Origin: Lentilactobacillus curieae
GTDB lineage: Bacteria > Bacillota > Bacilli > Lactobacillales > Lactobacillaceae
Length of the DNA stretch: 64,000 nt
Reading direction: 5' to 3'
Assembly (NCBI RefSeq): GCF_000785105.2
Contig: NZ_CP018906.1
Location: 372,001 to 436,000, forward strand
A program made the position numbers and the translations under genes. The first letter of the stretch is position 1. Each line of letters opens with the position of its first letter. Under the pieces are notes generated by a model that made no database searches, was not told the origin of the DNA, and saw only the letters and a program-made list of their open reading frames with translations. This document shows, in pieces, positions 1-64,000 of the stretch.

Positions 1-2748
1 CTTGATGTGTTGCTTACTGCTCTTCGAGTTTAGAGTTGAATATAACTTGATACCCTTTTTAACAGTTATATTCTTTGGAAAACTTGTCTTTCCAGACTTA
101 ACCAGTTTTCTATTAGCTGTGACGATTTTACCATTAGTCAACACATACCTTGTCGTAAGATTGTGAGTGACAATCCGGCTTACCTTTAAAATAGTACCTT
201 GACGATAATGTTTAACAAACCCCGTTAATTTTTTAGTTCGGTATGAATTTACTCCATTAGGATTAATCACTGTAATAACTTTATGCAGTGACCGATAGTA
301 AACTGGCCGAACATAACTTGTATTTGCGGTAATGTACCCTGTTTTGCCATCTGTTTTGCTGAGATGATTGACATCCCTGACAAAATATCTTAGCCGACCA
401 TTGGCATCCCTTGCATATCTGATTACCACAAACATTGGCCGATTTACCCTTGGCTTTTTGGTATATTTAGCCAGCCGCTCGTGAGAGTTAAAGTTTTTGC
501 TTTCATATAGGTAGATTGGCTTGAGGGAATAAACAGCTTCTCCCTTTGTAGCAACTAAACTTCCAGAAGCTTGGGGATTACTTGGTTGTGGACTAACTGG
601 TTGCGTTGATGTACTTGAAGTTGACTGCGAACTTGAAGAACCGTTATTAGCTGTTGGTGAAGTGCTCGAATTATTTGTCGTTGGAGTGGATCCACCATTT
701 GTGGGGGTAGTCCCACCACCATTGGTACTACTCTTCTTCGTGTAGTACTCTTTGATAGTTCCTCCACCAGCAGGAATAGTGATTGGGCTGGTTGATTCAG
801 GATTGTAGCCTGTAATCTCTGGCATTGCTACCTTTTCACCAGGTTCTGCATTCATCTTGATAGGACTGACGTTTGGAATTGGCTTGTTGGTTGCCCGATC
901 GCAAGGAATGATGGTGACAGTAACGTTGTTAGGTTGATCTGGAAGATTAGGCTGATAGTATACTTTAATGTCTCCACCATTGGCCGGCATGGTACTTGGG
1001 ACAGCATTTACAGGAGTCCAACCAGCAAGCGTCGGTACTTCAATCTTTGATCCAGGAACAGCTGTAATCGAAGTACTCTCAACATTAGGAATCTTTTTTC
1101 CAGTAGTTTTGTCACAAGGAATCAAGATAGCTGAAACGCTAGTTGGTTGATTCTTTTTATAGTAAACAGGTATCTTAGCATCTTTATCAGGTATCACAAA
1201 CGGGTTGCTAGGATTCTTTGAGTTTTTTGTATCAAATGTCCAACCATCAATCTCTGGTATTGCAATTTCATTTCCAGGTTGGCCAACTTTAGTAACACTA
1301 GCTCCTGTAATAGGCTCATTCGTTGCTTCATCATAAGGAATCAAGGTAACCTTAACATCGTTAACTTTTTTAGGGACCACTGTGAGTGTTGAAGTATAGA
1401 CACGGGAACTAATATTTGTTTTATTATTTGTAAATACAATATCAACAGGGTATTTTCCCGGCTTACTTATATCACCGTTAACCGTTATCGTGTTTGTACC
1501 ATCCGTATATGTGGTTTTATTACCAGAGGAGCTATCACCGTCAATCGTTATATTGTACGTACCTTCATCAGGATTAAAGTGCTTCGGGTGATCTGGATCA
1601 AATGCTTTGATTACAAAGTCGCTCCAATTTGGGACATAATTTTGTCCCTGCGAGATTGTATAACCATCTGGCTTTAATACTAGTGAGGGAATAAATTCTC
1701 CATTAGAGTTATTTATAAATGCGAAAGCTGCGCTGTTTCCATCTTGCTTAAGGGTTCTGTCTAAAGAAGTGGTAATTGTGGCACTGGACGTAACTTTAAC
1801 CTTATCATTTGCTGACTGTGTCTTGACTGCATATATTGCCGATAAACCATTAATTGGTTTATCCTTTGGCCAGCCGCTGAAATCAATTGTAAATCCTGTA
1901 TCGGTAGTAACAACCTTATAATAATCTGTAGGTACAGCCGTATTGGTATAATCAAATAACTTAATGCTTTTCGGATAAATTGACCGTGACGTATCAACAT
2001 TCAACTTAACATCGTTCAAACTTTCCCCGGCAGCTAATTTAGGGAACTGAACCTGGGTGTATCCCGTCATATAGTTTCCCGTATAGTCAAACTGGTACTG
2101 ATCACCGTTTTGAGCATAATAATTGGGAATGTACTTATTCCCTGCACTATCTTTAAAATCATCTGGGAACTTCAATGGGTTATTTCTATCCATTCCAAAA
2201 TTAACCACAGAAAAGTTGGCGTCTCCACTGTCACCACCAGCATAGTTATTGATGTTAATTGTGAACGGATTACCAGAATTCAAAGCTATAGCATTACCAT
2301 CTTTCGAAACGAACTTTGCGGTAACGTTAGCTTTATATGGCTTACCTTTATCTAGGCCAACCTGACTTGAAGGCTTAATCAGCAGTGAAACTTTCAACGG
2401 ATATTCTATCAGAGACTCGACGCCTTTTCCAAGTGTAATCACAACGTTGCCATTATCATCAATGGGGTCCATGCTAACCACATTAGTATCGGTATCTGTG
2501 AATTTAATACTGTCTGTCCCTGGCTCCACTGCATCCTTATCAATATGCAAAATTATTTGGGAATCAGTCTTTGCCAGACCTTGTGGAATCGTGAAGGTAA
2601 ATGGCATCGATTTCGCGCTATTCACCTCTGACGACCCAGTATAGTCCATTTTCACTTGGTCATCAGCTTTAGCTGAACAGCTAATTGCTAAAAGTACTCC
2701 CAGGATTATCATCAGTGCTGGAGCAATCTGTTTAATCCATCTTTTCAT
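1..2748 (-). CDS. MucBP/DUF5776 cell-surface protein, 3' end outside window
   Basis: The reading frame is open from ATG 2748 to the window edge, 916 codons without a stop, so the C-terminus is missing. An AAGG ribosome site precedes the ATG. The first ~28 residues form a signal peptide (MKRWIKQ, then a hydrophobic stretch). Residues ~30-430 resemble an extracellular adhesin region. Three ~70-residue MucBP-like repeats follow (IPYDEATNEPI, IPCDKTTGKKI, IPCDRATNKPI starts), then a Ser/Thr/Asn linker. The visible C-terminal end has DUF5776-type modules (VYSLKPIYLY, RVNRPMFVVI, GYITANTSYV). MucBP repeats are associated with mucus or glycan binding, so adhesion is inferred, not shown. The gene at 44069-45416 shares the same C-terminal module. 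No LPxTG motif is visible. Confidence 0.85.
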   Translation of the reverse strand, partial: MKRWIKQIAPALMIILGVLLAISCSAKADDQVKMDYTGSSEVNSAKSMPFTFTIPQGLAKTDSQIILHIDKDAVEPGTDSIKFTDTDTNVVSMDPIDDNGNVVITLGKGVESLIEYPLKVSLLIKPSSQVGLDKGKPYKANVTAKFVSKDGNAIALNSGNPFTININNYAGGDSGDANFSVVNFGMDRNNPLKFPDDFKDSAGNKYIPNYYAQNGDQYQFDYTGNYMTGYTQVQFPKLAAGESLNDVKLNVDTSRSIYPKSIKLFDYTNTAVPTDYYKVVTTDTGFTIDFSGWPKDKPINGLSAIYAVKTQSANDKVKVTSSATITTSLDRTLKQDGNSAAFAFINNSNGEFIPSLVLKPDGYTISQGQNYVPNWSDFVIKAFDPDHPKHFNPDEGTYNITIDGDSSSGNKTTYTDGTNTITVNGDISKPGKYPVDIVFTNNKTNISSRVYTSTLTVVPKKVNDVKVTLIPYDEATNEPITGASVTKVGQPGNEIAIPEIDGWTFDTKNSKNPSNPFVIPDKDAKIPVYYKKNQPTSVSAILIPCDKTTGKKIPNVESTSITAVPGSKIEVPTLAGWTPVNAVPSTMPANGGDIKVYYQPNLPDQPNNVTVTIIPCDRATNKPIPNVSPIKMNAEPGEKVAMPEITGYNPESTSPITIPAGGGTIKEYYTKKSSTNGGGTTPTNGGSTPTTNNSSTSPTANNGSSSSQSTSSTSTQPVSPQPSNPQASGSLVATKGEAVYSLKPIYLYESKNFNSHERLAKYTKKPRVNRPMFVVIRYARDANGRLRYFVRDVNHLSKTDGKTGYITANTSYVRPVYYRSLHKVITVINPNGVNSYRTKKLTGFVKHYRQGTILKVSRIVTHNLTTRYVLTNGKIVTANRKLVKSGKTSFPKNITVKKGIKLYSTLNSKSSKQHIK

Positions 2749-2949
2749 AAAATCGCCTTACCTTTTAAGAATCAAGATATGTAACAATACCTTCACCCCC
2801 ATTGTACTCAAAAGCAACCTACTTTCTAGCCATTATCTTCCCCAAGTGTGCAATATCGTGAGATTGTATATTTTCTTGTGAGCATATAACATTGATTTTT
2901 TCTAATTGATTGTATAATAAAGTCATGCAAGGTAAAGGGGGGTTTATAT

Positions 2950-3333
2950 ATGCAAGCATACAAAGAATTCTGGACAAAAATGTTCGTATTCAATGCCAAA
3001 GCTACTCGGAAACAATACTGGATTTCCATAATTATTAACGCTATTGTTGTTGGACTGGTCAGTTTGGTCACTGGTGATTACAAGTACGTTGGAACGGAAA
3101 CAACCCAGGCGTTCACAGAACATAATTATTCTTTAGTTTTTTCAATATTTTTGCTTTTAGTGTGGATTGCCGAATTTACGATTCGTGCTCGCCGACTACA
3201 TGATTCGGGTCACAGCAACTGGTGGATTTTGTTATACATGATTCCATTGATCGGTTGGATATGGCTATTCATTTTACTAGTAATGCCATCGAAAGATGAC
3301 AATAGATGGCCAGATAATCAAAGTGAAGTTTAA
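2950..3333 (+). CDS. DUF805 family membrane protein
   Basis: A 127-residue protein with four hydrophobic segments. It carries the family hallmarks FWTKMFVFNAKATRKQYW at the N-terminus and RARRLHDSGHSNWW in the middle, followed by a last membrane helix pair and a hydrophilic tail (KDDNRWPDN). DUF805 proteins are small inner-membrane proteins without an established reaction. The start is fixed by a six-G Shine-Dalgarno run (2937-2942) seven bases before ATG. It is a single gene, and a structured repeat (3367-3550) follows its stop. The family assignment is secure; the function is unknown. Confidence 0.85.
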   Translation: MQAYKEFWTKMFVFNAKATRKQYWISIIINAIVVGLVSLVTGDYKYVGTETTQAFTEHNYSLVFSIFLLLVWIAEFTIRARRLHDSGHSNWWILLYMIPLIGWIWLFILLVMPSKDDNRWPDNQSEV

Positions 3334-3366
3334 TTTAAAGAGGTTAGGACAAAACAAGGCTCAACG

Positions 3367-3550
3367 AAAAAAATGCTGTTATAATTTCACTTTTTGAAAT
3401 TATAACGGCATTTTTCCTTCCATTCAGATAGTTGCTACACGCAGTAACCATCAGGACTGAGAGCCATTGCTCATGACTCTCAGTTACTGTTGGTTTTGCG
3501 GGGGTGGGACGACGAAAGCATCTTAATATGCTTTCTGTCTCACTCCCTTT
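3367..3550 (+). repeat. Three-hairpin intergenic repeat, copy A
   Basis: This fills most of the convergent gap between the DUF805 gene and pyruvate oxidase. Hairpin 1 (3367-3415) has AAATGCTGTTATAATTTC pairing with GAAATTATAACGGCATTT. Hairpin 2 (3442-3489) has outer arms CAGTAAC/GTTACTG and inner arms CTGAGAG/CTCTCAG. Hairpin 3 (3501-3547) has GGGGTGGGAC/GTCTCACTCCC with inner GAAAGCAT/ATGCTTTC. Copies B (33288-33474, inverted) and C (52738-52910) and the diverged array D (28790-29296) share the order and folds. Hairpin 1 could terminate transcription in both directions. No coding frame is conserved. Confidence 0.85.
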
Positions 3551-3582
3551 TTTACGTATCTACATATAGAAACATCCCAAAA

Positions 3583-3612
3583 TAAAAAGCCGAGGCCTTC
3601 GCCTCGACTTTT
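3583..3612 (-). terminator. Rho-independent terminator of pyruvate oxidase
   Basis: Stem CGAGGC (3591-3596)/GCCTCG (3601-3606) with a TTC loop and a T-run on the minus strand, 25-50 bases after the pyruvate oxidase stop. Confidence 0.8.
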
Positions 3613-3636
3613 GGAAGTTTCATTAATAGCTGAGTA

Positions 3637-5400
3637 CTATTTTACACCATGATTAGCCAAGAATTCACTAAATGGTTTCAAATCTTCAGCATAGTAGCGC
3701 TTCTTAAACTGTGCAATTGCTTCTGGTGAGTTTTCTGCAGGATCTAATTCAAGCTTTTCAACTGGAATTGGACGTTCGCCAGTAATCTGCACGTCGATCA
3801 ATACTGGTTCATTTTGATGTTCAGTCATTTCCAAGGCTTCGTCGAATGCCTTAGGCAATTCTTCTACCTTAGTAACGTGAATTCCATGAACCCCTTGAGC
3901 TTCAGCAACTTGAGCAAAATCAATCCCACCAAGTGAAACTCCGAAACGTTCTTCGCCCTCATCTTCTTGTTCATCCACGATGAATCCAAGTTCGTAGTTC
4001 TTGAAGACCACGTTGATGATTGGTAAATTGTAAAGTTTCTCAGTGATTAAATCTTGCATGACCATTGTTTGAGCACCATCACCAGCCAGACTGAATACTT
4101 GTTTATCCGGATGGCTTAGCTTTGCAGCTAATGCACCTGGAAGGCCAGCACCCATTGTGGCGAATAAACCTGAAGTGAACCAACGTTCCTTACCAGAGTT
4201 TTTAATTAAACGAACGGCATTTTGGGTAACATCACCAACATCGATTGAGAAGAGTGCGTCATCCTTGGCAATTCTGTTGATTTCCTTAAATACAGGTTCG
4301 AATCTCAAATCACCATCAGTCTTGTTCATCATGTGTTCGTTGTATTCACGCCAGTTATTTGCGTTATCAATATTTGCTTGGTACCAAGGTGATTCTGGCA
4401 ATTGTTCTGACATTTCTAGGAACTTCTTAAGTGCCTTCTTAGCATCTGCGTACATTGAAACATCAGTCTTATGACGCTTACCAAGCATTGCAGGGTTACT
4501 ATCAATTTGAATGAACTTAGCATTTGGATTGAAAAGAATTTCTGAGAATGGGAAGTTTGATCCGACAAATAGCATCAAATCAGTTTCTTTCAGAGCTTCG
4601 TTAGCTGGCTTAGAAGCAACCCGCATTCCTGATCCTAATAGAGCTGGAAATTCGTATGGAATAACATCCTTAGCTAATGCCGCGTAAATAATTGGCATTT
4701 GTAATTTACGTGAAAGTTCCATCATATCGTCAGCAGCGCCACGAACCCCTTGGCCCATGTAAATGACTGGTTTCTTAGCTTCCTTGATTAGCTTCAAGGC
4801 TTCTTCAACCTTTTCACCCTTAGGTTCTGGAGCTTCAGCCTTTTCAAAGTTAGCAGCTGATGAGTAGTAACCATCTGCTGGAATTTGTTCATGCGCTAAA
4901 TCATTTGGAATTACCACTACTGCTGGACCATGTTTTGCATAAGCTTGGCGAATCGCCTCATCAACGACCTTTGGCAAACTTTCTGCAGTGGTTACGGTAC
5001 GGTTGTAAACAGCAGCGTCGCTGAATAATTGTGATTCATCTTGTTCTTGGAAGAAATCCGCATTCATAAAGTTATGAGGAACCTGGCCAACTAAGAATAA
5101 AGTTGGAACGCGATCCATCATTGCATCGTATGCACCTTGGAACAAGTGAGTAGCACCAGGACCTGCTGAACCAAATGCTACCCCGATTTTTCCAGTTACT
5201 CGCCCATCATCTACTGCAGCCAAACCACCAACTTCTTCGTGGCGGACATGAATGTATTTAATGTTGCCCTTTGATTGTTCTTCACGCAACGCATACATCA
5301 CGTTGTTAATACTTCCTCCAGGAAGACCATAAATATGATCAACGCCCCAGCTTTCTAAAGTCTTAATCATTGCTACGCCTGAATCAATTGTGTTTGCCAT
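3637..5400 (-). CDS. pox: Pyruvate oxidase (acetyl-phosphate forming)
   Basis: A 587-residue ThDP/FAD-dependent enzyme that oxidises pyruvate with O2 and phosphate to acetyl phosphate, CO2 and H2O2, in the cytoplasm. The N-terminal PYR domain has VDHIYGLPGGSINNVMYAL and the catalytic-Glu region VRHEEVGG. A central FAD domain follows. The C-terminal PP domain has the ThDP/Mg motif AGDGAQ ending in VVFKN. Length matches the lactobacillar enzymes. The start has a G5 Shine-Dalgarno (5410-5414). A near-consensus cre lies immediately upstream (5416-5429), fitting the catabolite repression known for pox genes in Lactiplantibacillus plantarum. It is monocistronic and followed by a terminator. Acetolactate synthase relatives share the fold, but the sequence is closer to Pox. 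Confidence 0.9.
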   Translation of the reverse strand: MANTIDSGVAMIKTLESWGVDHIYGLPGGSINNVMYALREEQSKGNIKYIHVRHEEVGGLAAVDDGRVTGKIGVAFGSAGPGATHLFQGAYDAMMDRVPTLFLVGQVPHNFMNADFFQEQDESQLFSDAAVYNRTVTTAESLPKVVDEAIRQAYAKHGPAVVVIPNDLAHEQIPADGYYSSAANFEKAEAPEPKGEKVEEALKLIKEAKKPVIYMGQGVRGAADDMMELSRKLQMPIIYAALAKDVIPYEFPALLGSGMRVASKPANEALKETDLMLFVGSNFPFSEILFNPNAKFIQIDSNPAMLGKRHKTDVSMYADAKKALKKFLEMSEQLPESPWYQANIDNANNWREYNEHMMNKTDGDLRFEPVFKEINRIAKDDALFSIDVGDVTQNAVRLIKNSGKERWFTSGLFATMGAGLPGALAAKLSHPDKQVFSLAGDGAQTMVMQDLITEKLYNLPIINVVFKNYELGFIVDEQEDEGEERFGVSLGGIDFAQVAEAQGVHGIHVTKVEELPKAFDEALEMTEHQNEPVLIDVQITGERPIPVEKLELDPAENSPEAIAQFKKRYYAEDLKPFSEFLANHGVK

Positions 5401-5415
5401 AGTAAATATCCCCCT

Positions 5416-5429
5416 TGAAAACGTTATCT
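5416..5429 (-). promoter_or_regulatory. Probable cre (CcpA) site before pox
   Basis: TGAAAACGTTATCT matches TGWAANCGNTNWCA at 13 of 14 positions. It lies one base upstream of the G5 Shine-Dalgarno of pox, where CcpA binding would block elongation or initiation. Confidence 0.55.
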
Positions 5430-5511
5430 TTTATTTGTATGACTGAATCATAACCTGTAACTTTTAAAGTATCAAGGAAAATGCACTATTAAATAGTAAG
5501 TGAATTTAGCC

Positions 5512-5545
5512 AAAAAAAGAAACCCGCATAATTGCGAGTTTCTTT
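5512..5545 (-). terminator. Terminator after the giant repeat adhesin gene
   Basis: AAAGAAACCCGC (5516-5527) pairs with GCGAGTTTCTTT across a six-base loop, 13 bases beyond the stop at 5558. A-rich and T-rich flanks could make it bidirectional. Confidence 0.8.
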
Positions 5546-5557
5546 AAGTTTTGAAGC

Positions 5558-8500
5558 TTAAATTGTATCAACAAACTTCTTGTTGGCAGTCATGTAAAGA
5601 CCATCGGCTAGCTTAAATCTGTAAGTAGATCCACTCATAACCACTGACTTAACTTTAACTGTCATACCCTTCTTGACGATAAACTTCTTTTGGCTGGCGC
5701 TGAACTTAGCACCATTGTACAAGTACACGCCCTTAGGGTTTGTTACCTTAACCTTGCCGGTTGACTTAGTGTGATATTGACCACTAGGTTTTCCGACCTT
5801 AATTGCTGACTTCAATCCAGTTACGTATGTTCCATCAGCGAGTTGTAGTCTTGTTGTTGAACCTGACTTAACAACACGTTTGACATTCAACTTAGTACCT
5901 GGTTTGACGTAAGCAATTCTCTTACTGTTAGAGAATGTCTTTCCTGAGTAAGCAAAGATTCCTCTACCAGCTACAACGTAGCCACTCTTACCAAATTCAC
6001 TGTAGTATCTTGAGTTGGTACTAATGAACTTACTAAAGTCCTTAAGACCAGTTACATACGTACCATCATTTAAGATAAATCTAGTTGTACCACCGTTAGT
6101 TACAATGCTTACAACCTTAAGAACAGTACCTGGTTTGACATAACCAACACGAACTGAGTTACCGAAGGCTTTACCACTGTAACGGTACAAGCCCTTGCTT
6201 GTTAAGATCGTCTTACCAGCAGTAGCCCTGTAGTATCTATCCGCCTTCTTCTTGGCATTGGCGGCAGCGGATTCGCTAGCTGCGGCAGAAATGTTGCCTG
6301 AGCTAATTGCGGCACTGGCACTCTTAGCAGCGGAAGCTAATGCGGCACTGACAGCTGCACTAACTGCTGCACTAGCGCTGGCAGCAACACTAGCAGACTG
6401 AGCGGCTGATTGGCCAGCAGAGTTTCTAGCTGCTTCACTAGCTGCACTTTGAGCAGCAGCTGATCTTGCGGCAGAAACCGCGGCGCTAGCACTTGCGACT
6501 GCTGATTTAACAGCGGCACTGGCACTATCAGCGGCACTATCAGCGGCTGACTTGGCAGCGGCACTTGCGCTATCAGCAGCACTCTTAACAGCAGCAGATG
6601 CACTATCAGCAGCGGATTTAATGGCATCATCAATCTTCTTCTGAGCAGCATCGCTAGCAGCCTTGGCAGCTGATGATTGAGCTTCACTAGTAGCAGCTGA
6701 AGCAGAATCGGCAGCTGATTTGGCTGCATCATTAGCAGCCTTAGCAGCACTATCAGCGGCACTCTTAGTTGCTTCGCTCACAGCGGCTGAAGCACTCTTA
6801 GCAGCACTTTCACTGGCTGCTTTAGCAGATGCAGCAGCCGAAGCGGCAGCACTATTAGCAGAGGCAATAGCATCTGCAGCTGAGTTGGCTACGGCAGCAG
6901 CACTTTCAGCGGCACTCTTAGCAACAGAATTGGCACTATCAGCGGCACTCTTAGCGGCGGAGCTTGCAGCAGCACTTGCAGCGTCAGCAGCCTTTTGTAC
7001 GGCTTCGCTGGCAGCAGTTGATGCTGAGGCAGCAGCGCTATCAGCCGCGGATTTAATTGCAGCTGATGCACTAGCAGAGGCAGCAGAATTAGCTGCAGAA
7101 GTTGCGGATGCAACGGCTGAAGCAACTGCATCATCAATTGCTTTTTGAGCGGCTTCGCTTGCAGCCTTAGCAGCTGATGATTGGGCTTCACTAGTGGCAG
7201 CTGAAGCTGAATCGGCAGCCGACTTAGTTGCTTCGCTGGCAGCTTTGGCAGCACTATCGGCAGCACTCTTAGCGGCTTCATTTGCAGCACTTGCGGCTGA
7301 GTTAGCAGCACTTGCAGCAGAATCAGCTTTTTCTTGAGCGTCCTTGGCAGCGGAGCTTGCGGAATCAGCAACTGATTGAGCAGCACTTGCACTGTCAGCT
7401 GCACTCTTAGCAGCTTCACTTACAGCAGCTGAGGCACTGTTGGCGGCACTTTCACTAGCAGCCTTTGCTTCATTAGCAGCACTTTCAGCGGCGCTCTTAG
7501 CAGCCGACGTTGCGGCAGCTGACGCACTATCAGCAATTACCTGAGCACTGTCAGCAGCACTCTTAGCAGCTTCGCTTGCGGCAACACTTGCAGAGTTAGC
7601 AGCACTTTGTAAAGCTTCGCTGGCAGCAGTTGATGCTGATGCTGATGCACTTTCAGCAGCACTCTTGGCAGCAGCACTTGCACTGTCAGCAGCACTCTTA
7701 GCAGCTGAACTTGCAGCAGCTGAGGCTGAATTAGCAGCCGATTGTGCAGCACTATCGGCTTCTTTGTTACCAGTTGCGGCAGCAATTGCTGCACTAGCAC
7801 TATCAGCGGCACTCTTAATTGCGGCTGAAACAGCGGCACTAGCACTGGCAGCAGCGCTCTTGGCAGCTTCATTTACGGCTGCCGAAGCACTATTGGCAGC
7901 ACTTTCGCTGGCAGCTTTTGCAGCATTTGCAGCACTATCGGCAGCACTCTTAGCGGCTTCACTGGCAGCGGAAGTTGCTGCAGCGGATGCACTATCGGCA
8001 GCACTCTTAGCAACCACATCTGCACTGTCAGCAGCACTCTTAGCGGCTTCGCTTGCGGCAACACTTGCAGAGTTAGCAGCACTTTGTACGGCTTCACTGG
8101 CAGCAGTTGATGCTGAGGCAGAAGCAATGTTAGCAGCTGATTGAATTGCAGCACTAGCACTGGCAGCAGCACTTGAACTTGCAGAAGCAGTTGCGGATGC
8201 TACGGCTGAGGCAACTGCATCATCAATTGCCTTTTGAGCGGCAGCAGAAGCCTCTTCCTTAGCCTTCTTAAGTGCTTCTTGAACTGCAGCAGATGCTGAA
8301 CTTGCGGCATCATCAGCAGCCTTCTTGGCAGCAGCACTTGCACTATCGGCAGCTGACTTAGCAGCTTCATCAGCGGCTTTGGCAGCATCGCTTGCAGCAG
8401 CTGAAGCTGAATCTGCTTTATCTTGAGCTTCCTTAGCAGCTGAACTTGCTTGATCAGCTACAGATTGAGCTGCACTAGCTGAATCAGCGGCACTCTTTGC

Positions 8501-11500
8501 AGCTTCACTTGCGGCAGACGCAGCAGATTGAGCTGCGCTGTCATTAGGGTTCTTAGCGGCTTCACTTGCGGCAGCTGAGGCACTATCAGCAGCATCACTT
8601 GCAGCCTTAGCAGCACTATCAGCAGCAGATTGAGCGTCACTGGCAGCTTGAGCCGCACTATCAGCTACAGATTGGGCAGCTGAAGCAGAATTGTTAGCAT
8701 CGTTGATTGCGGCAGATGCACTGTCGGCTGCAGATTTAGCAGCGGCACTAGCACTATCAGCAGCAGATTGTGCGGCTGAACTTGCAGCAGCAGACGCACT
8801 ATCAGCAGCACTTCTGGCAGCACTATCAGCGGCACTATTACCAGTAGTTCCAGCAATTGCAGCAGACGCACTATTTGCAGCGGATTGAGCAGCTGAGCTT
8901 GCAGCAGCAGACGCACTATCAGCAGCACTCTTAGCAGCAGAACTTGCGGCTGCAGAGGCTGAGTCAGCAGCACTCTTAGCGGCTTCACTTGCGGCAGTTG
9001 AGGCACTATTGGCGGCAGATTCTACAGCGGCACTTGCGGCAGCAGAGGCTGAATTTGCAGCACTTTCAGCAGCGGAACTTGTGGCTGCTGAAGCTGAGTT
9101 TGCGGCACTTTCAGCTGCCTCACTAATTGCAGCAGAGGCACTGTTTGCAGCACTAGTTGCAGCTGATTCTACAGCACTAGAGTTAGCAGCAGAGGCACTA
9201 TTTGCGGCAGATTCTACAGCAGCACTTGCGGCAGCAGAGGCACTATTGGCGGCAGACTCTACAGCAGCGCTGGCAGCAGCAGAAGCTGAGTCAGCAGCTG
9301 ATTTAGTTGCTTCGCTTGCAGCAACTGATGCAGAGGCACTAGCACTAGCAGAAGCACTTTCAACTGCAGCAGATGCTGAATTTGCAGCACTTTCTGCGGC
9401 TGATTTAGTTGCTTCGCTAGTAGCAACAGAAGCACTATTTGCGGCACTTTCTGCGGCTTGACTTGCAGCTGTTGATGCTGAGGCTGACGCACTATTTGCG
9501 GCAGATTCTACAGCAGCAGATGTTGCGGCACTAGCACTCTCAGCAGCACTGTTTGCAGCTGATTCAACAGCAGCTGAAGTTGCGGCACTAGCACTTTCAG
9601 CAGCACTCTTAGCGGCTGACTCTGCGGCTGAAGATCCTTGAGCAGCTGCACTTTCAGCAGCGGATTTGGCTGCTTCACTTACGACAACGGCAGCTGAGTC
9701 AGCAGCAGATTTAGCAGCTTCGCTTGCAGCTACAGATGCTGAGTTTGCGGCACTTTCGGCAGCCTGACTTGCAGCAGCAGATGCACTGTCAGCAGCAGAT
9801 TTGGCTGCTTCACTAGCGGCAATACTGTTTGCAGCAGATGCACTATTTGCGGCACTTTCAACTGCAGCACTGGCAGCGACACTGGCACTTGCAGCAGCAG
9901 AGTTTGCAGCTGATTCAACAGCAGCTGATGCACTGTTTGCGGCACTTTCAACTGCAGCACTTGCGGCGGCTGAGGCTGAAGCTGCAGCACTTTCATTAGC
10001 TGATTTAACAGCTTCACTAGCAGCTACAGATGCACTTTCGGCAGCTGATTTAGCAGCTTCACTTGCAGCAACACTATTTGCAGCACTGGCAGATTCAGCA
10101 GCTGATTGAGCTGCTTCACTGGCTGCGGCACTAGCAGAGTTTGCAGCTGATTCAACAGCAGCGCTGGCAGCGACACTGGCACTTGCAGCAGCGGAGTTTG
10201 CAGCTAATTCAACAGCAGCTGATGCACTGTTTGCGGCACTTTCAACTGCAGCTGAAGTTGCAGCACTAGCACTATCGGCAGCTGATTGAGTAGCCTCACT
10301 AGCAGCTACAGATGCACTCTGAGCAGCACTACTATTGGCTTCAGCAACTGCTGCACTTGTTGCAGCACTGGCACTATCGGCAGCTGATTTGGCAGCTTCA
10401 CTGGCAGCAGTTGATGCTGAATTTGCAGCAGATTCAACGGCAGCACTGGCAGCGGCACTTGCTGAGTTAGCAGCACTTGTAACTGCGTCACTAATTGCAG
10501 CAGATGCACTGTTTGCGGCACTCTTAGCAGCAGAGTCAACAGCGGCTGATGCTGATGCTGCGGCACTGGCATTTGCACTTTCAGTAGCAGCAGAAGTTGC
10601 AGCACTGGCACTATCGGCAGCTGATTTAGCTGCTTCACTAGCAGCAGTTGATGCTGATGCACTGGCACTAGCTGCAGCAGAGTCAACGGCTGCTGATACG
10701 GCAGCACTCGCACTTGTTGCAGCACTATTTTCAGCGGCACTTGCGGCTGCGGATGCTGAGGCACTGGCACTAGTTGCAGCACTATCGACAGCAGCAGAAA
10801 CGGCGGCACTAGCACTGGCAGCAGCACTTGTATTGGCAGAATCAACAGCAGCTGATGCGGCAGCGGATGCTGAGTCAGCAGCACTTTGAGCAGCTTCACT
10901 GGCAGCAACTGATGCTGAATTTGCAGCACTTTCAGCAGCGGCAGATGCGGCTGCGGATGCTGAGTTAGCAGCACTTTGAGCAGCACTGGCAGCAGCTGAG
11001 GTTCCTTCTGCAGCAGCTGATTCGGCAGCACTCTTAGCAACAGCTTCGGCACTAGCGTTTGCAGAGTCTACAGCAGCACTAGCAGCAGCACTTGCGGAGT
11101 CAGCTGCACTTTGGGTAGCTTCACTGGCAGCAACTGATGCCGATGCACTTGCACTAGTTGCGGCAGATTCAACGGCAGCACTTGCAGCAGTTGAGGCACT
11201 GGCTGAAGCAGATTCGGCAGCTGACTTAGTTGCAGCATCGATCGCTGCACTGGCACTAGCAGCAGCACTTGCGTTCGCGGAGTCAACGGCTGCGGAGTTA
11301 GCAGCAGATGCGCTATCAGCTGCCGACTTTGCAGCTGATGAGGCAGCGGCTGAAGCAGAAGCACTAGCACTAGCAGCGGCACTTTCTTGAGCAGCAACTA
11401 CGGCAGCACTCGCACTAGTAGCAGCACTTTGAGCTGCCTTTTCAGCTGCATCACTAGCAGCATTCGAAGCAGATTCAGCAGCACTTTGTTTTGCGGCTTC

Positions 11501-14500
11501 AACTGCAGCACTAGCACTATTTGCAGCAGATGTTGCAGCTGTTTCAGCGGCAGCACTTGCACTATCAGCAGCACTCTTAGCGGCAGCTTCAGCAGCGGCA
11601 GTTCCTTCTGCAGCAGCTGACTTAGTTGCTTCACTAGCAACGATTGCGGCAGAATCGGCAGCTGACTTAGCAGCTGATGAGGCAGCAGCACTTGCTGATT
11701 CGGCAGCTGATTTAACAGCGGCATCTACGGCAGCTGAAGCACTAGTTGCGGCACTCTCAGAAGCAGCTTTTGCAGCTTCGCTGGCGGCGATTGCAGCAGA
11801 TGCAGCAGCTGATTTACCTGCACTTTCGGCAGCTGAGGTAGCAGCACTTTCGGCAGCTGCTGAGGCTTGAGCAGAAGCACTAGCTGAAGCGGCAATTGAT
11901 GCAGCTTCACTGGCTGCTGCAGCTGATTCAGCGGCACTTTGAGCTGCCTTTTCAGCAGCGGCACTAGCGGCGGCACTGGCAGCTTCACTGGCAGCTTCTT
12001 TTGCTGCCTTTTCCGCTTCAGCAGCGTCAGAACTATTCTTAGCCTTTGCATCATCGTAAACTTTTTGGGCCTCGCTAGCGGCAGCAGCGGCTTTTTCAGC
12101 TTGAGTAGCAGCACTAGCGGCGGCACTTGCGGCAGCGGCAGCAGATGCTTGGGCACTTTGAGCTAAAGCAGCAGCGCCACTTGTATCAACCTGGCTAGCT
12201 AATTCAGTAGCGGCCTTTGCTGCATCGCTTGCGGCACTTGCGGCAGCAGATGCTTTAGTAGCATTATCAGCAGCTTGTTTAGCTTGTTCAGAAGCAACGG
12301 CAGCAGCTTTAGCAGTTTCAATTAAATCAGAACCTGCAGATGCTGACTTAGCCTTTTCCAATGATGAAGTTGCTTGGTTAGTAGCAGATATAGCGTTGTT
12401 GTTATATTCCTTAGCTTGGTTAAGTGAAGATCCAGCACTAGCAGCAGCCGAATTCAATGCTTGAGTATTATCAATTGAAACTAGCTTACTTTGGGCATCT
12501 AACAGTTTGTTAGTTGCGTCGTTGATTTCTTCAGCTGATGCTGAGTTATTAGCATTGACAATTTGTGCTTGAGTTAATGCAGATTGAAGGCCGCTCCAAG
12601 TATCTGCCGTGTATTTAGAAGCATCGGCAGCTGCTGGAGATGCACTAATGGCAGCTTGCAATGCAGCCTTACTCAAAGTAATTCCAGTCAACGCCTTATT
12701 CAAAGTTGAAACGGCATCGTTAACAGTCACTTGAGTAGCTGACTTGTCAGCTTGAACCTTCTTAGCATTATCCAAAGCAGTTCCTAATTTAGTCCACTGA
12801 TCTGCAGTTGCATTAGGATACTTAGCTTGATTGTTGTTAGCGTTAGTTGCATCTTCAACCAATTTATCAAGGGCTGAAGTGTCGGCAGGAACGTAAATTG
12901 GGCCAGTAACGTTAGTGTCTAAGTTGGTTACTTGGCTTCCAGTTGGTTGCACATCCCCATTACTTGTCTTGATACCGTAAGTAACGTGAGAATTTGCTTC
13001 CACGTATTGACCGGCAGTCATTGGTGCCACATTTACAGACCAAGTACCATCAGCGTTAACCTGAGTAGTCGTTTGTGAGTTAACTGATCCATCAGCGTTG
13101 TAAACCGTAACCAAAACAGTGTAAACGTTGAGGTCATCGGCAGCAGGACGGCTCATTGATGAACTAGCATTAGCTTCTTCACATGAAACTGTTGAAGGAA
13201 CAATAGCAGTAATTGAACCATTAATTACCGAGCTACCGACCTTCACAGTGTCTGAGCTAATGTTTACGTATGGACTTTGGGCTTTAGCAGCAGTGCTTGC
13301 GTAACCAACGGTACCAACAGAAACCTTACCAGTCTTACCGTTAACACGTTGAATTTGAGCGGTAATTACGTCACCAGTATTAATAGTTACCCCAGTTTGA
13401 GTCGTTCCAGTTACGGAACCGAATGAAGCTGAGTAGCTACCATCTGATGCGATTTGGGCTGTGGTAGTTGCTCCCGTTGTCTTGTTAGTGAATACAACTT
13501 GGTAAATATCACCATCCAAATCAGTGCTGTGATCGATAGTTACCTTACCTGTGATTGTGTTAGTACCTTGAACGATTGCACTAGAAACATTGCTAGTGTT
13601 AAACGCTGGAACAGCATTCTGCGTAGCATTGGTGATTGTTGCTGTACCATCTGTAGCTTTTCCAGAGTAATCAGTACTACCAGTTGGGGAAGCAGTGTTA
13701 CTACTTGAAGTAGTTCCCCACTTGTTGGTAAAGGTTGAACCATCAGAGATGGAGCCCGCACCGGACAAGTTAAATCCTTGACCAGTAGGTGATGCTGTAA
13801 ACGTAATTGTATTATTAGCATTGGAATCAGTCAGACGAGTTAAATAATTCTTGGCTGAGCCACTATTATGAGCCTTTGCCCAAGCGTTCAAATCAATTTG
13901 GAACCAAACAGCGATTCTTGCAGTACCTGTACCGACTGCCTTCATATCAACAGATAATACTGGACGGCCATCAGCACCAGTTGATTCTGAAATTTGAATA
14001 TCCCCTTTCGCTAAGGCGTCCTTAACTGAAAGCGCACTATTTACGTTCAGTCTTTGCTTAATCAGTGTCCAAGGAACTGTTTCAGTACCGGTTCCATAGC
14101 TTGCAAATGCGGCGGCACCAGCGCCATAGTAAGCAACTTTTACATAATCCTGCCAATCAGTTGAATTGAAAAATCCAGATAGCTCTTCAGGTAATGTCCA
14201 AGTTGCATTAAAAGTATTACCAAAGTTGAAGTTCAGCAGACTAGTTGATGAGGCAGTACCACCAAAAGTAATAACCCCTGTATCAGCATTGATAGAGTTC
14301 ATAGTCCCCGAATCATCAAGGTTGTTCCAGCCCAGAGTTGGAGCAACTACGTTAAGGTTAAGCCCTTTCGAATTACCAACAAGGTTATTTGCATAGTAGT
14401 TAAGCGCGTTAGCAGTTGATGTCAGCTTAGAAGTTTCGACGGAACCAGAATCAAGAAGATTACTTGCATCCCTCACCGCACTATCCAATTGATTCAATGA

Positions 14501-17059
14501 CTCTGCAGTGTACTTCCCTCTATCAACAGTTTTTGAATTATTGATAGCAGCAATTAAATTTTTCTTCGCAGTAGCAGCCGCTGAATCAGTAGGCACAACA
14601 TTCCAAATTGCTTGCTGAAGGACCACAGCATCAGATGCTAAAGCACTTGCATTTGAATCATAGTATCTAGCAAACTGAGCTGATGAAATTGCAGCAGACA
14701 ACTTAGCGTAACTGTCCGCGGTGAACTTAGACTTATCCAAACCTAACGCAATATTCAAGTACTTATCCAAACTATCGGTTGATACTTGGAAATTTGACTT
14801 AAGTTTGTCAGCAGCAGCTTGGATAACCTTAGTTGCAGCCTGAAGCTGATCGGCAGTTGCAGTACCGTTAACCGCACCACTAGCATTGATGTACTTAGCT
14901 GCAGCACTTAATGCGCTCTTCAGATCAGCAGTAGTTGATGCATCATAAGCAGCACCACTGTTAGCATTCAACAATGCGTTACCACCCGAAATTGCATCAA
15001 GTAATTCGTTGCCTACAGTGGTCTTGCTTACTAATCCACTAAAGCTGCTTTGCAACCCAGCAACCGCATTACTTACTTGGTCAGGAGTTGCGGCAGCGTT
15101 GTTCATAACTGCGCGTGCGTAGATAATTGAACTTTCAAATGCATTCCAAGTTGCTGAAGTGTAAGCACCGTTGGCGTTACCAGCATTATAGGTTGAGTTT
15201 GCACTGTTCAAAGCAGTTTGCAATCTAGATAATGGGGCTGATGAAGTCAAATTGGCTAATGTAGAACCTAAATCATCATTGGCATTAACTAATTGATCAG
15301 CAGTAGCGTCAGCTCCTAAAGAGTTCACACTAGTAACCACGGCCTTTAAAGTACCGATTGAGCTAATTGTGTATGAACCGGCAGAGTTGATTGCTGCATT
15401 TGCAGTGGTTAATTGAGCATCAATTTTTGCCTTGATTGCAGTTGAACTATTAGCTTCAAGGTCTGAAATTGAGTTTTGCAAACCAACTAATGCTGCTCCC
15501 ATACGTTCTGCAGAAGCATTTTGATCCAATGCACTTTCTGCTGATCCGAGGCTAGCAGTGTAACCACTCCAGGCGTTAGTTGTGTATTGAGCCTTATTAG
15601 CGTCTGGGTATTTTGCTTTAGCAGCAGAGACTGCATCACTCAAAGTAGCGGCAGCTGTGTTTCCAAGTCCTGGAATCAAACTGGCAAGAGCAGTATTCAA
15701 ACTAGAAATTCCGGTTTGAAGTGCTAACTTGCTTGAATTTTGAGTTAATCCAGAAACGTTGTTGATAGCTGCAGCTAATTGAGCAAATTATTGAGTGGTG
15801 TAATCAGCACTCTTTCTTGACTTAGCATCAGCTAACGTATTTGAGAATTGTGTCCATACATCTGCTTCTGCAGATGCATCAGCTAGCAATTCGACGTCCT
15901 CATCTTCTAAGTCTGCACTAGTTGCTGCGAACGCAACTACTTGTGCACTTTGCGGAGCCACTTCATCTGTTGAAGCGAGGTCCTCAGAGTCATCCGACAA
16001 TAGTTCTAAATCATTATCGTCAGTGTCATCTGAAACTTCATTTTGGTCATTAACATCTGAATTAGTTAGACTTGTAGTCTGAACAAACTCATTTGCAAAC
16101 ATCAACATTGCACGACGGCCTTGTGCAGAAGAGCTGTCCGAGTTAATTGCTGCAATACTTGAAGCGGCTGAAACTGCTCCCGAAGCAGCTGCAATCGCTT
16201 CACGAGCTGGGTCATTAAATGAAGCGTTACTTTCAGGTGCAGCTGAAAGTTGTGAGTCGTTGGCAGCGTTGTCTGGATTGCTGTCATTTTCGTTAGAATT
16301 ATTGGCATTTGCATCATTATCGTTTCTAGCCAAGAATTCATTATCATCGTTGTTTTTTACTGAACTTGAAGCTGTTGTTACTTGATCGTCATTATCTGCT
16401 TGCCGACGATCATTATCCTGAGTTTGTTCCTTATTTGAACTTGATGAAGCCTGGTCTGCTCCACCATTGTCAACTGAAGAACTGCTCTTTTCAGTAGAGC
16501 CATTTCCACTTACAACCGTATTACTGGAAGTAGACGAAGTAGACGATGAATCTTGGCTGCTTGAACCAACCGTCGCCTGACTTGGTGTGTCATCTGAACT
16601 CGATGTTGAAGTTGAAGATGAACGGTCTCCAGAATATACGGGCACTTGTGATGTCTGGTTCGATGAAGAATTTGCAGAACTACGATTTACAGAACTTGAT
16701 GAACTACTTGAATCAGTAGTTGCTTGTCCGTATACCGCAATTGGTGCCTTACTTGTTGATGACGAAGAGCTACTTGCCTTTGAAGAAGACGAAGAGCTTG
16801 ATCCGCCATTATAAACGACAACCGACTTGTTAGCCGACGAGCTATCAACCGGTATGGATGTCTTACTACTTGTTGAGGAACTTTCCCCATAAACAGGAGT
16901 CGCAGCTTTAACTTGTTGATTATCAGCTAAAGCAACTCCTCCACCAAACGCAACGATAGTTATCGCCGCAAAGAGCCATTGCTTACCACTTTTGTACATC
17001 TTGTAGTGAAGCTTTTCGCTCGAAATTTGGTCTTTCAATTCCTTATTTCGTTTTGACAT
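5558..17059 (-). pseudogene. Giant Ser/Ala-rich repeat adhesin (SRRP-like) interrupted by one in-frame TAA
   Basis: ATG 17059 follows an AGGGGGG ribosome site. Residues 20-28 carry the KxYKxGKxW signal (KMYKSGKQW). A Ser/Asp-rich region runs to ~400. A single TAA (15788-15790) replaces codon 424, and the same frame is open for another ~3,409 codons to 5558. After the TAA come FIVAR-like three-helix repeats (~425-885), an adhesin-like domain (~900-1120), beta-sandwich-like domains (~1165-1390), more FIVAR-like repeats, a ~2,070-residue Ala/Ser stalk in 15-residue units (SAANSASAAASAAVE type), and three C-terminal wall-binding-like modules (SKGLYRYSGKAF, GRGIFAYSGKTF, PKGVYLYNGAKF). No LPxTG is present. 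Such proteins are O-glycosylated by GtfA/GtfB, which are encoded divergently. As written, only a 423-residue unanchored fragment would be made. Confidence 0.85.
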
Positions 17060-17456
17060 ATAATATGCCCCCCTAAACATTTTGAACCCGTGTTCCGTAT
17101 TACATGATGTAAAAAATGCTGTTTCTCATAATATGCATTTATTAGTAATATGCTGTGTTGACCAGATTTCACACCCCATATGGCTTTGTTGAAAATGAAG
17201 TAAAAGCTTATGCAGTCCATTGCATAACGCTTTAAGTCAATATGGTTCACTAATACTTGCATTCATTTGAAGCAGCTGCCCTTAATCCCTAAGGATGTGG
17301 GCTATCATACACTAACTAAAAATAATTAATAGCGTTTTGCACGTTTGATTTTTACCCAACACGTGTTGATTAAAAGCGAAAATTTTAACTGCATATTCCA
17401 ACACTTGTGTTGAAAAGTTTGCTACACTTTTATGCATAAACAAAGGGGGATATTTC
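17060..17456. promoter_or_regulatory. Divergent SRRP-gtfA control region
   Basis: A 397-base AT-rich gap with no convincing gene. It holds the promoters of both divergent genes and two palindromes on the gtfA side, CAACACGTGTTG (17357-17368) and CAACACTTGTGTTG (17399-17412), whose centres are 43 bp apart, about four helical turns. G-run Shine-Dalgarno sites border both ends (17068-17073 minus strand, 17445-17449 plus strand). Confidence 0.65.
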
Positions 17457-19016
17457 ATGTTATACTTCTTAAACTTTTAGGTACCTATCAATAAATCAGG
17501 AATTGAACACGCCCAATTAAAACGACTTCAACTATTTAAAGACACTAACGTTGAAGCAAAAATTGTAACGCGTGATTATGATGCAAACTTGCACTACAAC
17601 ATTAAGGTTTCCAAAATGGACGATAGCGACGTTATCAACATGTTTGATTACTTCCAAGGGGCCGTCCACTTTGATAGAAAACCAGTTGGCGTCGACGAAA
17701 TTCAAATCGCCAAAAATTTAGCAGATGACGTCACCCGAAAATGGGATGATGCAAATAACTACTACGAACTATTTAATGGTGACAAAATCATCATGCGAAT
17801 CGTTCTATTTAAAGATAGTGAGCAAGTTTCAGCCGTTCACTACTTTGATCATTTAGAAAACCTTTATCGAGTGGACTACTACGATTACCGTGGATTTATT
17901 TCCAAACGACAGTACTACACTCCTGACAACAACGTGAACATGGAAGAATTATTGCGCCCTGACGGAACCGTCGCACTTCGCCAATTCTTCCGTTTTGATC
18001 GTTCAATGCAACGTTCGCTCTCTCAATACCGGTTGATTGGCTATCATGGAAAAGACTACCAATTCGACACAATTTCAATGCTGATGCGGTTCTTCCTGGA
18101 TGAACTAAACAAGAAAGATCCACAGACTGGAATCTTCATTTCCGACCGTTCGTTAGTTGATGACTGGTCGATCATGCACATGGAGACACCATCATATAAA
18201 GTTTTACATCTGCACAACTCGCAAACAAATGATGCTAATGATCCGCTTCATTCTGGCCTAAACTACAACTACGAGTTAGGACTTAACAATTTGGACAAGT
18301 GGGACGCCATTATCACTTCCACTATGAAGCAGGCAAAAGACGTTCAAAAACGCTTTAACCCAGGAATTCCGATCTATGCCATTCCAGTAGGAATTGTTCC
18401 TGAGACCGTCCTTGAAGAAGATAGAATTCCAGTCTCTGAACGCACACGTCACAAGGTAATTGCGGTTGCCCGAATCTCTCACGAAAAGCACTTGGACGAT
18501 CTAGTTTGAGCTGTTAACCAAGCAAGGGAATCAGTTCCTGACATCTCACTAGATATTTACGGTTACGAAAACGACGAAAACGACTATGCAGAACCAAAGA
18601 AGGTTAAAGCGGCAATCAAAGAACTAGGTTTGGAAGATGTAGTTAAACTTCAGGGTTATAGTACAGACCTTGATTCTGTTTACAAGAGTGCCCAAGTCTT
18701 TGGACTCACTAGCCGAATGGAAGGATTTAACCTCTCCCTACTAGAAGCCATTTCTCATGGTGTCGTTGGGGTTACCTATGACGTTAATTACGGTCCTAAT
18801 AGTATTGTTGAAGACGGCGTCAACGAAAATATCGTTGAATTTAACAACTGGCACCAAGTAGCAGATCGCCTAGTTAAACTCTTTAAAAATGACGAATTAC
18901 TGCAAAAGTACAGTGACGGTGCATACGAAACCGCAAAACAATACTCACCAGAAAACGTTTGGAATGCGTGGGTAAATCTAATCGTAGATGCCAACAACAA
19001 GATTGCGCAGGACTAA
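17457..19016 (+). pseudogene. gtfA: gtfA-like O-glycosyltransferase with two in-frame stop codons
   Basis: The 520-codon frame starts at ATG 17457 behind AAAGGGGGAT. It reads MLYFLNF, TAG at codon 8 (17478-17480), then VPINKSGIEHAQLKRLQLF. A second stop, TGA, sits at codon 351 (18507-18509) between HLDDLV and AVNQARESVPDISLDIYGY. The frame never shifts and ends at TAA 19016. The C-terminal half is a GT-B glycosyltransferase (RISHEKHL, LTSRMEGFNLSLLEA, GPNSIVEDGVNENIV). In other species GtfA, with GtfB, transfers GlcNAc to Ser/Thr of the adjacent SRRP. gtfB follows 16 bases downstream. Three fragments could be translated, but a working enzyme is unlikely without reversion or suppression. Confidence 0.85.
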
Positions 19017-19032
19017 GGGGGAAGAAGTTTTT

Positions 19033-20502
19033 ATGGAATACTTAATTTTAGATACCGTAAGTGACGCTAAGTTTGAGCAAAATAACACTCTCAAACAACA
19101 AATTTCCATCTTGAAACAAGCTGGAAGTGATTTTAAAGTATTAACTCGTGATTACAATCGTTATCAGGCTAAGCACTTAAAAGAGCTAGGAATCGCCGAG
19201 GACAAAGTGGTTAACATGTTTGACTTCTTCCAAAATGCTGTCAATATTCCACATGCTCAGCCTACTATCCATGATTTACCACAAATTCCGGCTGAGGCAT
19301 ACGAAATCCAGCCTCACGGATCAAACTTTAATGAACTCCGTGACGGTGGTAAGCTCTTGGCTCACCAACAAGTAATGCCAGAAACTTTCGGTCAGGTAGA
19401 TTACATTCGCTACTACGACCAATATGGCAACTACTCAACCATTGAGTACTATGACGTTCGCGGTTTCAAAACCATGGAACAATACTTCCATCCAAATGGT
19501 CAAGTAGCATATGAATTTTGGTACAAGCCAAGCGGAGAACGCGTAGTTGAAGCAATCTATATGTTTGGACCAGACAAAAAAGAAGTTATCAATACTTCTT
19601 GGCACGTCAACGATTTTAAGGGTGATAGCTACGAACTTGATAATATCGATCAGTTATTCAGTCTATTTTTAAACGAGCAGATTGCAGACGATGATCAAGC
19701 TCGTTTAATCAATGACACACCAGACTCAATCCACTTACTTTCAAGTGATCTAATTGGCAATCCAGAAATTTACTTAAAACTAAGTCAAGTCAATGACCGT
19801 GATGCCATTAAGAAATACTTGGAGATTACACCAGCTGCTAAACTATTGGTCGACACCGATGATCAAGCAGCCATTATTGAACCACTCGGTGCTCCAGTAT
19901 TTGTCGATCCTGAGTACGGTTTGACTAACACCGAACTGTTGAGAAGCTATGCGGATATCACAAAACGACTACCAGAAAACGTGATTGCGTTCACTGATTT
20001 ACGCAGTTCTGAGGAAATAAATACGTTAATTAACGCATGGCGAATCGTTCATGAAGCTAATGACACTGCCACATTAACCATCGTTGGTTCTCCCATCGGG
20101 GCAACTAACCTGACGCCAATCTTTAACAAGCTAAAAGAACTTAATTTATTTGAACTGGTATCAATTCAGCTTGATGCTAAGAAGGTCCCTGAAGTTTATG
20201 ACAGATCAACTTTGATGTTGTTACCTTCCACAATGTATGGAACGACTAGTAACGTTGCTGAAGCTGCCCTGCGCTCAATTCAAACTGTTGTCGTTGATGA
20301 CAACGAATTAGCGGCTTGGGTTGCAAGTATCGGTGCTGGAAGCACTGTTGAAAAAGATGCAGTCAACCTAGCCGACGCAATAATCAATCTAGTCAAGAAC
20401 CCAGAAACTTTAATTAAAGCTAGTCAAGCAGCTCATAGTGCAACTAACCAACTTTCATTAGAAAATTCTGTTGCTAAGTGGGAAGCAGTATTAAATAACT
20501 AA
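19033..20502 (+). CDS. gtfB: GtfB-like accessory subunit for adhesin glycosylation
   Basis: A 489-residue protein starting at ATG 19033 (MEYLILDTVSDAKFEQNN) after a G5 ribosome site (19017-19021) that overlaps the end of gtfA. The first ~240 residues match the GtfA N-terminal add-on region (ITRDYN-like start, DYIRYYDQYGNYSTIEYYDVRGFKTMEQYF). The remainder is a degenerate GT-B domain lacking the usual catalytic motifs, as in GtfB chaperone-like subunits that bind acceptor Ser/Thr. It is intact here, although its partner gtfA carries two stops. It should be co-transcribed with gtfA and end at the terminator 20509-20562. Confidence 0.85.
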   Translation: MEYLILDTVSDAKFEQNNTLKQQISILKQAGSDFKVLTRDYNRYQAKHLKELGIAEDKVVNMFDFFQNAVNIPHAQPTIHDLPQIPAEAYEIQPHGSNFNELRDGGKLLAHQQVMPETFGQVDYIRYYDQYGNYSTIEYYDVRGFKTMEQYFHPNGQVAYEFWYKPSGERVVEAIYMFGPDKKEVINTSWHVNDFKGDSYELDNIDQLFSLFLNEQIADDDQARLINDTPDSIHLLSSDLIGNPEIYLKLSQVNDRDAIKKYLEITPAAKLLVDTDDQAAIIEPLGAPVFVDPEYGLTNTELLRSYADITKRLPENVIAFTDLRSSEEINTLINAWRIVHEANDTATLTIVGSPIGATNLTPIFNKLKELNLFELVSIQLDAKKVPEVYDRSTLMLLPSTMYGTTSNVAEAALRSIQTVVVDDNELAAWVASIGAGSTVEKDAVNLADAIINLVKNPETLIKASQAAHSATNQLSLENSVAKWEAVLNN

Positions 20503-20508
20503 ACAACC

Positions 20509-20562
20509 AAAAAACACCTCTAAGTATCCTATTCCCGGAAAATCACTTAGAGGTGTTTTTTT
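20509..20562 (+). terminator. Terminator between gtfB and the fibro-slime gene
   Basis: AACACCTCTAAGT pairs with ACTTAGAGGTGTT over an 18-base loop, with A-run and T-run flanks. It can serve both convergent genes. Confidence 0.85.
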
Positions 20563-20579
20563 ACGATGCATTAAGTTAT

Positions 20580-23500
20580 CTATTGTTTTCTTTTTCTTCT
20601 GTACACTCCGAACGTCAGAACGGATAGACCTGCAAGTAGTGCGGCACCAATCGTACTTGCATGTTCATCCCCCTCACCTGTTTGCGGCAACGTTCCCACC
20701 TGATTCGTTTGAGAAGTACTTACCTTATCAGGTTGGTCTGCTACGCCAGGTGCTGAGTGTCCGGTTTGATCTGATTCACTGACAATCTGATCACTACTTT
20801 CAGAACCATCAGAGGTTAAATCAACCATGTGTAGATTACCATCTTGATTCCCGCTACCAGTAGCTAGGTCAACTGCTGAAACCTGTTGTGAGCTACCACT
20901 GTTAGTAGTTCCACTAAGGTTACCGGTTGAACCACCAATACTACCATTGCTAGTTCCACCACTTTCAGGAAGTCCTTCAGGCCTTTCTAAGTCACCAGAA
21001 TCACCTGGGGTACTTGGCGTACCTGGGGTGCCTGGTGTACCCGGATTAGGCGGAACAACTCCTGGATTGGATCCGCCGCCAGTATTAGTTTCCCTAATTC
21101 CTAACTCAGTATAAGTTCCGTAGGTGTGGCGAGTAGTTTCGCGTTCGCTGTAGGTAGAACCAACTGCATAAGCAACTTTCTTACTAGGGTTCTTATCGTC
21201 AACAGCGAAGGCATTATTTTCTGCATAGTTGTGTTGTGGAATTTGAAGATTGAAGTTCATTTTCAAGTTGGACTCTTCATGGCCACGTTCCAAATAGAAC
21301 AGTTTAATTTGGTGTTCCGAATCAGCCTTATTCCAATTTGGAATCACAATCTTTTTTACATTTTTCGGAACCGTTTCAGTTTCACTGGAAACAATTTGGC
21401 CAACGACAGCTTCAGGTTGTCCAGTTTTAACCTGTGCTGTAACAACTCCAGTAGAAAAATCAATCGATCCAGAAGCCGCATCATGAATTCCACCGATATC
21501 TAGAGCTAGCTTATTATCAATAAACAGCCAAAAATCATCGTCTCCTGAAAATTCAAATTTCATTGGCGTCTTTACCTTTGCACCATCCTTAACGCTTTCA
21601 ACTTCCCCATCTTTGGGGTGAATGTAACCCATTTCCATGGTCATTCCAAAATAGTGATTTAGGCCATTTTCTGCATTTGAGTTAACAGAACCTGTCTTAT
21701 ATTGTTTGGTTTTTACCCCGACACCATTCTGAAATTCAAAAAATTCGTCTAATCTATCAAGTGGGAAGAATTGTCCGAAACGTTCTGGCTTACCAGTCTT
21801 AGCCCCTGGCATATTGTTCCAGTTAAACAATTTTATATCGCCATTTTCGTCAAGATAAGCATGGTTCTTCTTACTGTCGTATGAAAAGCCACCGTTTCCA
21901 TCTGATACAAACAGATTTTCCCCATCTTGATCCTTGAAGACAACCTTTTTGCCTTCGACTTGGCTGTCATCAAAAAGATAAGCCAATGATTGATCTATTA
22001 GGCTCTTATAAATGGGATAACCATTTTCATCTAGGTAATCTCTCACAATTTCCTGACTAATTGCGTAGTCTTTATATACGTTATTAGGATTTGGATTTGT
22101 CAACCCTGCCCTTTCTGCCGAGAACTTCAAGTACTTGCCATTATTGATTCCTAAATCATTAACATTGCCACCCTTTTCAGTTCCATCATCCTTAAGCCAA
22201 TAATCAAATAGTGAGATTTTCACCCCAGGGTTAATACTTTCCAATTCCTTTAGGGTTTTATTATCCTCTCCACTATTCTTCAAATCAGTCTTTGGCATTA
22301 CCTTTGGAACAGTGATTGAGTAAATAATTCCCTTATCATGAATATCGTCCGGGTCACTCGTATAATCAATGTGGTAAATTTTGTTGCCAATTTGAACGTA
22401 ATCCTGACCTGCCTCAATTGCTTTTGCTAACAAGTCTTTTTCGTCAATTTCTTGACTGTCATCATTTAGATAACCACTAGTAACATAGCCTTTGTTCTTG
22501 ACATCTTTAAAGAATTTTAGCAGTTGCTTGTCATTAACTTCTTTAAAACTGCCATCACTGTATTCATACAGTTTGTCATCTCTTTCGTAGAAATTCTTCA
22601 CCGAATACCCATCAGGGATGCTTTCATTGATATTACTATATTTGTACTCAATGTACTCCAAAATTGTTGCCAAATCTTTGATTTTAGGATCAAGATTTCC
22701 CTCATCATCAGTAAAGATTTCAAAGTCAATATCTTCTAGGATTAAATCGCCACTTTCGATTGCTTTTCCAATTTGTCTTTGATTTCTTCTTCCGTAAGCC
22801 CACCGTCGTTCACAGCTTTTAGATAACGGTCAACCAGTTTTTCCGTATTGATGATCGACTTTACCTTTTCGGTCACGTCCTCAGTAAATTGACCATCAAC
22901 CTTTTTGAAGTACCTGATTTCTCCGTTCACCTTCCGTTTAACAACGTAAACAGGATTAGCCCCGTCTTCACCTGGCTTTGTAAATTCCATAACCTTACCT
23001 TCAATTGTGTCGCCCTCAAAACCTTCAGGAACTTTGTCGATAAAGTGATAAATTCGGTAATCGCCTGAAAATTCCGTTCCAGCTGGTAATTCTTTAAGTT
23101 GCTCTTTAGTCAGGTAGTGTCGCTTAGCAATTTTTTTATCGATCGTTTCTTGAATTTGATCTAAAAATTCCTGATCAGTAATCTTCACAAACGAGTCATT
23201 TATTTGTTCATAAAAGACCTGCTTGCCGTCTTCCATAACTTCATAAAATTTTCGTTTGTACTCGCTGGTATTTTCTTCCTTAACTTCGTTAGGATCAATA
23301 ACTTCTTTATCTGCCTTAGTACTGGCTTTAGCAGCAACTGGGCTTTGTGCCTTCATCTGAGAAGTCTGTTTTTTAACAGTTGAATTTTGAGTAGCAGGTT
23401 TTTCTACCTCTGCAGTTGGGCTAGCCTTTGCTGCTTGTGACTTGGTCTCTTGTCCTTGTGTTACCTGTTGGTTATCGACCTGCGTCTGCGGTGCTGTTTC

Positions 23501-23941
23501 GGCTTGACTAACTTGAGGTTTAACTTGTGAACGTGGTTGAGACTGAGTTACTGCCGGTTTAGCTACCGACTGGCTCGATTTTGGTTGGGTGTTTTGTTGC
23601 GGCGCACTTTGATAGCTTTGCACCGGGTTGGCCGCTGGCTTAGTAGCTGTTGTGGCCTGTTGGGCAGCTGGCTGTTGTTTCACAACTGTAGCCGGCGACT
23701 TGGTTGTTTGCTTTGGTGCTACCGGCTTTGCTGGTTTAGGATCAGGATTAGCAGGAGTGTACACCGGAACACTACTGCTGGTCTTTGCCGTTTCGGTTGA
23801 AGACTCTGCTAATGCTGAGCTACAGCCAAGGATTCCCATCCCAATAACACAGCTCCCACCAATTACCCAAAGTTTCCCCGCCTTATACAATCGATAACGG
23901 ACAGTTTTGTTAGTATTTTTCAATTTTTCTTTCATTTGCAT
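20580..23941 (-). pseudogene. Fibro-slime domain LPQTG surface protein broken by a 1-nt frameshift
   Basis: Translation starts at ATG 23941 or 23935 after GGAGG and gives a KxYKxGKxW-type signal (RLYKAGKLW) and a Pro/Gln/Thr-rich stretch. Repeated ~65-residue modules follow (KRKFYEVMEDGKQVFYEQ; VVKRKVNGEIRYFKKVDG). This frame stops at 22742 after KLEKQSKVAI. The next frame continues without a break as GKAIESGDLILEDIDFE and on to 20580. Restoring one A in the run at 22764-22767 gives KLEKAIESG and joins them into ~1,120 residues. The second half contains a further module (NFYERDDKLYEYSDGSF), a fibro-slime/PA14-like domain (FSGDDDFWLFIDNKLALDIGGIH; residues ~700-900), a Gly/Pro linker, and a sortase signal LPQTG with hydrophobic tail and RRKRKQ. 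Translation of the 5' part alone would lack the wall anchor. Confidence 0.85.
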
Positions 23942-24250
23942 ATTTCCTCCAAAATGTAGATCCGCGGGGCTTATCCGCAATCACTAATCTTTGGAGAATA
24001 CCGAATAAATATGGGCAAAATGTAAACAAAATATGAAGAAAAAATAACTAATAACAAATTCGGAATATTCTAAAGAATGCCTTATAAACTTCGAAACACC
24101 GGTGTTTAACTGATTTTACGTAAAGTTTAAAAACTGCTAGTCTTTTGCAAATGCAGCAAAACTTAAGTAAAAAAGCCTAGAATGCAAAAAAACTCCCGTA
24201 ACCTCTTATTTAAGAAATTACGGGAGTTCCCATATTTTATAATACTTATC
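23942..24250. promoter_or_regulatory. Upstream region of the fibro-slime gene
   Basis: A 309-base AT-rich region without a gene. It contains the perfect palindrome AAACACCGGTGTTT (24094-24107), which shares the AACAC-N2-GTGTT form with the gtfA operator site, and the GT2 terminator at 24184-24230. Confidence 0.5.
24184..24230 (-). terminator. Terminator of the GT2 gene
   Basis: AACTCCCGTAA pairs with TTACGGGAGTT. The minus-strand reading ends in a T-run, about 20 bases after the GT2 stop. Confidence 0.8.
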
Positions 24251-24988
24251 TCAACTAGGAATCTTCGCACCCATATCATCAATGTGTTGGCGCACTTCAT
24301 ACTCACGCTCACGTTGTTTAAACGAAGCACTGTGGATCGTGCTACCTGGTCGCGATACCTTTTCATAAAGTGGTTTGGCATCCAGCAAAAAGTTGTTAGT
24401 TGCGTATACATAATCGGCTGTGAACAACAAATCTTCAGCAAGGTCCAAAGTTTCGTCGAACCGAATTTGTTTTTCACGCAGTACGCTCACCCGAAAAGCC
24501 TTATTCCAAACATACCCGCCAATTAGATTGCCCCGAGTATTAATTGAATCATATACTTCTCGTTTTGAAACACTGACTAATCCTCGATGTTCAAGTGCTC
24601 CAGCACCGCGAAAGCCCCAGCGATAGCCAACTGTAACCATATCTACTTTGGGTTCAGCCATCCCATCTGCCATTACCTGTAGGAAGTCTGGTTCCACCAA
24701 ATCATCCCCATCAACAAACGTAATTGCTTCAACTTTGGCATCATCGATTCCTGCATTTCTGGCTTTGGAAACTCCGGAATGTTTAGTCAACTTGACCACT
24801 CTAAAACGAGGGTCTAATTTTACGTAGCGCTCCGCAACCGCCACTGTTTTATCAGTGGATGCATCATCAACTACAATGACTTCAAAATTGCGATATTGCT
24901 GATTAGCAAGCGAATCAAGCGTCTTACCAACATAATTCTCTAGGTTATGAGTAGGAACAACAACTGTCATTAAAATACTATCATTCAT
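24251..24988 (-). CDS. Family 2 glycosyltransferase
   Basis: A 245-residue GT-A type glycosyltransferase. The N-terminus has TVVVPTHNLENYV and FEVIVVDDASTDKT, which bind the nucleotide sugar. The metal-binding DxD-like motif is VDGDDLVEPDF at about residue 90. No membrane segment is evident, so it is likely cytoplasmic. Substrate and acceptor cannot be read from the sequence. The position next to an SRRP/gtfAB island suggests it could extend the adhesin glycan, as extra GT2 genes do in other SRRP loci; that is inference. The start at 24988 has a six-G Shine-Dalgarno (24995-25000). Confidence 0.85.
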   Translation of the reverse strand: MNDSILMTVVVPTHNLENYVGKTLDSLANQQYRNFEVIVVDDASTDKTVAVAERYVKLDPRFRVVKLTKHSGVSKARNAGIDDAKVEAITFVDGDDLVEPDFLQVMADGMAEPKVDMVTVGYRWGFRGAGALEHRGLVSVSKREVYDSINTRGNLIGGYVWNKAFRVSVLREKQIRFDETLDLAEDLLFTADYVYATNNFLLDAKPLYEKVSRPGSTIHSASFKQREREYEVRQHIDDMGAKIPS

Positions 24989-25054
24989 GGTACTCCCCCC
25001 TTAAATTAACAACCAGATTGTACTGCTTGCCAATTTAAAATCAACTAAAATGAC

Positions 25055-25630
25055 CTACCTCAAATACCGCAGAACGATATCTGCAAGGACCCCCGCAATC
25101 TTAGCCGGATTTTCCTTGAAATGGTCACGCTCACCTTCGAAGAAGAAATTGATAACCACCCCCACCAGTGCAGCATAACTGTTTCGTGGGTCAATTCCCG
25201 GGACCTGGGAAACAACCGGCCGCCAATGATTATAAAATTCTGGGCGACCATGCGTCACATCCTTTAAAAACGCAATTTGGTTCTGATTAGCAAACAGCAA
25301 TTGGAGAACTTGGTGATTTGCTTGAATGTACTTAAATAAAGCTAAGAAGTACGATCTCACGTACTGCTCAGTCTTATCTAAATTTTTACCGCCACCCACT
25401 GGATTATCCCGTTTGATCCTAATAATCTGATTCATGATTCCTTCTTGGGTCTTTTCTAGCAAATCATACTTATCAGTATAGTAAGCATAGAAGGTAGTCC
25501 GATTTAGTCCCGCATCATCCAAAATTGCCTTTACCGTCATCCGTTCGATTCCCTTTTCGGCAAGCTGTTTAAAGAACGCTTCGCGGATTGACTGTTTTGT
25601 TTTCATAACCCGCTTATCGTTATCATTCAT
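25055..25630 (-). CDS. TetR family transcriptional regulator
   Basis: A 191-residue protein with an N-terminal TetR helix-turn-helix (KQSIREAFFKQLAEKGIERMTVKAILDDAGLNRTTFYAYY, residues ~12-50) and a helical C-terminal ligand/dimer domain. Its upstream region has CAACAGTTGTTG (25724-25735) and CAACA...TGTTG arms (25662-25684), a plausible autoregulatory operator. Similar palindromes lie upstream of gtfA and the fibro-slime gene, so it may regulate the surface island. The G5 ribosome site is at 25642-25646, rather far (11 bases) from the ATG. The ligand is unknown. Confidence 0.85.
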   Translation of the reverse strand: MNDNDKRVMKTKQSIREAFFKQLAEKGIERMTVKAILDDAGLNRTTFYAYYTDKYDLLEKTQEGIMNQIIRIKRDNPVGGGKNLDKTEQYVRSYFLALFKYIQANHQVLQLLFANQNQIAFLKDVTHGRPEFYNHWRPVVSQVPGIDPRNSYAALVGVVINFFFEGERDHFKENPAKIAGVLADIVLRYLR

Positions 25631-26035
25631 AATAAATTATTCCCCCTTTTAGGTAGATATCCAACATTTTCATATAAAGTGTTGTTGTAATACATTGATA
25701 TTATAACTAGAATAAGGTTAAAGCAACAGTTGTTGTTTTTCTAATTCCCTTATTAGGGTAGTTCACATTTTGGGGTGACTTTTCAGGACCATTTCGGTCG
25801 ATGATAGTACTTCCCACACTCGTCACCCACATCAAAATTGCGAGCAATATATTGTTTTGTTAGTGGCCGAATTCCCGACGGCTAGATTTCGATTAACACA
25901 TATACCGATCCTTGTCGCGCCCCTTTTCTCAATAGTGGCAAGGTCCCCCAAACACATTAGCTATTTACGAATAGTATCTATTATCCCTTGATAGGCATGT
26001 ATCGAAACAGCTAGCAAAACCTAATATTAAATTAA
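25631..26035. other. Intergenic stretch upstream of the TetR gene
   Basis: About 400 bases with no supportable gene on either strand. The proximal part holds the CAACA/TGTTG elements of the TetR gene. The distal part (25750-26030) has no recognisable signal. Confidence 0.5.
25724..25735. promoter_or_regulatory. Candidate operator CAACAGTTGTTG
   Basis: CAACA and TGTTG arms with a two-base spacer, 94 bases upstream of the TetR start. It has the same arms and spacing as CAACACGTGTTG at 17357-17368. Confidence 0.45.
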
Positions 26036-26078
26036 AAGCACAGCGTTGGATTTCCCGTCCTCGCTATGCTTTTTCTTT
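26036..26078 (-). terminator. Terminator of the SpoIIM-like gene
   Basis: AAAGCA and AGCG arms pair with CGCT and TGCTTT around a GC-rich loop, 14 bases beyond the stop at 26092. A T-run is present on the minus strand. Confidence 0.65.
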
Positions 26079-26091
26079 TACACATTTTTAA

Positions 26092-26613
26092 TTACTTACC
26101 AACAAATGTATGAATCAGTCCTGGAGTAATACTAAATTCGATAATTGCCGCCACAAATAGTAGTGGTAACACGAACACCAGCGTATCAATCACTGCATTT
26201 TTAATAATTAAGCCAAAAGTCTCAGGCCGGTCACGGTGCCTAATGTACTTATCAAACACAAACCAAACTACTTTAGCACTAATCGCAGCTGAAATGATTT
26301 GTGCAGGAATTTCCAAAATGCCGTGAGGTAAAATTCCGGCCATGAACATTGCGATTGGGTGCGCAGTCAATGTAAGCACAAGCCCAACCGTTGCTGCATT
26401 GTACACAATAAATGCGTAGTACAGCGGAATCGGAATCAGACCAAGAATAATGATCATTACTGAACCAGTAAAGTTATGCATAAATAGTGGCAGGAAGCTT
26501 CCTCCCTTTAACGTATTTTCGCTACCAATTGAGGCCTTTAAAAATGATCTAATTGCCTCAGTTGACCCTGTTAATTTAACAATTGCAAAGGAAATAATCC
26601 AAGTTGCCACCAT
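26092..26613 (-). CDS. SpoIIM/DUF95-like membrane protein
   Basis: A polytopic membrane protein, 173 residues from the first ATG, with five hydrophobic segments. It carries the family motif HNFTGSVMIIILGLIPIPLYYAFIVYNAATVG and GILPHGILEIPAQIISAAI. SpoIIM-like proteins occur widely in non-sporulating Firmicutes without a defined role. The frame extends upstream to 26682 (ACG ATA AAA GAT AGT TTT). A strong AAAAGGGGG ribosome site (26690-26694) lies seven bases before that ACG, and the 26613 ATG has no ribosome site. The true start is therefore probably near 26682, at a non-canonical or mutated start codon. Confidence 0.75.
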   Translation of the reverse strand: MVATWIISFAIVKLTGSTEAIRSFLKASIGSENTLKGGSFLPLFMHNFTGSVMIIILGLIPIPLYYAFIVYNAATVGLVLTLTAHPIAMFMAGILPHGILEIPAQIISAAISAKVVWFVFDKYIRHRDRPETFGLIIKNAVIDTLVFVLPLLFVAAIIEFSITPGLIHTFVGK

Positions 26614-26746
26614 AATGGCTAAAAATTGCCAGAAGAGTTTTTTGTAATCACGATTAAATCTACCAAAACTATCTTTTATCGTGTACTTACCCCCTTTTGA
26701 CGATAATTATAAACTAATCAAGGCAATAACATAAAAATAAAGCTCA

Positions 26747-27439
26747 CTATTCTGTTTCTTGCAATCCGTTGAAAATTTGCTGCATATTAGCTTCGATTTC
26801 ATATAATTGGTCCGAATATTTTTTCAACCGACTAGCATACTGATCTGCCTTGTTGTCATCGGCAAAGCTCTTATAACGTAAGTCATGCTCAAGACTGGCC
26901 CACATGTCCATTCCAATTGTTCTAAACTGAATTTCAACTGCCACATTCTTTGGCCCTTCGTCTTGAAAAACAGGCACCGAAACAATCAAATGATAGCTGC
27001 GATAATCGTTTGGCTTTGGGTTTTTAATGTAATCCTTCTCCTTGATTACGGTGATATCGCTTTGTTTGGCTAGTGCGTCCCTAACCTGATAAATATCATC
27101 GATGTAGTTGGTAATCACCCGAATGCCAGCAATATCATAAATGTTTTCAAACACATTTTCTAACGTCAACTCCATCCCTTTACGGGCAACCTTCTCAATC
27201 AAACTAGTTGGTTCCTTCATCCGCTCTTCCATGTGATGAATCGGATTATGGTCAAAACTAACGGAATATTCGTCGTCCAAATTCTCTAGTTTGGTCCCAA
27301 TTTCATTAAGTGCAGAATGCCGAAGTAAATATTCTTGGCTCACCTGTTTAATTCCATGTAATTCTTTTTCTAAATTAGCAGCTTTAAACTGCCGTTCAAT
27401 TTTTTTAATGTTGAAGTGATTTTCGCGTTCAATAATCAT
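26747..27439 (-). CDS. relP: RelP-type small alarmone synthetase, (p)ppGpp
   Basis: A 230-residue single-domain pyrophosphokinase that transfers pyrophosphate from ATP to GTP/GDP. Visible RelA/SpoT synthetase motifs are HNPIHHMEERMKEPTSLIEK, YDIAGIRVITNYIDDIYQV, NDYRSYHLIVSVP, VAVEIQFRT and MDMWASLEHDLRYK. No hydrolase (HD), TGS or ACT domain is present, so it is a small alarmone synthetase. The HNPI...ARKG spacing resembles YwaC/RelP more than RelQ. A GGAGG ribosome site precedes ATG 27439. In Bacillus and Staphylococcus relP responds to cell-wall stress. The subfamily call is moderate; the enzyme class is secure. Confidence 0.85.
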   Translation of the reverse strand: MIIERENHFNIKKIERQFKAANLEKELHGIKQVSQEYLLRHSALNEIGTKLENLDDEYSVSFDHNPIHHMEERMKEPTSLIEKVARKGMELTLENVFENIYDIAGIRVITNYIDDIYQVRDALAKQSDITVIKEKDYIKNPKPNDYRSYHLIVSVPVFQDEGPKNVAVEIQFRTIGMDMWASLEHDLRYKSFADDNKADQYASRLKKYSDQLYEIEANMQQIFNGLQETE

Positions 27440-27538
27440 TTTTGAAATTCCTCCGAATTTTTTGAATATCCCTCTAGAAATTATTATCTCATATCTGTAT
27501 ACTGAAGGTCTTGACTTTTAACACCAGGGAGGGAACAA

Positions 27539-28705
27539 ATGAAAAAGTTTGGAACAAGAAGCTTTATCTTAGTAGCGATTGGATTTATTCTCGGCATGAG
27601 TGAATTCATCATGGTCGGAATTCTAAATGACTTGTCTGCCAGTTTTCATGTTGGCATTTCGGACGTTGGTTTTTTAGTTACCTTGTTTGCAATTGTCTAC
27701 GCAATCGCAACCCCAATTTTGACCATTTTGGTTGGTTCTCACAGACTCTACCGAGTGATGATCCTACTACTAGGAATATTTATTGCAGCTAATGCGCTGA
27801 CCGCAATTGCCCCCAACTATACAATTTTAACGTTGTCGCGAATATTAACCGCGATTGTTTCTGGAATCACAGTATCAATTGCCATCACGTTCTCAGCAGT
27901 AATTGCCCCAAGAGAAAAACGAGCGTGGTTAGTTTCCTGGGTATTTTCAGGATTTAGTATCGCCTCAGTTTTTGGGGTTCCGATTGGAACTTGGTTAAGT
28001 GATAAATTCGGTTGGAGAATTGTCTTTTGGCTAATCGTTGTCATTTCAATTTTATTTACTATCCTATTTATGCTTTCATTGCCAACTGACATTCGTCAGG
28101 GAAAAATGGATCACTTTACCCAACAATTTGCTATTTTTAAAGATAAACGGATTTTATTAGGAATCTTACTTCCTACTTTAAATCTTGGTGGGGTGTACGT
28201 TGTTTATACTTATCTAAGACCAATTATCGTGTCGGGATTAGGATTCCCAACAGCCTTCGTTACCCCAATATTGTTTGTTTACGGATTCGCCTCGCTGGCA
28301 AGTAATCAGATTAGTGGCCGTTTAGCAAACTATGACGGGTTAAAAACAATGACCAAGGTGTACCTACTCCAAATTGTTACTTTAGTTGCTTTGCCACTAC
28401 TATTTGGACTTCCTTGGATTGCCCTAATTTCATTAATTATCTTAGGCTTTACAATGTATCTTCAAAACTCACCAATGCAAATGTTCTACTTGGAAGTTGC
28501 GGAGACAGATTACCCACAATCAATGGTTATGTCGTCATCTCTAAACTCCATTTTCAGTAACGTTGGAATTGCCGTTGGATCAGCAACTGGTGGTCTGATG
28601 GTAAATGCTACGGGATTAAAATCTTTGGGAATTGGTGGTGCGATTTACACCATTGCAGCACTAGCAGTTCTAGTTGTGTTGAATAAGGTTAGAAAAGTTA
28701 GATAG
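27539..28705 (+). CDS. MFS transporter, DHA1/AraJ-like efflux
   Basis: A 388-residue major facilitator protein with about 12 hydrophobic helices. Helix 1-2 has GFILGMSEFIMVGIL. The signature loop 2-3 is weak. Helices 4-5 have SRILTAIVSGITVSIAITFSAVIAPREKRAW, and motif C-like residues are FSGFSIASVFGVPIGTWLSDKFGWR. These fit the drug/sugar/arabinose efflux branch. The substrate is not readable. GGGAGGG precedes ATG 27539. The gene is monocistronic with a strong terminator right after the stop. Confidence 0.85.
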   Translation: MKKFGTRSFILVAIGFILGMSEFIMVGILNDLSASFHVGISDVGFLVTLFAIVYAIATPILTILVGSHRLYRVMILLLGIFIAANALTAIAPNYTILTLSRILTAIVSGITVSIAITFSAVIAPREKRAWLVSWVFSGFSIASVFGVPIGTWLSDKFGWRIVFWLIVVISILFTILFMLSLPTDIRQGKMDHFTQQFAIFKDKRILLGILLPTLNLGGVYVVYTYLRPIIVSGLGFPTAFVTPILFVYGFASLASNQISGRLANYDGLKTMTKVYLLQIVTLVALPLLFGLPWIALISLIILGFTMYLQNSPMQMFYLEVAETDYPQSMVMSSSLNSIFSNVGIAVGSATGGLMVNATGLKSLGIGGAIYTIAALAVLVVLNKVRKVR

Positions 28706-28707
28706 AA

Positions 28708-28749
28708 GAAATCCCCCTCACCATTGGAAATAATGGTGAGGGGGATTTT
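28708..28749 (+). terminator. Terminator of the MFS gene
   Basis: AATCCCCCTCACCATT pairs with AATGGTGAGGGGGATT over a short loop, followed by TTTTG. It starts just after the stop at 28705. Confidence 0.9.
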
Positions 28750-28789
28750 GTTTGGTGTGAATGATGGGGGAGATTTCTGTAACATCCCT

Positions 28790-29296
28790 TGCAGTCGCCG
28801 TCACGACCGACTTTAAGGACAGTGAGCATCAGGAGTGAATCCTGCTACTCGCAGAATTCACTTACTGTTGCTCTTGTCGGGGCACTACGACTGAATCAAA
28901 GATTCATGTAGTGCTCCCTTTTCGCATCATTCGCTTAGTGTCGCCGTTGCAGACGCACTACGACGGAATCGGAGATTCCTGCCTATTCTTCACAGTCTCT
29001 GTCGCGACTAACCGCCACTAATCGTGACGATTAGTATGCGTCATCGTTGTGGAGGCGTTAAGACGAAATCGAAGATTTCTGTAACATCCCTTGCAGTGGC
29101 TATCAGGACTCAACGCCACTATTCGTGACCTTGAGTTACTGATATCTTTGCAGAGGTTCGACATCGCAATCAAAACACGATTGCTGTCTATCCATCACAG
29201 TCTCTGTCGCGACTAACCGTCACTAACCGTGACGATTAGTATGCGGCATCGTTGTGGGGGCACTGCAACGGAATCATAGATTCCTGCAGTGCTCCC
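28790..29296 (+). repeat. Diverged three-hairpin repeat array, copy D
   Basis: About 500 bases between convergent genes made of degenerate copies of the intergenic repeat. Unit 1 (28800-28922) has hairpins GAGTGAAT/ATTCACTTAC and GGGGCACTAC/GTAGTGCTCCC. Units 2 and 4 (near 28988 and 29194) repeat CACAGTCTCTGTCGCGACTA and CTAATCGTGACGATTAG-type stems at about 90% identity. Unit 3 (near 29095) keeps ATCAGGACTCAACG/TTGAGTTACTGAT. The array ends in GGGGGCACTGC/GCAGTGCTCCC directly before the ABC permease stop. No ORF is shared between units. Confidence 0.75.
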
Positions 29297-31885
29297 TCAT
29301 TCATTCGACTTCAGCGCCTCTACCATATCCACATTCTTCAGATGCCTATGCGTAATCGCAATCACAACTAAGTTGAACACAATCATCAGCACCGTCGCCA
29401 CCACATACCCAAGTGGTTTGATGACAAGTGGGAAAATCACCGCATTTGTTTCCGCCTGATGCAACACATACATCGTCAACAAGTTTCCCAACCCATAACC
29501 GCCAACAATTCCGACGATGGCCAAAATAATCGTTTCCCTAGCCACGTACATCGTCACTTCTGGATCAAAGAATCCTAGCACTTTGATGGTTGAAAGTTCC
29601 CGTTGCCGTTCCGATATATTGATATTGTTCAAATTGTAAAGCACGATAAACGAAAGCAATCCAGATAGCAAAATGAAGATCCATACAATTGGCCCCATTT
29701 GGCTAGACATATTGGTTACCGTCTTCTTTTGATCGGTTGTAAAATTAATTCCCAGAATGTTGGTATTCTTGCTAATCCACTGCTTACCTAACTTGGTTTC
29801 GGCAGATTTGTTAGTTTTCTTCAACTGTACCAACAATGTCTTCATTGATGGCTGCTTGCCCATCACATTTTGATAATTTTGCCTCTTAATATACATAAAG
29901 TTACTAACGTAATTTTCAGCAATCGCCGCAACCTTCACCTGAATCTTGTGGTTGTTTTGACCAGTAACCGAAATTTTGTCACCCTTTTTAACACCAAGTA
30001 TCTTCGCTGCTTTTTCAGTCAAAACGATCCCATCATTAGGTAATGATAACTGCTTTTTGGAATCAACATCCTTGACCTTGATATACTTGCTGAACTGGTC
30101 TTCATTCTTTGGTGAATAGACAGTAATATCTGCCACTGACTTATCACCTTTAGAAACTTTAGCAGCCCCGGTACTTACAACTGTACTTTGCTTGTAATTT
30201 CCCGCATCCTTAACCGTTTTTTGAACTTCAGGCAACTTATCAGTTGTCTTTGACTGAACTACCGCATCGTAATGTATCAAGTCATTGTACTGGCGTTGAC
30301 CTGATGATGAGATTGAATTATCCAGACCAAATCCAGTTAGAATCAGTGCAGTTCCGCCGGCAATTCCTAAAATCGTCATGATTCCTCGTGACTTGAATCT
30401 AAACAGGTTTCGGTAGCTGATTTTTTGGTTGAACTTCAGTTTTGACCAGATGAAAGTAACCTTTTCCAACCAAATTTTCTTGGAGGACTTAGGTGCCTTG
30501 GGCCTCATGAGCTCTGACGGAACGACTTTGACTTCACGATTAATTACAATAATTGCTGCACCAACTGTGGAAATTAGTGCAAGAACCATCGCAAACCCAA
30601 TTGAAGTCCAATCAAAATGAACCACCGCTCCACCGAGTACATAATTTTGATACATTGAAATCACTAACCTTGGAAGCAATTCATTTCCAAGAACTGAGCC
30701 AAAGACAATTCCAACGACCGCGGCTAATAATGCGTACATGATGTACTGATAGGCAATTGAACCCTTTGAAAATCCTAGTGCCTTCAAGGTTCCAATTTGG
30801 CTACGCGATTCCTCAACCATTCTAGTAACTGTAGTAAAGGTAATCAATGCAGCTAACAGGAAGAAGAACAGTGGGAAGACATTTGCAATTGCTGCAATTC
30901 GGTCAGAACTCTCACCGTAACCTGAGAATCCTGGGAAATCTTCTCGAGTGCTCCATATATAAGTTGGCGTGGTGGCATCCTTAACCTTTTTCTTTTGCTG
31001 ATCAAGCTTAGCTTGCTGTTTAGCAAGTTGCTTTTGCTGAATCTTAACCCGACTGTTAGTTGGCGCCGCTTTAGCAGCTGTTGCTAACTGACGCTTAGCA
31101 GCATCAAGTTTTGATTGTGCGCTGGTCAACTTTTTAGTTGCGGGTTTGGCAAGTTCAGCAGCTCGGTCCACCTTTCGGGCATTAAGAACCCGCTTTAACT
31201 GTTTAACTTTATCCTTTACTGCATCTTTATACTTCGAACCAAACGTACCTTTATCTTGCAAACTTGAAAATCTAACGTTAAGTGCGGTTGCAACTGGCAG
31301 GTTCATCATCTTCTTAGGAACGTATGCAAAGTACTGCACCTGACCATTTCCAATGTTGGCAGCACCACGAGTTGCGTTGTCGACATACTGCGCAGAATCA
31401 GCAAACCCCACCACTTTAAAAGTTCTACGGGTTAAGTCTGCGGATTTAGCAAATTTAAACGTATCGCCTAATTTGTATCCCTCGTCGGTCTTGGCTTTAG
31501 AGTCTAACAATATTTCATTATTGGCCTTCGGCAAACGACCACTTTTTATTTTTGGAAGATTTTGTTTATCTTGCTTATCATATCCGTACAAAGCAATGGC
31601 ATCACGATTCTTACCACCAATGACTGCCTTATATTTACTTGTTTCAGCCTTGGCACCGCTAACTTTCTCAGCAGCCGCCACGTCCTTGGCAGTAAACCCT
31701 TTAGTGGAAATGATTTGCACATCACTCAGTTTTTGCGAATTGACTTCAGCCTGAAGTGAATCGTTCAATGCTGGTCCAGTTGCTTTAACCCCAACAAAAA
31801 TCAACACACCAAGCATGATGATCATTGCAATGGCAATGAACCGGCCAAATGAATCCTTAATATTTCTCAACAGTAACTTATTCAT
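29297..31885 (-). CDS. ABC transporter permease, FtsX family (large MacB-like exporter subunit)
   Basis: An 862-residue permease. An N-terminal membrane helix (FIAIAMIIMLGVLIFVGV) is followed by a large extracellular domain containing a Lys/Gln/Ala-rich coiled coil (~residues 250-300). Three helices form the first FtsX core (~340-450, MVEESRSQIGTLKALGFSKG). A second extracellular domain and a final three-helix FtsX core follow (SERQRELSTIKVLGFFDPEV, ~740-855). It is encoded 10 bases after its ATPase and regulated with it. Such TetR-linked ABC pairs export peptides or lipids; the actual cargo is unknown. Its TGA stop touches repeat array D. Confidence 0.85.
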   Translation of the reverse strand: MNKLLLRNIKDSFGRFIAIAMIIMLGVLIFVGVKATGPALNDSLQAEVNSQKLSDVQIISTKGFTAKDVAAAEKVSGAKAETSKYKAVIGGKNRDAIALYGYDKQDKQNLPKIKSGRLPKANNEILLDSKAKTDEGYKLGDTFKFAKSADLTRRTFKVVGFADSAQYVDNATRGAANIGNGQVQYFAYVPKKMMNLPVATALNVRFSSLQDKGTFGSKYKDAVKDKVKQLKRVLNARKVDRAAELAKPATKKLTSAQSKLDAAKRQLATAAKAAPTNSRVKIQQKQLAKQQAKLDQQKKKVKDATTPTYIWSTREDFPGFSGYGESSDRIAAIANVFPLFFFLLAALITFTTVTRMVEESRSQIGTLKALGFSKGSIAYQYIMYALLAAVVGIVFGSVLGNELLPRLVISMYQNYVLGGAVVHFDWTSIGFAMVLALISTVGAAIIVINREVKVVPSELMRPKAPKSSKKIWLEKVTFIWSKLKFNQKISYRNLFRFKSRGIMTILGIAGGTALILTGFGLDNSISSSGQRQYNDLIHYDAVVQSKTTDKLPEVQKTVKDAGNYKQSTVVSTGAAKVSKGDKSVADITVYSPKNEDQFSKYIKVKDVDSKKQLSLPNDGIVLTEKAAKILGVKKGDKISVTGQNNHKIQVKVAAIAENYVSNFMYIKRQNYQNVMGKQPSMKTLLVQLKKTNKSAETKLGKQWISKNTNILGINFTTDQKKTVTNMSSQMGPIVWIFILLSGLLSFIVLYNLNNINISERQRELSTIKVLGFFDPEVTMYVARETIILAIVGIVGGYGLGNLLTMYVLHQAETNAVIFPLVIKPLGYVVATVLMIVFNLVVIAITHRHLKNVDMVEALKSNE

Positions 31886-31895
31886 CGTCTTTCAC

Positions 31896-32597
31896 CTACC
31901 AGACAATGTCGGCAACTGCCGTTGGATTTTCGTTATCTTCAATCGATCGTACTTGGGCATCGTTAATATGGATAACTCGATCTGCCATTTTAGCAATTTC
32001 AGAGTTATGCGTGATGATAATCACGGTTCTACCAAACTCACGACTGGCGTCATTTAATAACTGCAAGACTTGCTTCCCGGTTGTGTAATCCAATGCACCT
32101 GTTGGCTCATCACACAATAATAGTTTAGGATTTTTAGCTAAGGCTCTAGCAATGGCAACCCGTTGTTGTTCACCACCTGAAAGCTGTGAAGGAAAGTTAT
32201 TCAGACGATTTTCCAATCCGACTTCCTTTAATACTTCAGCAGCATTCTGACCATCATCCACAAGGGAAGTTGCTAACTCCACATTTTCCAGAGTTGAAAG
32301 GTTAGGAATCAAATTATAGAACTGAAAGATGAAACCAACGTCATTCCGGCGGTATTTGGTTAGCTGCTTATCGTTATAGCTAGCGATATTAGTCCCATCA
32401 ACAACGATTTCCCCGCTAGTTGGACTATCCATGCCCCCCAACATGTTCAGAACGGTAGACTTACCCGCCCCACTTGGTCCTAAGATTACCGTAAGTTTTC
32501 CTTTTTCAACTGAAAAATTAATGTCTCGGTTGGCAACAATTTCTGTATCGCCCATTTGGTACTTTTTAACTTCATGTTTAACTTCGATGTACGCCAT
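31896..32597 (-). CDS. ABC transporter ATP-binding protein (MacB/LolD type)
   Basis: A 233-residue nucleotide-binding subunit. Walker [11 protein letters not shown]-loop [13 protein letters not shown], signature [15 protein letters not shown], Walker [13 protein letters not shown] and the H-loop THNSEIA are all intact. It powers the downstream 862-residue permease. GGAGGATATTTTTGC precedes ATG 32597. The promoter is shared with the divergent TetR gene and contains the palindrome at 32623-32635. Confidence 0.9.
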
Positions 32598-32622
32598 GCA
32601 AAAATATCCTCCGTTTTAAAAT

Positions 32623-32635
32623 GAACACGTTGTTC
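32623..32635. promoter_or_regulatory. Candidate TetR operator GAACA-CGT-TGTTC
   Basis: A perfect inverted repeat (GAACA/TGTTC, three-base spacer) inside an AAAAT...CTTTT context. It lies between the divergent ABC operon and TetR gene, 26 bases from the ATPase start. Typical placement for autorepression plus transporter repression. Confidence 0.55.
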
Positions 32636-32742
32636 TTTTAATGACAGTATGATAGGTTAATAGATAAATATCAATAATCAATTAATTTTTAGATGTCATT
32701 GTTTCAACAATAAAGCTAAATTGTGTCTATTTGGAGGCCATC

Positions 32743-33291
32743 ATGACTGGTATAAAGGACAATCGCAGAACCCTCGTCACAAAAAATTTATTAAAAGAAT
32801 CATTGCTTGAGCTACTAAAAGATAAACCACTGGAAAAAATCACGGTAACCGAGATTGCTAAGGGAGCTGACATAAATCGGGGAACTTTTTACCTGCATTA
32901 TGATAGTCCCAAAAGTTTATTTGCTGATACTGAGAATGAATTGATGGACGAAATCAAGCCCATGATCAATGAATTTTTGCAGCAGCCTTCCGACGATTTC
33001 TTACCAAACGTACTGAATCTAATTAAAAAGAATCCGGTTGCGACTCAATTGATTTTGGAAGATTCCGAAAACAATCATGTGTTAAGCACCTTAATTGAGC
33101 CATTCCGTGAACAAACCCAATTAAGAATTAGAGATCATTTCGATGATGTGGATACAACGATTGCGGACTATTACTTCGAATTTTGTATTTCCGGAGCAAT
33201 TAACGTAATTTTAAAGTGGCTGCGGTCGGGTAGTGATATAGCACCAGAACAGGTAGCTGAAGTCATATATAAAAGTGTACCGTATAGCTAA
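32743..33291 (+). CDS. TetR family regulator of the divergent ABC exporter
   Basis: A 182-residue regulator. The N-terminal helix-turn-helix is LLKESLLELLKDKPLEKITVTEIAKGADINRGTFYLHY, followed by a TetR_C_33-like helical domain. ATG 32743 is chosen because GGAGG (32733-32737) sits five bases upstream; a TTG at 32731 in the same frame would overlap that site. Divergence from the ABC genes with a palindrome between them suggests direct control of the exporter. A three-hairpin repeat begins at its stop codon. Confidence 0.85.
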   Translation: MTGIKDNRRTLVTKNLLKESLLELLKDKPLEKITVTEIAKGADINRGTFYLHYDSPKSLFADTENELMDEIKPMINEFLQQPSDDFLPNVLNLIKKNPVATQLILEDSENNHVLSTLIEPFREQTQLRIRDHFDDVDTTIADYYFEFCISGAINVILKWLRSGSDIAPEQVAEVIYKSVPYS

Positions 33292-33474
33292 AGGGAGCGG
33301 GACAGAAAGCATACGAAGATGCTTTCGTCGTCCCACCCCCACACAACCAACAGTAACTGAGAGTCACGGGTAGTGGCTCTCAGTCCTGATGGTTACTGCG
33401 TGTAGCAACCATCCGAATAGAAGAAAAAATGCCGTTATAATTTCAAAAAGGTGAAATTATAACAGCATTTTTTG
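33288..33474 (-). repeat. Three-hairpin intergenic repeat, copy B (inverted)
   Basis: The reverse complement of copy A with few changes: AAATGCTGTTATAATTTC hairpin, CAGTAACCATCAGGACTGAG hairpin, then GGGGTGGGAC/GTCCCGCTCCC with inner GAAAGCAT/ATGCTTTC. Copy A has GTCTCACTCCC there, so G-U pairs become G-C pairs. It overlaps the TetR stop by a few bases and fills the gap to the convergent DMT gene. Confidence 0.85.
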
Positions 33475-33510
33475 GGTGAACTTAATTTTATGTCTAGGCC
33501 TTTAACTATT

Positions 33511-34413
33511 CTAATATTTAGTTCCTAACGCCTGGATAAACGTTGTCAGTAATATCAATATTCCCCCAGTTAATTCAGCCGGAGTAAGTGGTGTCCCTAA
33601 GACGGTTACCGCTAAGACGGTCGCTGTCAGAGGTTCAAACGCCCCCAACATCCCCGTCGTAGTCGCCGAAATGTATTTCAAACTACTTAAATAAAATAGA
33701 TAAGTAAAAACTGTTCCCACCACGACGATTATCGAAATCCAAAATACCAGGTTAAAATCTAAAGGCACTTGGTTAGCGGTGAATGTATGATACAAAAATG
33801 GTAGCCCACCAATTAGCATTGCCCAGCCAACCACAAATCTGGCATCGTACTTTCTGAGCAACTGCCGGGGCATCAAAGTGTAAATCGCCGTTGCAACTCC
33901 AGCAGCTAGTCCCCAAAACATTCCCTTGGGAGTCAAAGCTAGCTGGTTAAAGTGCCCATTAGTTGCCAACATAAACGTCCCAAACAAGGCCACAATGATC
34001 GAAACCGTATCAATTCGTCGGGGTAACTTTTTACTGGCAATTGCAACGTATAGGATGATAAACAACGGCCCCAAGTTTTGCAAGACCGTTGCCGTTGGTG
34101 CGTTGCTGTAATTAACAGCACTAAAGTAACACAGCTGAGATGGCATCATTCCAAGTAAACCAAACAGGATCAGAGAAATCGCATCGTGTTTATTTTTAAA
34201 TATTTGTAGGACTTCAGTGCCATTAGTGGCAATTGACCACAAAATAAGGATTGAGCCGGCGAAAAATAGCCGCACACCCACGAGCCAAACAGGCGAAACA
34301 TGATAAGTTGAGAATACATACTGAGCAACGGTTCCGGACACTCCCCAAAGGGTCGCCCCTAAAATAACGTAGAAAAGTCCCTTTCCGGGATTATTTTTTG
34401 CAGCAACTTGCAT
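33511..34413 (-). CDS. EamA/DMT family transporter
   Basis: A 300-residue membrane protein with ten hydrophobic helices in two EamA repeats (GATLWGVSGTVAQYVF at the N-terminus, VFTYLFYLSSLKYISATTTGMLGAFEPLTATVLA in the second half). The family exports amino acids, drugs or metabolites; the substrate is unknown. Start ATG 34413 (MQVAAKNNPGK) is preferred over an upstream frame extension because GGGGCTG lies eight bases before it and the extension lacks a site. Confidence 0.85.
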   Translation of the reverse strand: MQVAAKNNPGKGLFYVILGATLWGVSGTVAQYVFSTYHVSPVWLVGVRLFFAGSILILWSIATNGTEVLQIFKNKHDAISLILFGLLGMMPSQLCYFSAVNYSNAPTATVLQNLGPLFIILYVAIASKKLPRRIDTVSIIVALFGTFMLATNGHFNQLALTPKGMFWGLAAGVATAIYTLMPRQLLRKYDARFVVGWAMLIGGLPFLYHTFTANQVPLDFNLVFWISIIVVVGTVFTYLFYLSSLKYISATTTGMLGAFEPLTATVLAVTVLGTPLTPAELTGGILILLTTFIQALGTKY

Positions 34414-34489
34414 TATGACAGCCCCAATCGAACAAGAATATAGAATTAACACTAGCCGAAAAAACGCTTGATGGCAAGGTTATTTTCAC

Positions 34490-34519
34490 AAAAAAAGAAC
34501 CGGCACAGCCGGTTCTTTC
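34490..34519 (-). terminator. Terminator of the secreted propeller gene
   Basis: AAAGAACCGGC pairs with GCCGGTTCTTT around ACA, seven bases after the stop at 34526, with a T-run on the minus strand. Confidence 0.85.
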
Positions 34520-34525
34520 ATTTTA

Positions 34526-36097
34526 TTAGTTAAGTGGTTTGCTTGAAACCATCAACTCAGGTGGCCATAGAGCAAGTAGGTATCCATAACCTTCTTGGTC
34601 AAATGCCAATCCTTCAAATTCACGTTTTGAATTAAATGCTTGGTAGTGAATGTCGTCAGCGCTAAAATCACCTGAACGGACCTTGCTTGCAGGAACTGAT
34701 GTCAAGATATCATCAGAAACGAAGTACAAACGACCGTTAGCTGGGTTAACAGAAACGAATTGGTTAGCGTCACCACCACGGTTACCTACATATGATGAAC
34801 CAGCAGAGAACTTAACTGAGTCTTCATCAAGGCGACCATAGAAGAACATGTAACCATCACCGAACTTACGTCCCCAATATGCATTACCATCGTTATCAAA
34901 TGCTAATGTATGAAGTTGTAAGTTTGATGTCTTAGAACCCTTATTATGCAACATCTTAAACTTGTATTGACGGATTGGCTTCAAAGTATTTGGATCCATT
35001 TCCATAACAACGTTGTCTTGATCAGTCTTAAGATCTGACAATGTGTTGTCTTCAGCAAGATACAAGTGTTGGTTTTGTGGGTTAAATGTCAAAGTTTGAC
35101 CATGACCAATGTCAACTTGTGGTGAAAGTTGAGCAGTTTGGGCGATATCCACATACTTGAACATATCTGGATTTTCGTTCTTAACTGAGTCAACCTTGTT
35201 TTGGTGGTCATCGATTTGGCTTTGAATGGTAGCAAGCTTCTTATCGTATGCCTTGATCTTAGCCTTGTGGCCTTGATATGACTTCATCCATTTTGCCATC
35301 TTAGCCTTTGATTGTTTAACAATCTTCTTGGCATTTTGACGGGTCTTGTATGAGTACTTAGCAGTAGTCTTCTTTTGGTACTTGTTGCGCTTGTCTTTCC
35401 ACTTGTAGTACCACTTTTGAGCGTTACTCATCCAGTTTTCCTGGTTGTTTTGGTAAGACTTGTTCTTGTTCAAAGTTGTGGTTAATGACTTAATTGCATC
35501 AAAATCATCTTGCATCTTTGAATAAGCAGCGTCATATTCTTGGTTATGTCTCAATCCATCCTCAGTGTATGGGTTGAAGTAGTCAAACGCACGCCAGAGG
35601 GCGTTAATATCTGTGTTGACCCCAAGTTTTTCTAGCTTAGCTAAATCAAACTTAACGATGGCACCGTAGTTGGTGTTAGTTCCGTTTGATTCAACGAAGT
35701 AAATGTGGTTATCGTTGTCCAAAGCAACTGATTGGAAGTTACCGTGTTGATAGTTAGAAACGTTGAAACCATCTGGTAAGAACCACTTAGTTGAGAACAT
35801 GTTTGATTGCGAGCTACCAGAAATCGTCTGGTATGTATTGCTTTCGTTGATTCCCGTTGGGTCAAGCTTATACTTAGTGTACTTACGATCCTTGTTACCT
35901 TGGGGAGTGTCATTGTTGACAGTGTTTAGTGACTCTTCGCTGTAATCTTTTAACACGTTACCGGCATTAACTGTCTTAATACTACCGGCATCACCTGGAG
36001 CATCGATAACATCCGCATGTACTGCAGACGCCCCCGCGAGCCCAAGTGAGGTAAACAAGATTGCAACTAAAGCAGTCTTCTTTAATTGTATCTTCAT
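34526..36097 (-). CDS. Secreted beta-propeller-like protein with a basic helical insertion
   Basis: A 523-residue protein with a Sec signal peptide (KKTALVAILFTSLGLAGASAVHA; cut near ADV). Residues ~60-170 and ~335-520 contain propeller-like blades (SVALDNDNHIYFVES, LTFNPQNQHLYLAED, LAFDNDGNAYWGRKF, SVNPANGRLYFVSDD, LAFDQEGYGYLLAL). Between them, residues ~190-325 are Lys/Gln-rich and predicted helical (WYYKWKDKRNKYQKK, KMAKWMKSYQGHKAK), like a coiled coil inserted in the propeller. No anchor motif is seen, so it is probably released or held by charge. I do not recognise a named family. Monocistronic with its own terminator. Confidence 0.75.
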   Translation of the reverse strand: MKIQLKKTALVAILFTSLGLAGASAVHADVIDAPGDAGSIKTVNAGNVLKDYSEESLNTVNNDTPQGNKDRKYTKYKLDPTGINESNTYQTISGSSQSNMFSTKWFLPDGFNVSNYQHGNFQSVALDNDNHIYFVESNGTNTNYGAIVKFDLAKLEKLGVNTDINALWRAFDYFNPYTEDGLRHNQEYDAAYSKMQDDFDAIKSLTTTLNKNKSYQNNQENWMSNAQKWYYKWKDKRNKYQKKTTAKYSYKTRQNAKKIVKQSKAKMAKWMKSYQGHKAKIKAYDKKLATIQSQIDDHQNKVDSVKNENPDMFKYVDIAQTAQLSPQVDIGHGQTLTFNPQNQHLYLAEDNTLSDLKTDQDNVVMEMDPNTLKPIRQYKFKMLHNKGSKTSNLQLHTLAFDNDGNAYWGRKFGDGYMFFYGRLDEDSVKFSAGSSYVGNRGGDANQFVSVNPANGRLYFVSDDILTSVPASKVRSGDFSADDIHYQAFNSKREFEGLAFDQEGYGYLLALWPPELMVSSKPLN

Positions 36098-36193
36098 TCA
36101 AATCCCACCTCAAAATTTTTTTGAACTTACAAACTTAGTGTAACTGTTTGCTGTTTGAAAGTAAAAGTATATACCACGTTTTTAAAGTAAAAG

Positions 36194-36232
36194 AAAAAAT
36201 GTAACCCGGGTGTAATGTGGGTTACATTTTTT
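36194..36232 (-). terminator. Terminator of the SH3-like surface gene
   Basis: AAAATGTAACCC pairs with GGGTTACATTTT over an 11-base loop, ten bases after the stop at 36242. A/T flanks make it potentially bidirectional. Confidence 0.85.
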
Positions 36233-36241
36233 GAGATAGAG

Positions 36242-37447
36242 TTATGGGTTGGGTGTTGGTGGAGTTATAATTTCTCCCCAATCATCTGGTGCCCAAACAT
36301 AAAGAGTGATTTCAGACTTGCCTAAAAAGTGATTGTCCTTTGCCAATTTGGCTAATGCTTTTACATTATCATAATTTTTCTGCATATCTTGTACTTGCTG
36401 AGAATTATTATCTGTTGCACCAATCACGATCTTCATATCTTCGTTACTAATAGTCTTATTATATTCTTCTACGCTTTCTGCCATCGATTTAAATATTGAA
36501 GCTGTAAAAGCTTCTTCATCATTCGTTTCGCTGCCAGTTGCTTTAAAAGTCACTACCGGCTTACCAACAGGTGTCTTATCAAAGTCTGTCTGATTTGACC
36601 TTCTAACAATGTGCACTGTGGTTTTAAAATCCACATAACTAGGGTCTGGAGTCGGTGTTGGCTTCGGTGGATCTGGAGTTGGTGTTGGCGTTGGATCCGG
36701 CGTTGGTGTTGGCGTCGGCGTTGGATCCGGTGTTGGCGTCACCGGAGGAGTCGTTTCTGTTGGCTTTTCCACCCGGGTCACACCACTCGTCTTAACCCAG
36801 CCACTCAATTGTGGGTGCGTTAAATTGCGAACGTAGAAATATCCGGTCTGTTCACGGGTCATCATTACTGCATTGGTAACCCGCAATTCATCATCTTGAT
36901 AATTTGTAGTGTTATTCAATATCCGTTTTGCCTTATACTGAGCATTCTTTGGATAGTTCCAAACTGATTGGCCAACATTGTAGTGATAAGTTGCCCCGCC
37001 AATTCCAGCTCCCTCAGGAGTGGCAATTGACATTGTTGTACTGGCACGCTTAACTCCGCCAGCAAATACCTTTTTGGTTTTGCCACCGTAGATCCAGCCA
37101 CGATACTTTTGGTCAAAGGAAAAAACTTTATAGTACACACTCTTTCGTGAAGTTGTCGCCATCTTATAAATCCTAAAGTACTTAGCTGAACTCTTGGCAC
37201 TTCTCAACTTCTTCATTGTGGTGACGGTCGCTTTCTTCTTAGCACCCCGGAGAGTTCCGGCAATATTATATAAAGCATTCTTCCCTGTTGGAACAACATT
37301 TCTTTTAGTTCCATGGATCTCGGTCAGGTAGCGATTAGAAGTTACCTTGACTCGGGATTTTGCTTGGGCATCTGTTAAATTACACGCTGCAGTCACTCCC
37401 AATGCAACTAACGGGAGTAATAATAGGTGAGTTTTGAGCTTCATCAT
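36242..37447 (-). CDS. Secreted protein with SH3/GW-like repeats and Pro-Thr linker
   Basis: A 401-residue protein from ATG 37447 (AGGAGG five bases upstream). A signal peptide ends near DAQAKS. Residues ~30-240 hold repeats resembling bacterial SH3/GW wall-binding modules (VYYKVFSFDQKYRGWIYGGK; GYFYVRNLTHPQLSGWVKTS). A PTPDPTPTPT linker of about 40 residues follows, then a C-terminal domain of ~130 residues (FKTTVHIVRRSNQTDF to APDDWGEIITPP) that I do not recognise. No LPxTG is present, so the SH3-like part probably binds the wall non-covalently. Its promoter appears to lie within the loop of the preceding thi terminator. Confidence 0.75.
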   Translation of the reverse strand: MMKLKTHLLLLPLVALGVTAACNLTDAQAKSRVKVTSNRYLTEIHGTKRNVVPTGKNALYNIAGTLRGAKKKATVTTMKKLRSAKSSAKYFRIYKMATTSRKSVYYKVFSFDQKYRGWIYGGKTKKVFAGGVKRASTTMSIATPEGAGIGGATYHYNVGQSVWNYPKNAQYKAKRILNNTTNYQDDELRVTNAVMMTREQTGYFYVRNLTHPQLSGWVKTSGVTRVEKPTETTPPVTPTPDPTPTPTPTPDPTPTPTPDPPKPTPTPDPSYVDFKTTVHIVRRSNQTDFDKTPVGKPVVTFKATGSETNDEEAFTASIFKSMAESVEEYNKTISNEDMKIVIGATDNNSQQVQDMQKNYDNVKALAKLAKDNHFLGKSEITLYVWAPDDWGEIITPPTPNP

Positions 37448-37462
37448 TAAAACCTCCTTAAC

Positions 37463-37515
37463 AAAAAAAGAATCAACTATCCACATTTATAGTAACAAAT
37501 ATGCATAGTTGATTC
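37463..37515 (-). terminator. Terminator of thiMDE
   Basis: GAATCAACTAT (37470-37480) pairs with ATAGTTGATTC (37505-37515), followed on the minus strand by seven T. The loop contains TATAAATG-like promoter sequence for the next gene. Confidence 0.8.
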
Positions 37516-37526
37516 ATTTTTGAAGA

Positions 37527-38180
37527 TTAGTATTTAACTGTCTTAAGCTCACTGACTGTTCGGTTGATGTTATCACTTTGGGCAATCACTGAAATTACAG
37601 AAACGCCGGCCACACCTGTCCCTGCCAATTCTGTAACGTTATCTTCGGTAATCCCACCAATAGCAACGACTGGATAGTCACTCAGCTTAACCAATTTGGC
37701 AATTTCTTCTGGGCCAATCACCGGATCAGCATCTGCTTTAGATTGTGTTGTAAACGCCGGACCACTACCAATGTATGCTAACCCAGAAAGCTGATTTGCT
37801 TCCTCAACTTGTTCCTTAGTATCACAAGAAAGGCCGACAAATATCTGGTCGCCAACTTCAGTGATCACCTGACCTACCTTTTGATCCTTTTGACCGACGT
37901 GAATTCCGTCAGCCCCCACTCGCTTAGCCAACGCCACGTCATCATCCACAATAAACGGTACGTTGAAATCCTTACATAATTTCTTTAGAGTAACTGCCAG
38001 TTTGTACTTGGCTTCCCCTGTCAGTGAAGTCGGCCCCTTTTCCCGAAACTGAAACGCTGTAATTCCAGCGTTGAGAGCCTCAGTCAAAACAGAAACAATC
38101 GTCTGGTTTTCGTTTTTAATATCTTGAGTTCCACAAATAAAGTAAGCGCCTAGGTGCTTTGATTCAAATTTAATCGTCAT
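37527..38180 (-). CDS. thiE: Thiamine-phosphate synthase
   Basis: A 217-residue TIM-barrel enzyme that joins HMP-PP and thiazole phosphate to give thiamine phosphate. Motifs are YFICGTQD, FQFREKGP (pyrophosphate region), PFIVDDDVALAKRVGADGIHVGQKD, GLSCDTKEQ, YIGSGPAFTTQSKADA and VAIGGITEDNV. ATG 38180 (GGGAG upstream) overlaps the end of thiD by 11 bases, indicating translational coupling. It is the last gene of thiMDE. Confidence 0.95.
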   Translation of the reverse strand: MTIKFESKHLGAYFICGTQDIKNENQTIVSVLTEALNAGITAFQFREKGPTSLTGEAKYKLAVTLKKLCKDFNVPFIVDDDVALAKRVGADGIHVGQKDQKVGQVITEVGDQIFVGLSCDTKEQVEEANQLSGLAYIGSGPAFTTQSKADADPVIGPEEIAKLVKLSDYPVVAIGGITEDNVTELAGTGVAGVSVISVIAQSDNINRTVSELKTVKY

Positions 38181-38991
38181 CGTTTTCTCCCTCAATCTTT
38201 GCCCAATGATTCAGTGGACCATGTCCGTGACCCACTTGAATTCCGTCAGCAATGGTGGCTGAAACGTAGCGTTTACCGATTCGAATCGCATCTTCAACAC
38301 TCTTACCCTTCGCCAATTCAGCAGTAATGCATGAAGACAGCGTATCTCCAGTTCCGTGAGTCCGGTTGGTGTCCACTCGGGGGCTTGTGACCCAGAAACT
38401 ATTTCCGTCCTCAAGCAGGACAAAATCAGAAGACTTGCCTTCAGAAATATTGTGGCCACCCTTAACCAGTACGTTTTTAACCCCCATATCTTGAAGCTTT
38501 TGAGCAGCAGTTTTCATATCATCTTCTGACTTAATCTGCATCCCCGTTAATTCTTCTGCTTCAGGTAAATTAGGGGTCAAAATTGTTGCTAATGGTAGCA
38601 ATTCTGTTTTTACCGTTTGGATTGCGTCCTCAGACAATAGTCGAGCGCCACCCTTGGCAATCATCACTGGATCCACTGTAAGTGGCCCTAAGTCATACTT
38701 CTTCAGGTTTTCAACAACCGCTTCGACCGTTGGCACATCTGCCAACATTCCGGTTTTAGCTGCCCGAATTTTCAAATCTTCTGCCACGGACTTGAACTGC
38801 TCATCAATCATCTTCTTGGGCATTGCCATAAAGTCAGCAACCCCCAGAGTATTCTGAGCAGTCACCGCAACCACGACCGCTGCTGAAAACACGTGTCGTT
38901 CCTGCATTGTTTTAATGTCTGCCATTACTCCAGCACCACCGCCACTATCTGTACCAGCAATTGTCAGAGTTTGAACTGTCCCGTTTACCAT
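38170..38991 (-). CDS. thiD: Hydroxymethylpyrimidine/phosphomethylpyrimidine kinase
   Basis: A 273-residue ribokinase-fold enzyme phosphorylating HMP to HMP-PP. It has TIAGTDSGGGAGVMADIKTM at the N-terminus, DPVMIAKGGARLL in the middle, the ATP/anion-hole region THGTGDTLSSCI, and the family ending IADGIQVGHGHGPLNHW. Second gene of the operon, 13 bases after thiM. It supplies ThiE with HMP-PP; with no thiC or thiG in the window the operon looks like a salvage route. Confidence 0.95.
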   Translation of the reverse strand: MVNGTVQTLTIAGTDSGGGAGVMADIKTMQERHVFSAAVVVAVTAQNTLGVADFMAMPKKMIDEQFKSVAEDLKIRAAKTGMLADVPTVEAVVENLKKYDLGPLTVDPVMIAKGGARLLSEDAIQTVKTELLPLATILTPNLPEAEELTGMQIKSEDDMKTAAQKLQDMGVKNVLVKGGHNISEGKSSDFVLLEDGNSFWVTSPRVDTNRTHGTGDTLSSCITAELAKGKSVEDAIRIGKRYVSATIADGIQVGHGHGPLNHWAKIEGENDDD

Positions 38992-39004
38992 TTATCCGCT
39001 CTCC

Positions 39005-39793
39005 TTAATCAAACTGGGCGTGTTTTTCAACATCAGCCACTGAAATCAAGTGCAACTCATCAATCAACTGGGGACCAAATGAGCCCGCCAAAGGTTGATC
39101 CATCCGATTAGCCACTATTTCTCCGGCAACTGCAAAAACCGTTGCTGCAACTTGGGCCGCCTCAAAGTAGTCGTCTTCAATTGCCACAAACGTTCCGATT
39201 GTGCTTGAAAGCATATCGCCTGAACCAACATGTAGTTTGAACAAATCAGTGTTGTTATAAACGCGAACAACTGCGTCACCATTTGTAATAATGTCAGTTT
39301 TACCGCTCAGAACAACAACACAATCACGTTTTTTTGCAAGCGCCTTAGCAATTGCCTCTAAGTCAGCATCCCCTTCACCAGCATCGATTCCCTTAGCTTG
39401 CCATTCAACATCTGCTAATGCGGCAATTTCACCGGCGTTACCACGAATAACGGCCACATTAATGTTATCGAGCAATTCATTACATCTATCTAACCGATAC
39501 TGAACCGCCCCAACGGCAACTGGGTCAATCACGATTGGCTTATTGTATTGGTTGGCATACTTAGTTACAGCCGCAATTTGATCTAACTGGCCTTCAGTAA
39601 ACGCCCCTAGGTTGACCGTCAACGAATTAGAAATCTTGATCATTGCCTCAGCTTCATTTTTTTCTTCGGACATGATTGGAGATGCCCCAATGGCATTAAT
39701 TCCATTTGCGACATCTTGAACAGTGACGAAATTAGAAATATTAAAAGCAATTGGATTTTGTTTCCGTAATTTACTTAGTAGATCAATTTTCAT
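39005..39793 (-). CDS. thiM: Hydroxyethylthiazole kinase
   Basis: A 262-residue ribokinase-like enzyme phosphorylating hydroxyethylthiazole. Motifs are NISNFVTVQDVANGINAIGASPIMSEEK, VIDPVAVGAVQYR, VIRGNAGEIAAL and HVGSGDMLSSTIG (catalytic region). ATG 39793 follows AGGAG; the reading frame upstream runs into the riboswitch and is not coding. First gene of thiMDE and directly downstream of the TPP riboswitch terminator. Confidence 0.95.
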   Translation of the reverse strand: MKIDLLSKLRKQNPIAFNISNFVTVQDVANGINAIGASPIMSEEKNEAEAMIKISNSLTVNLGAFTEGQLDQIAAVTKYANQYNKPIVIDPVAVGAVQYRLDRCNELLDNINVAVIRGNAGEIAALADVEWQAKGIDAGEGDADLEAIAKALAKKRDCVVVLSGKTDIITNGDAVVRVYNNTDLFKLHVGSGDMLSSTIGTFVAIEDDYFEAAQVAATVFAVAGEIVANRMDQPLAGSFGPQLIDELHLISVADVEKHAQFD

Positions 39794-39810
39794 GACAACT
39801 CTCCTAAAAA

Positions 39811-39958
39811 TAAAAATACCGTCACCCAGACACTTTTGCATGGATGACGGCTTTATCAGTCGAGTTGACACATTCCCTACGCAAGTGTTGGCTTACAGGT
39901 TCAAAGGGATCAAGTTGATAAAACTCGTCTCAGCTGCTACGGCAGCACCCCTAGTGTT
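39811..39958 (-). promoter_or_regulatory. TPP (THI-box) riboswitch with terminator
   Basis: On the minus strand the aptamer (39866-39958) shows ACTAGGGGTGC, CTGAGA, CCCTTTGAACCTG and GCGTAGGGAA, the conserved TPP-aptamer blocks. It is followed by CCGTCATCCA/TGGGTGACGG (39819-39850) and a T-rich tract, an intrinsic terminator before thiM. Binding of thiamine pyrophosphate should stop transcription of thiMDE. Confidence 0.95.
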
Positions 39959-39970
39959 TATAGGTTGATT

Positions 39971-40855
39971 TTACTTGGTTTCGGTCTCTGGGTCAATTTG
40001 ATTTCGTTGTGCCTTTTCCTTATTGACCATTTTTTGAGCCATAGTTCTAACTTGATCCATCAAGGCATCAAACGCCTTGTCTGGAAGAATCTTTTGTAGT
40101 GCAATTGATGCCTTAGCACCAGTGCCACCTGCGTAACGAGCTTTAGGTTTTGCAGAAAATGCAGCTTGGTCAACCATTCTAGCAACTACCATTGGTTTAG
40201 ATGCGTAACGATATGCTAATTCAAAGAAGTCGGCAACCTTGCGACTAGCTGCTGCGTATGCGCCATCACCAGAAACTTCATTCAGGCTCTTCATGGCAAT
40301 CTTGCTCCAGTTGGACTCAATTGCACCTGGTTCAACGACAACAACATCAATCCCAAATTCTTTAAGTTCTTGACGAAGTGAATCGCTCATTCCCTCAATC
40401 GCATACTTAGAACCAACGTACCAGCTAGCCAAAGGCATTCCGGTCTTGCCAGCCATTGATGACATGTTGATGATGCGACCAGAACCTTGTTCTCTCATGA
40501 TTGGCAACACTGCCTGAATCATTTTCATTGCCCCAAACACGTTGACTTTAAACTGGTATTCACCATCTTTAAGGTCGACATCTTCCAAGGAGCCAAACGA
40601 ACCAAAGCCAGCATTGTTTACCAAAACATCGATATGCCCCGCATCATCATAAATAGTTTGCACTGCCTTGTCGATACTATCGTAATCAGCAACGTCCACA
40701 AATCCAGTCTTGATTCCTAAATCATCAAGTTCATTCATCTTTTCTACTCGGCGAGATAGAGTGTACACTTCCATACCGTTACGGTATAAATGTTTAGCGA
40801 TTTCTTTACCAATCCCAGAAGAACCGCCCGTAACAACTGCCACTTTTTTAGTCAT
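39971..40855 (-). CDS. SDR family oxidoreductase
   Basis: A 294-residue classical short-chain dehydrogenase. NAD(P)-binding VTGGSSGIGKEIAKHL (residues 8-23), structural NNAGFGS (~87), catalytic Ser in INMSSMAGK (~138) and YVGSKYA (Tyr/Lys ~153) are present, followed by VVVEPGAIESNW. A C-terminal extension of ~40 residues is basic. The substrate is unknown. It is transcribed towards thiM and its stop lies only 12 bases from the riboswitch aptamer. The G5 ribosome site is at 40864-40868. Confidence 0.9.
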   Translation of the reverse strand: MTKKVAVVTGGSSGIGKEIAKHLYRNGMEVYTLSRRVEKMNELDDLGIKTGFVDVADYDSIDKAVQTIYDDAGHIDVLVNNAGFGSFGSLEDVDLKDGEYQFKVNVFGAMKMIQAVLPIMREQGSGRIINMSSMAGKTGMPLASWYVGSKYAIEGMSDSLRQELKEFGIDVVVVEPGAIESNWSKIAMKSLNEVSGDGAYAAASRKVADFFELAYRYASKPMVVARMVDQAAFSAKPKARYAGGTGAKASIALQKILPDKAFDALMDQVRTMAQKMVNKEKAQRNQIDPETETK

Positions 40856-41029
40856 AAGTAAGGCCCCCTATTTATTGTTTAACACCTTAATCATACCATT
40901 AATTGAGTTTGAGACTGAAACATAGGTCTGGAAAATTATTGGCTTTCTTCCTAATTTGAATCAATTTTATTTGAAAAACTATGCTTGAGAGAATAGACTT
41001 TTAGTAAGTTAAATTAAGGAGGAACAAAC

Positions 41030-41878
41030 ATGTCATTAACTGATACTTACACTTTATATAACGGAGTGAAAATTCATCAAGTTGGTTTTGGTACTTGGCA
41101 ATCAGCTGACGGTGATGAAGCCTACAAAGCTGTTAAGTGGGCTCTTGAAGCCGGCTACCGCCATATCGATACCGCTGCCGCATACGGTAACGAAGAAAGT
41201 GTTGGTAAAGCGATCAAAGACAGTGGAATTCCACGTGAAGAGCTCTTTATCACCACAAAACTATGGAATGAAGATCATGGGTACGAATCAACCAAAGAGG
41301 CCTTTGGCAAGTCCCTAGAAAAGCTTGGCCTCGACTACGTTGACCTTTACTTGATTCACTGGGCCAACCCAGTTAAGTTCCGTGACAACTGGAAAGAAGC
41401 AAATGCCGGTAGTTGGAAAGCATTTGAAGAATTCTACGAAAATGGCACCGCAAAGGCCATCGGAGTATCTAACTTCCGACCAAAACATTTAGATGCCCTA
41501 TTGGAAACTGCTAAAGTTAAGCCAATGGTTAACCAAATGTTTATCAACCCTTCAGACATGCAACCAGGGGTTGTTGAATACAACAATGATCACGACATTT
41601 TGACAGAAGCGTACAGCCCACTTGGAACCGGTGCTATCTTCAAAATCCCAGAACTTAAGGAAATTGCTGACAAATATGGTAAGTCACCTGCCCAAGTTGT
41701 TTTACGCTGGTCACTGCAACATGGCTTCTTGCCACTACCAAAGTCAGTTCACGAGGAGTACATCAAAGCCAACACTGAGATTTTTGACTTTGAATTAAGC
41801 GAAGAAGACGTGAAGACAATTGATAGTTTCCACGGTAAGGCTGGGTTGGCAACGGATCCGGATACGACGGACTTCTAA
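41030..41878 (+). CDS. Aldo/keto reductase, 2,5-diketogluconate reductase-like
   Basis: A 282-residue NADPH-dependent reductase of the AKR5 type. The catalytic Asp/Tyr lie in DTAAAYGNEESVG, the catalytic Lys in FITTKLW, and His in LYLIHW. Cofactor residues are in GVSNFRPKHL and the C-terminal LPKSVHEEYIKANTEIFDF. The reduced carbonyl substrate is not predictable. AAGGAGG precedes ATG 41030. The 3' end overlaps the convergent TraX-like gene by 84 bases, and no terminator lies between them. Confidence 0.9.
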   Translation: MSLTDTYTLYNGVKIHQVGFGTWQSADGDEAYKAVKWALEAGYRHIDTAAAYGNEESVGKAIKDSGIPREELFITTKLWNEDHGYESTKEAFGKSLEKLGLDYVDLYLIHWANPVKFRDNWKEANAGSWKAFEEFYENGTAKAIGVSNFRPKHLDALLETAKVKPMVNQMFINPSDMQPGVVEYNNDHDILTEAYSPLGTGAIFKIPELKEIADKYGKSPAQVVLRWSLQHGFLPLPKSVHEEYIKANTEIFDFELSEEDVKTIDSFHGKAGLATDPDTTDF

Positions 41879-42616
41879 TCTAATATAGAAGCAACTAAAT
41901 AATAAAGCTACACTAATTAAAAATAGCCAAATGTGCACTGGATAGAACACGTAGAAGAAATTCCGCATGCTCTTTCCCTTTTGGCCGTTGTACATCGACA
42001 AAATCACGATTGAGAATACCAACATCCATTCCGTGTTGGTGGTAAATGCATGACTTGGATCCATCAAAAAGATGGCTACAGCTACAGCCGAAATCCCAAT
42101 CATTTGCCACGAACGCTTCTTCCTCAACAAGTACAGCAATGGGGCAACATATAGGAGTACGCCACCTTCTGCCATAGTTACACTTGGGAAGATAAACAGA
42201 ACGCTAACTAATTTAGGAAGAGCTGCGAACAAACTCATCTGAACAACTGACCAAACGATTGGGATAAGGATAATCCCAATCCCCTTAGCTATTTGTACAC
42301 CCGAGTGTTGCTTAATTCCATCCTCTATAAAGCTAATTCCATACATCGTGAAAACACCTAAAAACAGGGTTCCAAAGATATTATTTAATAATGCAAAATC
42401 ACCGATACTAAAGAAATGCTGAACAATTGCTGTACCAATATTCATAATCCAGAATCCAATCAGCAAGCGCATCATGTATCGAAGTCGATCATGTGTATGG
42501 ATAAATCCTTCCACACTAATAAACATAAAAATTACAGCAACCGGCCGACCAATCCAATCAACCCAACCAGGAACAACTGGTTCAAACATTTCGTGGACGT
42601 GATCAATAAACATCAT
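41795..42616 (-). CDS. TraX family membrane protein
   Basis: A polytopic membrane protein, 273 residues from the first ATG, with FIDHVHEMF near the N-terminus, RPVAVIFMFISVEGFIHTHDR, YMMRLLIGFW and FYPVHIWL near the C-terminus, matching the TraX/acyltransferase-like family. The frame extends upstream (RGLTNFDIKVIGIIMM, family-typical) to ATT codons at 42680-42685 behind AAAAAGGGGGA (42691-42695), so the real start is probably upstream at a non-ATG codon. The last ~28 residues are antisense to the aldo/keto reductase and look non-native, as if the original stop was lost. Confidence 0.75.
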   Translation of the reverse strand: MMFIDHVHEMFEPVVPGWVDWIGRPVAVIFMFISVEGFIHTHDRLRYMMRLLIGFWIMNIGTAIVQHFFSIGDFALLNNIFGTLFLGVFTMYGISFIEDGIKQHSGVQIAKGIGIILIPIVWSVVQMSLFAALPKLVSVLFIFPSVTMAEGGVLLYVAPLLYLLRKKRSWQMIGISAVAVAIFLMDPSHAFTTNTEWMLVFSIVILSMYNGQKGKSMRNFFYVFYPVHIWLFLISVALLFSCFYIRLEVRRIRIRCQPSLTVETINCLHVFFA

Positions 42617-42926
42617 AATAATTCCAATTACTTTGATGTCAAAGTTAGTTAAACCACGCCACTTTCTTTGTGCGGTTTCAATAATAAACTCCCCCTTTTT
42701 GCTTTTTGACCATTGTAATTATTGCGGATGTGACAACGGTTGTCCACAAGTTGCACACTAGCTTTAACAAAAGGTAATAAATTTAAAAAAGAGGTAACCA
42801 ACAGATTCAAAAAAGAATAATACTCAGTTAAGAGATAGTTAAGAATTCAAAAATAGATAGTTAAATTTCAGGTGTTAATCTCTTAGCGTAGTCAAAAAGG
42901 TAATGCAATTTGAGGAGGAATTTATT

Positions 42927-43847
42927 ATGAAGAACATGAAGAAATTATTAACAATCAGCGCAGTTTCACTTTCAGGATTAGTTGGTTTAGCAATCGCAGG
43001 TAACAACAATGTTGCTAAAGCTGCTCCATCATTTCCAACTTACAAGGGAATTGCCCACGACGCTTTGGATCCCATGGGTTCAGTAAACTATACATCTAAT
43101 AAAGACTTCAACATCGCTGATGGCATGTCAGGTGCTGGTTACTATTCAGGAGGAACTAAGTACCTCGGTCCTAGGAACGGTAAGAGTGCTGCGGCAGCTA
43201 TTTCAACAATTCAAGTAAAGGTTTCTGATAGTAAAAAAGGTAAGGTCTTTAAAATTAAGACCATTAAACCAAGCATGAGCACCATGAAACAGCCAGCAGT
43301 TGGCCCTCGTTTAGACACAGTTCCTAACCTGAGCTTCAATGGTTTAAGTAAGATGAAATTATCTAAGATGGCACAATCGGTTGGTTTAATGGGTTACTCA
43401 GTCAACAAAGGAATGAGCGCAGGCAAGATGGCCTTTGACGGTAACTCAATGGGAGCAATCAAAGTCAACGCCAAGCGGATGGACACTAACAAGGGATACC
43501 GCCTCTTCGCATCCCTTTCAGCACTGAAGAATGCCCAAGGCAAGACCCTTTCAAAGGCTAGACTAACAATCAATACTAAGAGTGCTAAAGGTGCCATGGG
43601 TTCAGTAGCTAAGCTATACTCAAGCACAGGCAAGGCTAATACATTATTAACTGCTAAAGCCGGTGCTAAGGGTGAAGCAATGGTCAAGCTTGGCAAAGGT
43701 GACGTTAAGTTATTAGTTGCTAAAGCTAAGAACGTCAAAGCTGGCACTTACCAAGCAAACTTGGTATTTACCCTTGCTAACAGTGCAAGCGCCTCAGCAA
43801 GCAAAGCTAACGCTAACGCAATGAGAACTCCAAGCGACTTGAGCTAA
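42927..43847 (+). CDS. Secreted WxL-like surface protein without the WxL tryptophan
   Basis: A 306-residue protein from ATG 42927 (GAGGAGG upstream). A signal peptide ends in NNVAKAAPS. The C-terminal ~180 residues follow the layout of WxL wall-binding domains: a hydrophobic/Met-rich start, GYRLFASLSALKNAQGKTL, and the final strand AGTYQANLVFTLANS, where WxL proteins normally have LTWTL. It is unusually rich in Met, Lys and Ala. WxL domains bind peptidoglycan non-covalently; this is a diverged or decayed member by inference. It is followed by a terminator and then a truncated response-regulator gene. Confidence 0.65.
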   Translation: MKNMKKLLTISAVSLSGLVGLAIAGNNNVAKAAPSFPTYKGIAHDALDPMGSVNYTSNKDFNIADGMSGAGYYSGGTKYLGPRNGKSAAAAISTIQVKVSDSKKGKVFKIKTIKPSMSTMKQPAVGPRLDTVPNLSFNGLSKMKLSKMAQSVGLMGYSVNKGMSAGKMAFDGNSMGAIKVNAKRMDTNKGYRLFASLSALKNAQGKTLSKARLTINTKSAKGAMGSVAKLYSSTGKANTLLTAKAGAKGEAMVKLGKGDVKLLVAKAKNVKAGTYQANLVFTLANSASASASKANANAMRTPSDLS

Positions 43848-43865
43848 ATTTTATGTAATTTAGAT

Positions 43866-43911
43866 AAAGCGAAGCTATACTTAAATCACAAGTATGGGTT
43901 CGCTTTTTTTA
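43866..43911 (+). terminator. Terminator of the WxL-like gene
   Basis: AAAGCGAA...ATACTT pairs with AAGTAT...TTCGCTTT followed by a T7 run. It is 18 bases after the stop. Confidence 0.8.
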
Positions 43912-43924
43912 GGAGGTGAGATGA

Positions 43925-44125
43925 ATGAGCGCAACTATTTTACTAGTCGATGACGAACCATCAATTACCGATATCAATAGCAAGTATCTTGAACGAGCTG
44001 GATACAACGTTCATATTGCCGCCAACGGAATTGAAGCCTTGGAATGGCTAGATGATCATACCGCTGATTTAATCGCCACGGTGATTAACATCCTTCACCT
44101 TGTAACGAAGAGCGCCATTTGCTGA
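43925..44125 (+). pseudogene. Truncated response regulator receiver domain
   Basis: Starts with ATG 43925 after AGGAGG and reads MSATILLVDDEPSITDINS...YNVHIAANGIEALEWL...ADLIAT, a typical receiver N-terminus with the acidic pocket DDE. It then changes to unrelated residues and stops at 44125. The break lies just before the expected phosphoacceptor Asp (about residue 53). The DNA after about 44079 is the antisense of the neighbouring surface gene, so a deletion joined the two genes. The output domain and any partner kinase are missing. Confidence 0.85.
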
Positions 44126-45416
44126 CTTTGCGTAATCAATAACCTTAAACATTGGTCTGTTTACACGCTTATATTGCTTGTAGTAAGAAACTCTACTTGC
44201 GGTACTGAAAGTAGGTGTCTTGTACATATAAATTGGTCCAACTGAGTAAACAACTTGGCCAATAACTGGAGCATTTTCACCCGCGGTTGGAACTACCGTA
44301 GTCCCTGGTGTTGTACTTGGTTGGCTTGGTGCAGGCTTCTGTGGTTGAGTAACTGTGCCAGTTGCTTGAGTTGGTTTGGCTGGAGCTTGGGAAACGACGA
44401 GACGAACGGTTTTATCTTTGTATCCTTTGGCTTTCAAAGTTACATAATGGATACCTTGCTCGCTATAAGACTTACCCGTCATATCTTGCTTACCGTCCCA
44501 AATACTGATATTTTGATCACCAGCACCCGCCTTAAATACATCAGGAGTGACAGCAGTTCCAGTGTAGATTGAGGCGTCAGAAGCTGTCATGTCTTGGTCT
44601 ACATATCTAAAGTAGAAGTCGTGTAAATTTGTATAATCATTGCCTTCACTATAACGAATAATGGCATCTGTGCCGTCTGGAACACTAGTTACCCCACTCT
44701 TAGGAGATAATTTTGCTATTTCATTATTAACAGAAAAATCAAAGTAATCGTTCGGTTCTTGTTGATAGGTAATGAATGCTCCACCTTGATCTACATTCTT
44801 AACCATCCTTACTTTAATTCCTTTAGTGAAACTATTCGTCGGAATCTTTACCGGATTATCTATAGAGTTTCCGTTGAAAGCAGTAAATGACTTGCCACCA
44901 TCAATTGAATACTCAAAGTTTAAATCAGGATCAAAGAATTGAAAGTTTAGATTACCAACATGCTTATTGTTTACAAAGTAGTTCACAGTAAAAATATAAT
45001 TAGCCTTTTTGAATGCTGGAGAATCAACAAGGGGATAAATAGGATTATTAGGAAGCAGCAGTGGTAAGGAAGTAAATGACTTACTACCCTCATCGATTGC
45101 AAGTGAACCTCCCTGATATCCTTTTCCAGATTCAGGAATTTGATTGATTGAAATCCGATTTCCATTGATGCCCTTAGTTGACATTCCTGGTAGTGGTACT
45201 TTAATTGCAGTATTTTTATCGTCTTTGCCAACAAGATGGATGATATCATTTTGCTGAGTTCCATTAATTAAATAATGAAATGAGACATCTGGCAATTTGT
45301 TATCATCTGTTTTATTTTCAGTGCCATCAGCCGCACTCGCCTTCATTCTCCCAAGCAAAATCGCTAAAACTGCGACAGAAATAAATAATAAAATCTTCTT
45401 ATTAATTGCTCTTCAT
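44069..45416 (-). pseudogene. DUF5776-type surface protein, frameshifted at the signal peptide and cut at the 3' end
   Basis: GGGAGGAATTTT precedes ATG 45416, but the codons read MKSN then TAA. Removing one T near 45402-45407 gives MKSNNKKILLFISVAVLAILLG, a normal signal peptide that runs in frame into the long ORF. The mature part has a ~300-residue adhesin-like region and the same C-terminal module as the 1-2748 protein (VYSVGPIYMYKT, RVNRPMFKVIDYAKSANGALRYKVKDVNH). It ends abruptly after DVNH with HRGD from response-regulator DNA. Both ends are therefore damaged. Confidence 0.8.
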
Positions 45417-45485
45417 AAAATTCCTCCCTCAGTGGTTACATCACACTATTATAGTATCACGACTGTAACCAAAATGTAATGGGCA

Positions 45486-45499
45486 TGTAAACGTTTACG
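45486..45499. promoter_or_regulatory. cre-like site TGTAAACGTTTACG
   Basis: Matches the cre consensus at 13 of 14 positions. It lies 70 bases upstream of the surface-gene ATG (45416) and 83 bases before the RlmCD start, so it could act on either. Confidence 0.5.
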
Positions 45500-45581
45500 G
45501 TAAGATAACGTCACATTTTCTTCACAAATATGTGTTATCGTACCCTCATACTGTTTTCGATTTTATATTAAGGAAGATTTA

Positions 45582-46982
45582 ATGAATAACTACAATCAAA
45601 ATTTTTACGAAGAGGATGACGTTCGCGTTGATCCTGGTCAGCAATTCAACATCAAAATCAAGCATCTCGGTATTAACGGAGAAGGAATCGGCTATTACCA
45701 ACACAAACTAGTTTTTGTGCCTGGTGCCCTCCCAACCGAAACCGTGACCGTCGAGGTTCAAAATGACCTCAAGAATTTCATTCGGGCTAGTTTAGTTAAA
45801 GTACTAGAAACTAGTGCAGAACGGATCGACCCTGTTGATGAATACGCCAATAATGTTGGTGGTTTTGAACTAGAAAATCTATCATATGACGCTCAACTTA
45901 AATTTAAGCACGACATCATTGGTGAGACACTAGAGAAGTTCCAACCTGAAGGTTACAAGAAGTACAAACTTCTTCCTACAATTGGGATGGAAAATCCCGT
46001 TGGCTACCGTAATAAAGCCACATTCCAAATTCGTGAGCAAGACGGCAAAGTCGTTGCAGGTTTGTACAAATCACGAAGTCATGAAGTGGTTGACTTACAA
46101 ACTTCAGCACTCCAACATCCATTGACTATGAAAATCATGCGGGCAATTGTCACGATGATTCAAGACTTAGGCATCCCCGTTTACAATGAGGAGCAAAACT
46201 CTGGAATCATCAAAACTGTCGTGGTTCGGGTAGCCGTTGCTACAAACGAGGCCCAAGTTACCTTCATTACCCAAAGTAAGAAGTTGCTGAAGAAACACCA
46301 GTTAATCGAACGGATTCACGAAGAACTTCCCGAAGTTGTCAGCATTGCTCAAAACGTAAACCCTGGCGAGACTTCCCTAGTATGGGGCGACGAGACCATG
46401 CTAATCGATGGCAAAAACACCATCACTGAGAAAATTGGTGACGTTCGTTTTGATTTATCCGTTAGAGCCTTCATGCAAGCTAACCCTTATATGATTCCAA
46501 TTCTATACGACGAAGCCTTTAAGGCGCTTAATCTCCGTTCTAAAGACCGAGTAGTCGATGCTTACTCAGGAGTTGGTACTATTGGGTTAACAATTGCCAA
46601 AGACGTCCGTGAAGTTCGCGGAATGGATACCATTCCAGAAGCTGTCGAAGACGCCAACGTCAATGCCATCAAAAATGGAATCATGAACGCCACTTATGAA
46701 GTCGGCAAAGCCGAAGAGCTACTACCAGCTTGGTTAGATGAAGGCTTTAAGCTAGACGCAATCATCGTTGATCCACCCCGAACTGGGTTGGATGATGCTT
46801 TGATCGACACAATTTTGGACACCGAACCTAAAAAGTTTGTCTACATTTCATGTAACCCTTCAACGCTAGCTCGTGATTTAGTTAAATTAACTGAGAAGTA
46901 CCGCGTTGAATACATTCAGTCAGTTGATTTGCTTCCACAGACCGCCAGAATTGAATGTGTTGTTAAATTTATTAAGAAGTAA
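45582..46982 (+). CDS. rlmCD: 23S rRNA (uracil-5-)-methyltransferase, RlmCD/TrmA family
   Basis: A 466-residue SAM-dependent RNA methyltransferase. The N-terminal TRAM domain (GINGEGIGYYQHKLVFVPGALP) is followed by a central RNA-binding part (PVGYRNKATFQIRE), the SAM motif VVDAYSGVGTIGL, VDPPRTGLD, and the catalytic Cys and Glu in YISCNPSTLARDL and ARIECV. The iron-sulfur cysteines of enterobacterial RlmD are absent, fitting the Gram-positive RlmCD type that modifies 23S uridines. RBS AAGGAAG precedes ATG 45582. A small membrane-protein gene follows 14 bases later. Confidence 0.9.
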   Translation: MNNYNQNFYEEDDVRVDPGQQFNIKIKHLGINGEGIGYYQHKLVFVPGALPTETVTVEVQNDLKNFIRASLVKVLETSAERIDPVDEYANNVGGFELENLSYDAQLKFKHDIIGETLEKFQPEGYKKYKLLPTIGMENPVGYRNKATFQIREQDGKVVAGLYKSRSHEVVDLQTSALQHPLTMKIMRAIVTMIQDLGIPVYNEEQNSGIIKTVVVRVAVATNEAQVTFITQSKKLLKKHQLIERIHEELPEVVSIAQNVNPGETSLVWGDETMLIDGKNTITEKIGDVRFDLSVRAFMQANPYMIPILYDEAFKALNLRSKDRVVDAYSGVGTIGLTIAKDVREVRGMDTIPEAVEDANVNAIKNGIMNATYEVGKAEELLPAWLDEGFKLDAIIVDPPRTGLDDALIDTILDTEPKKFVYISCNPSTLARDLVKLTEKYRVEYIQSVDLLPQTARIECVVKFIKK

Positions 46983-46996
46983 AAGGAAGAGTGTAA

Positions 46997-47413
46997 ATGC
47001 AAAATCCGTTTGGAAATGGAAATAACGATGATGATGATAAGAATCTGATTCCAATTCCCCCTAACTATGCAACAATCGTTAAGCCAGAGACTGGGGAGAT
47101 TCGGATTGCTAAGGTGGGCTTTTCGTTTACGAGTTTCTTCTTTGACGTTTTGCCATCAATCTTTAGAGCAGATTGGTACAACTTACTATGTATGGTACTA
47201 GTCCAGATAATCGTATCCCTCGGGGTAGTAATGTGGTCACCAGTACCAGCAGTCCAACTTGAAACTGTTTTGAACTGGGCTTTTGGAATCCTCTGGGGAT
47301 TTCTCTACAACATGATGTACTTTAAACACAAGTTTAATCAAGGTTATGTCCCTGCAGATGAACGTTCAAAAGAACTACTCATCGAAGCTAAATATCTCAA
47401 TCCAAATAAATAA
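46997..47413 (+). CDS. Small membrane protein, DUF2628-like
   Basis: A 138-residue protein starting 14 bases after rlmCD, so probably co-transcribed. The N-terminus is Asn/Asp-rich (GNGNNDDDDKN), followed by SFTSFFFDVLPSIFRADWYNLL, which resembles the DUF2628/HrgC type of small membrane protein. Two to three membrane segments follow and the tail is charged (PADERSKELLIEAKYLNPNK). No function is known. Confidence 0.7.
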   Translation: MQNPFGNGNNDDDDKNLIPIPPNYATIVKPETGEIRIAKVGFSFTSFFFDVLPSIFRADWYNLLCMVLVQIIVSLGVVMWSPVPAVQLETVLNWAFGILWGFLYNMMYFKHKFNQGYVPADERSKELLIEAKYLNPNK

Positions 47414-47436
47414 TGCGATAAATTGCGTAACAGAAA

Positions 47437-47482
47437 CAAAAAAGGTTTGTACCCCTACCGGAGTTACAAGCCTTTTCTTTTT
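47437..47482 (+). terminator. Terminator after the rlmCD operon
   Basis: AAAAGGTTTGTA and TACAAGCCTTTT arms with a T-run, starting 24 bases after the stop at 47413. Confidence 0.8.
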
Positions 47483-48000
47483 TATGTGTTATGCCTGATT
47501 GTGTTATGCCTGATTGTGTTTTCCACGGTATCTTGAAGCTAATGTCAAATCATTCATTCAAGTACTACCCCACGCATACCGTTTGATTTAACTTATTTAA
47601 TCGTCACACATGCCGAAATCCCCCGACCGGCTCATTTAGCTTTCATCCCCGATAACTAACTAATTAATCAGACACTTAAATCTACCATACCTATGAAATA
47701 TCGCAACTTTTAGACTTACTATTAGTAATAAAATTGACTATCATTATTCCTAAATCGGAATGTTCGTCTTTAAGAACCCTTGATGTAACACAAAGGTTAC
47801 ATTTCTGCGTATTTACATATTCACTGAAAAAAGTAATAAAAAAATCATCGTTTTCATACCGAAAAACCCGCATATCGGGGATTTTGGTCCTGACACTTTC
47901 TTATTGCTTTCATAAAATATGCATAATTAAAGCATGAAAATTGTTAAACGCTTGACATTTCCAAATTAAGTAAAACGGTTAATCTACACTCAACAAACAA
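47483..48000. other. Gene-free AT-rich gap
   Basis: About 520 bases between convergent operons. It begins with a tandem TGTGTTATGCCTGAT duplication (47484-47520). Short ORFs here (for example 47734-47937) have no ribosome site or recognisable protein pattern. No three-hairpin repeat is present, unlike four other convergent gaps. Confidence 0.5.
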
Positions 48001-48041
48001 AAAAACGTCACAATCATTTTCATGAAAGCAACGTTTTATAC

Positions 48042-49877
48042 TTATTCTTCATCAAACTTACTATATAAATCAGCAAAGTTTACAGTTCCCAAACCGGTAG
48101 CTTGGTTGTACAACTTACCTGGTTGACCCGTGTAGTAAAGATTGTTGTTGTCCTTGGCACTGTCTAACACATTAAACGGTGAATTGGATTGACCAGCAAA
48201 CCGATAGATTTGTGGGTTCCAGAATCCAATTGGTTGCGTTAACTTACTGTTAAGATCAGCACTTGCGGCAGCCATCTGTGGTGATGCAAAGCTAGTACCA
48301 CCAGCAACTATCCAAATCGTATGATTTCGATTTTGCTTTGTCTTGGTCGAAGAAACGACTGCATACCCAGTTTTGCCGTCAGAATTAGCAGACACATCTG
48401 GGAAGTTTCTACCAGAATGATTGCCAGTTTTAACCTTCGGATTCTTGTTGATCACATAACGGCCGTGTTTAAAGTCGAGTAGCTTAATTGCCCGATAGGT
48501 ACCGACACCAGAAATAGCTGATTGATACCCTGGAGTTGCGTTTAACAATGAGAATCCACCTCCACTTCCAGGGAAGTGGCCGACTTTAGTTTGTGACTCG
48601 CTGAGAGAATAGGTATCTCCCCAAGCTCGTTCTTGTTCAACATTGATTAACTTACCGTTGGAGACCTTAGTGTATGGTAATGTAGTTCCACCAACATCCG
48701 TTACGTAAGGAGACCCAGTTGGCAAATCATGATTTTCAGGTCCAATTGGGGCATTATATGGACCATAATCACCAGAGGCATTGAATACTGATATTCCTTG
48801 TAATGCCGCCTGCTTCAACAACTGATTGAATGCCTGGTTGTATTGCTTAATTGTTCCACTTTCACCAGGAGTGTATTTGATTCGTTCGTTACCAACCCCA
48901 AAACTCGTAGATAACTGGTTTACTTGATTATCTGAAATTGCGTGAGCAAACGTGGTGTAAAGCATTGCATTTCCCGTTGCCTGTTCATTTACAGTATCAC
49001 CGATGTAGACGTCCACGTTAGCATTAGGTGCCACTGAACTTGATTGTTCTACATCTAGCGAAACCTCTAGCTGATTCATGAAGCGGTTTTCAGACACATG
49101 CTTACTATAAAGCTTATCCATTTCCTTTTTCGATGAGTAAACATAGTGATTGTGAAGCCTGCTAATATCTCCCGGCAAACCGTTAGTCTTTAGATACTTC
49201 TTAACGTCAGCCTTGTTGTAATGGCCCAAAGCAATAAGTCCAACCGATTCTCCTGAACCGTCCCCTCCATTATTGATCAAGTGAGATAGTTTATAACGGT
49301 TGGTAAACTTCTGTGCCCCGTACTTTTTATAAAAGGTAGTTGAACCTCCATTTAAGCTTGGAGTCTCGCCAGTTTCAACAACTTTAGGTTGGACCTTACT
49401 CTTGGGCTTTGATTTAGCGGCCAAAACGCCAATTACAGTCAGTGTCTTAGAACTGAGTGACTTAGGTAACTTTGTCTTTACATAATGATATTCATGACTA
49501 GCTGAAGCACGTTTGGCATTGAATGCCTTGATCAGATTTTGGCGAGAGCCCTCAACTGTTAGTACAAGGTTTCCATCCAATGCTTTAGTTTTAAGGTGGT
49601 GCTTTTTAAAGTAGGATTTGAATTTACTGATGGTTTCCGAACTCTGACCATAGTCTTTAGAAAATTGGCTGGTCGAAAGGTATTGCCGATACGTTGGTGA
49701 GTTTGGGTCAACTGTATCGTTGACTGCACTAGTCATTTGACTTGCATTTTTAGCTTTTAAAACCACAGTGGCCGTGATTGGCTTAGCCGTTTTCTTGGCC
49801 GCAGAAGCTGGCGTACTTGATAGCCCAATGGCTAAAGGTGCGACCATTAGGGCTGTAATGAATAATTTTTTCCCCAT
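48042..49877 (-). CDS. Secreted S53 (sedolisin/kumamolisin) serine-carboxyl peptidase
   Basis: A 611-residue pre-pro-enzyme. The signal peptide is GKKLFITALMVAPLAIGL. The pro-kumamolisin domain spans ~40-170 (VDPNSPTYRQYLSTSQFSKDYG). The catalytic domain has Glu/Asp in NQLEVSLDVEQSS, the oxyanion Asp in FNASGDYG, and Ser in GGTSFASPQMA. A C-terminal Ca-binding region (VLDSAKDNNNLYY) completes it. Family members are acid-active endopeptidases, suiting an acid-producing lactobacillus. ATG 49877 follows GGGGGAT. Monocistronic. Confidence 0.9.
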   Translation of the reverse strand: MGKKLFITALMVAPLAIGLSSTPASAAKKTAKPITATVVLKAKNASQMTSAVNDTVDPNSPTYRQYLSTSQFSKDYGQSSETISKFKSYFKKHHLKTKALDGNLVLTVEGSRQNLIKAFNAKRASASHEYHYVKTKLPKSLSSKTLTVIGVLAAKSKPKSKVQPKVVETGETPSLNGGSTTFYKKYGAQKFTNRYKLSHLINNGGDGSGESVGLIALGHYNKADVKKYLKTNGLPGDISRLHNHYVYSSKKEMDKLYSKHVSENRFMNQLEVSLDVEQSSSVAPNANVDVYIGDTVNEQATGNAMLYTTFAHAISDNQVNQLSTSFGVGNERIKYTPGESGTIKQYNQAFNQLLKQAALQGISVFNASGDYGPYNAPIGPENHDLPTGSPYVTDVGGTTLPYTKVSNGKLINVEQERAWGDTYSLSESQTKVGHFPGSGGGFSLLNATPGYQSAISGVGTYRAIKLLDFKHGRYVINKNPKVKTGNHSGRNFPDVSANSDGKTGYAVVSSTKTKQNRNHTIWIVAGGTSFASPQMAAASADLNSKLTQPIGFWNPQIYRFAGQSNSPFNVLDSAKDNNNLYYTGQPGKLYNQATGLGTVNFADLYSKFDEE

Positions 49878-49971
49878 ATTAGTGTATCCCCCAAACAATT
49901 ATTTTAACTTGATTGTAGCATAGCACGTTGCTGGTAAAGAAAATTTCTAGCTTTATTTATTTGAAACCACA

Positions 49972-49996
49972 AAAAAAGCGCGGTCTCCCGCACTTA
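49972..49996 (-). terminator. Terminator of the flavodoxin gene
   Basis: On the minus strand AGTGCGG pairs with CCGCGCT around GAGA, followed by seven T, right after the stop at 50000. Confidence 0.8.
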
Positions 49997-49999
49997 ATC

Positions 50000-50494
50000 T
50001 CAATATTCAACATTTATAGATTCTAATTCATTAAGTAAATGTGATTCCTCACCATCACAACGAAATCCGGCAATCATCAGCGCCTTATCGTCCTCAATTA
50101 GCTGCTTGATGTGCGGTTGAGTCGAGCTAAATGGTGTGCTTGAACTGGTTGAAAATGCAATTAACTTTTTACCACCAAAGGTAAACTTGTCAAAAACAGA
50201 ATCGATTATCCGTGGTGGTTCTCCCCACCAGGTTGGGTAGCCAATAAAAACTACGTCATAATCGTCCAAGTTAGTAATCGATGTCGCTACTGGCGGCAAT
50301 AGTTGGAGTTCACTTTCATGCTTGGCTATGCGCATGTAGTCGTTAAACGCCTCAGGATATGGCTGAACTGGGACAATCCGTTGAATGTCACTACCAGTTA
50401 TTTCCTGAATCTGCTCGGCTGCATGCTTTGTATTTCAAGTCAATGAGAAGTACAACACCAACGAATGAACGTTGTCCCATTCACTTTCTACCAT
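50000..50494 (-). pseudogene. Flavodoxin-like protein with in-frame TGA in the FMN-binding loop
   Basis: The frame from ATG 50494 (ribosome site GGAAGG) encodes MVESEWDNVHSLVLYFSLT, then TGA (50435-50437), then NTKHAAEQIQEITGSDIQRIVPVQPYP and on to 50000. The TGA sits where flavodoxins have Gly in the phosphate-binding loop (SxTGNT), so GGA to TGA is a likely single-base change. Downstream parts are intact: DYDVVFIGYPTWWGEPPRII and KKLIAFSTSSSTPFSSTQPHI, typical of flavodoxin_4. Total length (164 codons) suits the family. Translation restarting at ATG 50335 would lack the FMN loop. Confidence 0.85.
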
Positions 50495-50589
50495 TCATAT
50501 TCCTTCCCTCTATGGCGCAAATCCACGTCAGACTTTGGTTCCATAATTAAATACTAAAGTAACTAGCAAAAATTATCAATACAGTGTAT

Positions 50590-51288
50590 CTATAATTTTT
50601 GGGTAAACTTAATTGTTTCGGTTAATTTCATCTCATCGGGAGCCACTGAACACCTGCAGGCAACCACTTTAACCCCAGCCTTCATTGCCCTAGAGATTGC
50701 ATCGTAGAGTAAAGGGGCCATCTGCAAATTAATCTTCATCTCATCAACGTAGTCCATTTGAACAACAAAATAAAGACTAGCGTCTGCCTCGCTCTGAACC
50801 GCTTTTGTCATGGTGTGGACGTGTTTAACAGCTCGGGTAGTTGGCGCATCTGGAAACATTGCCAACTGTTCATGTTCAAGGGTAACCCCCTTAGTTTCAA
50901 CCCAGCAATCGCGACCATCTAGAGTTTGCGTCCAGAAATCAATTCGGGAATCGTCCAGTTTGGTTTCGGGCCGAAAATCGGCAAACTTTCCTAACCCTGG
51001 TAACGACAATGTTTCTGTTAAGGCTTCCTTGACCACCGCATTCGGCGCTTGGCTGTCAATGTTGATCCAATGACCTAACTTATTTACCGCTACTAAATCA
51101 TAATCCGTTTTCCGCTTATCGCCAGGATTATATACCAAGCTAACTTCATATCCAGGAACTAATAGTTCCTTATTTCGACCAGTATTTTTCAGATGAACTT
51201 GAATCTCTTGACCATCTAACTCACAAACAACTGTGAACCGATTAATTTTCTTAACAAACTTAGCTAAGTGATAATTGCTATATTTCAT
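50590..51288 (-). CDS. sfsA: SfsA family DNA-binding/nuclease-like protein
   Basis: A 232-residue SfsA homologue, the family's usual length. N-terminal OB-like part (RFTVVCELDGQEIQVHLKNTGRNKELLVPG), then the nuclease-like core RIDFWTQTLDGRDCWVETKGVTLEHEQLAMFPDAPTTRAVKHV and YFVVQMDYVD. SfsA was described as a stimulator of sugar fermentation genes in E. coli; its biochemical role is not settled. Single gene. An upstream AAGGA site serves ATG 51288. Confidence 0.9.
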   Translation of the reverse strand: MKYSNYHLAKFVKKINRFTVVCELDGQEIQVHLKNTGRNKELLVPGYEVSLVYNPGDKRKTDYDLVAVNKLGHWINIDSQAPNAVVKEALTETLSLPGLGKFADFRPETKLDDSRIDFWTQTLDGRDCWVETKGVTLEHEQLAMFPDAPTTRAVKHVHTMTKAVQSEADASLYFVVQMDYVDEMKINLQMAPLLYDAISRAMKAGVKVVACRCSVAPDEMKLTETIKFTQKL

Positions 51289-51503
51289 ATCCTTGCTCCA
51301 TTCATTTACTATCTGTAGAAATTATACTCCCATTAAGTGCCGTACCAAGTTTCCACCTGTTTTCATTTATGTTTCAAAGCCACCAGCTATGCAGTATCAC
51401 GGCATTTTATGTAACAAAAACAATACAATGTGTTCAAAGGGATTGCATATTTTCTGAAAGTTAGTAAACTAGCAAAAGTGACTTTTTTAAGGAGGAAATT
51501 AAT

Positions 51504-52703
51504 TTGTCAGTTACTAAAATTCTTCGGGTGAGTAAAGATAGCTTTCTAAAGTTCATCAATGTGCTCGCTGACATCTTTGTCCCAATCATTCCAGCAATCG
51601 TTGCGGCAGGTCTACTCATGGCGCTCCACAACGTCTTGACTGCCCCGCACCTGTTTTCTGCTCAGTCATTAGTGCAAATGTATCCCAACCTAAAGGGAAC
51701 TGCAGCGTTTATTGATACACTATCAAATGCGCCATTTACCTTTCTACCAGTTCTAATTGGATTTGCCGCTACCAAACGGTTTGGTGGAAATCCATTCTTA
51801 GGTGCCGCTATGGGAATGATGATGGTTTCGCCCGCTTTGGTTAGTGGGTATGACGTAAGCTCAGCAATTGCTCATCATACACTAGGCTATTGGAACATGT
51901 TCGGTTTGCCCGTTGCTCAAGCTGGCTACCAAGGATCTGTGATTCCAATGCTAGCCGTTGCATGGATCCTGGCAAAAGTTGAAATCTGGTGTCATAAGAA
52001 GATGCCCGAATCACTTGATTATACATTTACTCCGTTAGTTGCAATTTTAGTAACTGGTATTCTAACCTTCGTTATCGTTGGCCCCGTAATGCGTGGAGTT
52101 AGCGATGGAATTACCGATGGTCTCCTTTGGTTGTACAACACCACCGGTCCAATCGGGACAGGTATTCTTGGGTTAATGTACGCACCGCTAGTAATCACTG
52201 GTTTACATCAAAGCTTCCCGGCAATTGAAACCCAGCTGATTGCTAATATGAAGCAAACTGGTGGCACATTTATTTTCCCAATCGCATCAGTATCAAACAT
52301 CGCTCAAGGAGCTGCTGCTCTTGCAGTATTCTTCTTGGCAAAGGATAAGAAACAAAAAGGACTGGCTTCATCTGCCAGCTTCTCAGCATTGCTAGGAATT
52401 ACAGAACCAGCAATGTTTGGGGTTAATATCAAACTAAAATTTCCATTCATATCATCAATTATTGGTTCAGGAATCGCTTCAATTTATTTGGGACTGACCC
52501 ACGTTCTAGCAGTATCCCTTGGATCTAACAGTGTACTGGGCTTTATCAGTATCGCTCCTCACGCTATCCCATCGTTTCTAATCGCCTGCGTGATTAGCTT
52601 TGTTGTTAGCTTTACCCTAACTTATGTCCAAGGAATCCGTCAGACTGAAGACGCCTTTGCAAGTATTGGTGAGAAAGAAACTGAAGCTGCAGAAGCGGCC
52701 TAA
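51504..52703 (+). CDS. Stand-alone PTS EIIC (sucrose/glucose superfamily)
   Basis: A 399-residue membrane permease domain with about ten hydrophobic helices and the EIIC signature GITEPAMFGVNIKLKFPF, plus VPIIPAIVAAGLLMAL near the start. It resembles the EIIC of sucrose/beta-glucoside EIIBC(A) proteins, but EIIB (normally ~90 residues at the N-terminus) and EIIA are absent both within the gene and in the 215 bases upstream. The start is TTG 51504 behind AAGGAGG. It would need EIIB/EIIA from elsewhere or may work without phosphotransfer. No regulator or hydrolase adjoins it. Confidence 0.8.
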   Translation: MSVTKILRVSKDSFLKFINVLADIFVPIIPAIVAAGLLMALHNVLTAPHLFSAQSLVQMYPNLKGTAAFIDTLSNAPFTFLPVLIGFAATKRFGGNPFLGAAMGMMMVSPALVSGYDVSSAIAHHTLGYWNMFGLPVAQAGYQGSVIPMLAVAWILAKVEIWCHKKMPESLDYTFTPLVAILVTGILTFVIVGPVMRGVSDGITDGLLWLYNTTGPIGTGILGLMYAPLVITGLHQSFPAIETQLIANMKQTGGTFIFPIASVSNIAQGAAALAVFFLAKDKKQKGLASSASFSALLGITEPAMFGVNIKLKFPFISSIIGSGIASIYLGLTHVLAVSLGSNSVLGFISIAPHAIPSFLIACVISFVVSFTLTYVQGIRQTEDAFASIGEKETEAAEAA

Positions 52704-52737
52704 ATAAATAGAGAATGGGATAAACATATTCTCATAG

Positions 52738-52910
52738 AAAAAATGCCGTTATAATTTCAAAAATGAAATTATAACGGCATTTTTCTTTTATCCAAACAGT
52801 TGCTACACGCAATAACCATTAGGAATGAGAGTCATTGCTCATGTCTCTCAGTTACTATTGGTCTTGTGGGGGCACTGCGACGTAATCATAGATTACTGCA
52901 GTGCTCCCTA
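52738..52910 (+). repeat. Three-hairpin intergenic repeat, copy C
   Basis: Hairpin 1 AAATGCCGTTATAATTTC/GAAATTATAACGGCATTT, hairpin 2 with TGAGAG/CTCTCA, and hairpin 3 GGGGGCACTGC/GCAGTGCTCCC with inner GTAATCA/TGATTAC. Compared with copy A both arms of hairpin 3 have changed yet still pair. It starts 34 bases after the EIIC stop and its last base overlaps the stop of the convergent ABC permease. Confidence 0.85.
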
Positions 52911-53684
52911 TTCCCGCTTCAGCTGCTTTCTCGCAAACATCGCTCTTGAAAACCATGCCATCAATGCAGCCCACACTACGGAACCAACTGTCAATGGCCA
53001 TGGTGTCAAAGGTTGAACTCCCTTTGCATCTCGCCAGCCAATCATAAATTTAGTAAAATCAGCCACCCATGAAACCGTTCGTGAACTCGGTGCCAACGTC
53101 CGTCCCATAAAGATCAAAACGACGAACAGTGCAATTGGAGCCGCAATCAAAATGATTCGTTGGTTTCTCTTCGAGAACAGTGATAACAGGCTTCCAATTG
53201 CCAACCCTGTCATCGATAACGCAACTAGTAACAACCAGCTAAACAAAAAGTTTACGATCCCAGCTAAAATTGGGTTGTTAAAGTAATCATTGTAACCAGT
53301 TAAAAAGATATTGAAGTTCTTATCTCCCGTTAATGGCAATGTTAAATAACCGTATACCAAATTAATGGTATTTCCAATTAAGGTCAAAACTAGGAGCACA
53401 ATTACTTGGCTCTTGAAAAATGTCATTCTCGAGATTCCGTTTTGAATCAGCACCTTAAAATCGCTGTAAGTAAGCATTGAAATTGCAAAAATGAACACTC
53501 CAAACAGTGACCCCAATGGTGTGTCACTTACCTGCTTGGCAAACGAAAATTCGCCAATCGTGCCGGTAACCAAAGCCAATACCAATGGCAGTACCAACGT
53601 AATTGCAATTGCCCACGCATACAACCAACCAACGGCAGAAATTTGGTGATCAAATAAAAACTTATTAACTTGTCTAGTTTTCAT
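52908..53684 (-). CDS. ABC transporter permease of a GntR-linked system
   Basis: A 258-residue protein with six hydrophobic segments and the general layout of ABC-2 type permeases (YSDFKVLIQNGISRMTFFKSQ between helices). The start overlaps the upstream ATPase stop (53684), so it is translationally coupled. With the GntR (YtrA-like) and ATPase genes it resembles Ytr-type three-gene systems linked to cell-envelope stress in other Firmicutes. The cargo is unknown. Confidence 0.8.
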   Translation of the reverse strand: MKTRQVNKFLFDHQISAVGWLYAWAIAITLVLPLVLALVTGTIGEFSFAKQVSDTPLGSLFGVFIFAISMLTYSDFKVLIQNGISRMTFFKSQVIVLLVLTLIGNTINLVYGYLTLPLTGDKNFNIFLTGYNDYFNNPILAGIVNFLFSWLLLVALSMTGLAIGSLLSLFSKRNQRIILIAAPIALFVVLIFMGRTLAPSSRTVSWVADFTKFMIGWRDAKGVQPLTPWPLTVGSVVWAALMAWFSRAMFARKQLKRE

Positions 53685-54559
53685 TAGTAATTACCTCCAT
53701 TTTCCTTGGGGTTGGTCAAAAATACGAACAGCTTTTGCAAATCAAAGTTAGAGATCTGCACAGTATCTGGGATTGGCCGATCATCATCTAAATCACCAAA
53801 GATATAGTCTGTTTTTAAGTTACCCATTTTATCTGTACCAATAATGTTCAAACCACTGGTATACGTATCCACATCCGATGCTGGACCGACAACAGAATGA
53901 GTCCTAGTCAAAACTTCTTCAACAGGTTGATCCAATAGTACGTGACCCCGGTCCACAACCACAACATCACTAACAATATTGGCAACTTCTTCAATTAAAT
54001 GAGTTGAAATAATAAACGTCCGCGGATTATCAGAGAACGTCTGAATTAGTTCTTTGTAAAACAATTCCCGATGGTTGGCATCAAGTCCCAAAACCGGCTC
54101 ATCCAATAAGACGAACTTAGCAGGAACCGAAAGTGCCAAAATTAATTTAAAGATTGAATTGTATCCCGTCGATAACTTTCCAAATTTTTGGTCAAGGTCG
54201 ATTTCAAATTCTGAAGCCAGTCGGTTAGCCAATACGTAGTCAAAACCGCCATAAAGCAGCTCTGTCTCTTGCATCAATTTATTCAGCTTTGTGCCGTCAT
54301 TGTACAAGTCAACTTCGCTCATCAAGTACATTTGGCCAAGTTTGCTGTCATTATCATCAACGCTCTCAGAGTCGATGGCAACTTCCCCGTTGTCAGCAAA
54401 GATTCGGTTTGTAATTATATTTAGTAAGGTTGACTTACCAGCCCCGTTACGCCCCAATAATCCATAAATTTTCCCCTCTTCAAACGTTAAGCTAATGTCG
54501 CTTAACACGTTGTGTGATCCAAACGCCTTGGAGACGTGATCAATTGATAATAAACTCAT
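53684..54559 (-). CDS. ABC transporter ATP-binding protein (YtrB-like)
   Basis: A 291-residue nucleotide-binding protein. Walker A GRNGAGKST, Q-loop YLMSEV, the signature region GKLSTGYNSIFKLILALSVPAK (a degenerate LSGGQ reading LSTGY, usual for this subfamily), Walker B FVLLDEPVLGLD and switch STHLIEE. A C-terminal extension of ~80 residues follows. It overlaps the GntR gene by four bases and the permease by one base, so the three form a tight operon. Confidence 0.85.
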   Translation of the reverse strand: MSLLSIDHVSKAFGSHNVLSDISLTFEEGKIYGLLGRNGAGKSTLLNIITNRIFADNGEVAIDSESVDDNDSKLGQMYLMSEVDLYNDGTKLNKLMQETELLYGGFDYVLANRLASEFEIDLDQKFGKLSTGYNSIFKLILALSVPAKFVLLDEPVLGLDANHRELFYKELIQTFSDNPRTFIISTHLIEEVANIVSDVVVVDRGHVLLDQPVEEVLTRTHSVVGPASDVDTYTSGLNIIGTDKMGNLKTDYIFGDLDDDRPIPDTVQISNFDLQKLFVFLTNPKENGGNY

Positions 54560-54924
54560 TCAGCAAAACCTCTCCTTACTTGCGCGATTAATTCCTCTTC
54601 CGAAATATTTAGACTTTTCGCTTCGTTAACTAGGCTTTTTACGTAATCAGTGTAAAAGGCGCCCCGTTTTTCTTCAAGGATTTTTTCCCGGGCGCCCACC
54701 GTTACGAACATGCCAAGTCCGCGACGTTTTTCCAACAATCCCTTACTAACCACCATATTCATGCCTTTAAGGACGGTTGCTGGATTAATATGAAATTCTT
54801 TAGATATTTCGGTTGTTGAAGGAATTTGCTCTTCTTCCTCAAATCCACCAGTCACAATTGTTTCTTCAATTTGATCCGCAATCTGACGATAGATTGGCTC
54901 AGAACTATCAAACGAAAACTGCAT
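54556..54924 (-). CDS. GntR family regulator, YtrA subfamily
   Basis: A 122-residue repressor with an N-terminal winged helix (PIYRQIADQIEETIVTGGFEEEEQIPSTTEISKEFHINPATVLKGMNMV) and a short ~40-residue C-terminal helical tail, the YtrA layout. First gene of its ABC operon, which it probably represses. It lies 17 bases downstream of the BceB-like permease gene, so read-through from that operon is possible. Confidence 0.9.
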   Translation of the reverse strand: MQFSFDSSEPIYRQIADQIEETIVTGGFEEEEQIPSTTEISKEFHINPATVLKGMNMVVSKGLLEKRRGLGMFVTVGAREKILEEKRGAFYTDYVKSLVNEAKSLNISEEELIAQVRRGFAE

Positions 54925-54941
54925 GTTCTCACCTCAACCAA

Positions 54942-56771
54942 CTATTTTTCAATCTTTGTCTTTGGAACAACGAATCTTTGGTAAATTGCTACAGTGACGA
55001 TGTAGTAAATGCAATATAGAACTAAGAATGCCAGTAATGACCAACCAAACGCTGGGTATGGATGTTGCAGAAAACCACTCTTAACGAATAGTTGTAGTCC
55101 AAACGCAACGTCAACTATTCCCAAGATAGCAGGTAATACGAACAATCCTAAGATTTGGACCCTAATTGAGTTCTTGGCAACCGAGCGACGAGTACCTATT
55201 TTGTTAAGCATTTCGTATCGTTTTGAATCAGCAGTAGTACCACTGAGAATCTTGAACATTAGGCAACTGGCTAGCATTGCAAGGAAGGCAATTCCTAAGA
55301 ATACTCCGATGAATTCTAGACTACCAAACAGTGATTTAAGCGATGTGTAGTAGAAGAATGAGCCACCCCATGACATTTGTTGCTTGTTAGGGGTTTGTGC
55401 CGTCTGAACTTCTGAAATCTTGTTCAGCTTCTTGTAGTTAGCATCCATATTAGCAACTTTTACTAACTTCAATTTACCGGATTGTGATTGAATAGCGCTA
55501 AATTGAGCACCATCGACAAATCTAACTGTCTTGGTCAACTGATCATTAGGTGGTAACAGTCTTGCAAAACCGCTCTTAGCTTCACCGTTGCTATTGAGTT
55601 CCTTAGCATCTAACTTAACTACTTTAGCCTTTGACGTTTCCATTGAGCCATTATCTTCACGTGGAACATCAACAAATTGGTATGGTGTGCTGTTAAACTC
55701 ATCTTCATTAAAGTAGATGACTTTACCCGCTTCTTTGAATGAGTAGTTAGTAACTTGCTTGCCTGATAGTTTGCCAATCAGACCGTTCAATTTTTGATCT
55801 GGGTTTTTGGCAGCAACTGAGTACACGCCTTGAATCTTGGTCATTTCTGGGATGTTTTGGGCAAACCCAACCCCCACGGTTATTGCCCCTAAAGCTAAAG
55901 CGAATAACAATGAAACTACTGATAAAATTTTGGTAAAATCATTAATTCTAAATTTAAGTTGTGAAATCGTGAAGGTATTTAGACCCTTACTTGCCAAACT
56001 TGACTTTTGTACCGCATTTAAAATTGCAACGAAGAATGAGTTAAAAATGAAGTAAGTTCCCAATACGATGGTGAACAACGCAAGTGGAATTGAAAGAATC
56101 TTCAAATCTTGAATCTGGTACATTGCCCAATAACCAATTGCTAGCAACACGATTCCCAAAACAGCTTCAATAAGAAGCAAGAACTTGTTTGGTCGTTTCC
56201 ATTTTGTGCTTGATTCTGACTTCAACAAGCTAAGTGCTGATGATTTAGTGAAAGTTCTGTGGTTAAACAATCCAGAAATTACGAACAAAATCATGAAGAA
56301 TACAAATGTATAAACAATTGCTTTTGGATAAATTGCCTGGAATCCGCTAGTAGGTAACGCCAGCGAATTAAATAAGAAGCCACTCAGTAATTGAGTGATT
56401 CCGGCACCTAAAATTACCCCAATGAATGTACTGATCAAACCAATCATCACAGTTTCTAAGGTAATCAAAACCCCGATTTTACGAGGACGAGCACCAAGCA
56501 TCATGAACACACCATAATCATGCTTTCTCATCGTCAGTAAGAAGGTATTAGCATACGAAACGTACACCAACGTTATTAGTCCAAGTAAAATGGCACCAAA
56601 CACAAACACGATTTGGGCACTTTTAACTGAAGTACTCTCAACAAACTTATCGTTAGTTGAGATTGCTTCAAACATATAAAAAATAGCTGAGGCCATTACT
56701 AGTCCTGAAAACAGAACTAAGTAATCTTTAAACCGAGAACGAATTCCCGCTATTGAAAGTTTAAATAACAT
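54942..56771 (-). CDS. BceB/FtsX-like ABC transporter permease
   Basis: A 609-residue permease. The N-terminus LFKLSIAGIRSRFKDYLVLFSGLVMASAIFYMF and the FtsX core with MRKHDYGVFMMLGARPRKIGVLI are typical of bacitracin-resistance-type (BceB/YtsD) permeases. About ten membrane helices and an extracellular domain of ~200 residues (~300-500) follow. It pairs with the ATPase 18 bases upstream. No BceRS-type two-component genes are adjacent. Role in peptide sensing or resistance is inferred from family. Confidence 0.85.
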   Translation of the reverse strand: MLFKLSIAGIRSRFKDYLVLFSGLVMASAIFYMFEAISTNDKFVESTSVKSAQIVFVFGAILLGLITLVYVSYANTFLLTMRKHDYGVFMMLGARPRKIGVLITLETVMIGLISTFIGVILGAGITQLLSGFLFNSLALPTSGFQAIYPKAIVYTFVFFMILFVISGLFNHRTFTKSSALSLLKSESSTKWKRPNKFLLLIEAVLGIVLLAIGYWAMYQIQDLKILSIPLALFTIVLGTYFIFNSFFVAILNAVQKSSLASKGLNTFTISQLKFRINDFTKILSVVSLLFALALGAITVGVGFAQNIPEMTKIQGVYSVAAKNPDQKLNGLIGKLSGKQVTNYSFKEAGKVIYFNEDEFNSTPYQFVDVPREDNGSMETSKAKVVKLDAKELNSNGEAKSGFARLLPPNDQLTKTVRFVDGAQFSAIQSQSGKLKLVKVANMDANYKKLNKISEVQTAQTPNKQQMSWGGSFFYYTSLKSLFGSLEFIGVFLGIAFLAMLASCLMFKILSGTTADSKRYEMLNKIGTRRSVAKNSIRVQILGLFVLPAILGIVDVAFGLQLFVKSGFLQHPYPAFGWSLLAFLVLYCIYYIVTVAIYQRFVVPKTKIEK

Positions 56772-56789
56772 GTCATTATCTCCTTACTT

Positions 56790-57542
56790 TTATTGTTCAA
56801 ACGTTCCTAGTTTGTCGAGAACTTCTCGATAAAAGTCTTGGCGATCACGACCGTTGGCTTTCAATTCCTCACCAATTTTTCCATCTTTGATAAATAAGAT
56901 GCGTTGGCAGAAACTAGCTGAGAATGGGTCATGAGTAACCATCAAAATTGAAACCCCTTGTGAGTTAATGTTTTGCAAAGTTTCCATTAATTCACGAGCG
57001 TTATTTGAATCAAGGGCTCCAGTTGGTTCGTCACCAAAGATAATGCTTGGATCTGAAACTAATGCTCTGGCAGCAGCTACCCTTTGTTTTTGACCACCTG
57101 ATAATTGGTTAGGGAACTTCTCAAGTAAATCACCAATGTTAAGCTTCTTAGCTGACATTTCAACCGCCAAACTAATTTGCTTTGGCTTTGCTCCTTGCAG
57201 TGAAAGTGGCAATCCAATATTTTCTTTAACTGTAAGAGTTTCAATCAAGTTAAAGTCTTGGAAGATAAATCCAAGTTGCTTAGATCTAAAATCAGCCATT
57301 TTGTTTGCTGATAATTTGGTAACGTCCTTGCCCCCAATTTCAACTTGGCCACTAGTTGGTTGGTCAAGTGTAGCTAAGATGTTTAATAATGTAGTCTTTC
57401 CTGATCCAGAAGCACCCATGATTCCAACGAATTCTCCTTCATTGACATCAAATGTGATTCCTTTCAAAGCTTCGTATGGTTTTTCGGTTTTTTCACCATA
57501 TATCTTGTGAACGTTGTTAGTGGTTAAAATCTTGTTTGTCAT
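56790..57542 (-). CDS. BceA-like ABC transporter ATP-binding protein
   Basis: A 250-residue ATPase with Walker A GASGSGKTT, Q-loop GFIFQDFNLIETL, signature LSGGQKQRVAAARAL, Walker [13 protein letters not shown] and switch THDPFSA. ATG 57542 is chosen because GGAGGG lies eight bases upstream; the upstream GTG-type extension overlaps that site. A palindromic operator candidate lies upstream (57566-57603). Confidence 0.9.
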   Translation of the reverse strand: MTNKILTTNNVHKIYGEKTEKPYEALKGITFDVNEGEFVGIMGASGSGKTTLLNILATLDQPTSGQVEIGGKDVTKLSANKMADFRSKQLGFIFQDFNLIETLTVKENIGLPLSLQGAKPKQISLAVEMSAKKLNIGDLLEKFPNQLSGGQKQRVAAARALVSDPSIIFGDEPTGALDSNNARELMETLQNINSQGVSILMVTHDPFSASFCQRILFIKDGKIGEELKANGRDRQDFYREVLDKLGTFEQ

Positions 57543-57565
57543 TTCGACACCCTCCATGTTGGTTC

Positions 57566-57603
57566 ATTACTTATGTAATTAACCATACATGTACATGAGT
57601 AAT
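57566..57603. promoter_or_regulatory. Operator candidate before the BceAB-like pair
   Basis: ATTACTTATGTA and TACATGAGTAAT are inverted at 11 of 12 positions across 14 bases. A perfect CATGTACATG palindrome overlaps the second arm. Located just upstream of the ATPase ribosome site. Confidence 0.5.
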
Positions 57604-57647
57604 CTGTCAACAAAACGTCAAAATATTTTTCAATCTAAAATAAAAAG

Positions 57648-57692
57648 AGGCGCTAGCCCCGCTCCCCAGAAGGAGTTAGGCAAGCACCGCTA
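57648..57692 (-). terminator. Terminator of glpK
   Basis: GGTGCTTGCC and GGCTAGCGCC arms with an inner ACTCC/GGGGA stem, then CTCTTTTT on the minus strand, 25 bases after the glpK stop. Confidence 0.75.
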
Positions 57693-57716
57693 TTTATTAA
57701 GGATTTCTTTACTTAG

Positions 57717-59234
57717 TTAGTCATCAACTTTAAATGCTCTGGCGGCGTTAACTGCTCGCTGCCAGCCACTGTAAAGTTTGTTTCTACGTTCAGGGTCCAT
57801 TTTTGGTTCAAATAGTCGCCCAGCTTCCATTTGTTCCTTAATTTCATCGACACTATCCCAATACCCAACTGCTAGTCCTGCAAGAACGGCAGCCCCGAAG
57901 GCAGTTGTATCCTCATCCTGAGCTCGTTTAATCGGAATATCGAGAATATCTGCTTGGAATTGCATCAAGTAGCTATTTCTTGAAGAACCACCATCAGCCA
58001 TTAGGCTAGGAATCTTCATTCCCGTGTCCTTTTCCATCGTATCAATGATATCTTTAGTCCCGTACGCAATCGACTGTAAGGTAGCTTTAACAAAATCTTC
58101 CTTCGTCGTGCCGCGGGTTAATCCAAATACTGAACCGCGAACCCCTTGCTCCCAGTATGGGGCTCCCAAACCGTTAAATGCTGGGACAACGTAAACTTCA
58201 TCATCGTTATGTGAATTCATTGCTGCTTGTCTTGAAGCAGGAACATTATCTATTAATCCCATGCTATCAGCTAACCAGCTCATTGCTGTACCGGCCGCAA
58301 AGATTGAACCTTCAAGCGCATAGTTCAGATGACCGTTGATATCATAAGCAATTGTCGTCAGTAGATTGTCATCTGACAACTCAGGCTTTTCACCAGTATT
58401 CATCATGATAAATGCACCGTCACCATAAGTGTTTTTAACGGTCCCTGGTTCAAAAGCCAACTGGCCAATTAAAGCAGCTTGCTGGTCACCAGCAATTCCG
58501 GCGATTGGAACTTCAATTCCGTAAAATTGGAAGTTTTCTGTTACGCCGTAGACTTCACTTGAAGTCTTAACATCTGGTAATAGAGCCTTGGGGATGTTTA
58601 ACAATTTCAAAATATCATCATCCCAGCGAAGTGCATGAATGTTGAACATCATTGTTCTGCTGGCATTCGAAATATCGGTAACGTGCAACCGACCACCAGT
58701 TAGTTTCCAAACCAACCACGTGTCAACCGTTCCAAATAACAGTTCACCTTTTTCAGCCCGCTCTTGAGCGCCAGGAACTTTATCAAGAATCCAGCGAACT
58801 TTAGTTGCTGAGAAGTATGAGTCAATAATCAAGCCAGTTTTTTTATGAAACAGGTTTGAATAACCATCATCTTTTAGTTTCTGGGCCAATTTAGCTGTTT
58901 GCTTTGATTGCCAACCAATCGCATTATAGATTGGTTCGCCAGTTTCCTTATCCCAAATAATGGTGGTTTCACGTTGGTTAACGATTCCAATTCCGTCAAG
59001 ATCCTCTGGATGGATCCCCGCATCAATAAACGCTGACGAAATTACGTTTAGCACTGAAGTCCATATTTCATTCGGGTCAGTTTCAACCCACCCGCTTTGG
59101 GGAATTATTTGGTTCACAGGCTTATAAGCCTCAATAACCTTTCGACCACTTTTATCAAAAATCATTGCCCGGGTGCTCGTAGTCCCTTGATCAATTGATA
59201 AAACATATTTCTTCTTATCAGTTAAAGCTGACAT
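57717..59234 (-). CDS. glpK: Glycerol kinase
   Basis: A 505-residue FGGY kinase that phosphorylates glycerol to glycerol-3-phosphate. Visible motifs are the ATP loop [14 protein letters not shown], the substrate motif [31 protein letters not shown], and [27 protein letters not shown] corresponds, from memory, to the region carrying the HPr-phosphorylated His of enterococcal GlpK. ATG 59234 follows GGAGGG; longer frame extensions lack support. No glpO/glpF is adjacent. Confidence 0.95.
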
Positions 59235-59304
59235 AGCTTTTCCCTCCAAACATATGTATCCCATGTCTAAATGAATAATACCATAAATCATTTTCAAATC
59301 AGAA

Positions 59305-59318
59305 AATAAGCGTTTACA
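59305..59318 (-). promoter_or_regulatory. cre-like site before glpK
   Basis: On the minus strand TGTAAACGCTTATT matches cre at 12 of 14 positions, about 70 bases before ATG 59234. Fits catabolite control of glycerol kinase. Confidence 0.5.
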
Positions 59319-59323
59319 ATAAA

Positions 59324-59354
59324 AGCACACTACGAACTATACCATAGTGTGCTC
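59324..59354 (-). terminator. Hairpin between the 80-residue ORF and glpK
   Basis: AGCACACTA pairs with TAGTGTGCT over a 12-base loop, followed by TTTTATT on the minus strand. Probable terminator of the upstream gene. Confidence 0.7.
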
Positions 59355-59401
59355 TTAGGTTCAAATTTGCTATATTAAGGCATTTTAGTTGCCTATACCA
59401 A

Positions 59402-59644
59402 TTACCGTTTAACGTTAATGGCAATGTCTATGTCGTCACTTGGATTCAAAGTCTCGTCGTAGCTAAAATCAGATTCTTGGAAATACTTTTTAATTTCCGA
59501 ATTGATTTGTTCCAGTGGCCGTTTGTCTCCAGTCTGACGGTGAATCGAAATGTCATATTCCTTTTTATCGTCATCAGTATTTTCAAAATCGTACATAACA
59601 TCGACGGTATTTAATATTTCCTGAATCATTTGGCGTTCAGTCAT
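59402..59644 (-). CDS. Small acidic protein of unknown function
   Basis: Eighty residues from ATG 59644 (GGAGG upstream). The sequence is charged and soluble (TDDDKKEYDISIHRQTGDKR, NPSDDIDIAINVKR) with alternating strand-like segments, and no membrane segment or known motif. The start at 59644 is preferred because the longer frame would contain the ribosome site. Flanked by its own terminator. I do not recognise the family. Confidence 0.65.
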   Translation of the reverse strand: MTERQMIQEILNTVDVMYDFENTDDDKKEYDISIHRQTGDKRPLEQINSEIKKYFQESDFSYDETLNPSDDIDIAINVKR

Positions 59645-59803
59645 AGTAATTTCCTCCAATACAGATAGGTACACTTTTTACTTTAGTCTTATTGAACCAA
59701 AATGTTAATAGAGTATTTCATTTGTTTATCAAACTCCTAGGAACATTTACTTTACGCTCAAAACGACTATACTTAATAGTTATCAACTATCGAGGTGACA
59801 AGA

Positions 59804-60004
59804 ATGACCACAACTTCTTCACAATTTATTAGCGTATTAATGAAAGCTTTCTTACATAAACAAATGGTGAGTGTCGAACTAACCGACAGCCACCTCTCTG
59901 GTTCTGTAATCGGAATCCGTGATTCACAACTATTCTTGCAGACACTGGACAAACAAATCACTAAAATTCCGCTGGATCAAATTAAATCAGCCAAAGTCCT
60001 GTGA
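59804..60004 (+). CDS. Small protein, possible Sm/SH3-like barrel
   Basis: Sixty-six residues starting at ATG 59804; GAGGTG lies upstream and overlaps a GTG that would give three more residues. The pattern MVSVELTDSHLSGSVIGIRDSQLFLQTL...IPLDQIKSAKVL looks like a small five-stranded barrel such as LSm or a YolD/SH3-type fold. This is a shape argument only. A YczE-like gene follows 45 bases later on the same strand. Confidence 0.6.
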   Translation: MTTTSSQFISVLMKAFLHKQMVSVELTDSHLSGSVIGIRDSQLFLQTLDKQITKIPLDQIKSAKVL

Positions 60005-60049
60005 TATTATGTTTATTAGAACAGTAAGACAGAACTGGAGATTACAATA

Positions 60050-60706
60050 ATGGCAAAAACGAAGGATTTCAAGCAGCGGTTTTATTACCTATGCCTATCC
60101 TTACTCATTAATTCGGCCGGTAACGCCCTGGCAATTTCAACTAACCTAGGTAGTGCCGTTTGGACTGCGTCTGGAGTTAACCTATCAAAACTAACTGGAA
60201 TTTCATTAGGGACCACCTTATTTCTTTATGGAGTGGTAATCACGTTAATGAATCAACTTTTATTAGGATCATTCGACCGTAGAAGATTCTTTTCCAACCT
60301 ACTATTTACAATTCCGTTTTCGTATCTAATTGCTTTATTCGAGTATTTATACGGACTAATTGGAGTTCCAAACTACGACTTTGGTGTCAGAATCGTTCTA
60401 GACATCATCGGTTTGTTCATGGTAGCTGTAGCCGTATCAATGTATGCGCGTTCCAACTTGATCATGCATCCAAACGACGATCTAGCATATATCATTAGGT
60501 TTAAATTCATCCATGGAAATCCAGTTCTTTCACAGTGGGCTAGTTACACCCCACCAATCATTATCACGATAATCAGTTTTACTTTATCAGGTAAGTTATA
60601 TGCGATTGGATTCGGGACACTGTTCGCCCTGCTATTCCAAGGAGCGATGATGGGTTGGGCAGACACCCATGCCTTTCCAAAGTTAAAGCATCATGTGGAT
60701 ATATAA
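60050..60706 (+). CDS. YczE/YyaS/YitT family membrane protein
   Basis: A 218-residue protein with five hydrophobic helices. It has the family features LLINSAGNALAISTNLGSAVWTA in the first helix and SNLIMHPNDDLAYIIRFKF in the middle, plus a polar C-terminus. Members of this family are of unclear function. Ribosome site GGAG precedes ATG 60050. Followed by a bidirectional terminator. Confidence 0.8.
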   Translation: MAKTKDFKQRFYYLCLSLLINSAGNALAISTNLGSAVWTASGVNLSKLTGISLGTTLFLYGVVITLMNQLLLGSFDRRRFFSNLLFTIPFSYLIALFEYLYGLIGVPNYDFGVRIVLDIIGLFMVAVAVSMYARSNLIMHPNDDLAYIIRFKFIHGNPVLSQWASYTPPIIITIISFTLSGKLYAIGFGTLFALLFQGAMMGWADTHAFPKLKHHVDI

Positions 60707-60729
60707 TTTCATTTCAAATACGACAAATT

Positions 60730-60779
60730 AAAAAAGTTAGCTATGATATTTATCTTCCATATCATGGCTAACTTTTTTA
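60730..60779. terminator. Bidirectional terminator
   Basis: AAAAAAGTTAGCTATGATAT pairs with ATATCATGGCTAACTTTTTT. It lies between convergent genes ending at 60706 and 60788. Confidence 0.9.
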
Positions 60780-60787
60780 ATTTTGTC

Positions 60788-61633
60788 CTAACGTCCTAAA
60801 AACTCCGCAATCAATTTTTCAGTCTTCTTAGTTTCACTTAATTTAGTCCACAAAATATAATCATGAAAAATATCGTTAAACTCAACCACTTCTATCTCTG
60901 ACTCAACTGCGTTATTCATTGCATCAACAAAAATTTGGTTATCAGGTACCAGCATTTCGTTATCACCATAAAATAGTTGAATTTTTAGTCCAGATAAATT
61001 TTCTTCCATAAATAGATCGACAACATCACCTTCAACTAGCCCATCATCAAATTGCTTACCAATCGTCTGCAGAACATCTAGTTCTAGAAAAACGTCATCC
61101 GCTTCTCGATGGTGGACACTGGAATTGGCCAACTCTAAATCCAGCCAAGGCGAAATTGCGACAATTCTGTTAACCTCTGCTGCCCTTCTGGTAGCAACTT
61201 GAAGCATTAAGTAGGCTCCAGCAGAATCGCCAACTAAGTTAATTGGCAAACTGTCTGCCACACATTCATCAAACGCCTTAACACAAAAATCAATGATTTC
61301 TGTGGACTTATGTGACAGTAACAAAGGAAAGTCGATAATCTTCAACTGAGAATTTGTTCTCTGGGCAAGGTTGGTAATGAACTCCAACTGATCTGCATTC
61401 ATTGGAGCAGTAAATGCCCCACCATGGAAGTACAATAATTGATTATCAGGTTTAGACACGATGTCCAGAGTTACAATTTGTCCGTTATCAATTTTCTTGA
61501 TATTATCATTGTACACAGGATCCTCGGAGAATAAATTCTGTTTTTGATTAGGTTTTAAAAAAGTGTGTGAAATGTTGTCCTTATAACTTTCGGATTTCAT
61601 TTTATGTAAAAGTCGCTTTGATCGAAAGCTCAT
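60788..61633 (-). CDS. Alpha/beta hydrolase (esterase, HSL-like)
   Basis: A 281-residue hydrolase with the oxyanion motif LLYFHGGAF (~residue 70), nucleophile NLVGDSAGAYLML (Ser ~147), catalytic Asp region LFYGDNEMLVPDNQ and His region FHDYILW. No signal peptide, so cytoplasmic. It acts on ester substrates by family; the precise one is unknown. The start at 61633 has GGGAGG upstream (CACGGGAGGTGTAGGCT). Confidence 0.85.
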   Translation of the reverse strand: MSFRSKRLLHKMKSESYKDNISHTFLKPNQKQNLFSEDPVYNDNIKKIDNGQIVTLDIVSKPDNQLLYFHGGAFTAPMNADQLEFITNLAQRTNSQLKIIDFPLLLSHKSTEIIDFCVKAFDECVADSLPINLVGDSAGAYLMLQVATRRAAEVNRIVAISPWLDLELANSSVHHREADDVFLELDVLQTIGKQFDDGLVEGDVVDLFMEENLSGLKIQLFYGDNEMLVPDNQIFVDAMNNAVESEIEVVEFNDIFHDYILWTKLSETKKTEKLIAEFLGR

Positions 61634-61717
61634 AGCCTACACCTCCCGTGATGTACCGCTTACATTAATATAACATTCCTACAAAAATTTGTCCGTACAT
61701 AACTCGTTTTTGATAAA

Positions 61718-61776
61718 TTCACAAAATCTTCACAATTTGTTCATTATTTGGCAACATTTTTTCTATATAGTTCTAA
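61718..61776 (+). promoter_or_regulatory. Promoter of sRNA 1 with TTCACA direct repeats
   Basis: TTCACA occurs at 61718-61723 and 61729-61734, an 11-bp period. A TATATAG -10-like box is at 61764-61770. The same elements recur before sRNAs 2 and 3. Confidence 0.6.
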
Positions 61777-61917
61777 AAGTAGCATAGGTAATAAAGTTTG
61801 TTATCTGTGTTAGCAATAAATTAAATCCCCCTTTAATTTATTACTTTTATATTCATATTCTTCCCCTAGAATATAGGTATCTTGAAGATAAGACATCCCC
61901 GTGTCTTATCTTTTTTT
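61777..61917 (+). ncRNA. Candidate C-rich-loop small RNA 1
   Basis: Three hairpins in about 140 bases, each presenting cytosines in the loop. AATAAATTAAA/TTTAATTTATT closes TCCCCC (61815-61842). ATATTC/GAATAT closes TTCCCCTA (61855-61874). The terminator AAGATAAGACA/TGTCTTATCTT closes TCCCCG (61885-61912) before a T-run. There is no ORF with a ribosome site. The 5' end is set from the -10 box. The loop sequence ATCCCCCTTT is the exact complement of the gtfA ribosome site. Homologous to sRNA 3 over most of its length. Confidence 0.75.
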
Positions 61918-61922
61918 GTATC

Positions 61923-61986
61923 TTCACAAATTCTTCACATTTAGAACACAATTTCGTTAAATTTAATTAGTACTATATAGTCAAAG
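61923..61986 (+). promoter_or_regulatory. Promoter of sRNA 2 with TTCACA direct repeats
   Basis: TTCACA at 61923-61928 and 61934-61939 (11-bp period) and TATATAG at 61974-61980. Confidence 0.6.
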
Positions 61987-62126
61987 GAAAAATCATAGCG
62001 ATATTCCTGGTACACATAATTCAACAATAAATTATTTAATAATTCATTGTCGTTTTGTTCGCATCTCCCCCTCATAAAAGATATTAGTCGCAGAAGAGAA
62101 GGTTCCCCCAACCTTTTCTTTTTTTT
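61987..62126 (+). ncRNA. Candidate C-rich-loop small RNA 2
   Basis: A diverged member of the family. The first hairpin (AATAAATTA/TAATTCATT, near 62024-62047) has lost its C-run. An unpaired TCTCCCCCTC is at 62064-62073. The terminator GAGAAGGTT (62096-62104)/AACCTTTTC (62110-62118) closes CCCCC exactly and precedes eight T. Confidence 0.65.
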
Positions 62127-62156
62127 ATACCAAAAATTGATCCATAAATCTCCATG

Positions 62157-62216
62157 TTCACAAAAAAATCACACTTTCGTCGTTTTTTTTTAACAGTTTG
62201 TGTGTATATTAAGAAC
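62157..62216 (+). promoter_or_regulatory. Promoter of sRNA 3 with TTCACA-type direct repeats
   Basis: TTCACA at 62157-62162 and ATCACA at 62168-62173 (11-bp period), with TGTGTATATT as -10 (62201-62210). Confidence 0.55.
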
Positions 62217-62369
62217 CATAGAGAAGAGGGTTACTTAAAAGCCTCTCTTCCTACCCCCCAATATCGTAATAAATTAATCCCCCATTAATTTGTTACTTTT
62301 CATATTCATATTCCCCTCAGAATATAGACATATTTAGAGATAAGACATCCCCCTGTCTTATCTTTTTTT
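62217..62369 (+). ncRNA. Candidate C-rich-loop small RNA 3
   Basis: A 5' hairpin (GAAGAGG/CCTCTCTTC, 62223-62250) and a single-stranded TACCCCCCAA come first. AAATTAAT/ATTAATTT then closes CCCCC exactly (62271-62291), ATATTC/GAATAT closes CCCTCA (62308-62325), and terminator AGATAAGACA/TGTCTTATCT closes TCCCCC (62338-62363) before seven T. Highly similar to sRNA 1 from the AATAAATTAA hairpin onward. Confidence 0.75.
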
Positions 62370-62471
62370 GTGCCTTCGTTTAAAGCAATATTCGAATAAG
62401 CTAAATGATTTTCGAATATTCTGATATAATAATTTTGAAAACAAAAACTTTATTATTGGAATGATAGACAG

Positions 62472-63314
62472 ATGAACACTGAACTATTTATAAAAACTAG
62501 AAAAAAGCTTGGTTACTCTCAAGAAGAACTATCCAAGGGTATCTGTACCCAAGCTACCCTAAGTAAGTTCGAAAAGTCAGGGAAAGCTCCCTCCATCAAA
62601 ATTTTGATTAGACTATGTGAACGCCTCGGTTTGACTTTAGACGATATCTTCCCAATCACATCAAAATCAGAAACTGACGCAATCAAAAAGCTAGATCATG
62701 CGGAGTTCCAATTGATTACCAGCGAGTTTGACACAGCAAAAAAGGAACTCGCATCAATTAAGAAGGACGATTTACAAGATAAAGCTTTAATGCAGTACTA
62801 CTTCATTAAGGGATTTGTATCTGCACTTGAAGACGCCCCATTATCTGATACCTTGTTTTACTTTGACCAAATTTTAAACGGTCTTGATGATGATCACCAA
62901 ACAGTATTCTCTTTACTGGCGTTTACCGGTGTAGGGACTGCTTACTTTAGGAACGGTGAAATCGACAAAAGTGAATTCTACTTTCAAAAGGTATTCGACT
63001 CACTTTACTCACTACCACTTGACGATGAACGGGCAGTTTGGCGGGCTCTTAGCATGATTTTCTACACAGCTGATTACTATGCTCACGCTAAGGAATACGA
63101 CACCAGCAATTCATTGTTAGAGTATGCTTATGGTATCTGTGCAAAGAGTCACGTCACCTACTACGTTGCTAGAATTCAGTTTAGGCGGGCGCAAAATATT
63201 CGTGAGGCTGGTCAAGATGATAAACGAATCGGTGAATATCTAAATGATGCCGCTGCGTTTGCGAGAATTAATAATAACCAAAAGTTGTTAAAGAGAATTG
63301 AAGATTTTGTTTAA
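62472..63314 (+). CDS. XRE-type regulator with TPR repeats (PlcR/Rgg-like)
   Basis: A 280-residue protein. The N-terminal helix-turn-helix (TRKKLGYSQEELSKGICTQATLSKFEKSGKAPSIKILIRLCERL, residues ~8-55) is followed by helical TPR-like repeats to the end (~70-280), the layout of the RRNPP family, whose members bind signalling peptides. No short peptide gene with a signal sequence is visible beside it, so a peptide ligand is not established. Two TTCGAAT motifs (62390-62418) lie in its promoter and could be an operator. Directly downstream of the sRNA array. Confidence 0.8.
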   Translation: MNTELFIKTRKKLGYSQEELSKGICTQATLSKFEKSGKAPSIKILIRLCERLGLTLDDIFPITSKSETDAIKKLDHAEFQLITSEFDTAKKELASIKKDDLQDKALMQYYFIKGFVSALEDAPLSDTLFYFDQILNGLDDDHQTVFSLLAFTGVGTAYFRNGEIDKSEFYFQKVFDSLYSLPLDDERAVWRALSMIFYTADYYAHAKEYDTSNSLLEYAYGICAKSHVTYYVARIQFRRAQNIREAGQDDKRIGEYLNDAAAFARINNNQKLLKRIEDFV

Positions 63315-63376
63315 CTTATAGTTTATAGATGACAGTTATCTTTTCACTCACATAATAATTAAGTCCTCACAATTAA

Positions 63377-63414
63377 AATCCCCCCGCTAGAAATCTAGCG
63401 AGGGGATTTTTTAT
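63377..63414. terminator. Bidirectional terminator
   Basis: AAAATCCCC...CGCTAG pairs with CTAGCG...GGGGATTTT between convergent genes. Confidence 0.9.
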
Positions 63415-63434
63415 ACATAGACTTTATTGGTAAC

Positions 63435-64000
63435 TTAGTTCTTAAACTTATTGTGAGTGGCACCTGGGAAATACCAGTTTATCTTACCTAACAAATTGAT
63501 CATTGCTGGGACAAAGATAAGTCGAACGAAGAATGCATCGAACAGAACTCCTCCAGCCAATGAAATTCCAATTGACTTAACAGTTGGATCAGATGAAAGT
63601 GCGAAACTTCCAAACACCGCAATCATGATCAATGCAGCCGTCACGATAACTGGGCCACTTTCAGCAAGACCTGTCTTAACTGCGTACTTGGTATCACCAG
63701 TTAACAGGTATGTTTCCCTGATTCGCGAAACCATGAACACTTCATAGTCCATCGCTAATCCAAACAGCACCCCAATCATAACAACTGGTAAGAAGGCAAG
63801 GATTGGCGCACCAACGCTAATTCCAAAGAAGCTCTTCATCACACCATCTTGCATAACCAAAGTTGTAAATCCGAATGAGGCAAACACGGACAATCCAAAT
63901 CCGACCATAGCAAACAGCGGAATGACAAATGAGCGGAACATAATCATCAAGAGAACGAACGCAATGACCATTACGATTGCTGTAAACATCGGAATGGCGT
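63435..64000 (-). CDS. MMPL family transporter, C-terminal part
   Basis: The frame is open to the window edge; codons before the first ATG (63989) read A-I-P, so the gene continues upstream. The visible 188 residues are the last membrane block of an MMPL/RND-like exporter: FVLLMIMFRSFVIPLFAM, GVLFGLAMDYEVFMVSRIRE (conserved Asp in a membrane helix), GLAESGPVIVTAALIMIAVFGSF, and GVLFDAFFVRLIFVPAMINLLG. Substrate unknown. Its terminator is at 63377-63414. Confidence 0.9.
   Translation of the reverse strand, partial: AIPMFTAIVMVIAFVLLMIMFRSFVIPLFAMVGFGLSVFASFGFTTLVMQDGVMKSFFGISVGAPILAFLPVVMIGVLFGLAMDYEVFMVSRIRETYLLTGDTKYAVKTGLAESGPVIVTAALIMIAVFGSFALSSDPTVKSIGISLAGGVLFDAFFVRLIFVPAMINLLGKINWYFPGATHNKFKN

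Follow-up and report, generated by a model that had tools for sequence, protein, structure and literature searches.

A tandem array of predicted small RNAs with C-rich loops, conserved across Lentilactobacillus, and a PieR-type response regulator as its candidate activator

Introduction

The LhrC RNAs of Listeria (LhrC1-5, RF00616) carry three redundant CU-rich sites, placed in a hairpin loop, a single strand and a terminator loop, with repeated UCCC motifs, and are reported to be under two-component control through LisR (PMC4132741). The csRNAs of Streptococcus (RF02379), members of the CiaRH regulon, are described as occurring several per genome, with a direct-repeat box whose spacer is 5 bp (TTTAAG-N5-TTTAAG, the CiaR box) and complementarity to ribosome sites (PMC8186281). 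RsaE/RoxS of Staphylococcus and Bacillus has C-rich regions able to pair with ribosome sites and is reported with the two-component systems ResDE/SrrAB (PMC4409812). The PieRS two-component system of L. monocytogenes is reported to control PrsA1, PrsA2, the secreted protein Lmo0881, Lmo0442 and the ABC genes Lmo1505-1506; the regulon members named are protein genes, and the term "small RNA" is absent from the main text of that report (PMC12234432).

Here we describe an array of three predicted small RNA genes in Lentilactobacillus curieae, located in a 64,000-nt stretch of DNA analysed as a whole (the window) from a genome that consists of one contig of 2.10 Mb. Like LhrC1-5, the array is multicopy and repeats its C-rich motifs redundantly, in the loop of a hairpin, in a single strand and in the loop of the terminator; it is tandem, as were the lhrC repeats of two Listeria-type loci that we examined, and its control by a two-component system is predicted. 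Unlike LhrC, it is made of three diverged paralogues rather than near-identical copies, it has phage-borne relatives, and no counterpart of its promoter box was found on the plus strand near lhrC. The array shares with the csRNAs the number of similar RNAs per genome, a direct-repeat box with a 5-bp spacer and regions predicted to be complementary to ribosome sites, but its box reads TTCACA-N5-TTCACA, and no CiaR-like regulator was found in one array-bearing genome (G020, 88% complete). It differs from RsaE/RoxS in being tandem and multicopy, and the response regulator encoded at 8.4 kb is nearest to PieR among the NCBIfam models listed, none of which is ResD. With the PieRS regulon it has in common a candidate regulator orthologue and a near-identical type of box, the members of the array being predicted RNA genes. 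The array resembles LhrC, csRNAs and RsaE in its predicted way of working. Searches of the open-licence literature listed no description of such lactobacillus small RNAs, nor of small RNAs in lactobacillus phages. The array is real and genus-wide, and represents a new family within a predicted kind of regulator that is already known.

Results and Discussion

Organization of the array

The array occupies an 838-bp gap of 30% GC between an alpha/beta hydrolase gene (60788-61633, minus strand, start at 61633), which diverges from it, and an Xre-type gene (62472-63314, plus strand, start at 62472, identified by Pfam). Open reading frames within the gap are short and overlapping, which bears out the preliminary description of this interval as gene-free. 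In each of the three units, all on the plus strand, a direct-repeat box and a -10-like element precede a predicted RNA with C-rich loops that ends in a terminator. Six hairpins with CCCC loops and stems of 7-13 pairs were found in the gap, whereas 500 dinucleotide shuffles averaged 0.22 and never exceeded 2, and the loops lie where they had been placed: TCCCCC, TTCCCCTA and CCCC in unit 1, CCCCC in unit 2, and CCCCC, CCCTCA and TCCCCC in unit 3. The same description had proposed three promoter-hairpin-terminator units. Its terminators are well supported (3 against 0.4 expected), but a plain sigma-70 scan of the gap returned 5 promoters against a mean of 6.5, which is chance level, and the promoters are proposed here because the repeat box and the -10 element are conserved among relatives. 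Elsewhere in the window, Rfam identifies a TPP riboswitch at 39856-39962 on the minus strand (60.1 bits).

Unit 1 (type A) begins with a predicted regulator box, TTCACA-N5-TTCACA followed by a weaker third half-site TTCATT at 61740-61745 (61718-61745 overall), which is exact in 22 of 26 unit-1 copies scanned. The distance from this box to the putative -10 element TATAGT (61766-61771) is fixed in an alignment of 18 copies, and TAT..T is invariant across them. The predicted small RNA of ~142 nt (61778-61919, start approximate) has a fold z-score of -7.6 over 61776-61919. It comprises hairpin 1 with a UCCCCC loop (61812-61845; folding and alignment), hairpin 2 (61855-61874), which is near-invariant in the alignment, and a terminator hairpin with a CCCC loop and U tail (61884-61919; terminator scan and folding). 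The design is that of unit 3, with hairpin 2 reading AUAUUC-UUCCCCUA-GAAUAU; variants of this hairpin have an extra A after the loop (two genomes) or the loop UUCCUCUA (G004). No ORF of at least 8 codons was common to all 8 unit-A copies checked for a coding role.

Unit 2 (type B) has a predicted box TTCACA-N5-TTCACA at 61923-61939, exact in 13 of 14 unit-2 copies scanned, and a putative -10 element TATAGT at 61976-61981, assigned from sequence and by analogy with unit 1. Its predicted RNA of ~140 nt (61988-62127, start approximate) contains the C-rich stretch UCUCCCCCUCA at 62064-62074, to which similar stretches can be seen by eye in the arrays of relatives, and ends in a terminator hairpin with a CCCCC loop (62092-62127; terminator scan and folding). 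Since its fold z-score is only -2.7, unit 2 is weakly structured outside the terminator.

Unit 3 (type C) follows a predicted box TTCACA-N5-ATCACA at 62157-62173 and a putative -10 element TATATT at 62205-62210, which is also seen by eye in relatives. Of the 18 unit-3 copies scanned, 12 have a box with no more than one mismatch. Its predicted RNA of ~154 nt (62217-62370, start approximate; z-score -8.05 over 62223-62370) contains, by sequence and folding, a single-stranded CCCCCC at 62254-62259. This is followed by hairpin 1 with a CCCCC loop (62266-62296), hairpin 2, AUAUUC-CCCUCA-GAAUAU (62308-62325), and a terminator hairpin with a CCCCC loop (62336-62370).

Distribution and relation to known families

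A DNA search with the array found a match in all 24 Lentilactobacillus genomes examined, in some by a short stretch only, and in none of 17 genomes of other genera; a plasmid collection gave no array match. A signature pattern of unit 1 matched 14 stretches in a named genome collection, 13 of them from Lentilactobacillus records and the remaining one from a metagenome bin of Lactobacillaceae. The covariance model of unit 3 (R1) matched 25 of 397 genomes of the family, namely 23 of the 24 of Lentilactobacillus and two of one other genus, g88; an exact 16-nt core of unit 3 hairpin 2 occurred in 21 of the 397, comprising 19 of Lentilactobacillus and the same two of g88. Each g88 locus has a single unit among other neighbours, with a box at 1 and 2 mismatches, respectively. 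Of 24 loci, 23 have the divergent hydrolase next to the array and one has the Xre-type gene.

Units 1 and 3 had been called clear duplicates, and the covariance models agree and add unit 2 as a third, more diverged paralogue: the unit-3 model recognises unit 1 at E 7.5e-15 and unit 2 at E 3.2e-7, and we therefore regard the three as paralogues. The unit-1 model scores unit 2 at E 3e-5. Copy number varies among loci, and three genomes have two type-A units.

At the array no Rfam family reaches its gathering score, and no LhrC, csRNA or RsaE model matches. RF00616 did not reach gathering anywhere in the window and gave no array match even when E values up to 5 were admitted; RF02379 reached at best 32.2 bits against a gathering score of 57 (E 0.035), on unit 2 only; RsaE/RoxS appeared neither among the Rfam matches that pass gathering nor among those with E up to 5. 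The array had been likened to LhrC, and membership of that family is not supported, being rejected by covariance models in both directions: across the order RF00616 was found in 33 of 246 genomes, which come from 2 of 64 genera and do not include Lentilactobacillus, and the array models find nothing in six lhrC loci. What stands of the preliminary description is a conserved, multicopy array of small RNAs with C-rich loops in a lactobacillus.

The promoter box and its candidate regulator

The box TTCACA-N5-TTCACA occurs three times in the gap at no more than one mismatch, against a mean of 0.004 in shuffled sequence. Taking the best box of each of 58 units in 25 loci, as found by script patterns (one unit with N bases was skipped, and units missed by the patterns are uncounted), 39 are exact, 48 have at most one mismatch and 54 at most two. 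The unit-1 copies of G006 and G014 score four mismatches in this count because their box lies further upstream; a longer stretch holds ATCACA-N5-ATCACA, with two. Half-sites recur at 11-bp intervals, with the third ~20 bp ahead of the -10 element, an arrangement expected of an OmpR-type activator. Across the window genome, 29 box-like sites were found against 13 in the control, three of the 29 being in the array. TTCACA-like boxes were also seen in G000 (contig C1, 318-325 kb; L046, L052-L054) and at L064, next to genes for large secreted proteins and for a pyridine nucleotide-disulphide oxidoreductase, and ahead of a putative adhesin.

The window genome has seven OmpR-type regulators. For the response regulator at 8.4 kb the best NCBIfam model is PieR, at 291.7 bits and thus below the cut-off of 450. 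This protein is 60% identical to one in G085, the next matches being at 43-47%, and the kinases align at 39% over 488 aa; G085 is taken for Listeria because it carries the LhrC family. The putative DNA-reading helices of the two PieR-type proteins, GDERTVDAHVKKLRQK and GDERTVDVHIKRLRQK, located at what we take to be the position of that helix in response regulators, are nearly alike. Among five other regulators of the window genome the WalR helix is next closest, sharing part of the sequence, and those of the LisR-like and VanR-like regulators differ from PieR. In a retention test that took in all 22 regulators, the PieR-like regulator was kept in 4/4 small genomes tested. In the smallest genome (G020, 88% complete) the PieR-like, WalR, VanR-like and LisR-like regulators are kept, PhoP and a CiaR-like regulator were not found, and the unit-1 box reads TTCATA-N5-TTCATA. 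The pieRS region of the window genome itself contains no box at up to one mismatch and one poor site with two.

In G085, six TTCATA-N5-TTCATA sites were found, one letter off the array box in each half. Three of the six have, 38-81 nt downstream, a gene for a PrsA-type foldase (assigned by the Pfam rotamase domain), one for a secreted protein of 158 aa or one for the ABC permease divergent from the pieR orthologue (L303, L300, L304); the other three are without a gene of such kind. Because the site beside the pieR orthologue had already been seen when the TTCAYA form was settled on, that site is not independent. The genes at the three sites resemble in kind the published PieRS regulon as far as it is reported (PMC12234432); gene names in G085, including the identity of PrsA and of the secreted protein as Lmo0881, are assigned from product and position. 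These sequences suggest that the three sites may be PieR operators. The TTCACA form with one mismatch gave 25 sites in G085 against 16 in the control, none of them before the PrsA gene. Four similar TTCACA-N5-CTCACA sites followed by TATAAT were also observed in G085 (L267, L269, L270, L273), two of which precede similar genes of 94-96 aa.

The alternative that survives best keeps the same array and has it driven by the LisR/CovR-like regulator (1.77 Mb) or the VanR-like one (0.29 Mb) instead of PieR, the names LisR-like and VanR-like reflecting in part a presumed resemblance. Both regulators, like WalR, are also kept in 4/4 small genomes tested, and LhrC of Listeria is reported to depend on LisR (PMC4132741). 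Against this, the six lhrC loci, scanned on the plus strand, have no box within two mismatches near lhrC, and the two regulators differ from PieR in their DNA-reading helices. Furthermore, a single letter may separate regulators, since TTTACA repeats precede one pstS-like gene. We regard control by either as a minority reading, with perhaps one chance in four, and on the sequence comparisons above the regulator is likely PieR-like rather than LisR.

Two further regulators were considered. Control by CiaR is disfavoured by its different box and by the apparent absence of a CiaR-like regulator from G020 (88% complete). Control by PhoP is disfavoured by the sequence TTTACA-N5-TTTACA at one pstS-like promoter and by the failure to find PhoP in G020. 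That promoter is at L118, and TTTACA half-sites precede another pstS-like gene at L121 (both genes named by eye); it is possible that these sites are PhoP boxes, one letter from the array box.

Related units in phage contigs

The exact 18-nt hairpin 2 of unit 3 is present in three viral contigs; the 19-mer of unit 1 hairpin 2 is in none, and a 14-base form of the unit-3 hairpin, which matches at least 120 stretches, is too short. In all three contigs an RNA-like unit lies between a tail gene and holin and endolysin genes as assigned by PHROGs, the tail match in L123 being weak (E 2.7e-5). The three phage units share a 5' hairpin, in which four pairs are changed on both sides, and the invariant hairpin 2, and are scored by R1 at E 1.6e-6 to 1.6e-4. 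They are preceded by a TATAAT-type -10 element (by eye), and the best forward box-like site upstream has 3-5 mismatches. Extra R1 matches in G019 and G011 fall in a phage region resembling that of L125. An annotated phage collection contained no relatives of the phage unit. At L113, L114 and L123-L125, a further hairpin beyond the phage RNA-like unit was also seen to be CCCC-looped.

Covariation and mode of action

In 18 aligned copies, the structure of unit 3, which was drawn on the same alignment that was then scored, has 97.9% of cells paired, and 10 of its 27 pairs show changes on both sides. Ten such pairs were reached by 16 of 500 shuffles and the covariation score by none of the 500; slid controls of the structure pair only 33-43%. 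Both the 5' stem (two-sided changes in 5 of 13 pairs; 97.4% of cells paired) and the terminator stem (two-sided changes in 5 of 8 pairs) vary and covary. Hairpin 2 never varies and, being invariant, shows no covariation. Alignments of units 1 and 3 show terminator stems that change with loops that stay constant. The preliminary description had called for a covariance-model search, and the small-RNA idea survives it, with stems that covary and loops that are conserved among relatives.

We propose that the units are three paralogous trans-acting small RNAs of ~140-155 nt, each transcribed from its own promoter, and that they probably switch off messenger RNAs in cell-surface stress. An OmpR-family response regulator, most likely of the PieR type from a secretion and envelope-stress two-component system, would bind TTCACA-N5-TTCACA upstream of the -10 elements and switch on all three units together. 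By analogy with the systems above, we infer silencing at ribosome sites: the loops and single strands with UCCCC(C) would base-pair with GGGG(G)A in G-rich ribosome-binding sites and so prevent translation, and the presence of several such loops would give redundancy and dosage, as shown for LhrC. The targets would likely include small exported proteins, whose silencing would lower the secretion load in surface stress, and the phage units, with the same hairpin behind a boxless promoter, would reach these targets independently of the host signal. For this full model, drawn from the conservation, paralogy, stems, loops, boxes and phage copies and extending to transcription, PieR control, pairing, targets and phage purpose, we estimate a probability of about 0.6.

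Rather than pairing with messengers, the invariant hairpin 2 might act as a sponge for an RNA-binding or metabolic protein, with the C-runs as part of the recognition. Such a role would fit a hairpin that in unit 3 is constant in both stem and loop, without compensatory change, and that is found again in the three phage units; but the other C-rich loops sit on freely varying stems, and C-runs occur in single strands as well, both of which fit base pairing better than protein binding. We consider the sponge unlikely. That the units are cis-acting leaders or attenuators of neighbouring genes is suggested by the position of the array directly upstream of the Xre-type gene and by the persistence of the divergent hydrolase beside it, yet every unit has its own terminator, the hydrolase is read the other way, and the units are not leaders of the Xre-type gene because it is present at a single locus of the 24, making this very improbable. 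Repeated DNA elements of some other sort, in place of RNA genes, would hardly show two-sided pair changes, a box at fixed spacing and terminators, and this explanation is the least credible of all.

As a speculative extension of the PieR-controlled array, it is conceivable, though we would not expect it, that the array is a Gram-positive counterpart of the sigma-E/MicA-RybB logic: a PieR-type secretion-stress system would drive it and halt translation of exported proteins as folding factors rise, and phages would have taken the key hairpin to impose this shut-down late in infection, bypassing the host signal. If our reading of the array is true, lactobacilli gain a small-RNA system present throughout a genus, for which a candidate regulator can be named and a binding box predicted, and a surface-stress circuit in food bacteria becomes directly testable. 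The box would also suggest a PieR operator in Listeria, and the occurrence of a host-type hairpin in phage genomes, flanked by tail and lysis genes, prompts one to ask how phages make use of the small-RNA targets of their hosts.

Predicted targets

The UCCCC(C) loops are predicted to pair with GGGG(G)A at ribosome sites, and G-rich ribosome sites are common across Lentilactobacillus. Genes for small exported proteins with a signal peptide and an ATWHxGxP motif have GGGG at the ribosome site in 13 of 29 cases against 33 of 179 other genes (p = 0.003), a count in which paralogues are not independent and some of the "other" genes are in fact exported; the family was collected using a query with a partly wrong tail. 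Under a wider definition, such sites precede 28 of 80 exported-protein genes and 35 of 211 others (p = 0.001), falling to 8.4/28 against 21.3/116 when pooled by clusters. In loci taken for Listeria the figures are 1 of 8 and 13 of 93, numbers too small for a comparison. These sequence counts give a hint that exported proteins with G-rich ribosome sites may be targets.

A search for AGGGGA before ATG gave 103 sites in G000 against 41 in a reversed control and was too loose. No protein of at least 30 residues was common to 20 AGGGGAA sites of G000, taken from the first 60 of the 103 places with two array-internal sites left out, and 20 of the 26 such sites of G005. The small exported protein at L160 had no Pfam match. 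Clusters of small exported proteins were observed at L197 (G017) and L198 (G023), and all eight of those listed have GGGGGA-type ribosome sites.
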